This document shows, piece after piece, positions 1-34,494 of a DNA stretch of 34,494 bases; position 1 is the first letter of the stretch; the number at the start of each line of letters is the position of its first letter. The position numbers and the translations under genes are program-made. Location of the stretch: the NCBI GenBank assembly GCA_009773185.1, contig WPIF01000027.1:1-34494 (forward strand). Direction: 5' to 3'. The DNA comes from Nitrospirota bacterium. Lineage in GTDB: Bacteria > Nitrospirota > Thermodesulfovibrionia > Thermodesulfovibrionales > UBA1546. The notes beneath the pieces were generated by a model, which worked only from the letters and a program-made list of their open reading frames with translations, was not told the DNA's origin and searched no databases.

Positions 1-24
1 TCTCCTTTTACGCGCATGTTTTTC

Positions 25-93
25 CGGTAACATGCATTATGAGTCAACGATTCCTTTTTATCCTTTACTTCGGTAACATTTATTGTGAGGCAA
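25..93. repeat. Pair of imperfect direct repeats upstream of etfB
   Basis: Two related 23-bp units lie at 25-47 and 71-93, 46 bp apart. Both begin CGGTAACAT and share an ATT..TGAG..CAA tail. A separate 7-bp inverted repeat (GCATGTT at 14-20, AACATGC at 29-35) overlaps the first copy. They sit just upstream of the candidate etfB promoter, so a regulator site or the remains of a tandem repeat are both possible. The function is not known. Confidence 0.35.
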
Positions 94-112
94 TTCGTAT
101 CCGGAAATCCAC

Positions 113-142
113 TTTACACTGCCTATTTTAAAATCGTATAAT
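113..142 (+). promoter_or_regulatory. Candidate sigma-70 promoter for etfB-etfA-fabD
   Basis: TTTACA at 113-118 and a perfect TATAAT at 137-142 are separated by 18 bp. This predicts a transcript start near 149 and a leader of about 47 nt before the etfB ATG at 196. It is one of the best promoter matches in the window. Confidence 0.6.
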
Positions 143-195
143 TAAACCCTGTACTATTCCGGCTTAAACCAATTATGGAGAAGAACGGTTAAAAG

Positions 196-978
196 ATGAA
201 TATTGTTGTTTGCATAAAACAGGTACCTGATACCGCAGAGGTAAGGATAAACCCTGAAACCAACACCCTCATAAGAGACGGGGTCCCGACTATAATCAAT
301 CCCTACGACATGCATGCTGTTGAGGCAGCTCTCCATATAAAGGACCTTACCAAAGGCAGGGTCACTGCCCTGACAATGGGGCCTCCTCAGGCTGAATCAG
401 CTTTACGGGAAGTAATATCAATGGGAGTTGACGATGCCGTGCTTTTAAGCGACAGGGCCTTTGCAGGCGCTGACACATGGGCAACTGCATATACACTCTC
501 TAAGGCAATAGCAAAAATCAGGGCAGACATAATCATCTGCGGCAAACAGGCAATAGACGGCGATACAGCTCAGGTCGGCCCTGAGATTGCCGAGTTTCTG
601 AACATCCCGCATATCGCATATATAAGAAAAATCGAAGATGTTAAAACAGACTCTATCAGGGTCCAGCGCCTAATGGATGAAGGTTATGACATGGTTGAAT
701 CAACACTGCCTGTACTTTTAACAGTGGTGAAGGAATTGAATACGCCAAGGCTTCCTTCTTTAAAAGGCAAGATAGCCGCCAAAAAGGCAGAGATTAAAAA
801 ATTCGGGCATCAGGACATAGGCGTTGATGAAAAAGATACAGGGCTTAAAGGCTCTCCCACACAGGTAAAAAACATCTTTGCGCCTGACGCAAGGGCAGAC
901 AGGAAAATGCTTCACGGGAGCATTGAAGAACAGGTCAGCCAGCTGGTAGAAGAGCTAAAGAGGCTAAGATGTCTATAA
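196..978 (+). CDS. etfB: Electron transfer flavoprotein, beta subunit
   Basis: This 260-residue protein is the full length expected for EtfB, the small subunit of the electron-transfer flavoprotein that passes electrons between flavoenzymes (often acyl-CoA dehydrogenases) and a quinone or ferredoxin acceptor. The N-terminus reads CIKQVPDT, as is usual for the family. The nucleotide-binding region around residues 77-131 contains GADTWATAY and GKQAIDGDTAQVGPE, the usual EtfB signature. Near residue 178 it has the family's conserved N-x-PR-x-PSLKG segment. The ATG has a GGAG about 15 bases upstream. The gene overlaps etfA by 10 bp, so the two subunits are probably translationally coupled. Whether this is a bifurcating Etf cannot be settled by eye. 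Confidence 0.95.
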   Translation: MNIVVCIKQVPDTAEVRINPETNTLIRDGVPTIINPYDMHAVEAALHIKDLTKGRVTALTMGPPQAESALREVISMGVDDAVLLSDRAFAGADTWATAYTLSKAIAKIRADIIICGKQAIDGDTAQVGPEIAEFLNIPHIAYIRKIEDVKTDSIRVQRLMDEGYDMVESTLPVLLTVVKELNTPRLPSLKGKIAAKKAEIKKFGHQDIGVDEKDTGLKGSPTQVKNIFAPDARADRKMLHGSIEEQVSQLVEELKRLRCL

Positions 979-2153
979 TTGTTGACAGGGAAAAATGCAC
1001 TGCCTGCGAGACATGCATAAGCGTATGCCCTTTCACTGCCATAGAAATGAAAGAGGGCAAGGCCTTTATCAATGAATACTGTCAGATATGCATGGCATGT
1101 TTAACTGCATGTCCTGAAGGCGCCATAAAAGAAGTTCCGGAAAATCAGGAAGGGCAAAAGGTTCAGGAGGGAAAAGGCGTCTGGATATTCGCAGAACAGC
1201 GCGAAGGAAAAGTTGCGCCTGTTGCACTGGAATTGCTCGGCGCAGGCAGAAGGCTCGCCGATGAACTCAAGGCAGAACTTTCTGCGGTGCTGTTTGGTTC
1301 AACACAGGCCGAGGCAGAGGAACTCATAAAATGGGGAGCCGATAAGGTATATCATTCAGCTGACAGGATATTCGAAAAATTCAATGACGAACCTTATTCA
1401 AGGCTGCTTGTAAATCTCATAAGAGAGCATAAACCCGGGATAGTCCTTGCAGGAGCAACTCCCATAGGCCGCTCGTTTATTCCAAGGGTTGCAGCAAGAT
1501 TAAGGACAGGCCTTACAGCAGACTGCACAGCTCTGGAGATAGACAAGGATACAGGCAAACTACTTCAGATACGCCCTGCATTCGGCGGGAACATAATGGC
1601 CACGATACTGTGCCCGAACAACCGTCCCCAGATAGCCACGGTAAGGCCCAGGGTCATGAAAAAAGGTGAATACCTGCCCGACAGGAAAGGTGAAATTATT
1701 TCTGTCCCTGCAGAAAACCTCCCATGCAGGACAAAGGTTATAGAGACAGTGCAGGATGCGTCTGAATGCAAGGTCAATCTCCAGGAAGCTGATATCATTG
1801 TTGCAGGAGGAAGAGGCCTTGGAAATGCAAAAGGTTTTAACCTGCTTTTCGAACTCGCTGAAACACTCGACGCTACTGTTGCTGCGTCCAGGGCAGCAGT
1901 TGACGAAGGCTGGATTCCATACAGGCATCAGGTAGGACAGACAGGCAAGACAGTCTGCCCGAAGATTTATATAGCATGCGGAATATCCGGAGCTGTTCAG
2001 CATATGGTCGGCATGCAGTCATCTGACATAATTATTGCCATAAACAAAAACCCTGAGGCCCCGATATTCAATGTCGCAACATACGGGATAGCCGGAGACC
2101 TTTATGAAATTATTCCTATGCTCATAAAGAAGATAAAAGAGGCGAAACTGTGA
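969..2153 (+). CDS. etfA: Electron transfer flavoprotein, alpha subunit with N-terminal 2[4Fe-4S] ferredoxin domain
   Basis: This 394-residue protein combines an N-terminal bacterial ferredoxin module with a complete EtfA. Two CxxCxxCxxxC motifs bind 4Fe-4S clusters: C10, C13, C16, C20 and C38, C41, C44, C48. The EtfA part follows from about residue 68. Its C-terminal FAD-binding domain carries GGRGLG, SRAAVDEGW, the QVGQTGKTV loop and ACGISGA. Ordinary EtfA is about 310-330 residues, so the extra length is the ferredoxin. Such fused subunits occur in anaerobes, where they could let the Etf exchange electrons with ferredoxin pools. The gene overlaps etfB at the start and fabD at the end (GTGA overlap), indicating one transcript. 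Confidence 0.95.
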   Translation: MSIIVDREKCTACETCISVCPFTAIEMKEGKAFINEYCQICMACLTACPEGAIKEVPENQEGQKVQEGKGVWIFAEQREGKVAPVALELLGAGRRLADELKAELSAVLFGSTQAEAEELIKWGADKVYHSADRIFEKFNDEPYSRLLVNLIREHKPGIVLAGATPIGRSFIPRVAARLRTGLTADCTALEIDKDTGKLLQIRPAFGGNIMATILCPNNRPQIATVRPRVMKKGEYLPDRKGEIISVPAENLPCRTKVIETVQDASECKVNLQEADIIVAGGRGLGNAKGFNLLFELAETLDATVAASRAAVDEGWIPYRHQVGQTGKTVCPKIYIACGISGAVQHMVGMQSSDIIIAINKNPEAPIFNVATYGIAGDLYEIIPMLIKKIKEAKL

Positions 2154-3094
2154 AAATAGCATTCGTCTTTCCCGGGCAGGGTTCACAGAATGTCGGCATG
2201 GGAAAAAATCTGTATGAGAACTTTGAAGAGGTAAAAACTCTTTATAAGCAGGCATCTGATATACTCGGGTATGACGTTGCCGGCCTGAGTTTTAATGGCC
2301 CGGCTGATGAACTGAACAAGACATACAGGACCCAGCCATGCCTCCTTGTAGCGAGCATGGCATCCTATACAGCATTAAAGATGCATGATATAAAACCCTC
2401 TGTTGTTGCCGGACACAGCCTCGGAGAATATTCAGCGCTCGTAGCAGCATCAGTCTTTTCATTTGGTGATGCCATCAGGTTTACGGAAAAGCGCGGCAAA
2501 TTAATGCAGGAAGCAGTTCCTGAAGGCAAAGGGCTTATGGCTGCAATCCTCGGTATGGATAAAGACAGACTGAATGCTATATGCCTCTCTGCCAAATCAG
2601 GATATGTTGCTCCGGCCAACTATAACTGCCCCGGCCAGATTGTCATAGCAGGTGAAAAAGAGGCTGTTGAAGAGGCAATGACTCTTGCAAAAGAGGCAGG
2701 CGCAAAAAGGGCAATAGCCTTGGCAGTAAGCGCGCCTTCTCACTGCAGGCTGATGGAAAACGCTTCAAACAAACTCGCCGAATCCCTTTTTCTTGAAAAT
2801 ATCGAGATGAAGACTCCTGAGATTCCAGTTGTGAGTAACGCAGACGCAATATTCCTCACAACTGTTGATGGCATAAAGGCATCTCTGGTAAAACAACTCA
2901 ACAGCCCTGTCCTGTGGGAAGACTCTATAAAGGCAATTGCTGCGTCAGGGATTAATGTTTTTATAGAAGCAGGCCCCGGCAAGGTTCTTTCAGGCCTTAT
3001 CAAGAGGATAGTTCCTGAGGCAACAACCTTCAATGTCGAAGACAAGGAGAGTCTCGATAAAACTATCGTAGGGATAAAAAATCTCCGGTTGTAA
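2150..3094 (+). CDS. fabD: Malonyl-CoA:ACP transacylase
   Basis: FabD moves the malonyl group from CoA to acyl carrier protein to feed type II fatty acid synthesis in the cytoplasm. The 314-residue length is normal. The oxyanion motif GQGSQ is at residues 9-13, the nucleophile Ser90 lies in GHSLGE, and the catalytic His is about H198 in SAPSHCRLM. The start is GTG, overlapping the TGA of etfA, so translation is likely coupled. Pairing an Etf with FabD is not a textbook operon, though both handle acyl thioesters. The last 32 bp overlap, tail to tail, the CsgG-domain gene on the other strand. Confidence 0.95.
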   Translation: MKIAFVFPGQGSQNVGMGKNLYENFEEVKTLYKQASDILGYDVAGLSFNGPADELNKTYRTQPCLLVASMASYTALKMHDIKPSVVAGHSLGEYSALVAASVFSFGDAIRFTEKRGKLMQEAVPEGKGLMAAILGMDKDRLNAICLSAKSGYVAPANYNCPGQIVIAGEKEAVEEAMTLAKEAGAKRAIALAVSAPSHCRLMENASNKLAESLFLENIEMKTPEIPVVSNADAIFLTTVDGIKASLVKQLNSPVLWEDSIKAIAASGINVFIEAGPGKVLSGLIKRIVPEATTFNVEDKESLDKTIVGIKNLRL

Positions 3095-4040
3095 AAATTT
3101 CAATTGCAGAAAAAAGCTTATCCTCATTTTCACTTGTAATACTTGCCAGGATTGGAGCCCTGCCTGTCTCCGTCTCAATAACTCTGATATCAATCCTGAT
3201 TATCCCCTGATTTTCGATAAACATCCCTAAAAGGAGATATTTTGCGCCGAGGAGTTTCCCTATCTTTACTGCGGTCTTTTCATCAATAAGCCCTGATTGC
3301 TGCAAGCCGAGTTCCTGCATAACACTATTAATCCTTGCCCGTTCAACTATCGTAAAGCGACCAAGCTTTATAAGTTTGTTAATAAATATTGCCGGAAGCC
3401 CTTGCCTCAGATGCCCGAGTTTATCCGTCTTTGAATTATTGTAAAAAGGCAAAACAGCAAGACTGCCTTCCCGCTCTGGTTTGAAAGCATTAATCCCAGT
3501 CCCCTGCTCCAGACCGAGAAAATCGGCGACCGTAGATTTCAATCCCTCTGCTATCATAAGAACATCTTCTTCCGCTCCAGAGACTTCTTTGAGCGAATGT
3601 ATTTTCCCTTTTGAAATATCTATGATCTTTGTTTTTACAATAAGCTTTCCCTTCTTTTTGTCGAGCTGACCATATATCAAAAAATCTCCTTCAACAGCCA
3701 AACCTCGTTTTGGGATAGTTTTTTCATCAACCAGGCCTGATTCGCCGAATTTTATTTCCTCAAGAAGTTTTTCAATCCTGGCTCTTTCCAGTAATTGCGC
3801 CTGAGGAAATGCAGCCAGATCGGTTGTCAGCATATCCGTTAAAGCCCTTTCTAAATAATCATATTGGGGATCAACAGTGTGAAGACCGGCTTGGGCAGGA
3901 GTAACTTTCTCAGGCCTGATAATATTTTCAAAATAAAGAACGCCTACTTTAAAAGTTGCCTTCCCCCCTTGGGCATAGGCAAATCCCGGAATGAAAAATA
4001 TCAGGAATAACACAGCCCACCCAAAATATCTGTTTCTCAT
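3063..4040 (-). CDS. Exported protein with two tandem CsgG-like domains
   Basis: This 325-residue protein starts with a clear Sec signal peptide (hydrophobic stretch at residues 8-22, then AYAQ). No lipobox cysteine is visible, unlike true CsgG. Two related halves follow. The first (about residues 30-175) has VGVLYFEN, ERARIEKLLEE and SGLVDEKT. The second (about 190-325) has LAVLPFYNN, VERARINSVMQELG and SGLIDEKT. This is the CsgG/FlgO-type fold used in outer-membrane secretion pores and periplasmic assembly factors. The duplication suggests a pseudodimeric periplasmic protein rather than a nonameric pore. It overlaps the upstream TPR gene by 4 bp, so the pair is probably co-translated. The precise role is unknown. 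Confidence 0.75.
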   Translation of the reverse strand: MRNRYFGWAVLFLIFFIPGFAYAQGGKATFKVGVLYFENIIRPEKVTPAQAGLHTVDPQYDYLERALTDMLTTDLAAFPQAQLLERARIEKLLEEIKFGESGLVDEKTIPKRGLAVEGDFLIYGQLDKKKGKLIVKTKIIDISKGKIHSLKEVSGAEEDVLMIAEGLKSTVADFLGLEQGTGINAFKPEREGSLAVLPFYNNSKTDKLGHLRQGLPAIFINKLIKLGRFTIVERARINSVMQELGLQQSGLIDEKTAVKIGKLLGAKYLLLGMFIENQGIIRIDIRVIETETGRAPILASITSENEDKLFSAIEIFTTGDFLSLR

Positions 4041-5845
4041 TTTAAATCCCTCAGCAAGGCTATATGGGCCTCTATATGATTTTTGATGACTTTATCGCCT
4101 GACACTTCCATTGCCTTTTCCCACAGGACTTCAGTTTCTCTTACCCCTCCCTTATTCAGGTAATTCAACCCCCTAACATAATACGAAATCCAGTCCTCCT
4201 GATATTTGATTATATCGTCCAACTCCGGTTTTTTATTGCTCCTTATAATGATATTGACCTTCGGAGGATGAAGTCCTGCGCCGGACCAGAAGCCGCGAAA
4301 GGCAGGTGTTTTTTCATCGTTTAATGTTATCAGAAACCCTTCGTTTGAATTATCTTTTTTATGCCATGCCTTCACAAATTTTGTTATATCAAACAGATAT
4401 AATTGGGCCATTACATATCCGCCCTGGAACCTTCCGATATCCCTCCTGACAAGACTATCTGCATCCGGCAAAAGCATGTCCCTTTGAGAAAAACCAATAG
4501 GTAATTTTTTCCATAGACCTTGCCAAGCAGATGGAGATTCCTGGTCCGGAGGAAAATTGACGCTGTATAAAACCGGCATACAATCTCCCCTCGATGTATG
4601 TTTATGCTCTCTGAACAAGCTTATTTCCGCTCTTTCAATCTTAAATTGCCGGAGAGCCGGAGGCACAAAAAACCTCAGCAAAATCCTGTACGGCTTGCCT
4701 TTCTTATCCCAATAACCGAGAGCCAATATCTCATCATCGGATACAGGGTCAGGGCTATCGTTAAAAGACGCTGAGGACAAGGCATCGCCTTTAACCTCGT
4801 AAAGCCACAATTCCGGGATAAGCAACGCCTTATTGGGTTTTTTAAAATAGAATTTCTTATTCTGAGCTGATAGGTATATCTTGAGAAACCTTGTCAGATT
4901 AGGCAGAATTGTATAAACCGGCCTTCCCTCATAAGGATCATCTTTAATTTCCATCCTGCGGTTAAATACTCTCGCGGTGATTTCAAAAAAATCTTCCCAG
5001 CGATTGGTCTTTGCATAAGATTCGAGAAGGGCTTCCAGATATGACATATACATGGGAACCGGATTGAAATAGCCCTTGCTCAGAGGATCCATATTTAAAC
5101 TCCTTTTAAGAATCTCCTGATGGACACGGACAACTTTTTCGTAGTCTTTATTTCCGGCAAGAGATAAAATATTCTTTTCCCATACGTCATATTGAATATT
5201 TGCAGCCGGATCCGGTTCGGGCGTCTTATAGCCGTAATGACTCAACATGCCGTCCTTGATCCTTGATGCGCTTTGTCTCGCCTCTTTATCGGCGCTGTTT
5301 TTCAAGATATAATCGCATATCTTTAAGCCTCTCTTATAGTAAACCTCTTTCATCTTAACATCAGAGCTGGAGGTTGCTATGCCGGAACAAGCCCACGCAG
5401 CCTCGATCGAGTTGGGCTGCAGTTTTTCCATCTGTTCAATCACTTTCTCCACGGCCTTGAAATTGCCGGCGTTTGTATTGCATCGTGCGATGCCGTCGAG
5501 AAACCTCATTTTTTGTTTCTGGGATTTTAACCTTTCCACCCCTTTGGAATATATTTCGATTGCCTTGCTGAATTCCGATAGATGCTCATAACATAAACCT
5601 GCATAAAGATAACCCTTCTCTTCATCAGGGGCTAAATAAATAATCTTTTCATATTCCTCGATTGCCTTTCTGAGGTAACGCTTTTTCCCCTCTGCCCCGG
5701 ACTGAAAAGCCTTGTTTTGATATTCGTATCCCTTTTGGAAAATAATATCTATTTCTTTCTTATCATAGCCGCATAGGTAAGACGGCAAGAATAATAAAAA
5801 CAGACCGGACAACAATAAGACTCTCCTGCGTTTCAACATTTTCAT
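4037..5845 (-). CDS. Exported TPR-repeat protein
   Basis: About 602 residues from the ATG at 5845. An upstream in-frame TTG (5863) and a downstream ATG (5839) are alternatives, and none has a strong ribosome binding site. A basic N-terminus and a hydrophobic stretch ending SYLCGYD indicate export; the cysteine there is a poor lipobox. From about residue 30 to 210 there are TPR-like helical pairs, for example AIEEYEKIIYLAPDEEKGYLYAGLCYEHL. The long middle and C-terminal part (about 220-560) is not a family I recognise; it has a beta-rich look with RGFWSGAGLHPPKV. TPR proteins scaffold assemblies, so with the downstream CsgG-domain gene it may form an envelope complex. That is inference. Confidence 0.7.
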   Translation of the reverse strand: MKMLKRRRVLLLSGLFLLFLPSYLCGYDKKEIDIIFQKGYEYQNKAFQSGAEGKKRYLRKAIEEYEKIIYLAPDEEKGYLYAGLCYEHLSEFSKAIEIYSKGVERLKSQKQKMRFLDGIARCNTNAGNFKAVEKVIEQMEKLQPNSIEAAWACSGIATSSSDVKMKEVYYKRGLKICDYILKNSADKEARQSASRIKDGMLSHYGYKTPEPDPAANIQYDVWEKNILSLAGNKDYEKVVRVHQEILKRSLNMDPLSKGYFNPVPMYMSYLEALLESYAKTNRWEDFFEITARVFNRRMEIKDDPYEGRPVYTILPNLTRFLKIYLSAQNKKFYFKKPNKALLIPELWLYEVKGDALSSASFNDSPDPVSDDEILALGYWDKKGKPYRILLRFFVPPALRQFKIERAEISLFREHKHTSRGDCMPVLYSVNFPPDQESPSAWQGLWKKLPIGFSQRDMLLPDADSLVRRDIGRFQGGYVMAQLYLFDITKFVKAWHKKDNSNEGFLITLNDEKTPAFRGFWSGAGLHPPKVNIIIRSNKKPELDDIIKYQEDWISYYVRGLNYLNKGGVRETEVLWEKAMEVSGDKVIKNHIEAHIALLRDLK

Positions 5846-5958
5846 TTTTATGATAATATACAATGAATTGCAGAAGTTTGGGAAGGCAATTCAACACAGC
5901 CGATTCATTTAACAAAAAGCTCATCATAAAAGGAGAGATTTTTCAGGAGGATAAAAAA

Positions 5959-6219
5959 ATGACAAGAGAAGAATTATTCAGGAAGAACCAGCAGCTTTCC
6001 ACAGAATTTGAATTATATCTTCTTGAACATCCTGAGATAGAAGACAAGATTCCTGATAATGCCATGATTGTGTTAGTGCCTGATTATGACAAGGAGCTTG
6101 CAGAGAAAAATATTGAACTTGCCAAGACAAATAAAGAGCCCGGCCAGGCCATTGTTTATGTCAGAGTTGAAAAACTAAGAGCGTCAAGAATCGAAGGGCT
6201 GACCCTTCAGGTCGCATAA
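5959..6219 (+). CDS. Small conserved acidic protein, possibly DUF5647-like
   Basis: An 86-residue protein. The ATG at 5959 is chosen because CAGGAGG ends 8 bases upstream; a longer reading from 5863 would run through this site and has no ribosome binding site. The sequence begins MTREELFRKN, followed by FELYLLEHPEIEDKIPDNA and then IVLVPDYDKEL. It has no signal peptide, membrane segment or cysteine. From memory it resembles the small DUF5647 family, whose function is unknown; I could not verify this. It lies 29 bp before a radical SAM gene and is probably co-transcribed with it. Its globular, acidic character argues against a modified-peptide precursor. Confidence 0.75.
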   Translation: MTREELFRKNQQLSTEFELYLLEHPEIEDKIPDNAMIVLVPDYDKELAEKNIELAKTNKEPGQAIVYVRVEKLRASRIEGLTLQVA

Positions 6220-6248
6220 GCAGAGTCTATAACAGTCGCTTATATAGC

Positions 6249-7331
6249 ATGTATTCACCGCTGCGTTATATAGGGCATATCTTTCGCAAGAGCAGGCCGA
6301 TTCATCTTACATTTTTTGTAACCAGAAGGTGCAACGCAAAATGCCCGTTCTGTTTTTATCTTAAGAATACCGATAGCGCTCTGGACAAATCCGAAGAATT
6401 ATCTTTAGATGAAATCCTTAAGATTTCAAGGTCGCTCGGCAATCTCCTCTGGGTCGCATTCTCAGGCGGGGAAATTTATCTGAGGGGTGACCTTGCTGAA
6501 ATAAGTAAAATCTTTTATAAAAACAACAAACCCGCAATAATGCTCTTCCCTACAAACGGCCTGCTTCCTGAATTGATTAAAGAAAGGACAGAACAGATAC
6601 TCAAACACTGTCCCAAAAGCATAATCGCAGTAAAGCTCTCCCTTGACGGCCTTAACAAGGCACATGATACCTTGCGCAACACACCCGGCAGTTTTGATAA
6701 GACCATGCAGACATACCGCCTGCTTGAAAACCTCGTTGACAAATACCCTAATTTTGAACTGGGAATCAATACAGTTTTTTGTTCGGAAAATCAGGATTCA
6801 ATGGATGATATAATTGATTTTGCAGGCAACCTGAAAAATATAAAGACACACACGATCTCTCTGATACGCGGAAATCTTAAGGACGATAACTATAAAAAAG
6901 TGGATCATAAAAAATATCATAATGCCATAAACAGGCTTGAGAAAAATCTAAAGAATAAAACTTCCAGCACCTATAGATTCAGGGGTGCACGTATCAAGGC
7001 TGCACAGGATATTCTGCAGCGCCGCCTGATACATCAGACCATGCTTGAACAAAAGCGCATTATCCCCTGCTATGCCGGCAAACTTAATCTTGTCCTTACT
7101 GAAAACGGGGAAGTATATCCATGTGAGATACTGACGGACAGCTGCGGCAATGCGAGAGATTATGCTTATGATTTGGGGAAGGTCATGCAATCAGGAAAGG
7201 CCCAACAGATTATTCATTCGATACAGGCAAAACAGTGCTTTTGTACACACGAGTGTTATCTTATGACAAACATCCTGTTGAATCCGGGGCTATATCATAA
7301 GCTCGCAAAGGAATATGTTCAGCTGCGGTAA
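6249..7331 (+). CDS. Radical SAM protein with SPASM-like C-terminus
   Basis: This 360-residue protein carries the radical SAM cluster motif CxxxCxxC at C28, C32 and C35 (RRCNAKCPFC), followed by the glycine-rich FSGGEIYLR segment that contacts S-adenosylmethionine. The C-terminus has further cysteines in PCYAG, VYPCEIL and CFCTHECYL, typical of a SPASM or twitch domain binding one or two auxiliary iron-sulfur clusters. Members modify peptides, proteins or small molecules; the substrate here cannot be named. No clear ribosome binding site precedes the ATG, so it may depend on coupling with the 86-residue gene upstream. No precursor peptide with a cysteine-rich or repetitive core is visible nearby. 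Confidence 0.85.
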   Translation: MYSPLRYIGHIFRKSRPIHLTFFVTRRCNAKCPFCFYLKNTDSALDKSEELSLDEILKISRSLGNLLWVAFSGGEIYLRGDLAEISKIFYKNNKPAIMLFPTNGLLPELIKERTEQILKHCPKSIIAVKLSLDGLNKAHDTLRNTPGSFDKTMQTYRLLENLVDKYPNFELGINTVFCSENQDSMDDIIDFAGNLKNIKTHTISLIRGNLKDDNYKKVDHKKYHNAINRLEKNLKNKTSSTYRFRGARIKAAQDILQRRLIHQTMLEQKRIIPCYAGKLNLVLTENGEVYPCEILTDSCGNARDYAYDLGKVMQSGKAQQIIHSIQAKQCFCTHECYLMTNILLNPGLYHKLAKEYVQLR

Positions 7332-7402
7332 AGTAATTGCAGATATGATTTATCCCTTGCAGCAGCTCATTCTTCATCTGCCGTAAATCTGCAAATCAGA
7401 TA

Positions 7403-7434
7403 TTGACTTTTTATTATTCAAGATGCCATTATAT
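7403..7434 (+). promoter_or_regulatory. Weak candidate promoter for the cold-shock gene
   Basis: TTGACT at 7403-7408 is followed by TTATAT at 7429-7434, with a long 20-bp spacer. If used, it would give a leader of about 115 nt containing the hairpin at 7479-7513. Long leaders are a known feature of cspA-type genes. The spacing is suboptimal, so confidence is low. Confidence 0.3.
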
Positions 7435-7478
7435 CGCCGAAGTTTCAGAAGTTTTTGTTGTTAGCAGATACATGGAAA

Positions 7479-7513
7479 GGCCACAAAGACTTTTAGCTTT
7501 GTGCCCTTTTTTT
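7479..7513 (+). terminator. Intrinsic-terminator-like hairpin in the csp leader
   Basis: A 10-bp stem with one mismatch (GGCCACAAAG against CTTTGTGCCC) is closed by an 8-nt loop and followed directly by seven Ts. It lies about 150 bp after the radical SAM gene and 42 bp before the cold-shock start codon. It either ends the upstream operon late or acts as an attenuator in the csp leader. Confidence 0.65.
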
Positions 7514-7555
7514 GTTTTTCTGGAGCTTTAGTTTATAAATAAGGAGGTAAAAAGT

Positions 7556-7756
7556 ATGCCTAATGGAAAAGTAAAGTGGTTCAACGAATCCAAGGGTTTT
7601 GGCTTTATAACAAGCGAAGACGGCACCGATGTTTTTGTCCACTATTCATCCATTCAGAGCAACGGGTTCAAGTCCCTTGCCGAAGGTGATTCAGTAAGCT
7701 TTGATATTGAAAAAGGCCCCAAAGGCCCCAAGGCAATTAATGTAGTTAAGGCCTAA
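7556..7756 (+). CDS. cspA: Cold-shock protein, CspA family
   Basis: A standard 66-residue single cold-shock domain that binds single-stranded RNA or DNA and melts secondary structure. It opens [22 protein letters not shown]1 is KGFGFI and RNP2 is VFVHY. An AAGGAGG precedes the ATG at 7556. The gene has its own candidate promoter, a leader with a terminator-like hairpin, and a strong terminator just after the stop. It faces, tail to tail, a second cold-shock-domain gene at 7807-8343. The paralogue designation A is generic. Confidence 0.95.
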
Positions 7757-7767
7757 CCGAATACAGA

Positions 7768-7801
7768 AGTCCCCTTGCCTGGCAAGGGGACTTTCTTTTT
7801 T
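7768..7801 (+). terminator. Rho-independent terminator after csp
   Basis: A perfect 10-bp stem (AGTCCCCTTG with CAAGGGGACT) and a 5-nt loop are followed by TTCTTTTTTT. It starts 11 bp after the csp stop codon. The opposite strand lacks a T tract, so it mainly serves csp rather than the convergent gene. Confidence 0.85.
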
Positions 7802-7806
7802 AAACA

Positions 7807-8343
7807 TCAGCCTTTTATTGCAGTAACTGTACTGGCCTGTGGCCCTTTTTCACCTTCCTCTTCTGCAAAACGCACCTCCATGCCAACTTTAAGCTGCCTG
7901 AATTTTCCGCGCAGAACGCTGTTCTTGTGAAAATATATCTCCCTGCCGTCAGTCGTAGTCAAAAACCCGTATCCCTTATCTGAGAATATCCTGGTTATCC
8001 GGGCATGTCCTGTCTCCTCGCGCTGCTTGACATCGCCCCGCTGCTTCCTGGCAAAGTCTTCCAGCTTGCGGCGCGCTGCATCAAATGCATCTCTTATTGC
8101 CACATTAAGGTCTTCGCTGGGCTCGCGTTTCACTACCAGTTCAGCGCCAGGCACTGTTATGTCAATATGCACATTGTACTTTATCCCTTCATGGCTATGA
8201 CGGTGTGGCGTTTCCACGACAACCCTGCATCTCATAATCCTGGCATAAAACTCATCAAGTTTCTCTGCCCTCTCGAGAATATCTTCCCTGAAGGCATCCG
8301 GGAGATCAAAGTTACGGGCGGTTATCTGCAATGGAAGTTTCAT
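7807..8343 (-). CDS. Ribosome hibernation factor (HPF/RaiA) fused to a cold-shock domain
   Basis: A 178-residue two-domain protein. Residues 1 to about 105 match the HPF/RaiA/YfiA fold that sits in the decoding channel of resting ribosomes: an initial beta strand LPLQITARNF, the helix EDILERAEKLDEFY, then INVHIDITVPG-type strands and the DLNVAIRDAFDAARRKLEDF helix. After a basic linker, residues 112-178 form a cold-shock domain with RNP1-like KGYGFL and RNP2-like IYFHK. Normal short HPF is about 100 residues, so the fusion adds RNA binding. The start has AAGGAG upstream and a strong candidate promoter at 8390-8418. It would act in the cytoplasm during stress or stasis. Confidence 0.9.
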   Translation of the reverse strand: MKLPLQITARNFDLPDAFREDILERAEKLDEFYARIMRCRVVVETPHRHSHEGIKYNVHIDITVPGAELVVKREPSEDLNVAIRDAFDAARRKLEDFARKQRGDVKQREETGHARITRIFSDKGYGFLTTTDGREIYFHKNSVLRGKFRQLKVGMEVRFAEEEGEKGPQASTVTAIKG

Positions 8344-8389
8344 ATCATCAGCTCCTTAAAAAATCAATTATCTTCGTGCCTATAGTTTC

Positions 8390-8418
8390 ATGCTATCAAT
8401 CCCATATCAGCTTGTCAA
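8390..8418 (-). promoter_or_regulatory. Candidate sigma-70 promoter for the hibernation-factor gene
   Basis: On the minus strand, a perfect TTGACA (8418-8413) and TAGCAT (8395-8390) are 17 bp apart. This predicts a leader of about 40 nt. The -10 region GATAGCAT recurs in the promoter proposed for superoxide dismutase. Confidence 0.6.
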
Positions 8419-8472
8419 GGTTGATAAAGATAAAATTTATTGTCTTGATATGATGGAGGCAATAATACCTGA

Positions 8473-9936
8473 TTAACCGGTACGGGTTGGAACTTCTCTT
8501 TTTCTTTTCCTGAACAAATCAGTCTTTGTCCAGAGCCAGAACAGGCTCTTCACGCTTTTGGCAGCAACAAGGAGGTCATTCAGGCTCCTTAGTTCAAGAA
8601 GTTTTTTAAGGATAAACGACGGCCTGGAATAGAATCTCCTGAATGCTATCTGCCTGAGTTGCAGAATCTCATCCCTTGTCATTGTATATGGTATGAATGC
8701 AGCGCCCTGATATGTATAGTCTGTAAGTTCATCTGATATTTTCCCGTATTTATCGAGATTGTCATACAGGTATGTGCCGGGGAACGGAGTGATGGCATGA
8801 AAGTTTGCCATATCAGGGTTAAGGTCTACGGCAAATTCAATGGTCTGAAGGCCTTCCTCAAATGTCTCACCCGGGATACCGAACATAAAAGGTGTGCTGA
8901 CCCTGAGTCCGACATCCTTGGCTGCCTTTACAGCCTTTCGAATCTGTTCAAGGGTTGTACCTTTTTTTATCGCATTAAGGTTTTTCTGTACACCGCTTTC
9001 TGCGCCAAAGAGTATGGCCCAGCAGCCTGCATCCCTAAACGCCTGAAGCAGAGGCTTGTCCACCTGGTTAACGCATGCGGATGTAAACCATGTAAAATCA
9101 AGTTTCCTGTTCCTGATCTCCTGCGCCAACTGCATGGCCCTGTCATAATCAGCGGCCAATGTATCGTCTATAAATTTTATCTCCCTGTAACCCTGTGAAA
9201 TGCAGTATTCTATCTCCTTCAATACATTTTCAACACTGCGGTATCTGATCCCGCTTTTTCTTTCCTTGTCTATCTGAAAGCAATATATACATCTCCTGTT
9301 ACAGCCCCTTGAGGTCATCAGGACAGCCACCGGCCTTCTCTTATATGTAGCCGGCGGAGGAATATACAGATTTGCATCACCTAAAAGCTCTCTGGAAGGG
9401 AAAGGCAGGGAATCAAGGTCTGTAATTAACGGCCTTGAAGGATTTTTTATAATCCTTTCCCCTGCCCTGTAAATTACACCAAGAACCCCTTCAAGGCTTT
9501 TACCTGCGTGAAGCCGCTCTATTATTTCAAGAGATGTAAACTCGCCTTCTCCTGTGACTATGGCGTCAAATGCTTCACCTGCATCTTCAAGGCAGTGTTC
9601 CTGTACTGCAATAGGATAAGGGCCGCCGGCGCATATAAAAACCTCATCGTTAAATATCCTCTTAAAATCACCTGCCGTCTTCTTTGCCTTTTGCCAGCCA
9701 AAGGTTGTTGAATAAATACCGATAAATGCAGGTTTGAATTCCTGTACTCCCCTCAGTATCTTCTCATGGGACGTGAAGGCTCCGTTAAAGAACTTAACCT
9801 CATGCCCTGCCCTTTGAAGCACAGCTGCAACGTAGAGAGTCCCCAATGGCTGCCAGTAGTTAATCTGTGAGCTTGCTGTCTTTGAAGAAAAGATATCTTC
9901 AGGTACCCATGAGGGTATTACTAACGCACATCTCAT
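8473..9936 (-). CDS. B12-binding-domain radical SAM protein
   Basis: A 487-residue protein of the B12-dependent radical SAM class. An N-terminal Rossmann-like cobalamin-binding region (about 1-150) includes PLGTLYVAAVLQRAGHEV and the VTGEGEFT turn; the classical DxHxxG motif is not evident, which is common in this class. The radical SAM core follows, with C212, C216 and C219 in CNRRCIYC, then FIDDTLAADYDRA and FGAESG. Such enzymes methylate or rearrange lipids, cofactors and antibiotics; the substrate here is unknown. The start codon lies only 2 bp after the stop of the flavoprotein gene and has no ribosome binding site, because a tandem 7-bp repeat occupies that position. Coupled translation is likely. 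Confidence 0.85.
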   Translation of the reverse strand: MRCALVIPSWVPEDIFSSKTASSQINYWQPLGTLYVAAVLQRAGHEVKFFNGAFTSHEKILRGVQEFKPAFIGIYSTTFGWQKAKKTAGDFKRIFNDEVFICAGGPYPIAVQEHCLEDAGEAFDAIVTGEGEFTSLEIIERLHAGKSLEGVLGVIYRAGERIIKNPSRPLITDLDSLPFPSRELLGDANLYIPPPATYKRRPVAVLMTSRGCNRRCIYCFQIDKERKSGIRYRSVENVLKEIEYCISQGYREIKFIDDTLAADYDRAMQLAQEIRNRKLDFTWFTSACVNQVDKPLLQAFRDAGCWAILFGAESGVQKNLNAIKKGTTLEQIRKAVKAAKDVGLRVSTPFMFGIPGETFEEGLQTIEFAVDLNPDMANFHAITPFPGTYLYDNLDKYGKISDELTDYTYQGAAFIPYTMTRDEILQLRQIAFRRFYSRPSFILKKLLELRSLNDLLVAAKSVKSLFWLWTKTDLFRKRKREVPTRTG

Positions 9937-9938
9937 TT

Positions 9939-11354
9939 TTAGCTGATAGCTGATAGCTGATAGCTGTCAGATTTTAAAACTTTTTTTGCGGCTTCTTTCT
10001 TTATTATCTTTTCTGCCGTTTCTATTCCTGACTCTATCGCATGGTCCATATTATAGTATCTGAACATTCCCCCTCTGCCCGCAATATGGAGATTCCTGAA
10101 CCTGCCTAAATAATCATACAATTTATCGCTAAGTTCCTTATAGCCTACCTCAAACAAGGGATATGCCTTAGGCACCCTTACTACAGCGCTGCCTATCACT
10201 TCATGCTTTTTAATAAACCCGAGATGTTCCAAATTTTCAACAGTAATATCAACAAGCCGCTCATTACTCTCGTTCCATATCCTGTCACCCTTAAAACTGA
10301 AGAACTCCGCCACAATAAGCGTCTTGCCTTCAGGGGCCATCTTTTCACTCCAGTTAGTGGGTTCGTGGATTCTTCCAAATGGTATCTTTTGCTCAGGGAT
10401 GTAAATCCATGTCTGGTCTGTAACCCTTTTCCTGTTAATCATTATCGTCACTATGACAATGTCCCTGAACTTCAGCCTTGAAGCTGCATCCAGAATATCA
10501 TCCGGAGGGGGCGGATTAAACATCATGACCAGCTTATTCATTGGTATACTTGATATGATTTCCTCCCCATGTATTACACGGGAATGCATCTGGTTCCTGA
10601 CCTCAATACTATCTATCTTAAAATCAGAGTGGTTAATAGATTCCACGCCCGTATCAGTAAACACATAATTATACCTGTCTATCTCCTCCCTCAGCCTGTC
10701 GGAAATGCGGCCGATGCCTAACTGCGGATATAGAAACCTGTCAGCGAGGGTTGGCACATCTTTCCCGTTCATCTTAAAAAAAGCATTCTTTACAGCCTTA
10801 GCAAGAGACAATCCCTTGATACGCTGGGCAACCCATTCAGCGCTTATCCTCGTACATTCAATACCCCATACCTTTTCGCTGTATTCCCTGAAATAGATGT
10901 CAAACATCTTGCGGCCAAAATTACTGACTACCCAGTCCTCAAGAGAAATATTATCCGGCTCGTTTATGAGTTTTTTAATTCTCTCAAGGGAATAGCCGGA
11001 TATTATCTTCAGTGTGGTTGGTATGCCCAAACCGAACATGGCATTCATGGGTTTAAGCGGATAATCGAAATACCTGTTGCGCATATAAATCTTGCTCTTG
11101 CGCGGAACAGAAATTAATTCTTTACCCATTAAGCCTTTTACGAAATCATTAACCTTGTCTTCTTTCGTAAAAAATCTGTGCCCGCCTAAATCAAACCTGA
11201 AACCGCCATGAATTATTGTCTTTGATAACCCTCCGACCGTGTAATCACTTTCAAATACCCTGACCTTTAAGCCTGCTTTTGTGAGGACGTAACCAGCCGA
11301 TAAGCCGGTAAGTCCGCCTCCCAATATCAATATTTCTTTTTCCTGGTCATTCAC
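9939..11354 (-). CDS. UDP-galactopyranose mutase-like FAD-dependent oxidoreductase
   Basis: A 471-residue flavoprotein. The N-terminal dinucleotide-binding motif is LGGGLTGLSAGYVL (about residues 11-24), followed by an acidic residue in VFESDYTVGGLS. A C-terminal FAD motif AGRGGMFRYYNMDHAIESG binds the flavin again. This layout is shared by UDP-galactopyranose mutase, protoporphyrinogen oxidase and amine oxidases, and the closest look is the UGM-like group in polysaccharide loci. It starts at GTG (11354) with AGGTGA upstream. The last codons, giving a tail SYQLSAIS, are formed by a 7-bp tandem repeat and are probably not part of the folded enzyme. It is likely co-transcribed with the downstream B12 radical SAM gene. 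Confidence 0.8.
   Translation of the reverse strand: MNDQEKEILILGGGLTGLSAGYVLTKAGLKVRVFESDYTVGGLSKTIIHGGFRFDLGGHRFFTKEDKVNDFVKGLMGKELISVPRKSKIYMRNRYFDYPLKPMNAMFGLGIPTTLKIISGYSLERIKKLINEPDNISLEDWVVSNFGRKMFDIYFREYSEKVWGIECTRISAEWVAQRIKGLSLAKAVKNAFFKMNGKDVPTLADRFLYPQLGIGRISDRLREEIDRYNYVFTDTGVESINHSDFKIDSIEVRNQMHSRVIHGEEIISSIPMNKLVMMFNPPPPDDILDAASRLKFRDIVIVTIMINRKRVTDQTWIYIPEQKIPFGRIHEPTNWSEKMAPEGKTLIVAEFFSFKGDRIWNESNERLVDITVENLEHLGFIKKHEVIGSAVVRVPKAYPLFEVGYKELSDKLYDYLGRFRNLHIAGRGGMFRYYNMDHAIESGIETAEKIIKKEAAKKVLKSDSYQLSAIS
9940..9970. repeat. 7-bp tandem repeat (TAGCTGA)n
   Basis: Three perfect TAGCTGA units and a fourth, TAGCTGT, span the 3' end of the flavoprotein gene and the gap to the next start codon. 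They encode the last residues of the flavoprotein and displace any ribosome binding site of the radical SAM gene. Related repeats are at 15268-15295 and 18783-18796. Confidence 0.85.
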
Positions 11355-11423
11355 GCTATCACCTATGCTTAATTACGGAGTTCAGCTCATTGGAGAGATT
11401 TAAATCCTGCGATACTAAATAAT

Positions 11424-11460
11424 AAAAATTACCCCGCGGTTTTAACCGCAGGGTAATTTT
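11424..11460 (-). terminator. Terminator after the usp gene
   Basis: A long stem with one mismatch pairs AAAATTACCCCGCGGTT with AACCGCAGGGTAATTTT. Read on the minus strand it ends in a T-rich tract, about 60 bp past the usp stop. The A/T-symmetric flanks mean it could work in both directions, insulating the flavoprotein gene. Confidence 0.75.
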
Positions 11461-11519
11461 CCTGTCCACTAAAAATCAAAAAGCCGTACGAAACACCTGT
11501 ATTTCACAAAATACTTTGG

Positions 11520-11981
11520 TTACTTCACAAGCAATACAGGGATATCGGAGTTGTTTGCAACCTCCCTGCTGACGCTTCCCATGAATCTGTGCGAAATCCT
11601 CTTGCCTCTCGAACCAATAACTATCATGTCCACGTTTTCTTTTTTAGCGGTCTTGAGAATTTCTTCAGCAGGATGGCCTTTCCTGATTATAGTCTTTATT
11701 CCGGTTACTCCTTTATTCTCAAGAGCCTTCTTGTAATAATTCAAAATCTTTTGTGCCTTTTCGTCCAGGGCTTCCTGATATTCCGTTCCTTTCAGCACTT
11801 CTTCAAGGGTGGACATTTCAGCGTCGCCAAGCATTTCATCAATTAATGACTTGCCCTCGAATTTCTCGACGAAAACCAGCACTGTTTTTTCCGGCTGAAT
11901 GCAAGAACATACATTACTGCATACAGAAAAAGCATTCTTGGTACCCTTCGTATCGTCAACTGCAATCAATACTTTTTTCAT
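11520..11981 (-). CDS. Universal stress protein, UspA family
   Basis: A single-domain 153-residue Usp. The N-terminus KKVLIAVDDTKGTKNA gives the first strand and the conserved aspartate. The C-terminal nucleotide-binding motif G-x2-G-x9-G-S is present in GSRGKRISHRFMGSVS, so ATP binding is likely. An internal segment of about residues 45-95 is helical and charged. AGGTGAG lies upstream of the ATG. It is the last gene of the yeeE-tusA-glycine-rich-usp run (36-bp gap to the upstream gene) and is followed by a terminator. Usp proteins support survival under stress; why one travels with sulfur uptake genes is not known. Confidence 0.9.
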   Translation of the reverse strand: MKKVLIAVDDTKGTKNAFSVCSNVCSCIQPEKTVLVFVEKFEGKSLIDEMLGDAEMSTLEEVLKGTEYQEALDEKAQKILNYYKKALENKGVTGIKTIIRKGHPAEEILKTAKKENVDMIVIGSRGKRISHRFMGSVSREVANNSDIPVLLVK

Positions 11982-12017
11982 TTTCTCACCTGCTATTTTT
12001 AGTTAATACGCTGAGTT

Positions 12018-12296
12018 TTATTTGCCGTACCCGCCAGATGATGGTGCAGCCCCATAACCGCCTGCTGCCGGTGCTGAGCCATGGCCTTCTGCCGGTGCTC
12101 CTCCGTACCCGCCTGCCGCCGGTGCTGATGATGACCCGCCATAGCCGCCCCCTGCCGGTGCTGCTGAACCATAGCCGCCTCCTGCTGCTCCTTCTCCCTG
12201 AGTCTGTGCTGTCATATCATGCTGCTGGCTATAAATGGTCAAAAAACCAAGTATAGCAACAACAAGAACAATAATAATCACCAGAGGTGTTTTCAT
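12018..12296 (-). CDS. Small membrane-anchored glycine/alanine/tyrosine-rich protein
   Basis: A 92-residue protein with one hydrophobic segment at residues 4-22 (PLVIIIVLVVAILGFLTIY). A low-complexity tail from about residue 37 is built on repeated GGYG plus APA units (five GGYG copies). GAGGAGGG precedes the ATG at the right distance, so it is expressed. No family or function is recognised. The single N-terminal anchor suggests the tail lies outside the membrane, probably in the periplasm. It sits between tusA and usp in a sulfur-uptake operon, 33 bp after tusA. The tail could be a flexible linker or binding surface; the repetitive DNA may change length easily. Confidence 0.75.
   Translation of the reverse strand: MKTPLVIIIVLVVAILGFLTIYSQQHDMTAQTQGEGAAGGGYGSAAPAGGGYGGSSSAPAAGGYGGAPAEGHGSAPAAGGYGAAPSSGGYGK
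12025..12200. repeat. Imperfect tandem coding repeats for the GGYG/APA tail
   Basis: Irregular units built around GCCGGTGCT and a Gly-Gly-Tyr-Gly codon block recur about every 30-36 bp. They encode the low-complexity tail of the membrane protein. Unit lengths vary, so this is not a perfect satellite. Confidence 0.55.
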
Positions 12297-12329
12297 TTAG
12301 CCCTCCTCAATTTATTAAAGGGAAAAATC

Positions 12330-12581
12330 TTATCCCTTTTTAATCTTTAAATATATTTTGCCGCCTTCTGTTTTCTTATCCATTACATCATGACCTACCT
12401 GATCACACATCTGCGCTATCGTCTCTACGGATGATGGATTATCAAGTATAATCTCGACAATATCACCCTCGGACATTTTTTCGAGTGATTTTTTTGCATA
12501 TATCTGTGGGTGCGGGCAGACGTAACCGCAAACATCCAGCAGATATGTTCCGTCACCTTTTTTCTCAAATTTCATAGCCAT
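12330..12581 (-). CDS. tusA: TusA-family sulfur carrier protein
   Basis: An 83-residue protein with the TusA/SirA fold, which carries sulfur as a persulfide on a conserved cysteine. The CPxP motif is present as CPHP in DVCGYVCPHPQ, with an extra cysteine four residues earlier. Length and the later segment EIILDNPSSVETIAQMC fit the family. AAGGAGG lies 8 bases before the ATG. It follows a YeeE-type transporter by 41 bp, matching the known partnership of the thiosulfate importer TsuA/YeeE with a TusA-like protein (TsuB/YeeD). Its likely job is to accept sulfur from imported thiosulfate in the cytoplasm. Confidence 0.92.
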   Translation of the reverse strand: MAMKFEKKGDGTYLLDVCGYVCPHPQIYAKKSLEKMSEGDIVEIILDNPSSVETIAQMCDQVGHDVMDKKTEGGKIYLKIKKG

Positions 12582-12622
12582 AACAAATTTCCTCCTTTAA
12601 ATTGTTTTTTATTTATTATAAA

Positions 12623-14077
12623 TCAAAATGCTTCCATTTCTTTGGCCATCTTTCTTTCAGACCACCAGTTGAAGAACTTAACGCCTATAAAAGCGCCGCC
12701 GACCATGCCCGTGCCATACAGCCATCCGCTGGGATCTCCACCGGCTACCCTTATAAAAAAAGCGCCGATATTGCATCCCAGTGCAGGCCTTGAGCCAACG
12801 CCCATCAATATCCCGCCCATGAGGCCCCATACAATCAGCTCGCCCTTCGGCAGTTTAAACTTGAATTCATTGCTCAGCCGCGCCATTACCATAGCGCCAA
12901 AGACGATACCCAAAGACATCCAGAGAGCAGGGTTACGCCAGGGATCAGGAAGACCGTTATTGACTCCAAAGAATATATTGTCGCGCATATTCCAGCCTAA
13001 TTTGTCGAGAATCCACCCGCCAAGCTGGCCTTCCTGGCTGGTTATATACCAATATCCAGGGTCAAAAACAGTGCCCTTTATGCTGGTATCGGCAGCATGT
13101 CCCATCCTTGTTAAGAGCTCCCCAAAATTTGCAACACCGAACTTAATCTGCATTCCCTTCATAACAAATATATGGAGTCCTGCTACTATACCGATAATCA
13201 CGCCCATAATAGTCGTTCTCTTTGATGCAGTTATCATATTCCAGATGCCTGCAATCTCATCACCAAAACCAGTTGCCCCGCCTTTTGCCTTTGCCCTTTT
13301 CTTCATAAAGCCTTTTCTACTGTAGAAGGCATAGATGACAATAAGAAGCAATGCCGCGGGTATAAGGGCGTTCAATAATGAGTCTCCAATAAAATACTTT
13401 GCCGCACCCGGTAAAGCTTCTGAGATAGCCTTTGTGTGGGATAACTGAAGGGTTGGCTGGTTCCAGACATATCCTGCAAGATATGTATCGAACGAAGAGG
13501 TCATTTTCTCAACAGGAATATTCCTTGCTGCTGCGTTTACAACAGCGGCATCCACCCATTTCTGCGGGACCAGGAAGTTGAACCATGTGACATCAACGAA
13601 TACCGCCTGTCCTATACAAAGTCCGAAAAACGCTGCAAGGAAAGACGTGCCATTCCCCTCGCCGATCTTATACAAAGAACCTGAAGCACAGCCGCCGGCA
13701 AGAACCATTCCAACGCCAAAGATTAAACCGGAAATCAGTGTATGTATCCCGAATGGCGCCGGATGAAAGGTGCTCATGTTGGTTGATGCAAGAGTTGCCT
13801 GTATAAGGCTGAAAAATGTAAGCGCCACCAGAATACCAACTGCCATTCTCGGGACACCTGCAGCAAAAAGGTCTCTCGAAGCTGAGGCAAAACAAAATCT
13901 TCCGTACTGAAGCATCATCCCGTAGGCAAATCCAAACCAGATGTACGCTATAAGGTACATGTAATATACATTTACCTTATAGTAGGCAAAGCTGATAAGG
14001 ATCATGATGCCTGTGACTATAAAGGCCCAGATTTGATTCTTTCTTTGACCCGTATCCACTGCTGTTGTTGTTTCCAC
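12623..14077 (-). CDS. YeeE/YedE (TsuA-like) thiosulfate or sulfur-compound transporter
   Basis: A 484-residue inner-membrane protein with many hydrophobic helices. The family's conserved cysteine motifs are visible: GRFCFAS, GGCASGS and ALGCNIGAFF, the last followed by GWLYGTGMVGGAFIG. In TsuA such cysteines relay thiosulfate through the membrane. At 484 residues it is longer than E. coli YeeE (about 350). The extra length comes from two extra hydrophilic segments, around residues 170-225 and 330-390. The start is GTG (14077) with AGGAGGG upstream. The next gene is tusA. It probably imports thiosulfate or a related sulfur species. The exact substrate is inference. Confidence 0.9.
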   Translation of the reverse strand: METTTAVDTGQRKNQIWAFIVTGIMILISFAYYKVNVYYMYLIAYIWFGFAYGMMLQYGRFCFASASRDLFAAGVPRMAVGILVALTFFSLIQATLASTNMSTFHPAPFGIHTLISGLIFGVGMVLAGGCASGSLYKIGEGNGTSFLAAFFGLCIGQAVFVDVTWFNFLVPQKWVDAAVVNAAARNIPVEKMTSSFDTYLAGYVWNQPTLQLSHTKAISEALPGAAKYFIGDSLLNALIPAALLLIVIYAFYSRKGFMKKRAKAKGGATGFGDEIAGIWNMITASKRTTIMGVIIGIVAGLHIFVMKGMQIKFGVANFGELLTRMGHAADTSIKGTVFDPGYWYITSQEGQLGGWILDKLGWNMRDNIFFGVNNGLPDPWRNPALWMSLGIVFGAMVMARLSNEFKFKLPKGELIVWGLMGGILMGVGSRPALGCNIGAFFIRVAGGDPSGWLYGTGMVGGAFIGVKFFNWWSERKMAKEMEAF

Positions 14078-14368
14078 AGACTTTTTCCCTCCTTTTTAGT
14101 CTTTTTTAAATGAGAGTTATTTTTTTGGATTCTTTCTGAATAACCTCCCCCTTTCCTTATAAAATTTATACAAATTAAATATCATCTTTAAGTTTTGCGG
14201 CTGAACTTTCCATGCAATATTAACATTTAAACCTATATTTGTGCATGTATATATACACAAAAATGTAATCAAAAATCAAGCTAAATTTACAATTTTAGAT
14301 TTAAGCTTTTTATTTGCTTATAAAGACCATTAAATTGCCCCTGAAACAGGCTGAATTCTTATTTATAT
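14078..14368. promoter_or_regulatory. AT-rich intergenic region upstream of the yeeE-like gene
   Basis: This 291-bp gap between the glycosyltransferase stop and the transporter start is very AT-rich. It contains a perfect 12-bp palindrome TGTATATATACA at 14246-14257, flanked by TTTGTG/CACAAA arms, which could be an operator. No convincing -35/-10 pair stands out, and I see no gene in it. Confidence 0.3.
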
Positions 14369-16099
14369 TCAATGCCTGCCGGGTTGATATATCCTCACTC
14401 CGGTCCTATAACGGAACACCCCTTCAAATATATTAAATACACCGGAAAGGCGATAACCTGCCAGATCTTTCCCAATGCCTTCAGGCAAGGCATCGTTCGT
14501 ACTATCTGATATTACCACGACTGCAGCATTCTCCTTCGAATATTTATCACCAGAATAATACTCGGGGTTTTTGTATTCCCATGTAAACCTCAAAGAAGAT
14601 TTTTCAATCTTTTCAAACGGCTGATAAGAAATATTCTCATAGTTATAGAGGATATTTTTTTTTGTGAAATAGTCCAGCACAGGGACTGAGACAGACGGGT
14701 TGCTTACAGGCTCAGCAGGCGACAGCGTAAAAACTTCGATGTTTGATTCTTCTATGGAGTCTAAAAACCTGCCTGCGTCTTTCAGATTCACGGCGCTTAT
14801 TTTCTGCATAAACGGCAGATAACCAAAAAGCCCCACTACAACTGAAGAGATTACAATGCATAATGAAATGAATTTCACTGCCTCTTTTTTCTCAATCTGC
14901 ACAAGCCCGTAAGAAGCCATCAGGCTCAACATCGGGAAGACCATAATAATATAACGTATCCTCTTTATCTGAAACAGAACTATCAGCAGAACAAGCCATA
15001 GTATAATTAAATACTTTAAATCCTTTTTCCTTAAAGCAGCGTATGCAGAATACAACGCCGCTGCGGTAATCAAGGGATGTATCTGGAAAAAGAATGTCGA
15101 GACAAAACTTTCACCCCACCTTTTCAGCCCTGGCTTCTGATAAGCCATCAGGAGCCTTATCTGCTCTAAAAAAACTTCATCCTTATATAAAAAAACAATC
15201 CCTATTAATACCGCCGCAATTAAAAAAGTTACGGAACCCCTATAAACATAGGTTCTGGGTTTTTGTGGCTGACAGCTGACAGCTGACAGCTGACGGCTTT
15301 GAGGAAGTAAATAAACCACAAACACAACACCCAGAACAGAAAGCATCATCCAGGCCGAATACTTTGAGTAGAAAGCAAGAAATACGGCAAGTGATGAAAG
15401 CAGTATCCATAGACCTCCGCGTTTTAGCGCCATGATAAAAGTAAAAATCGCGAGCGTGAGAAAAAACATTGTTGGAACATCAACAAGCATAAGCGGGACC
15501 TGAACAAACAGGTATGGAATCCCGAGAAGGAGCATCCCTCCGTATAACCCTGTATCTTCGCCCCAAAGTATTTTCCCGATCATGTAAGTGAGCACAACTG
15601 TCATGGAAAAAAGAAATGTTGTGAATATCTCGATATAAAGCCTGGTCTCTCCAAAAAATTTAAATATCAGGCCGTAAAGAAAAGGGACCAGCGGCATATC
15701 AGTCCACGCCATAATATCCCTGCCCCATTCCCTGAAGAAATATCCAATGCCATAAATTTCAAGATGCTTCGCCTGGGTAAAATACCTCGATGCATCCATG
15801 ATTACCTCAGGTTCCCGCCAGAACAAGGCCGCAATAAGATACGAAGATACAAAAAGGAAGACAGCCGGATAACGTTCTATCAACTTGACCCTTGAAAATA
15901 TGTAAGCAGATATAAGCCCGGGCATGAGAATAAAAAAAATCCTTGCTGCGTTTGTGTTTGTAAAGGCCCAGTGCCAGCTTGTAAGGCGGTTGTCATCCAG
16001 AGACCTTGAAACAAATAAGACAATATAAATAAGGAGTGCGAGCAGAGAAAAAATCAGCACATAGTCATTTTTCTTAAACCATTTTAAAATATTGCCCAT
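14369..16099 (-). CDS. GT39/ArnT-type membrane glycosyltransferase
   Basis: A 576-residue polytopic membrane protein with about 10-12 hydrophobic segments in the first 430 residues and a C-terminal soluble part. The pattern matches the PMT/ArnT (GT-C) group. These transfer a sugar from a polyprenyl phosphate donor on the periplasmic side. An acidic residue follows the first segments (EPEVIMDASRY), and the DMPLVPFLYGLIFKFFGE segment matches the family's P-P-L-x-Y region. The acceptor is unknown; lipid A or a protein are the usual choices. A 7-bp tandem repeat adds the in-frame segment around LSAVSCQ in a loop near residue 275. Confidence 0.8.
   Translation of the reverse strand: MGNILKWFKKNDYVLIFSLLALLIYIVLFVSRSLDDNRLTSWHWAFTNTNAARIFFILMPGLISAYIFSRVKLIERYPAVFLFVSSYLIAALFWREPEVIMDASRYFTQAKHLEIYGIGYFFREWGRDIMAWTDMPLVPFLYGLIFKFFGETRLYIEIFTTFLFSMTVVLTYMIGKILWGEDTGLYGGMLLLGIPYLFVQVPLMLVDVPTMFFLTLAIFTFIMALKRGGLWILLSSLAVFLAFYSKYSAWMMLSVLGVVFVVYLLPQSRQLSAVSCQPQKPRTYVYRGSVTFLIAAVLIGIVFLYKDEVFLEQIRLLMAYQKPGLKRWGESFVSTFFFQIHPLITAAALYSAYAALRKKDLKYLIILWLVLLIVLFQIKRIRYIIMVFPMLSLMASYGLVQIEKKEAVKFISLCIVISSVVVGLFGYLPFMQKISAVNLKDAGRFLDSIEESNIEVFTLSPAEPVSNPSVSVPVLDYFTKKNILYNYENISYQPFEKIEKSSLRFTWEYKNPEYYSGDKYSKENAAVVVISDSTNDALPEGIGKDLAGYRLSGVFNIFEGVFRYRTGVRIYQPGRH
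15268..15295. repeat. 7-bp tandem repeat (GCTGACA)n inside a glycosyltransferase gene
   Basis: Three perfect GCTGACA units plus GCTGACG lie in the coding region and add the residues around RQLSAVSCQ in a hydrophilic loop. They remain in frame. The core AGCTGA is shared with the repeats at 9940-9970 and 18783-18796. Confidence 0.8.
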
Positions 16100-16116
16100 T
16101 AATACTCATGCAGACT

Positions 16117-16143
16117 TTAAGGGGCGTCTGCGACGCCCCTTAA
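16117..16143. repeat. GC-rich inverted repeat between rhodanese and glycosyltransferase genes
   Basis: A perfect 12-bp stem TTAAGGGGCGTC / GACGCCCCTTAA with a 3-nt loop. On the minus strand, the direction of both flanking genes, the T tract precedes rather than follows the stem, so it is not a canonical terminator. It may be a dispersed palindrome. Confidence 0.6.
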
Positions 16144-16176
16144 AAAAAATTATCCGCTATTTGTAATCTGCTACAG

Positions 16177-16677
16177 CTATTTCTGTAAAGGATAGTTCTT
16201 TGTCTCAGCTCCCTTTAAAGCTTCCTTCATGAATTTAACGCCTATAGAATTTTTGTCCCATGCGGCCATACCGAACTTCATTGTGAGCGCATTATATCCC
16301 ATTGCCCTTAATGAAACAATAGGGAGATTCTGTGTCTGCCCTGTAACGCATATGATAATTATCTTCTTGTCCTTTGGAAGTTTCTTCAGGTTTTCCGGTT
16401 TCAGCATATCCTGAACAGGCATATGAATCGCTCCGGGGATATGTCCTGCCTTGAACATATTGGGATCCGGCCTTGCATCAACAACCAGAAAATCAGTCTT
16501 TTTAGCGTTAATCATTGCCAGGACATCATCAGCGCTGACCTGCCAGAATTTTTCTGCAGTTGCCTTTGAAAGTGTCCCGTTAAGCTTTACCGCCATATCG
16601 TCTGCTGCATAAACAGCAGATACTGCCAGTATCACAGAGAGAACCAATGCAAAAAGAATCACTTGAAACCTTTTCAT
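16177..16677 (-). CDS. Exported single-domain rhodanese-like protein
   Basis: A 166-residue protein with a Sec signal peptide (hydrophobic residues 5-20, cleavage after AVYAAD). One rhodanese domain follows. VVDARPD marks the first conserved aspartate-arginine, and GHIPGAIHMP follows it. The active-site loop is C110-V-T-G-Q-T, with the persulfide-forming cysteine intact. It would move sulfane sulfur in the periplasm. AGGAGGG precedes the ATG. It lies downstream of a DsrE-like gene and a 56-residue gene on the same strand, consistent with a small sulfur-handling unit next to the yeeE-tusA operon. Confidence 0.9.
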   Translation of the reverse strand: MKRFQVILFALVLSVILAVSAVYAADDMAVKLNGTLSKATAEKFWQVSADDVLAMINAKKTDFLVVDARPDPNMFKAGHIPGAIHMPVQDMLKPENLKKLPKDKKIIIICVTGQTQNLPIVSLRAMGYNALTMKFGMAAWDKNSIGVKFMKEALKGAETKNYPLQK

Positions 16678-16745
16678 TAAAATACCCTCCTCTTGTTAAG
16701 TCTGAATTTTTCCATTCCGAATCCTAAGCGTTAAAACACCTCCCT

Positions 16746-16916
16746 TTACCAGGATATAACTCTGTCATGCGAAAAAATATCATCTACAATGCTTTCATAC
16801 GATGCTGCTTTTTTAGAAAGGTCAACAACCTTTACCTGATTGTCTTTTGACTGAACACTTATTACCTGGTCTGATAATTTTGTCGGCCCGTCATTAAGTA
16901 TATGTACAATCTTCAT
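16746..16916 (-). CDS. 56-residue protein downstream of dsrE-like gene
   Basis: A short gene with an AGGAGGAAC ribosome binding site just before ATG 16916 and a TAA at 16748-16746. The protein starts MKIVHILNDGPTKLSDQVIS, continues with KVVDLSKK and ends HDRVISW. It has no cysteine. The alternating N-terminal strand and the VISW end recall DsrH/TusB small subunits, but the similarity is weak and I cannot assign it. It sits 88 bp after the DsrE-like gene and 68 bp before the rhodanese gene, all on the minus strand, so it is probably part of the same sulfur-related unit. Confidence 0.75.
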   Translation of the reverse strand: MKIVHILNDGPTKLSDQVISVQSKDNQVKVVDLSKKAASYESIVDDIFSHDRVISW

Positions 16917-16935
16917 CCTGTTCCTCCTCTTTTTC

Positions 16936-16990
16936 TGTCACCCTGAATTTATTTCAGGGTCTAAGATGCTGAAACAAGTTCAGCATGACA
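16936..16990. repeat. Double-hairpin intergenic repeat
   Basis: Bounded by TGTCA/TGACA ends, this element has two hairpins: ACCCTGAA/TTCAGGGT (16940-16960) and ATGCTGAA/TTCAGCAT (16966-16986). This layout is common to a dispersed palindromic repeat seen in many bacterial genomes. It separates the DsrE-like gene from the 56-residue gene and could affect mRNA processing there. Confidence 0.7.
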
Positions 16991-17004
16991 ACTAACTTCT
17001 CTGT

Positions 17005-17307
17005 TTATAAAACTATTACCCTGTCAACTTCATGAACCATTGTTGCATTATTGAACTGGCTTCCGCATGTAATCTTCTGAGGAACACCTGCTTTGTTAAT
17101 CCCCATGTGTGTTGCATTATGGTCACAAAAGCTCATAGATACCCCCTGCATATTGCATAAATCCGTGAAAGAAGGTTTCTCGAGCAGCTTTTCCCCGTCA
17201 GACATGGTAAATATAACCACCTCATGCCCTTTTGAAACAGCCGCTTTTGTAATGCCAATTACATGTTCCAGATGCTTATCGCTATTTACATGTATGCCAA
17301 GCTTCAT
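17005..17307 (-). CDS. DsrE/DsrF-like family protein
   Basis: A 100-residue protein of the DsrE-like fold (small alpha/beta sulfur-transfer proteins). It begins MKLGIHVNSDKHLEHVIGIT, then HEVVIFTMSDGEKLL, and ends VDRVIVL as in the family. Cysteines at about positions 51, 61 and 81 (LCNMQGV, SFCDHN, KITCGSQF) are candidate persulfide carriers; the last lies in a conserved G-rich turn. AGGAGGGG precedes the ATG. A candidate promoter at 17340-17368 would start a transcript through this gene, the 56-residue gene and the exported rhodanese. The exact sulfur partner is unknown. Confidence 0.85.
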   Translation of the reverse strand: MKLGIHVNSDKHLEHVIGITKAAVSKGHEVVIFTMSDGEKLLEKPSFTDLCNMQGVSMSFCDHNATHMGINKAGVPQKITCGSQFNNATMVHEVDRVIVL

Positions 17308-17339
17308 AAATCCCCTCCTAATTAGAATTTCAGGCTTAT

Positions 17340-17368
17340 TTTTTAACTGAAATCAAGGAAAAAGTCAA
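17340..17368 (-). promoter_or_regulatory. Candidate promoter for the dsrE-like unit
   Basis: On the minus strand, TTGACT (17368-17363) and TAAAAA (17345-17340) are 17 bp apart, lying between the heptosyltransferase stop and the DsrE-like start. The -35 is good and the -10 moderate. Confidence 0.4.
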
Positions 17369-17412
17369 TAACCTTTTTTAGGCATGTCAAGCCAAAATAG
17401 AAATGTCCTGTT

Positions 17413-18486
17413 TCAGGCAAGCTCTTGACAGATGATTTCAGCCACTTCCTTAACACTTACGGCATCCATGCAGCGCACATCCTTACAGGTCTTTTTGTAG
17501 CATGGCGAGCATTTAAGTTCTTTTCTGATTATTACATGCCCTTTGCCATAAGGCCCTGTTCTTAAAGGATTCGTAGGGCCGAATATCGCAAAGACAGGCA
17601 CGCCAAGGGCTGCGGCTATATGCATGGGGCCTGAATCATTGCTTACAACAAACTTGGCCTTTCTCATTAAATCTACCAGCTCTTTAATGCTTGTCATGCC
17701 TGCAACAGACATGGCATTGCCTTTAGAGCCTGCTGCAACCCTGTTTGATATATCAATATCTGATTTTCCGCCGACAACAAGAGCCTTTACCGGCAATATT
17801 GACGCAAGCTCTCCGAATCTCTCAGAAGGCCATTTCTTGGTTCGCCATCTTGCACCGGGGACAATGACGGCGTATTCATCGCAAAATCCCCCCATCCCCC
17901 CTTTATCAAAGGGGGGCGAGGGGGGATTATATTCATTTAAAAAGTAATTTATTCCTTGTGAAGAGCTAAAAGACAATGGGAATGGGAATTTCACATCAGA
18001 GGCATCGCACCCAAGAAATTTTGCTATCTTCAGATACCTGTCTACCGCATGTATATCCTTACCGCCCTTAACCCTGTGCGTATAAAATATTCTGCTGCCT
18101 TCCCTTGCCTCATTAAACCCTATTCTGAGAGGAGCGCCGGTTGCTGCCGCCAGAACCCCGCTTCTCAGCAATCCCTGAAGGTCAACCACAATATCAAACT
18201 TCTCCTTCTTAAGCGACTTAAATAAATCCTTTAGTTCACTGACCGTCCCCTTCATATTTTTAATCTTTTTCCAGTTGTCTTTATTTATAATCCAGAGCTT
18301 ACTTATCATGGGGTGGCCTTCAAGAAGCCCTTCAAGCCCCCTGGCAACAACCCAGTGTATCTCTGATTTGGGGAATCTGTCTCTTATGGCGTTTAAAAAA
18401 GGCAGGCTGTGGACTATGTCGCCAAGGGAACTTGGTTTAATAATCAGGATTTTTTGTGGTACCTTCTTAAATATGAGTATTTCCAT
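17413..18486 (-). CDS. Glycosyltransferase family 9 (ADP-heptose:LPS heptosyltransferase-like)
   Basis: A 357-residue GT9 enzyme. N-terminal ILIIKPSSLGDIVHSLPFL carries the conserved GD-H pair used in donor and acceptor binding. VVDLQGLLRSG follows, then the second domain with IVPGARWRTKKWP and the donor-binding NDSGPMHIAAALGVPVFAIFGPT. A C-terminal cysteine group (CSPCYKKTCKDVRCM) is usual for heptosyltransferases. It should add heptose to lipopolysaccharide core in the cytoplasm, so the host is Gram-negative. A palindromic repeat inserts about 15 in-frame residues (PPSPPFDKGGMGGF) between the two domains, probably in a surface loop. It starts 26 bp after the 84-residue gene. Confidence 0.9.
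   Translation of the reverse strand: MEILIFKKVPQKILIIKPSSLGDIVHSLPFLNAIRDRFPKSEIHWVVARGLEGLLEGHPMISKLWIINKDNWKKIKNMKGTVSELKDLFKSLKKEKFDIVVDLQGLLRSGVLAAATGAPLRIGFNEAREGSRIFYTHRVKGGKDIHAVDRYLKIAKFLGCDASDVKFPFPLSFSSSQGINYFLNEYNPPSPPFDKGGMGGFCDEYAVIVPGARWRTKKWPSERFGELASILPVKALVVGGKSDIDISNRVAAGSKGNAMSVAGMTSIKELVDLMRKAKFVVSNDSGPMHIAAALGVPVFAIFGPTNPLRTGPYGKGHVIIRKELKCSPCYKKTCKDVRCMDAVSVKEVAEIICQELA
17885..17928. repeat. C-rich/G-rich palindromic element inserted in frame
   Basis: A near-palindrome with arms AATCCCCCC-ATCCCCCCTTT and AAAGGGGGGCG-AGGGGGGATT around a short TATC loop. Translated on the minus strand it gives the PPFDKGGMGGF-type peptide. From memory, such PPF-x-KGG peptides mark a widespread dispersed repeat that can sit inside genes. 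Confidence 0.8.
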
Positions 18487-18512
18487 GAAAACTCATATAT
18501 CTTACACCAGAA

Positions 18513-18767
18513 CTACTTCCGTTCGTCAAAATTCTTTATGAACTCTGCAACCTGCATACCCAGATAAACACACTTTATCCCGTCCATGCATTCATCCGCA
18601 TCCTTCTTCTCGATGTGCGTCTTAAGTTCGCGGTTGTCCTTTTTAAAGGTAAGCAGATAGGCATGTTTTGCCTTGTCAAAATCGAGCGAGACGGAAATGC
18701 CGTGCTTTGTAATCTCAGGATACATCTCCATTATCTTGTCCTTCAAAGCAACATTTGAGTAACCCAC
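18513..18767 (-). CDS. Conserved small protein of unknown function
   Basis: An 84-residue soluble protein. The start is GTG (18767) with a strong AAGGAGG five bases upstream. It is alternately charged and hydrophobic, reading HGISVSLDFDKAKHAYLLTFKKDNRELKTHI, and has two cysteines five residues apart in CMDGIKC. There is no signal peptide or membrane segment. The beta-strand-rich middle flanked by helices suggests a compact alpha/beta fold. It follows two ferritin-like genes by about 39 bp and precedes the heptosyltransferase by 26 bp. Position suggests a role with the diiron proteins, but I do not recognise it. Confidence 0.8.
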   Translation of the reverse strand: MGYSNVALKDKIMEMYPEITKHGISVSLDFDKAKHAYLLTFKKDNRELKTHIEKKDADECMDGIKCVYLGMQVAEFIKNFDERK

Positions 18768-18782
18768 AAGTTCCTCCTTTCT

Positions 18783-18796
18783 TAGCTGATAGCTGC
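18783..18796. repeat. Short 7-bp tandem repeat, two units
   Basis: TAGCTGA plus TAGCTGC lie in the 39-bp gap between the 84-residue gene and the ferritin-like gene. They share the unit of the longer array at 9940-9970. Confidence 0.6.
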
Positions 18797-18806
18797 CGGC
18801 TCAAAA

Positions 18807-19292
18807 TCATCCTTCAACAATGCTGTGCTCCTCCCACATGAACCAGCTTCCGGTATCCGACATGAAAAAATACGTATTTGCAAAAATATCATAGTGCTGT
18901 TCTTCCTCGCGGACAAGCCTTTTAAAAAGCTTTTTTTCCTTCTCTGTTTTTGCTCCTTTGGCTGCTTTCTTATAAAATTCTATCCCCTCCTTTTCCATCT
19001 GCATTGCGATCTTGAATGCCTCAAGCTCATCAGAGGTTGCCTTAACACGCTTCATCATCCTGCCCTTCATTGATTCAAAAACTGTCTTGATGTTTTCCAT
19101 TGGGCTGACATCCGTGAGCTTTATGTTAAGCCCCTTAAATATCTGAGAAAGCATTTTGAGGTGCCTTTTTTCATCCTCTGTTATTGTCAGAAACATCTTT
19201 TTGCCGACAGGATTTTTTGTTTTCCTGGCCGCATCCTGATAGAAACTTATCGCGTCCTTCTCCATCTTGACTGCTATCTCAATTGCATTCAT
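18807..19292 (-). CDS. Rubrerythrin/ferritin-like diiron protein
   Basis: A 161-residue four-helix protein. Two related helix pairs carry the diiron ligand pattern. Helix 1 has MEKDAISFYQDAA and helix 2 has EDEKRHLKML (ExxRH). Helix 3 has MEKEGIEFYKKAA and helix 4 has REEEQHYDIF (ExxQH). The Glu and His spacing matches rubrerythrin-type domains. No rubredoxin CxxC tail is present, so electrons must come from a partner. Such proteins reduce peroxide or store iron. It is in the nitroreductase operon, 38 bp after a second, divergent ferritin-like gene. Confidence 0.88.
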   Translation of the reverse strand: MNAIEIAVKMEKDAISFYQDAARKTKNPVGKKMFLTITEDEKRHLKMLSQIFKGLNIKLTDVSPMENIKTVFESMKGRMMKRVKATSDELEAFKIAMQMEKEGIEFYKKAAKGAKTEKEKKLFKRLVREEEQHYDIFANTYFFMSDTGSWFMWEEHSIVEG

Positions 19293-19330
19293 AGCTACCG
19301 CCTTTCAAAATATTTTTATACTTATACCTG

Positions 19331-19831
19331 TCAGCTAGTCTCGCCAAGTTTTATCCTCAGTTTTTTCAGATAATCAACATGCCTTGTCTCCTGCTCCATC
19401 ATCTCCTTAAATACAACCTTTGCATTTGTATCAACAGCGTTCCTTGAAAGCTTGCTGTAAAGCGCATAGGCCTTTCCTTCTATCTCAAGGGCGAGTATAA
19501 GCGCTCCCATGTCATCTATAAACTCATGTTTTTCGAGTTCCCTCTCAAGGTCTTTAACGGGGATCCCTGCCTCGGTAACAGGCGCATCAGTCTTTGCCGT
19601 GAATTTTTCGAAACCCATCATGTCCTTGTCTTCCTGTATGGATTGATAAAGGTATCCGATAAAGTCCATGTGCCTGTGCTCCCAGCCTGAAAGCTCCTTA
19701 AACATCTTCATGGCCTCAGGGTCTCTGGCCTTTGCGGCTGCATCGGCATAGAAATCCATTGTGCCCTTTTCCATCAGATACGCCTCGATAAGCGACTGCA
19801 CCAAATCTTCTTTTCCTGTTATCATTACCAT
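19331..19831 (-). CDS. Ferritin-like/rubrerythrin-family protein
   Basis: A 166-residue helical protein. Its four helices carry E and ExxH ligands: EAYLMEKGTMDFYADAA, ELSGWEHRHMDFIGYL, LALEIEGKAYALYSKL and MMEQETRHVDYLKKL. The two halves are separated by a loop around residues 70-100. Metal ligands appear complete for a diiron site. It sits 12 bp after the nitroreductase gene and just upstream of another ferritin-like gene, with which it shares layout but low identity. A peroxide-reducing or iron-handling role in the cytoplasm is likely. Which substrate it uses is unknown. Confidence 0.85.
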   Translation of the reverse strand: MVMITGKEDLVQSLIEAYLMEKGTMDFYADAAAKARDPEAMKMFKELSGWEHRHMDFIGYLYQSIQEDKDMMGFEKFTAKTDAPVTEAGIPVKDLERELEKHEFIDDMGALILALEIEGKAYALYSKLSRNAVDTNAKVVFKEMMEQETRHVDYLKKLRIKLGETS

Positions 19832-19843
19832 TATCTCCTTAAT

Positions 19844-20473
19844 TTAATATGATTCGAATTTTACGAATTCTTTTATTTCCCTCCTGAACGCCCTGGGCAA
19901 AAGAGTTACACCTGTCTTGAGATGACCGACTGCTATGAGCATCGGGATTATCTTGTCTGCAGGGATATTGAATTCTTTTTTAATGCAGCCCTCGTCAAAC
20001 CCGTCCATCGGGTGTGTCTCAAGGCCAATGCCCTTTGCCGCAATCATTATGTTCATGGCAAATAAAGCGGTATTTTTAATAGCAAAAAATTTTCTCTTCA
20101 AACTGTCAACCGTGCCATAAAGATTCTGTGTCATGCCTTTGTAAGTCTCCCGCATCTCGGCCTTCATGTATCCCAGTTTCTGCCAGCTGTCAAGCATCCT
20201 TTCAACATTTGCTTCCACAGCATCAGGGTCAGCTATCATTATTAATACGGCAGATGCCTCCTCCACCTTTGGCTGATTAAAGGCACACTGTCTTAAAACC
20301 TTCTTTCTTTCAGCGCTTTTTACCACAACAACCCGCCAGGGCTGGAGGTTAAAGGAAGATGGTGAGAGATTAGCTATCTCAAGCAACTCTCCAATCTTGT
20401 CATCGGCAAGCTCCTTCCCTGTTTCAAAGAAATTTATCGAACGCCTTTCCTTTATTGCCTGAATTACATCCAT
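19844..20473 (-). CDS. Nitroreductase-family flavoprotein
   Basis: A 209-residue FMN-dependent oxidoreductase of the nitroreductase fold. The N-terminus IKERRSINFFETGKELADDKI has the conserved RRS phosphate-binding segment. ANLSPSSFNLQPWRVVVV is the classical SPSxxNxQPW motif. Near the C-terminus, KIIPMLIAVGHLK is the family's final strand. It uses NAD(P)H to reduce nitro compounds, quinones or other substrates; the real one is not shown here. It is first in the run that includes two ferritin-like proteins, so it may provide reducing power to them. A TTGACA-type promoter lies just upstream. Confidence 0.92.
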   Translation of the reverse strand: MDVIQAIKERRSINFFETGKELADDKIGELLEIANLSPSSFNLQPWRVVVVKSAERKKVLRQCAFNQPKVEEASAVLIMIADPDAVEANVERMLDSWQKLGYMKAEMRETYKGMTQNLYGTVDSLKRKFFAIKNTALFAMNIMIAAKGIGLETHPMDGFDEGCIKKEFNIPADKIIPMLIAVGHLKTGVTLLPRAFRREIKEFVKFESY

Positions 20474-20531
20474 ATTTACCTCCCTTCAGCTTTGATATAT
20501 AAAGCATCTTCTGCTTCATCCCCTTGTATAA

Positions 20532-20559
20532 ATCCTATCACATCAGGAAATGATGTCAA
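20532..20559 (-). promoter_or_regulatory. Candidate sigma-70 promoter for the nitroreductase operon
   Basis: A perfect TTGACA (20559-20554, overlapping the upstream stop codon) and TAGGAT (20537-20532) are 16 bp apart on the minus strand. This predicts a leader of about 52 nt. The sequence resembles the promoters at 8390-8418 and 27821-27848. Confidence 0.55.
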
Positions 20560-22553
20560 GAACGATGCCTCAAAAAATCCTTAAGTTTATCCGGGCTCCT
20601 TATTGCCTCGCCGCATATATCCTTCAGGCACGGGATAACACGGCCGTTATCTTCTCCGTAAGCTATACCCGAATAAGGGACATATAATGAAAGGGCTGTT
20701 TCAGCCAACTCGCTTGCAGGCGTTGTCTCCAGGGTAAGCTTAATTGAATTAAAATATGCATCCGCCGCACAAAAATAATACCCTGCATGAATGCCTGTAT
20801 CTTCTGCATTTTTTAAAAAGACTTTTAATGCCTCCTCTGCATATTGATGATATGTCTCTTTTCCGGTGAGATAATACAGTTTAAGCAGTAAAAGAATGCC
20901 TGTAGAATTTGCCGAGGGATGAGGGATATCCTCTATAGCCTTAAGCCGTAGGCCCAAAACCTCTTTATCAGTGTCAAAAAAACCGCCTTCATCTTTGTCC
21001 CGAAATTTTTTTATACATAATTCCATAAGTCCATCTGCCCGGTCCAGATAGGATGAATCGGCTGTAACCTCATAGGCTGCAATCAGCGCGTCTATCAAAT
21101 ATACATAATCATCTAAAACTGCGCTTATGCCTTCTGAATGAAAAAGTTCATTGCCGATAAAATGGCTTTTCAGCAGCCTTTCAAGGCTCTTCAGGGAAAA
21201 ATCTTTGAGGTATTCCTCTTTCAATATCCTGTATGCCTTAAGATATGAAGCTATAAGCAAACCGTTTAAAGACATATATAATGTCGTATCAATAAAAGGC
21301 GTTTCTCTCTTATTTCTTTCCTTAAGTAATTTTTCTTTTCCGCGTTTAATTATTCCAATAACTCTCGTAACGTCGAGCCCCGCCTTATCAGCAACAACCT
21401 CAGCCTCCACGGCAATAAACAATACCTTCCTCGATTCATCGTGGTGCATAGCGCCGTTGCCATTAAACAGGTGCAGGGTCAGTACCCTGTATTCCTCTTC
21501 ATCCAGTACTCTTCTGAAATCCTCATCTGTCCATGTAAAATACCCGCCTTCATCTTCGGGTGTTACATCAGCGTCCTGGCTAGCGTAAAATCCGCCTCTA
21601 TAATCCGAAAGCACATTTTTGAGAAAATCAATTATGCCTTCAGCAACCTCCCTGAAATACTCATCTCCAAAAACAGAATACGCATAAATATAATTCCTTA
21701 AAAGCCATGCATTATCATCAGCCATTTTTTCAAAATGCGGGATTATCCATTGCGCATCAGTGGAATATCTGTGGAACCCGCCTCCAAGCTGGTCATAGAC
21801 TCCGCCTTTTGCCATTGACTCAAGAGTCTTTTTTATTGCATGGCCTATAGGCTCACTATTCGTAAAGAAGAATCTGTTTATTAAAAATTCCATAGCGCCA
21901 GGCATCGGGAATTTCGGGGCTGTGCCAAAGCCGCCGTTTTGTGGGTCAAATTCAGAAAGGATATTTTTTATCGCTTCGTTTATCAGTGATTCGTTTAACT
22001 CCTTTGACAATAATGGCTTGGGCCTGAGAAGATTTATAAGTTTCTCGCTGTATTCGTCTACGTCCTTTCTTTTTGAACCATAAAAATCAGCGACTGCCCT
22101 AAGCACTTTTTTAAACCCCGGCCTGCCATAACTGTCTATAGGGGGAAAGTATGTGCCTCCAAAAAAGGGCTTCTTGCCAGATGTTAAAAAAACGCTGAGA
22201 GGCCAACCGCTGCCGGAACCCATGGCCGCAACCGCCTGCTGATATCTTCTGTCAATATCAGGGCGTTCATCCCTGTCCAGTTTTATGCTTATAAAATTCT
22301 CATTGAGTATTCCTGTTACTTCTTCATCTTCAAAACATTCCTTTGCCATAACATGACACCAGTGGCACCATATGGCCCCGGAACTGAGGAATACAGGTTT
22401 ATCCTCCAGCCGCGCCCTGTCGAAGGCCTCTTCAGACCATGGATACCAGTCTATTTTCTGATAGGCAGCATGTTTAAGATAAGCGGATTTTTCTTCAGAA
22501 AGCCTGTTCATCTTTTTCCGGCCGGAAATATTGCCAGAGACTTTATACAACAC
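20556..22553 (-). CDS. DUF255 thioredoxin-fold protein (YyaL/SSP411 family)
   Basis: A large protein of 665 residues. The N-terminal thioredoxin-like domain carries CHWCHVM (C63, C66). A long (alpha/alpha)-barrel-like region follows, containing LFLTSGKKPFFGGTYFPP, GGFGTAPKFP, HFEKM and FYASQDADVTPEDEGGYFTW. This is the full YyaL/spermatogenesis-associated protein 20 layout, whose biochemical role is not settled. The GTG at 22553 has AGGAG upstream and overlaps the DsrC-like stop by 11 bp, suggesting coupling. The ATG at 22511 better matches where relatives begin (MNRLSEEKS) but has a weak ribosome binding site. It is the last gene of the long operon. Confidence 0.88.
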   Translation of the reverse strand: MLYKVSGNISGRKKMNRLSEEKSAYLKHAAYQKIDWYPWSEEAFDRARLEDKPVFLSSGAIWCHWCHVMAKECFEDEEVTGILNENFISIKLDRDERPDIDRRYQQAVAAMGSGSGWPLSVFLTSGKKPFFGGTYFPPIDSYGRPGFKKVLRAVADFYGSKRKDVDEYSEKLINLLRPKPLLSKELNESLINEAIKNILSEFDPQNGGFGTAPKFPMPGAMEFLINRFFFTNSEPIGHAIKKTLESMAKGGVYDQLGGGFHRYSTDAQWIIPHFEKMADDNAWLLRNYIYAYSVFGDEYFREVAEGIIDFLKNVLSDYRGGFYASQDADVTPEDEGGYFTWTDEDFRRVLDEEEYRVLTLHLFNGNGAMHHDESRKVLFIAVEAEVVADKAGLDVTRVIGIIKRGKEKLLKERNKRETPFIDTTLYMSLNGLLIASYLKAYRILKEEYLKDFSLKSLERLLKSHFIGNELFHSEGISAVLDDYVYLIDALIAAYEVTADSSYLDRADGLMELCIKKFRDKDEGGFFDTDKEVLGLRLKAIEDIPHPSANSTGILLLLKLYYLTGKETYHQYAEEALKVFLKNAEDTGIHAGYYFCAADAYFNSIKLTLETTPASELAETALSLYVPYSGIAYGEDNGRVIPCLKDICGEAIRSPDKLKDFLRHRS

Positions 22554-22887
22554 CCCCTTCTCCTCTTATGTCGGCTATCACATGCACGTCGGGCTTGGGC
22601 AGCCCTGCTATCTTCCATGCCTTCAGGGGGTCAATAAATTTTTCACTGAAGCAATCTTTCGACTGGTGAACGTTTCTGCAGACAGCCCTCAGGATGGGAA
22701 AGGCATTATAAGTCTTGTAATATTCTCTCATGAATCTTATTATGTCCATTCTGTCTTTTGTGAGCTCTTCAACGCCTTCCTTCTCGGCCAGGGCGCATGC
22801 CACATCCTCACTCCAGTCATCGAGATTTAAAAGATAGCCTTCGTCATCCAGCCTAATCTCCGCTCCTTTGCACTCGATTGTCTGCAT
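22543..22887 (-). CDS. DsrC/TusE-like protein lacking both C-terminal cysteines
   Basis: A 114-residue protein with the DsrC fold. DEGYLLNLDDWSEDVA near residue 15 and KIAGLPKP at 92-99 are diagnostic. In true DsrC the end reads AC-KIAGLPKP-TGCV, and two cysteines carry sulfur. Here W91 replaces the first cysteine and H102 replaces the second, and 11 extra residues (IADIRGEGGVV) follow. It cannot do normal DsrC or TusE chemistry. Four other cysteines (C6, C31, C70, C79) remain. Cysteine-less relatives have been described as the RspA type, with a proposed regulatory role. It sits in the long oxidative-stress operon and overlaps the DUF255 gene. Confidence 0.9.
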   Translation of the reverse strand: MQTIECKGAEIRLDDEGYLLNLDDWSEDVACALAEKEGVEELTKDRMDIIRFMREYYKTYNAFPILRAVCRNVHQSKDCFSEKFIDPLKAWKIAGLPKPDVHVIADIRGEGGVV

Positions 22888-22908
22888 TTTATACCTCCCT
22901 ATAATGAG

Positions 22909-23355
22909 TTAAAATGTAGAGGGATCTTCAGGTGGAAGTTCCCTTTCATCAAACGGCATAACTCCAAGCCGGGTCATTAAAGACTCGATTCCTTCGAGCA
23001 GCTTACTGTAATCATATTGCGGCATCTCTTCATATGATGCCTTTTCAACCAGTTTATCAAATGTCTGATAGTCAAAGTTGTTATCGAGTATCCCTGAACG
23101 GGTCAATACATTAAACACTGTTCTGTCGTCATTCAGATTTTCCCCTTCCCTGACTTGAAGGTTAACCCTGCGTTCATTTGCAGCAACATACCATTCCATT
23201 GCCGCGCTTAGCGCATCATAAAGTGTGATAATGCCGGCTGAAATCTTCCCCTGCTTCAGCCTTCTTTTCCCACCGCGTATATGAAGCTTTGCCCGCATTA
23301 AGGGGCCTGCCTCAGGTCCAAGGGCATCTGTATCCATTAATCCTGCATGCGGCAT
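22909..23355 (-). CDS. Protein of unknown function next to the DsrC-like gene
   Basis: A 148-residue soluble protein without signal peptide, membrane segment or cysteine. A basic N-terminal helix region (KLHIRGGKRRLKQGKIS) leads to a helical stretch, AGIITLYDALSAAMEWYVAANERR. A more acidic C-terminus ends MPFDERELPPEDP. The first half looks all-helical. I do not recognise the family. It lies 21 bp upstream of the DsrC-like gene and 9 bp downstream of a DUF305 gene, so it is translated from the same message. Partner of the DsrC-like protein is a reasonable guess only. Confidence 0.75.
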   Translation of the reverse strand: MPHAGLMDTDALGPEAGPLMRAKLHIRGGKRRLKQGKISAGIITLYDALSAAMEWYVAANERRVNLQVREGENLNDDRTVFNVLTRSGILDNNFDYQTFDKLVEKASYEEMPQYDYSKLLEGIESLMTRLGVMPFDERELPPEDPSTF

Positions 23356-23364
23356 AGTACAGCC

Positions 23365-23829
23365 TCAATCTCCGTTTTTATTTGCCTTCCCTGAACTTTT
23401 ATCCTTTCCGGCCGTGCCTCGAGTGCCTCCGAGTGCCGGAAAACCTTCCGGATCGATATCAGTCCGTTTACGAAGGATTTCAAGACGGCGCTTCATTGAC
23501 TCGATCTCTGCCTGTTGGGCAGCTATAATATCTTCTGCGAACTTCCGTACCAGTGGGTCTTTTCCATAAATGAGTACAAGACGCGCCATCTCTATTGCTC
23601 CCTCATGATGCGGAATCATCATCGCCAGGAAGTCTGCATCCGGATTGCCGGTATATCCCGGAGCGTGCATATCCTTCATCATTTTTTCCATGCCGGTATT
23701 CATCTCCTGCATAAATTTTTTAACCTCAGGGCTATTTTCCTCACTGGTGGTTTTGTGATAGTCATGTTCATGCCCCCATACGCTGACAGAGAACAATAGA
23801 AATATTAAAAATAGAGCAATACGCTTCAA
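23365..23829 (-). CDS. Exported DUF305-family protein
   Basis: A 154-residue protein with a signal peptide (hydrophobic residues 4-17, cleavage near VWGHEHD). The mature part has the DUF305 hallmark DADFLAMMIPHHEGAIEMA (positions about 66-84), followed by an amphipathic helical stretch AEDIIAAQQAEIESMKRRLEIL. DUF305 proteins are periplasmic four-helix proteins; some relatives sit in metal-resistance loci and the His-rich core may bind metal. The N-terminal HEHDYH stretch supports this. A basic, low-complexity tail follows. It is between the beta-propeller gene (12 bp) and the 148-residue gene. Confidence 0.88.
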   Translation of the reverse strand: MKRIALFLIFLLFSVSVWGHEHDYHKTTSEENSPEVKKFMQEMNTGMEKMMKDMHAPGYTGNPDADFLAMMIPHHEGAIEMARLVLIYGKDPLVRKFAEDIIAAQQAEIESMKRRLEILRKRTDIDPEGFPALGGTRGTAGKDKSSGKANKNGD

Positions 23830-23841
23830 TAAGCCCCCTTT

Positions 23842-25221
23842 CTATGCCGTCTGCCCTTTGTGGCCCGGACGCACATAAACAAGATTAATACTCTTCTTAT
23901 TTCTTAATTCTCCTGAAGGAAGCTTCAGGCTGCCAAGGGGAATCTGGGTAATAAATTTAGGTTTGAATGGGTCTGAGACATCAAAGGCGCTTGCAACCGT
24001 CTGTCCTTCATTTGAAGTCCCCGGCAGCTCGTCCTGCTCATGCGATATATAAAGCAGTTTATTTGCAGGGTTAGTCCATAAGCCATGCGCCTCTCTGCCA
24101 TGCGAAAAGAAACTACCCGCAATCTTCCGCTGTCCCTGAGGAACGCTCCGGTCAATGATGGCGATCTGGCTGGAGGCTGCGCCGCCTGTGCCTCCGTCAT
24201 CCACACGGGCAAGGCTTACATACACCACCTTGCCATTTACATTTTCTACAAATTCAAAATGGTTGGGCCTTGCCAGGTTGCCAAGGTAAATAGCGTCCGA
24301 GAGACTGAATGGTTCAATGGTTAAACGGGCAGATACCCTATCAGCCAGCTTGTGGGAAAACCAAACCTCTTTGCCGTCAGGCGAGGTTTTCAGAAAAGGG
24401 GTGAAACCTGGCTTGTCCTGCTCGCTTATATCTATTGTTGTAAGCCTCTGAGGATGAGAGTAACCTTTTTTATCTGAATTAATTTTAAATACATCAACCC
24501 TGGCAATTTTTTGGCTTATGACAAATGCGAGTGTACCACTTGCGTTAAACCAGACCTGGGCAGGGCCATTGATGGTATTAACAAACTTAAGAATTGCTCT
24601 TGCCTCAACGCCACCTGCCTGTTTAACAGCCTGCGCAACATCAAGGATAGCGATTCTGTCTTCACCGCGGACAGCAACCCATAGTTCTTTTCCATTCCTT
24701 GTGAATGTGGGTTCATGCGGTTCCCTGCCGACAAGTACACCGCTGGAGATTCTTTCAGAATTGGTCGTTTGTGATGCAAAGGGGTTCGGTACATTGCCGA
24801 TTACTTTCTTCTTAACAGTATCAATAAGGTAAACATTGCTGGAGCCGCGGCCGCTTGTCGCGAGCATCTTCCCGTCAGGAGAAGGCACGACTCCGTGCGC
24901 GTCAATACACCCGTGATAGAGGGGTTTGTGAATCATCGCGGCATGTGCAGGCATCACACCTCCGGTCACATATCTGAAGGGCGGCCTTGGGTCTTCATCG
25001 AAGCTTGTCAGATTGATTGTGGTATCAAGCAAATTGGTTTTTGGGTCTATAACGCTTATGGTGTTCGAGTCCTCGTTTGCGATGAATACACGGTCCATCG
25101 CATCTATACCATCGGGCTCTGCAGCCCATGCCTCTGAAATCAGCCCATTGAACTGAGACGCAATGGTTACGGTACCCATCAGCTTTAAAAAATCCCGCCT
25201 TGATTTTTCGTATTTGTTCAT
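23842..25221 (-). CDS. Tat-exported beta-propeller (YVTN/cytochrome d1-like) protein
   Basis: A 459-residue protein. The N-terminus has a twin-arginine motif, SRRDFLKLMG, and a cleavage region ending SEAWAAEP, so it is folded in the cytoplasm and exported by Tat. The rest contains propeller blades such as NEDSNTISVIDPKTNLLDTT, HGVVPSPDGKMLATSGRGSSNVYLIDT and HEPTFTRNGKELWVAVRGEDRIAILDV. These are YVTN-type repeats like those in the d1 domain of nitrite reductase, but no heme motif (CxxCH) is seen. It lies just downstream of a cytochrome P460 gene (12 bp) and may act with it in the periplasm. Confidence 0.85.
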   Translation of the reverse strand: MNKYEKSRRDFLKLMGTVTIASQFNGLISEAWAAEPDGIDAMDRVFIANEDSNTISVIDPKTNLLDTTINLTSFDEDPRPPFRYVTGGVMPAHAAMIHKPLYHGCIDAHGVVPSPDGKMLATSGRGSSNVYLIDTVKKKVIGNVPNPFASQTTNSERISSGVLVGREPHEPTFTRNGKELWVAVRGEDRIAILDVAQAVKQAGGVEARAILKFVNTINGPAQVWFNASGTLAFVISQKIARVDVFKINSDKKGYSHPQRLTTIDISEQDKPGFTPFLKTSPDGKEVWFSHKLADRVSARLTIEPFSLSDAIYLGNLARPNHFEFVENVNGKVVYVSLARVDDGGTGGAASSQIAIIDRSVPQGQRKIAGSFFSHGREAHGLWTNPANKLLYISHEQDELPGTSNEGQTVASAFDVSDPFKPKFITQIPLGSLKLPSGELRNKKSINLVYVRPGHKGQTA

Positions 25222-25233
25222 AGAAAGCCCTCT

Positions 25234-25752
25234 CTATTTTTTCATTACTTCGCCGGTAAATATATAATCGTTATCCTTCTTTTTGGAATGGCAGTTAATG
25301 CAGGCATCCACTTTTCCAGATGCCACCGCCTTTCCGTCCGGGTCATATTTTGCCCAGAACCAGTCCCCTGCATTCGGGTTATAGCCCTTTATCTTGTACA
25401 TAACTGTAAGGGCAACGAACTTTTTGTCAGCGGTATAGTTTTCCTTAACGATGATAGAGCCGTCATACATGCCTTTTTTCTCAAATATCGAGTGAAAGGC
25501 TGCATCATTAACAAACGTCGTAAGAAGCGCGCCGTGAGGCTCTGTTCCTTCGTAAAATTTACCCTTTTTAGGCCATAGCTCCCAGTCTGTATAAGGCTTA
25601 TATCTGACTATATATTCGTTCAGTTGCCCTGCATTGGGCCCTGGCATTGCCATCTGTGTTTCCGACGGGATCATCTCATGTATTGCGTATGCCACTGTGA
25701 CTAATCCAAGAATCATAGCTGCCGCCATAACTACAAAAGTTGTCCTTTTCAT
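25234..25752 (-). CDS. Cytochrome P460-family protein
   Basis: A 172-residue exported cytochrome. A signal peptide covers residues 1-23 (ending TVAYAIH). The mature domain has the P460 pattern: YKPYTDWELWPKKGKFYEG, PHGALLTTFVNDAA, IIVKENY and the GDWFWAKY-DPDGK region. The single C-terminal heme c site is CINCH (C151, C154, H155), followed by DNDYIFT. P460 cytochromes oxidise hydroxylamine or handle nitric oxide; some relatives are detoxifying cytochrome c'-beta. Whether the lysine-heme crosslink exists cannot be seen. It is followed by a Tat propeller protein and lies in the oxidative-stress operon. Confidence 0.92.
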   Translation of the reverse strand: MKRTTFVVMAAAMILGLVTVAYAIHEMIPSETQMAMPGPNAGQLNEYIVRYKPYTDWELWPKKGKFYEGTEPHGALLTTFVNDAAFHSIFEKKGMYDGSIIVKENYTADKKFVALTVMYKIKGYNPNAGDWFWAKYDPDGKAVASGKVDACINCHSKKKDNDYIFTGEVMKK

Positions 25753-25780
25753 TTCATTCCTCCGTAAGCTTCGTTTAATA

Positions 25781-26029
25781 CTATTTCCCCCCTTGTGCCT
25801 GTCTCATGCGCCGCGCAAGCTCTCTCAGCGCATCCGCAAGGCTCATGCCCCTGTCAACCAGCCTTTTAATATATTCCGCTCCTGACAACTCGTTTATTAT
25901 CTTTTCGGCAGATTGATCTTTCAGGCATATGTTCTCCCCCGTCTCTATCTGCTGTGTTATGCACCCTTCTATCTGCTCAGGCGTAAACTTCTTTGCAAGC
26001 TTCTTTAGTTCCTTTATATCAGTGCCCAT
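25781..26029 (-). CDS. Small conserved protein between tpx and cytochrome P460
   Basis: An 82-residue soluble helical protein. It starts MGTDIKELKKLAKKFTPEQI, has two cysteines in GCITQQIETGENICLKD, and ends in a basic helix ALRELARRMRQAQGGK. It has no signal peptide. The ATG lies 9 bp after the tpx stop codon without a strong ribosome binding site, so it is probably translated by coupling. The two cysteines 13 residues apart might be redox active, which would fit the peroxidase neighbour. No family is assigned with confidence. Confidence 0.75.
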   Translation of the reverse strand: MGTDIKELKKLAKKFTPEQIEGCITQQIETGENICLKDQSAEKIINELSGAEYIKRLVDRGMSLADALRELARRMRQAQGGK

Positions 26030-26038
26030 ATGAAAGCT

Positions 26039-26554
26039 TTAAGAGAGCAACTTGTTCACCTCTTTAAGCGCCCTGTCATAATCAGGAGGGTCCGTAAGTT
26101 CTGGAACAATCTCGATATATCTTATGACGTTATTCCTGTCAATGATGAAGATAGAGCGTGCGAGAAGCCTTAATTCCTTTATCAAAACCCCGTATGCGGT
26201 ACCGAAAGAAGCGTCCCTATGGTCAGATAATGCCTTAACCTTATCTATGCCTGCATTTGTACAGAACCTTGATATTGCAAAAGGCAGATCCATACTTATA
26301 TTCAGAACAATTACGCTCTCTGGCAATTTCGACGCCTCCTGATTAAACCTTCTTGCCTGTAAATCGCAGACTGGCGTATCAAGTGAAGGGGTGACGCTTA
26401 TAACCTTTATCTTGCCGTCATAGTCCTTAAGCCTCACTTCTTTAAGGTCTCCGTCAAGCACCGTAAAATCATGCGCCTTATCCCCAACCTTAATCTCTGC
26501 CCCAATAAGTGTCACAGGATTGCCATGTGCCTTAACAATATCTTTTCTTTCCAT
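26039..26554 (-). CDS. tpx: Thiol peroxidase (Tpx-type peroxiredoxin)
   Basis: About 171 residues from ATG 26554, chosen because AGGAAG precedes it; a TTG at 26572 would add six residues without support. The thioredoxin-fold peroxiredoxin has the Tpx signature [18 protein letters not shown] with the peroxidatic cysteine in TPVCD. A second cysteine in SRFCTNAGI is the resolving one, as in atypical 2-Cys Tpx. [20 protein letters not shown] and the [19 protein letters not shown] segment complete it. It reduces hydrogen and alkyl peroxides in the cytoplasm, using thioredoxin. It sits in the superoxide dismutase operon. Confidence 0.95.
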
Positions 26555-26586
26555 AATTCTTCCTGCTTCCAAAAATTTAAATGTTT

Positions 26587-27024
26587 CTATGTAACAAACA
26601 CTATTGCCCTCTTCAGTTCATTAAGCTTACCAAGCAGGTTATGATGTTTCTGTTCATCAGCCAGGAGATAGGAAAGCACATACCGCGTCACAAACAGTTC
26701 ACTGTTTTTGAGCGCTGCATCTGCAAGTTCAAGCGATTTGGCCTCTGCCGCCAGATGTTTGTTAAGTCCGTCTGATAATGAAGCAAGGTCATCAGGGCTC
26801 AAGATAAAAGGTTCCTTTGTGATGCTGTCGATAAGCATCTGCTGCATTAACTTGTGTTTTTGTGAATCATGCTTTATCATCTCCATAGTCATCTTTACAA
26901 GCTTGTTATTGGTCTTCTTCATCATATCGTCTGAAAATTTTATTGTTGAATCTTCCAGTTTCTGCCATTCCCGAATAATGTGTAAAAACTTTCCTGATGT
27001 TTCAACGGCTTTTCTCTTTGCCAT
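26587..27024 (-). CDS. Ferritin-like four-helix protein
   Basis: A 145-residue helical protein with a ferritin-like ligand pattern. Helix 1 has [13 protein letters not shown] and helix 2 has [16 protein letters not shown]. Helix 3 has [16 protein letters not shown] and helix 4 has [16 protein letters not shown]. The E and ExxH residues suggest a diiron or single-metal site. It has no signal peptide. An AAGGAGG precedes the ATG. The gene is 21 bp after the superoxide dismutase stop, so it probably supports iron or peroxide handling alongside it. It is distinct from the two ferritin-like proteins at 18807-19831. Confidence 0.78.
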
Positions 27025-27045
27025 AACAAAACCTCCTTTTTATTG

Positions 27046-27729
27046 TTATTTAAGCCTGGCCTCTGCTGCCTTCCAGTCAATGTTCTTGAAAAATGCCTCT
27101 ATATAGTCAGCCCTTTTAAGCCCGTAATCAAGCATAAAGGCATGCTCAAATACATCCATTATAAGTATCAGGCTGCATCCCGCAGGATGAGCTACATCAT
27201 GCTCATTTATCCAGAAGTTGATTAACCTTCCGCTGGTGTTGTCCTGATAAAGGGCTGTCCAGCCTATGCCCCTCATAGCCCCTGTTGCCTTAAAATCCTT
27301 TTCCCATGCTTCATAGCTGCCCAAACCCTCAGAAAGTTTTTTGGCAAGCTTACCGCCCTTATCTATCCCTCCTTTCCCTCCAAGATTTTCGAAATAATAT
27401 TCATGGAGCCTCATGCCGTTAAATTCCCAGCCTAGCCTTCTTTTAAGCTCGGCAAATTCAGGCACAGATGTCTTTCCGTCCTTTAACATCTGCTCAAGCG
27501 CATCAAGCACCTTGTTTGTATTCGTCACATATCCCTGATAGAGGGTAAAATGATTCTTCAGGAGCGTCTCGCTGAACCCTTCCATTCCTATGAGTTTCGA
27601 ATAATCCTTTGCTGCGTAAGGCATAACCTTTCCCTCCTTTTTGATTTCAGCGGCTATCGGCCTGATAAGCCCCGATGAAAATACCATGCCGCCGATAAAT
27701 GTTATTTTTAAGAACTCCCTTCTGTTCAA
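27046..27729 (-). CDS. Tat-exported Fe/Mn-type superoxide dismutase
   Basis: About 227 residues from TTG 27729, chosen because AGGGAG precedes it and it gives a clean Tat signal, MNRREFLK plus a hydrophobic stretch. The in-frame start at 27762 would add eleven residues. The mature enzyme has SOD ligands: the first His in LLKNHFTLYQGYV, the second in MRLHEYYFEN, and Asp and His in the final DVFEHAFMLDYG. In relatives the DVFEH motif usually reads DVWEH. The partner residue His30 is a tyrosine here. It dismutates superoxide, here outside the cytoplasm. First gene of the long operon. Confidence 0.88.
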   Translation of the reverse strand: MNRREFLKITFIGGMVFSSGLIRPIAAEIKKEGKVMPYAAKDYSKLIGMEGFSETLLKNHFTLYQGYVTNTNKVLDALEQMLKDGKTSVPEFAELKRRLGWEFNGMRLHEYYFENLGGKGGIDKGGKLAKKLSEGLGSYEAWEKDFKATGAMRGIGWTALYQDNTSGRLINFWINEHDVAHPAGCSLILIMDVFEHAFMLDYGLKRADYIEAFFKNIDWKAAEARLK

Positions 27730-27820
27730 ATATGCTCCCTGAAAAAACTCTACCACTTCCAAAATGGCATTTTTATGATTTAAATCATGTTTCGTGTCTG
27801 TTATCCAAAAGCTTAATTAA

Positions 27821-27848
27821 ATGCTATCAAATCTGTACTGAATGTCAA
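27821..27848 (-). promoter_or_regulatory. Candidate sigma-70 promoter for superoxide dismutase operon
   Basis: A perfect TTGACA (27848-27843) and TAGCAT (27826-27821) are 16 bp apart on the minus strand. This would start a leader of about 80 nt before the TTG at 27729. No promoter of similar quality was noticed between the next nine genes. Confidence 0.55.
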
Positions 27849-27860
27849 GTTAATATTGCT

Positions 27861-27889
27861 TTGCAGAAGACAGTCCTAAGTGCTATATT
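27861..27889 (+). promoter_or_regulatory. Extended -10 promoter candidate for the ECF sigma gene
   Basis: TTGCAG (27861-27866) is followed 17 bp later by TATATT (27884-27889), with a TGn extension. A transcript from here would reach AAGGAG at 27901, which is too far from the ATG at 27944 to act. It may provide basal expression. Confidence 0.35.
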
Positions 27890-27911
27890 TGAGGAGGCTT
27901 AAGGAGATAAA

Positions 27912-27941
27912 GGAACAAATCTTCTGCCCGTGTTGTCTAAT
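27912..27941 (+). promoter_or_regulatory. ECF-type promoter upstream of its own sigma gene
   Basis: GGAAC (27912-27916) and TTGTCTAAT (27933-27941) are separated by exactly 16 bp. The same pair with the same spacing precedes the DUF4139 gene at 29851-29880. GGAAC and a TCTAA-like -10 are classic extracytoplasmic-function sigma elements. Its predicted start lies at or just after the ATG at 27944, implying a leaderless message. Confidence 0.6.
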
Positions 27942-27943
27942 AT

Positions 27944-28555
27944 ATGAAAGAAGGCTTAAACATAAAGACTGATGATGAAGATGCTGAGATAGTATCTTTA
28001 TGTAAAAAAGGCGATGTGGATGCCTTTTCGACATTGGTTATAAAACATCAGAAAAAAATGCTGAATATTGCTTACAGAATTGTCGGTAACTATGAGGATG
28101 CATGCGAGGTTGTGCAAGATGCATTTGTATCGGCATATAAGGCGATAAAGACCTTTGAAGAAAAGTCCAGATTCTCTACATGGCTTTATACCATAGTTAT
28201 AAATCTTTCCAGAAACCGCCTTAAACAGATAAAAACCATCATGCACCATGAAAAGTTTTCGCTGGATGACCCTATCCTCACGGATAATGGCAATATAAAA
28301 GCAGAACCTGCATCAGATGAGCCTTCTGTTCTTGAAAAGCTCGAAAAAAGAGATATCCGGCAAAAAGTGCAGGGATGCATAAGCTCTCTGGATAATGAAT
28401 TCAGGGAGGTGCTTGTCCTGAGAGATATTCAGGGGTTTTCCTATGATGAGATAGGAGTTATGCTCAGGATAGCAGAAGGCACTGTCAAGTCGCGTCTTTT
28501 CAGGGCAAGGGATGCTGTTAAGAATTGTTTAAAAAAAGTTTTGGGAGAGTTGTAA
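27944..28555 (+). CDS. ECF (RpoE-type) RNA polymerase sigma factor
   Basis: A 203-residue ECF sigma factor. Region 2 (about residues 20-90) includes DAFSTLVIKHQKKMLNIAYRIVG, the core-binding and -10-recognition AYKAIKTFEEKSRFSTWLYTIVINL, and RNRLKQ. Region 4 (about 135-190) has LDNEFREVLVLRDIQGFSYDEIGVML and AEGTVKSRLFRARDAV. Region 3 is absent, as expected. An in-frame stop (TAA, 27938-27940) forbids an earlier start. No ribosome binding site precedes ATG 27944, so the message may be leaderless. The ORF abuts the anti-sigma gene, whose ATG follows the stop codon directly. Confidence 0.95.
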   Translation: MKEGLNIKTDDEDAEIVSLCKKGDVDAFSTLVIKHQKKMLNIAYRIVGNYEDACEVVQDAFVSAYKAIKTFEEKSRFSTWLYTIVINLSRNRLKQIKTIMHHEKFSLDDPILTDNGNIKAEPASDEPSVLEKLEKRDIRQKVQGCISSLDNEFREVLVLRDIQGFSYDEIGVMLRIAEGTVKSRLFRARDAVKNCLKKVLGEL

Positions 28556-29791
28556 ATGGAATGCAATAAAGTTCAGGAAAAACTTTCAGCACTTATTGAT
28601 GGGATTCTTTCGCAAGATGAAAAGATGCTCGTTGAAGAACATCTTAAATCGTGTGAAAAATGCAGAAAGGTATTGTCTGAACTGAAAAAAACAATAGGGC
28701 ACATAAAAAATCAGGAAGAAATAGAGCCGCCCTTATGGCTTACGCAAAAGGTAATGGCAAAAATAAGGGCAGAGGCAGCTCCGAAGAAAGGGTTATTCGA
28801 GAAACTTTTTTATCCGCTCAATATAAAACTGCCTGTCGGGGCAGTTGCAACAATTGCAATTGCAGTAACAACAATCTATATCTTCAAGTCCATTCAGCCG
28901 GAGATACAGCTTGCAAAAGCGCCGTCTGAGGAGATTATAGAACGCAAGGTTCAGCCGCCTGTCATTGCGAGAGATGAAGTCACGTCCTCTAAAGGCAGAT
29001 ATATCAGGGGAGGAAAGCAGCCGGAGCCTGCTGTGCCAGAGCTTAAAATTTCTAAAGACAAGGCTGATTCGTATTTAACTAAAAAAGAAGTTCTTCAAGC
29101 AGAAAGAGACAAGGCATATATATCAGGTGAAGGCACACCTATTACCGGCAAACCACCGGAACAGCCGATGCCTGCAAAAGAACCCGAAGCCATGAAATTT
29201 GCAGCGCCAAAAGGCCCTGCGCCAGTTATGAAAGAAGATAAGGCTATACCGTCAGCAGGTGCATTTGCTAAAGAAGACGCAAAACGTGAGGTTATATCGC
29301 CATTGCGCAAAACGAAAACATCTCCGCAAACAAAAAAAGAAATTATTTCTATATTTAAGAAGTACTCAGACCTAAACGAAGATTTTATTTATTCTGCATC
29401 TTCTGGATTCGGAAAATCGGGAAAGCCGTACAATGAATTACGCCAGGAAGTAGAAAGATATGGAGAAAATATCTATAACCCTGCATTAGATTCAACAAAA
29501 AATATAGTATGTAGAGATAATGATAAGGAACTACTGTCAGAATATCTCAAAGTATTAATTGCAACCGACAATTCAGCAAATGAATTTCCTTGCTGGATAT
29601 TGGGCGATATTTATTTATGTCAGCCTGAGTTACTAATTTCCATATTTAAAAAATTGGAAAAACCTGAGCAAAAAATAATTTATGGTGCCCTAAGATTTGG
29701 TTTCGAAAATGTGACATACAATAAGGAGAATAATATCCCAAATTATTATCAATTAAAAAAAATGCTTGACTCTTTAAATCAGAAAAAATAA
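28556..29791 (+). CDS. Zinc-finger anti-sigma factor with long C-terminal domain
   Basis: A 411-residue membrane protein. The N-terminal ZAS domain has C3 and the H29-x3-C33-x2-C36 motif (VEEHLKSCEKC), which binds zinc and the sigma factor. One transmembrane helix lies at about 93-110 (PVGAVATIAIAVTTIYIF). A long periplasmic part follows: a Pro/Lys-rich linker (about 120-260), then a compact domain from about 260 (EIISIFKKYSDLNEDF, FPCWILGDIYLCQPELLISIF) that I do not recognise. The ATG follows the sigma stop codon with no gap, so the pair is coupled. The last part has more AT-rich codons than the first, hinting at a separate origin. Confidence 0.85.
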   Translation: MECNKVQEKLSALIDGILSQDEKMLVEEHLKSCEKCRKVLSELKKTIGHIKNQEEIEPPLWLTQKVMAKIRAEAAPKKGLFEKLFYPLNIKLPVGAVATIAIAVTTIYIFKSIQPEIQLAKAPSEEIIERKVQPPVIARDEVTSSKGRYIRGGKQPEPAVPELKISKDKADSYLTKKEVLQAERDKAYISGEGTPITGKPPEQPMPAKEPEAMKFAAPKGPAPVMKEDKAIPSAGAFAKEDAKREVISPLRKTKTSPQTKKEIISIFKKYSDLNEDFIYSASSGFGKSGKPYNELRQEVERYGENIYNPALDSTKNIVCRDNDKELLSEYLKVLIATDNSANEFPCWILGDIYLCQPELLISIFKKLEKPEQKIIYGALRFGFENVTYNKENNIPNYYQLKKMLDSLNQKK

Positions 29792-29850
29792 CAACAATTA
29801 CTTTACGCAAATACTTCCCATTGCATTATCCCCTTAAATTGTTATTTTCA

Positions 29851-29880
29851 GGAACTTTTTCCCAACCTCCTTTGTCTAAT
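29851..29880 (+). promoter_or_regulatory. ECF-type promoter of the DUF4139 gene
   Basis: GGAAC (29851-29855), 16 bp, TTGTCTAAT (29872-29880): identical elements and spacing to the sigma gene promoter at 27912-27941. It gives a short leader with AAAGGAGG before the ATG at 29915. The match in two separate upstream regions makes it a likely target of the adjacent sigma factor. Confidence 0.7.
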
Positions 29881-29914
29881 CAACTAAGAAGTAAAAAACC
29901 AAAGGAGGTTTGTT

Positions 29915-31372
29915 ATGAAAGCAGAAAAGTTGTTTGTGAGGTTTGTGGCTGTATGTCTTAGTCTTATGGCATTTCTGTACACATGTCTGGCATTTGCCAA
30001 AACAGAAGCAAAAGAGCCATTTTCATCAGGGCTTGAGGACCAGTCAGGTATTTCAGTGACAATCTATAACGTAAACCTCGGCCTTGTGAAAGACCAGCGC
30101 CACTTAAAGCTCCCTAAAGGCACAGGGAGCCTGAAGTTCATGGATGTCGCATCCCAGATAATCCCCACGAGTGTGCATATTAAATCACTCGTAAACCCGG
30201 AAAGCCTACAGATACTTGAGCAGAACTATGAGTACGATTTACTGAACCCGCAGAAACTTCTCGACAAGTACGTTGGCAAGGAAGTCAAACTCTTTTACAA
30301 AAATCCATACACTGAAAGGGAAGAGACTGTCACCGCCACCCTCCTCTCAAATAACGGAGGCCCTATCTTTAAAATCGGCGACGAGATAACATTCGGCCAT
30401 CCGGGAAGGATAATATTTCCCGGAGTCCCGGAGAGCCTCATATCAAAACCAACTCTTGTCTGGCTTCTCGAAAACAGTTTATCGTCAGTACAGAAAGTCG
30501 AGGCATCCTATTTAACCAATGGAATTAACTGGCGGTCTGATTATGTCGTTACGCTGAATGAAAAAGATGACAGAGCAGATATCTCAGGCTGGGTCACGAT
30601 AGACAACAAGAGCGGCACGACTTACAAGGACGCTAAGATAAAACTTGTTGCAGGAGATGTAAACAGGGCGAAAAATGACTATGAATATAAGGATAAGATG
30701 CTGCGTTTTGCAGAAGAGATGGCAAAGGCGGCAGCGCCCCAGTTTAAGGAAGAAGAGTTTTTTGAATATCACATATACACTCTCCAGAGGCCTGCGACAG
30801 TCAAGGACAACCAGACCAAACAGATAAGCCTTGTGAATGCAGACAATGTTACTGTAAAAAAAGAGCTTGTCTATTACGGCGCCCAGTATTATTACAGAAG
30901 CACTTATGGCGAGAAGATATCGAACCAGAAGATAGGCGTCTTCGTTGAGATAGCGAATAAGAAGGAGTACAACCTCGGGATTCCGCTTCCAAAGGGAACT
31001 GTCCGGGTATACAAGCATGATTCAGAGGGAAGCCTACAGTTTGTGGGAGAAGATTCGATTGACCATACACCAAAAGATGAAAAGATTAAGGTAAAACTCG
31101 GCGATGCATTTGATGTTGTCGGAAGCAGGAAGCAGACAGACTGGAAAAAGATTGCGTACGACACTTATGAGACAAGCTTCGAGATTTCGCTCAGAAATCA
31201 TAAGAAAGAAGATGTTGTCGTAAAGGTCATCGAGCCTATTCCCGGAGAATGGACTATTCTAAGCTCTTCCCATGGACATAAGAAGACAGAGGCATTCACT
31301 GCTGAGTTCGAAATCCCTGTTCCAAAGGATAAGGAAGTGAAGCTCACTTACAGAGTAAGGATGAGGTTTTAG
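29915..31372 (+). CDS. Exported DUF4139-domain protein
   Basis: A 485-residue protein with a signal peptide (hydrophobic residues about 9-25, cleavage near LAFAKT). The mature part opens VTIYNVNLGLVKDQRHLKLPKG and has the DUF4139 features VPESLISKPTLVWLLEN, SYLTNGINWRSDYVV and AKIKLVAGDVNR. It ends in a beta-sandwich-like domain, LRNHKKEDVVVKVIEPIPGEW to VKLTYRVRMRF. Function of the family is unknown. A near-perfect ribosome binding site (AAAGGAGG) precedes the ATG. The ECF-type promoter upstream suggests induction with the sigma factor in response to envelope stress. Confidence 0.85.
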   Translation: MKAEKLFVRFVAVCLSLMAFLYTCLAFAKTEAKEPFSSGLEDQSGISVTIYNVNLGLVKDQRHLKLPKGTGSLKFMDVASQIIPTSVHIKSLVNPESLQILEQNYEYDLLNPQKLLDKYVGKEVKLFYKNPYTEREETVTATLLSNNGGPIFKIGDEITFGHPGRIIFPGVPESLISKPTLVWLLENSLSSVQKVEASYLTNGINWRSDYVVTLNEKDDRADISGWVTIDNKSGTTYKDAKIKLVAGDVNRAKNDYEYKDKMLRFAEEMAKAAAPQFKEEEFFEYHIYTLQRPATVKDNQTKQISLVNADNVTVKKELVYYGAQYYYRSTYGEKISNQKIGVFVEIANKKEYNLGIPLPKGTVRVYKHDSEGSLQFVGEDSIDHTPKDEKIKVKLGDAFDVVGSRKQTDWKKIAYDTYETSFEISLRNHKKEDVVVKVIEPIPGEWTILSSSHGHKKTEAFTAEFEIPVPKDKEVKLTYRVRMRF

Positions 31373-31389
31373 TTTAATGATAAAATCTG

Positions 31390-31565
31390 TGAGCAGTATG
31401 CCTTTCACTTCCTGCGATATTTTTCGACAGATCTAAGTTTATTTCGCTACAGCCTCGAAACTCGTCCCGAAGTATCGGGACTCAGACAGTCGAGGCTGTG
31501 GCCGCTGCATTTCACTAAGAACTGTTACCGAAAAATTTCGAAAGTCGTTCAAGCCACACTGCTCA
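31390..31565. repeat. Nested inverted-repeat element between convergent genes
   Basis: This 176-bp stretch folds on several levels. Outer arms TGAGCAGT (31390-31397) and ACTGCTCA (31558-31565) enclose ATTTTTCG/CGAAAAAT (31419-31426, 31529-31536). Inside these is a 10-bp pair ACAGCCTCGA/TCGAGGCTGT (31449-31458, 31490-31499), then GTCCCGA/TCGGGAC (31464-31481). No coding region is apparent. It fills the gap between the DUF4139 and Hsp20 stops and could be a MITE-like element or a structured RNA. Confidence 0.65.
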
Positions 31566-31580
31566 TATAATTGGGGAGTT

Positions 31581-32072
31581 TTATTCAACTGTGACTTTCT
31601 TCTCTTTCTGTTTTGCCTCTTCAGTCTTAGGGGCCCTTATTTCAAGAACGCCATCCTTGAAGTTTGCCTTTACCTTATCTGTCTGAACCTCGCTCGGCAT
31701 ACGGAAAGTACGCGTAAAAGAACCGTAAGAGCGCTCAAACCTGTAATAATTTTTCTTTTCAACCTTCTCTTCCTGCTTTTTCTCTCCTGAAATAGTTATT
31801 TTATCATTTGTGATATTCACATCAATCTCCTCTTTTTTCATGCCCGGAAGCTCTGCCTTTACAACAACATCCCCGCCTTCTTCAAAGATATCAACCTTTG
31901 GAGCTATCTCCTCCATTTCAGGCATTTTCAGTCCCGGCCACCATGAGGGCCCGAATAATGAAAACGGCCTCCTGAAAAATTCATCAAACCTTTTCTCCAT
32001 CTCCCCGAAAGGAGAAATAAGCGCCGGCGGGGTTTCCTTCCTTGTCAGTTCCTTTGTTTCTTTCTTTGGCAT
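31581..32072 (-). CDS. Small heat-shock protein, Hsp20 family
   Basis: A 163-residue Hsp20. The ATG at 32072 is chosen because AGGAGG precedes it; upstream in-frame codons have no support. The N-terminus has the aromatic-rich MEKRFDEFFRRPFSLFGPSWWPG typical of bacterial Hsp20 proteins. The alpha-crystallin domain (about 55-150) includes VDIFEEGGDVVVKAELPGMKKEEID, YYRFERSYGSFTRTFRMP and the A-x-x-x-n-G-V-L signature in ANFKDGVLEIRAP. It acts as an ATP-independent chaperone in the cytoplasm. A good sigma-70 promoter lies upstream at 32110-32137. The 3' side is the nested inverted-repeat element. Confidence 0.95.
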   Translation of the reverse strand: MPKKETKELTRKETPPALISPFGEMEKRFDEFFRRPFSLFGPSWWPGLKMPEMEEIAPKVDIFEEGGDVVVKAELPGMKKEEIDVNITNDKITISGEKKQEEKVEKKNYYRFERSYGSFTRTFRMPSEVQTDKVKANFKDGVLEIRAPKTEEAKQKEKKVTVE

Positions 32073-32109
32073 AATAACCTCCTGATAATAAATATTGTGT
32101 TTATTTCCA

Positions 32110-32137
32110 ATTATATCTAAAGCAGATGATATTGCAA
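32110..32137 (-). promoter_or_regulatory. Candidate promoter for hsp20
   Basis: On the minus strand TTGCAA (32137-32132) and a perfect TATAAT (32115-32110) are 16 bp apart. This gives a leader of about 30 nt before the AGGAGG and ATG at 32072. No CIRCE inverted repeat was seen. Confidence 0.5.
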
Positions 32138-32204
32138 GGGACAAAATTTTCAGTTATTTCAAATGCTTTGCACAAGTCCGCTGATGATATGATAGAATTT
32201 TGAT

Positions 32205-33098
32205 ATGGCAGAAGAAAAAATATATGACTGCATCATCATAGGCGCGGGTCCGGGTGGGTTACAGGCAGCAATCTATCTTGGAAGATATAACAGAAACGTC
32301 CTCCTTATCGACAGGGGCGGAGGAAGGACACAGCACGCAAAACATATAGAAAATTTCCTTACGCAGAAGGCTATCTCCGGAAAGGAGATTATAAAGACAG
32401 GCCTGGAACAGGCAAGGAGTTTTAATGTAAAGATTGAAAAGGGGCTTGTTACAAAAGTCCTCAAAAAAGATTATTTTGAGATATATGCCGGAGAGAAAAA
32501 ATATCTTTCAAAGTTTGCAATCGTATCATCCGGAGTCTATGATAATCTGCCTGGGATAGAGAATCTCTATGAATTTCTTGGAATCAGCCTTTTCACCTGT
32601 GTAGACTGCGACGGGTATAAAACAACCAATAAAAAACTTGTGATTATCGGAAATTCCATCAAGACAGTGCATCTTGCAATAGCGATGAGGGAGATGTTCA
32701 CTAAAGATATAACACTCATCCTTTATACTGACAAGGCGCCTGAAGAGTATAAGGAAGAGTTGGAGGATGAGAACATACCCCTGATAATCGGCCGTCCCGT
32801 AAAGATAATCGGGGAAGAAAAGATGGAGGCAATAGAGCTTCAAGACGGCAGAAGATTCGAATGCGAGGTCATAATGTCGCACTTCGGATTTAAGCTGAAT
32901 GACAGCTTCCTCCCGGGACTGAATCTTAAAAAAGACAGAGATGGTTTTAAATACATCGTAAGCACCACATATGAATCTTCTTTAAGCGGGCTGTATATTG
33001 TGGGCCCTCTGAACCAGGGAAATGACCAGGCAGTAATCGCGGCAGGAGAAGGCGCAGTGGCAGCTATTGATATTAAAAAAAGGCTGCTTGAACTTTGA
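32205..33098 (+). CDS. Thioredoxin reductase-like NAD(P)/FAD oxidoreductase
   Basis: A 297-residue two-domain flavoprotein. The FAD-binding motif is IIGAGPGGLQAAIYLGRY (about residues 11-28), and the C-terminal GLYIVGPLNQGNDQAVIAAGEG closes the FAD fold. A redox CxxC is present as C132-V-D-C135 in TCVDCDGYK, as expected for the thioredoxin reductase group. The NAD(P)H-binding turn (VIIGNSIKTVH, about 147-157) departs from the normal GxGxxA/G pattern, so the donor preference is uncertain. It is followed by nth, 34 bp later, on the same strand. Role: reduction of a thioredoxin-like partner, inferred. Confidence 0.85.
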   Translation: MAEEKIYDCIIIGAGPGGLQAAIYLGRYNRNVLLIDRGGGRTQHAKHIENFLTQKAISGKEIIKTGLEQARSFNVKIEKGLVTKVLKKDYFEIYAGEKKYLSKFAIVSSGVYDNLPGIENLYEFLGISLFTCVDCDGYKTTNKKLVIIGNSIKTVHLAIAMREMFTKDITLILYTDKAPEEYKEELEDENIPLIIGRPVKIIGEEKMEAIELQDGRRFECEVIMSHFGFKLNDSFLPGLNLKKDRDGFKYIVSTTYESSLSGLYIVGPLNQGNDQAVIAAGEGAVAAIDIKKRLLEL

Positions 33099-33132
33099 GG
33101 ATAACAATGCTGAATTAAATATATGGAGGAGT

Positions 33133-33765
33133 ATGGACAATAAGAAAAAATTATTTGAAATAATGAAGAAGCTCAAAAAGGAATATCCTGAACCGAAGAT
33201 AGCCCTGAATTACAGAACTCCATTCGAACTCCTTGTGGCCACCGTGCTTTCTGCGCAGACAACGGATGTTCACGTTAACAAAGTAACAGAAAAAATTTTT
33301 AAGAAATATAAATCCATTAAAGACTATGCGGATACCCCTCTGGATATGCTGAAAAAGGATGTGAGTTCCATAAATTTCTATAACAATAAGGCAAAGAACA
33401 TCCAGGCCTCGGCGAAGATGATAATAGAAAAATTCAATTCGCGGGTCCCCAGGACTATGGAAGAGCTTGTAACTCTTCCTGGTGTTGCAAGAAAGACAGC
33501 CAACATTATCCTCTCGAATGTCTACGGCATTAATGAGGGGATTGCTGTGGATACACACGTCAAAAGGCTTACTTACAGGCTCGGCCTCACAAAGTTTGAA
33601 GACCCGGTAAAGATTGAAAAAGATCTGATGGCGCTTACTCCAAAAGAGGATTGGAGTAATATTTCTCATCTTCTGATATTTCACGGCAGAAAGATATGCC
33701 AGGCGAAAAAACCGAAACACAACGAATGCGTGTTATATGATATATGCCCGTCAAGGAATATCTGA
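33133..33765 (+). CDS. nth: Endonuclease III (DNA glycosylase/AP lyase) with altered cluster motif
   Basis: A 210-residue enzyme from ATG 33133, chosen for the GGAGGA just before it. It removes oxidised pyrimidines from DNA and cleaves the backbone. The HhH-GPD core LPGVARKTANIIL holds the catalytic lysine K121, and D140 in AVDTHVKRL is the catalytic aspartate. The C-terminal 4Fe-4S loop normally reads C-x6-C-x2-C-x5-C. Here it reads C189-x6-H196-x2-C199-x5-C205, so one cysteine ligand is a histidine. The fold otherwise looks complete. It probably shares an operon with the flavoprotein gene. Confidence 0.93.
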   Translation: MDNKKKLFEIMKKLKKEYPEPKIALNYRTPFELLVATVLSAQTTDVHVNKVTEKIFKKYKSIKDYADTPLDMLKKDVSSINFYNNKAKNIQASAKMIIEKFNSRVPRTMEELVTLPGVARKTANIILSNVYGINEGIAVDTHVKRLTYRLGLTKFEDPVKIEKDLMALTPKEDWSNISHLLIFHGRKICQAKKPKHNECVLYDICPSRNI

Positions 33766-33938
33766 GTTGCTTTTAGTCCGTATTACCGCAAAAGACCAAG
33801 CATAATCATTTTATTCCCATTGATTTTAATTATTTTTTTTATTTTCTCTTTTTACCCAAATATGCTATATTGCCACCGTAAAGGCAGAAACTACCCTTGA
33901 AGTAGATTATATGTTATCTGTGACATTGGAGAGGCATT
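33766..33938. promoter_or_regulatory. AT-rich region with candidate promoter for the TIR gene
   Basis: This 173-bp intergenic stretch holds an extended -10 (TGC then TATATT at 33863-33871) without a good -35. A GGAGAGG ribosome binding site precedes the TIR ATG at 33939. No gene or terminator is clear. Confidence 0.3.
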
Positions 33939-34490
33939 ATGAAAAATTCCTGTGTATTCATATCATATGATACGGAAACTGGAAAAGATTATGCTGAAAA
34001 CCTATACGACGCTTTGACGAAGAATAAAATTTTATCGTTTTGCGCTTCAAATAATATTAAAGCTGGTGAAAACCTTCATAAAAAAATTGATAAGGTAATA
34101 CATAAATGTAGTTATTTTGTTTTGATTGGAACATCTGGAACTCTTAGCTCTAATGAGGTGAAAAGAGAAGTCAAGCTCGCTAAGTCGCTAAATAAGAAAA
34201 TTATAGCTTGCAAGTATAGATCGTTAAACAGAACTAAATTTTCAGATAGGCTTGATTTAAACACAAGTGAAAAACAAATTGATTTTGAAAATAGGTCAGA
34301 TCTTGCTAACGAAGTTCTTCTTGAAATTGTTTCTGCAGAAGATAGGACAGATGAAAGTATAAACAATATTGATCCAAAAAAACTTGATAAAGAAGATAGT
34401 AGATACCCACGGGCAAGCCCGTGGCACTTTTTCACAGAACAAGCTTCGCTTGACCTGAATCCTGGCTTTCCTGCCATTTCACGTATTTGA
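33939..34490 (+). CDS. TIR-domain protein, probably with an acquired or truncated C-terminus
   Basis: A 183-residue protein. Residues 1 to about 130 form a TIR domain: CVFISYDTETGKDYAENLYDAL, a conserved beta strand SYFVLIGTSG, and SSNEVKREVKLA, where E77 matches the catalytic Glu of NAD-cleaving TIR domains. KKIIACKY follows. TIR effectors in bacteria often act in anti-phage defence by depleting NAD. From about residue 154 the frame runs into a hairpin-bearing sequence and ends RYPRASPWHFFTEQ...; this tail looks non-native. The gene is more AT-rich than its neighbours, suggesting acquisition. Partners would lie beyond the window. Confidence 0.72.
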   Translation: MKNSCVFISYDTETGKDYAENLYDALTKNKILSFCASNNIKAGENLHKKIDKVIHKCSYFVLIGTSGTLSSNEVKREVKLAKSLNKKIIACKYRSLNRTKFSDRLDLNTSEKQIDFENRSDLANEVLLEIVSAEDRTDESINNIDPKKLDKEDSRYPRASPWHFFTEQASLDLNPGFPAISRI

Positions 34491-34494
34491 TTAT
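34399..34494. mobile_element. Hairpin-bearing repeat-like segment at the right edge (possible element end)
   Basis: A perfect 8-bp hairpin, CCACGGGC-AA-GCCCGTGG (34407-34424), is followed by a T-rich stretch and then CAAGC-TTC-GCTTG. These recall subterminal hairpins of insertion elements or REP-type repeats. No transposase or target duplication can be seen, because the window ends here. It supplies the last codons of the TIR gene. Confidence 0.3.

Follow-up and report, generated by a model that had tools for sequence, protein, structure and literature searches.

A predicted three-unit ECF sigma factor regulon with promoters overlapping the translation signals of the sigma and DUF4139 genes

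An ECF sigma factor gene lies in the window, the 34,494-nucleotide stretch of Nitrospirota DNA that was analyzed. Its product very probably governs a regulon of three units, as judged from motif and gene comparisons: its own operon, a DUF4139 gene and an unlinked gene that encodes a protein designated EXP4. The three targets look as if they share one promoter type, GGAAC-N16-NTGTCTAA, of the sigma-E-type ECF class. Comparison across genomes brings out the promoters, the three putative targets, the overlap of the sigma start codon with its own promoter, and a complementarity specific to each DUF4139 locus. The regulon is ordinary in kind, and its unusual part is this overlap of promoters with translation signals. 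The combined reading, a three-unit regulon whose sigma factor would start its own operon RNA without the sigma AUG, has an even chance of being correct. The features of the locus are collected in Table 1.

Table 1. Features of the sigma operon and the DUF4139 gene in the window
Feature	Position	Strand	Basis or comment
Sigma-70-like site TTTGCA-N18-TATATT	27860-27889	+	9/12 matches, TG before the second hexamer; candidate basal promoter
-35 element GGAAC, sigma-operon promoter	27912-27916	+	Motif search, comparison of upstream regions
-10 element TTGTCTAAT, sigma-operon promoter	27933-27941 (TCTAA core 27936-27940)	+	
ECF sigma factor, 203 aa	27944-28555	+	PF04542, PF08281, PDB comparison
Predicted +1, sigma operon	27947	+	First base after the sigma ATG; inferred
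Predicted anti-sigma factor, 411 aa	28556-29791	+	N-terminal zinc finger PF13490, long C-terminal part
-35 element GGAAC, DUF4139 promoter	29851-29855	+	Motif search and comparison
Anti-Shine-Dalgarno arm AACCTCCTTTG	29864-29874	+	Promoter spacer and start of the -10 region
-10 element TTGTCTAAT, DUF4139 promoter	29872-29880 (TCTAA 29875-29879)	+	
Predicted +1 (A), DUF4139	29886	+	Inferred
Shine-Dalgarno arm CAAAGGAGGTT	29900-29910	+	Ribosome site; perfect 11-bp complement of 29864-29874
DUF4139 protein, 485 aa	29915-31372	+	PF13598

The sigma factor contains sigma-70 regions 2 and 4 (PF04542 at 7.3e-18 and PF08281 at 3e-14) and scores above the TIGR02937 superfamily cut-off. All of the RpoE, SigW and SigM equivalog scores shown are under their cut-offs (TIGR02939, for example, gives 131.9 versus 236.15), and by sequence the protein classes as a relative of the RpoE/AlgU/SigW-like group, not as a named equivalog. 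Its nearest PDB entries are sigma-H/AlgU (6in7) and E. coli sigma-E (1or7 and 6jbq). The promoters of AlgU and E. coli sigma-E read GGAACTT and TCTGA/TCAAA. The gene for the PF13490 zinc-finger protein begins directly after the sigma stop codon, and its product, which has one putative membrane-spanning stretch identified by eye, is predicted to be the cognate anti-sigma factor. The DUF4139 protein reaches 38.3 bits against PF13598, where the Pfam gathering cut-off is 31.8, and its fairly confident structure model (mean pLDDT 82.3, pTM 0.62) consists mostly of beta strands. A PDB structure search with this model gave TM-scores below 0.3 and no convincing match, and PDB sequence searches with the DUF4139 protein and EXP4 returned nothing useful for either. 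The original prediction described the DUF4139 protein as exported; the hydrophobic N-terminus is visible, and the protein is probably exported, a prediction made from its sequence. Two DUF4139 homologues (L034 and L094) each break at about residues 382-398 into two frames that overlap, the result of either a frameshift or an assembly error.

The motif GGAAC-N16-TTGTCTAAT had been proposed to occur at 27912-27941 and 29851-29880 and to be hard to get by chance. Both copies are present with exactly 16 bases between the elements and with different spacers, and 100 dinucleotide shuffles of the window contained a mean of 0.00 matches. A scan of the complete genome assembly (G000; 2,787,148 bases in 44 contigs) found two exact matches, both in the window, and 0 exact matches to a reversed control pattern. 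GGAAC followed by 15-17 bases and GTCTAA had 0 matches genome-wide because the spacing counted to this hexamer is 18. When up to two mismatches were allowed there were 13 matches versus 45 for the control, so loose matches carry no meaning alone. Two genome matches have one mismatch. One of these, L004, is a credible third site. The other, L003, falls within coding sequence resembling that of phages or recombinases, probably by chance. The bases that follow the -35 element (27917-27921, 29856-29860 and the equivalent positions of L004) vary by target; the first of them is A in 8/10 EXP4 and 19/33 ECF clusters, and T in 28/32 DUF4139 clusters.

The EXP4 site has one mismatch and lies on the minus strand of contig C20 (9290-9319), 33 bases before an ATG. 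EXP4, encoded on another contig than the window, has 266 aa and a hydrophobic N-terminus and is predicted from its sequence to be exported. It is weakly like PF25534 (22.4 bits, under the cut-off of 27), and its structure model is poor (mean pLDDT 40.6). Of 101 related genomes, 12 carry EXP4 and 22 the ECF sigma factor (E ≤ 1e-30). Eleven of the 12 EXP4-bearing genomes contain the ECF (Fisher 4.7e-8, uncorrected for relatedness), and the twelfth, G058, has a broken fragment only. At L142 (genome G089, contig C25) the motif stands before a short ORF whose beginning resembles an EXP4 signal peptide and which then runs into a stop; this ORF is perhaps a decayed EXP4.

Upstream regions for a wider comparison were drawn from 80 named loci and from genome searches, using a tolerant motif definition, and the relatives among these loci were mostly Nitrospirae/Thermodesulfovibrionia bins. 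ECF locus L044, whose upstream DNA was too short, and hits starting past query residue 60 were left out. The motif precedes the ECF gene in 59/59 rows (39/39 distinct upstream regions) and EXP4 in 24/24 rows (12/12 distinct homologues). It precedes DUF4139 in 65 rows (44 distinct) and is absent at 57 loci with enough upstream DNA, and the upstream DNA of three further DUF4139 loci was too short to judge. Presence of the motif tracks a nearby ECF gene. Fifty-four named loci offered 3.9 kb or more of DNA ahead of DUF4139. In this set the motif was found at 17 of the 18 with an ECF nearby versus 4 of the 36 without one; 32 loci had neither, and the ECF alone occurred at L116. This association supports a promoter of the sigma factor at DUF4139, as proposed.

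A search of 20 genomes, a sample chosen for carrying DUF4139, with GGAAC-N17-TGTCTAA gave 27 matches versus 12 for the control. Twenty-five of the matches lie before the three targets (ECF, 8; DUF4139, 10; EXP4, 7), and the other two are at L142, before the short ORF, and at L149, before nothing. All 13 genomes with a match carry the ECF (E ≤ 1e-30), and none of the seven genomes without a match does. That motif, ECF and targets occur together strongly indicates that this sigma factor uses the motif as its promoter and that these three units make up its core regulon. Of the small autoregulated regulon originally predicted, the dedicated regulon is supported, its motif, sigma factor and targets traveling together; a third unit lies on another contig, and autoregulation is doubtful for the reasons that follow.

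Transcription start points were predicted from the bases downstream of the -10 element. The seventh base after TCTAA is a purine in 32/32 DUF4139 and 10/10 EXP4 promoter clusters (A in 26/32 and 9/10, respectively), and a pyrimidine precedes it in 28/32 and 9/10. A mapped ECF promoter of Thermoanaerobacter tengcongensis has its -10 element at -11 TCTATA -6 (PMC3397946). Because of the seventh-base rule and the equal spacing in the T. tengcongensis promoter, the start points of the sigma operon and DUF4139 RNAs were assigned as in Table 1. The resulting DUF4139 leader would be 29 bases long and would carry AAAGGAGG without the anti-Shine-Dalgarno arm.

The sigma ATG at 27944-27946 is the sole start codon before conserved region 2; an in-frame TAA occupies 27938-27940, and no other in-frame ATG, GTG or TTG lies between that stop and region 2. 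Shortly past this ATG, the same-genus relative G002 differs by an in-frame 3-base indel. The lack of an alternative in-frame start and the location of the indel make this ATG very probably the true start. Of the 39 distinct ECF promoters, 34 have their first start codon ahead of the predicted +1, and 21 of these 34 have no in-frame start within the next 45 bases; in the other five the start is at or after +1. Counted from TCTAA, the first start follows after 4 bases in 23 promoters, 0 in four, 3 in three, 10 in three, and 5, 7 and 30 in one each. At L076, L079 and L080 (3/39) the only in-frame start is an ATG within the -10 element, ATGTCTAAT or ATGTCCAAT. In 31 promoters the first start past the -10 element comes ahead of +1, and 13 of these have another in-frame start within 45 bases. 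The count for L112 takes TTG as its first start, and a later ATG that follows GAGGAG may be the true one.

A motif before an ECF sigma gene is usually taken as self-amplification, and the original prediction was that this sigma factor drives itself. The promoter is indeed placed before the sigma operon in all 39 distinct regions; the self-drive is the doubtful part, given a predicted +1 beyond the start codon in 34 of them. An RNA starting at 27947 would lack the sigma AUG and would therefore serve the anti-sigma gene, which would make the loop a restraining one; with read-through it would carry DUF4139 as well. Arguments that the self-transcript lacks a usable sigma AUG are balanced finely enough that we would put it at one chance in two. 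No report of an ECF promoter that omits its own sigma start codon was found in the partial texts that made up the literature searched.

The strongest alternative places the RNA start on the first base of the AUG, 3-4 bases past TCTAA, so that the sigma mRNA would be leaderless and the sigma factor would amplify itself. The 4-base gap is constant in 23/39 promoters despite diverged spacers and the corresponding DUF4139 gap is wide-ranging, a pattern more in keeping with a leaderless mRNA than with a lost AUG. The geometry leaves no room for a Shine-Dalgarno site, and an SD-like 4-mer is found at the sigma start in only 4/39 ECF promoters. Leaderless mRNAs with a 5' AUG are known in bacteria; S. 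meliloti has 171, all AUG-initiated (PMC3616915). The starts at L058, L062 and L066 are GTG, unlike those S. meliloti cases. A leaderless start would also lie 2 bases (3 in the window) nearer the -10 element than at the sister promoters and the mapped ECF promoter, and it is impossible in 7/39 promoters (L116, L182, L184, L185, L076, L079 and L080), in all of which the only start codon overlaps the -10 element or lies directly against it. The start-point rule and these seven promoters favor the lost AUG. A leaderless positive loop is possible but somewhat improbable, and we lean slightly toward the lost AUG.

If the self-transcript lacks the sigma AUG, the sigma factor itself would come from a weaker upstream promoter. 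The sigma-70-like site in Table 1 is one of 13 in the region versus 9.4 expected, a count that makes any such site weak alone. About 115 bases (27818-27935) are nearly unchanged in G002, and the DNA further upstream has diverged. The sigma-70-like site falls inside this conserved block, which could supply basal sigma. From such a longer RNA, translation of a sigma gene that has no Shine-Dalgarno site would be poor, a point against the lost AUG.

At the DUF4139 gene the promoter lies inside the 5' arm of a predicted hairpin (29864-29874 paired with 29900-29910) that would hide the ribosome site. CTCC or CCTC occurs in 25/41 DUF4139 spacers versus 3/39 ECF and 4/12 EXP4 spacers, and 11/32 DUF4139 clusters have no clear CCTCC core. 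Pairing of the spacers with their own ribosome regions was compared with exchanged partners in 32 DUF4139 clusters, after four rows were dropped (L022, no SD start; L112, L117 and L123, weak motif), and 66/20000 permutations reached the observed value. With the five-base core removed, the flanks alone were matched by 7/20000 permutations (21 clusters with a recognizable core) and, after removal of four relatives, by 43/20000 (17 loci). These permutations control only in part for how closely the loci are related, and a flank test limited to one locus per group was uninformative because nearly all loci chained into a single group. The EXP4 control had no own-partner effect, either for whole spacers (8799/20000, 10 loci) or for flanks (1273/20000, 7 loci). 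Paired changes are found between the arms: CCTCCG with CGGAGG (L079), CCTCCTTG with CAAGGAGG (L108 and L111), and GAACC with GGTTC (L076, L078 and L079).

Folding predictions distinguish RNA that reads through from upstream and RNA begun at the DUF4139 promoter. The mean predicted unpaired fraction of the SD site was 0.26 in read-through RNA, 0.61 in RNA with its own start and 0.39 with shuffled spacers; the corresponding values for the window were 0.00, 0.89 and 0.70. The SD site was less accessible in read-through RNA in 29/32 clusters, and less accessible than with shuffled spacers in 23/32. Compared with shuffles, the window fold had a z of -2.84 over 67 bases and was no better over 95 bases (z -0.94); the 67-base run covered four stretches, two of them from other loci, and the L077 stretch misses the promoter. 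No terminator-like site was found on the plus strand between the anti-sigma gene and DUF4139. A crude orientation count found upstream same-strand ORFs in 22/32 DUF4139 and 6/10 EXP4 rows, a measure too coarse to weigh on read-through in either direction. Silencing of read-through RNA at DUF4139, as these predictions would have it, could go either way with equal probability.

An ordinary ECF regulon, in which neither the start-codon overlap nor the spacer CCTCC has regulatory meaning, would account for the same elements through compact DNA and promoter-favored pyrimidines that are complementary by chance to any Shine-Dalgarno site. Because these sites all resemble GGAGG, any CCTCC pairs with them, and pyrimidine-rich spacers are present at EXP4 as well. 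EXP4 pairing too falls when its spacer is shuffled (4/300 shuffles reach it), and pyrimidine-rich spacers might therefore serve the promoter itself. This explanation is nevertheless unlikely in view of the concentration of CTCC and CCTC in DUF4139 spacers, the better pairing of flanks with their own than with exchanged partners, and the paired changes at L079, L108 and L111. A DNA operator for a dimeric repressor would also produce an 11-bp perfect inverted repeat across the promoter and leader, as seen in the window. Depending on the locus, 17 to 98 bases separate the motif from the SD site, a variability that speaks for pairing in RNA and not for an operator fixed in the DNA, and the arms change yet stay complementary, again unlike a fixed operator; this possibility is very improbable. 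Chance repetition of two promoter-like strings, for which nothing but the small number of sites speaks, is negligible against 0.00 matches expected in shuffles and a motif kept in every distinct ECF (39/39) and EXP4 (12/12) region.

The proposed mechanism joins these elements, and its start points, loop sign and silencing are what we infer. An RpoE/AlgU-like ECF sigma factor and a membrane zinc-finger anti-sigma factor would control three promoters of one kind, two of them overlaid on the translation signals of the sigma and DUF4139 genes. RNA made by the sigma factor would start at or just after the AUG, and anti-sigma factor would be made instead of sigma factor. In read-through RNA from the sigma operon, the spacer arm would fold onto the DUF4139 ribosome site and keep the gene silent; RNA begun at the DUF4139 promoter would lack this arm and be translated. 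The full scheme of promoters acting as translation gates, in which the self-transcript feeds the anti-sigma factor only and the spacer arm silences read-through RNA, is tentative and on balance rather unlikely. If true, the protein made would be set by the choice of promoter and not by the amount of RNA. The base-level reading of the sigma promoter, which may omit the sigma start codon, would if true make the loop restraining and not amplifying, and the geometry of start codon and promoter is kept in many related genomes.

Autoregulated sigma-E/RpoE and AlgU regulons are alike in their GGAAC and TCTAA elements and in the order of sigma then anti-sigma gene in one operon. The present case departs from them in two ways: the window genome yielded only three units, and the predicted +1 of the sigma promoter falls on the sigma start codon or beyond it. 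At sigR p1/p2 of Streptomyces coelicolor, the sigma-dependent promoter is located upstream and adds 55 residues (PMC4921905). The promoter used determines the available ECF sigma start codon there and would do so here; the difference is that the sigma-dependent promoter here would remove the start codon. Late promoters of phage T4 lie inside hairpins that hide the ribosome-binding site at gene e, soc, 49 and I-TevI, and those of gene e lie in the 5' arm, so that only late RNA is translated well (PMC3014915). The likeness to the T4 genes is a hairpin 5' arm in the promoter region, which only RNA begun at that promoter escapes; the difference is a chromosomal gene and an ECF sigma factor here, by prediction, versus a phage late sigma factor in T4. 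A promoter spacer with anti-Shine-Dalgarno function, if true, would be a cellular counterpart of the T4 arrangement. Literature searches found no read-through arrangement of this kind and no pairing of DUF4139 with a sigma factor, and the two papers found on DUF4139, judged by titles and the beginnings of abstracts, did not concern bacterial regulation. DUF4139, a family without known function, gains a putative regulator and a co-regulated partner, EXP4.

The DNA flanking the locus (26039-27762 and 31581-32144) encodes a redoxin, a 145-aa protein without a Pfam match, a superoxide dismutase and an Hsp20. The iron/manganese superoxide dismutase gene is divergent from the sigma gene. The redoxin, superoxide dismutase-like and Hsp20 neighbors hint at a role in envelope or oxidative stress.
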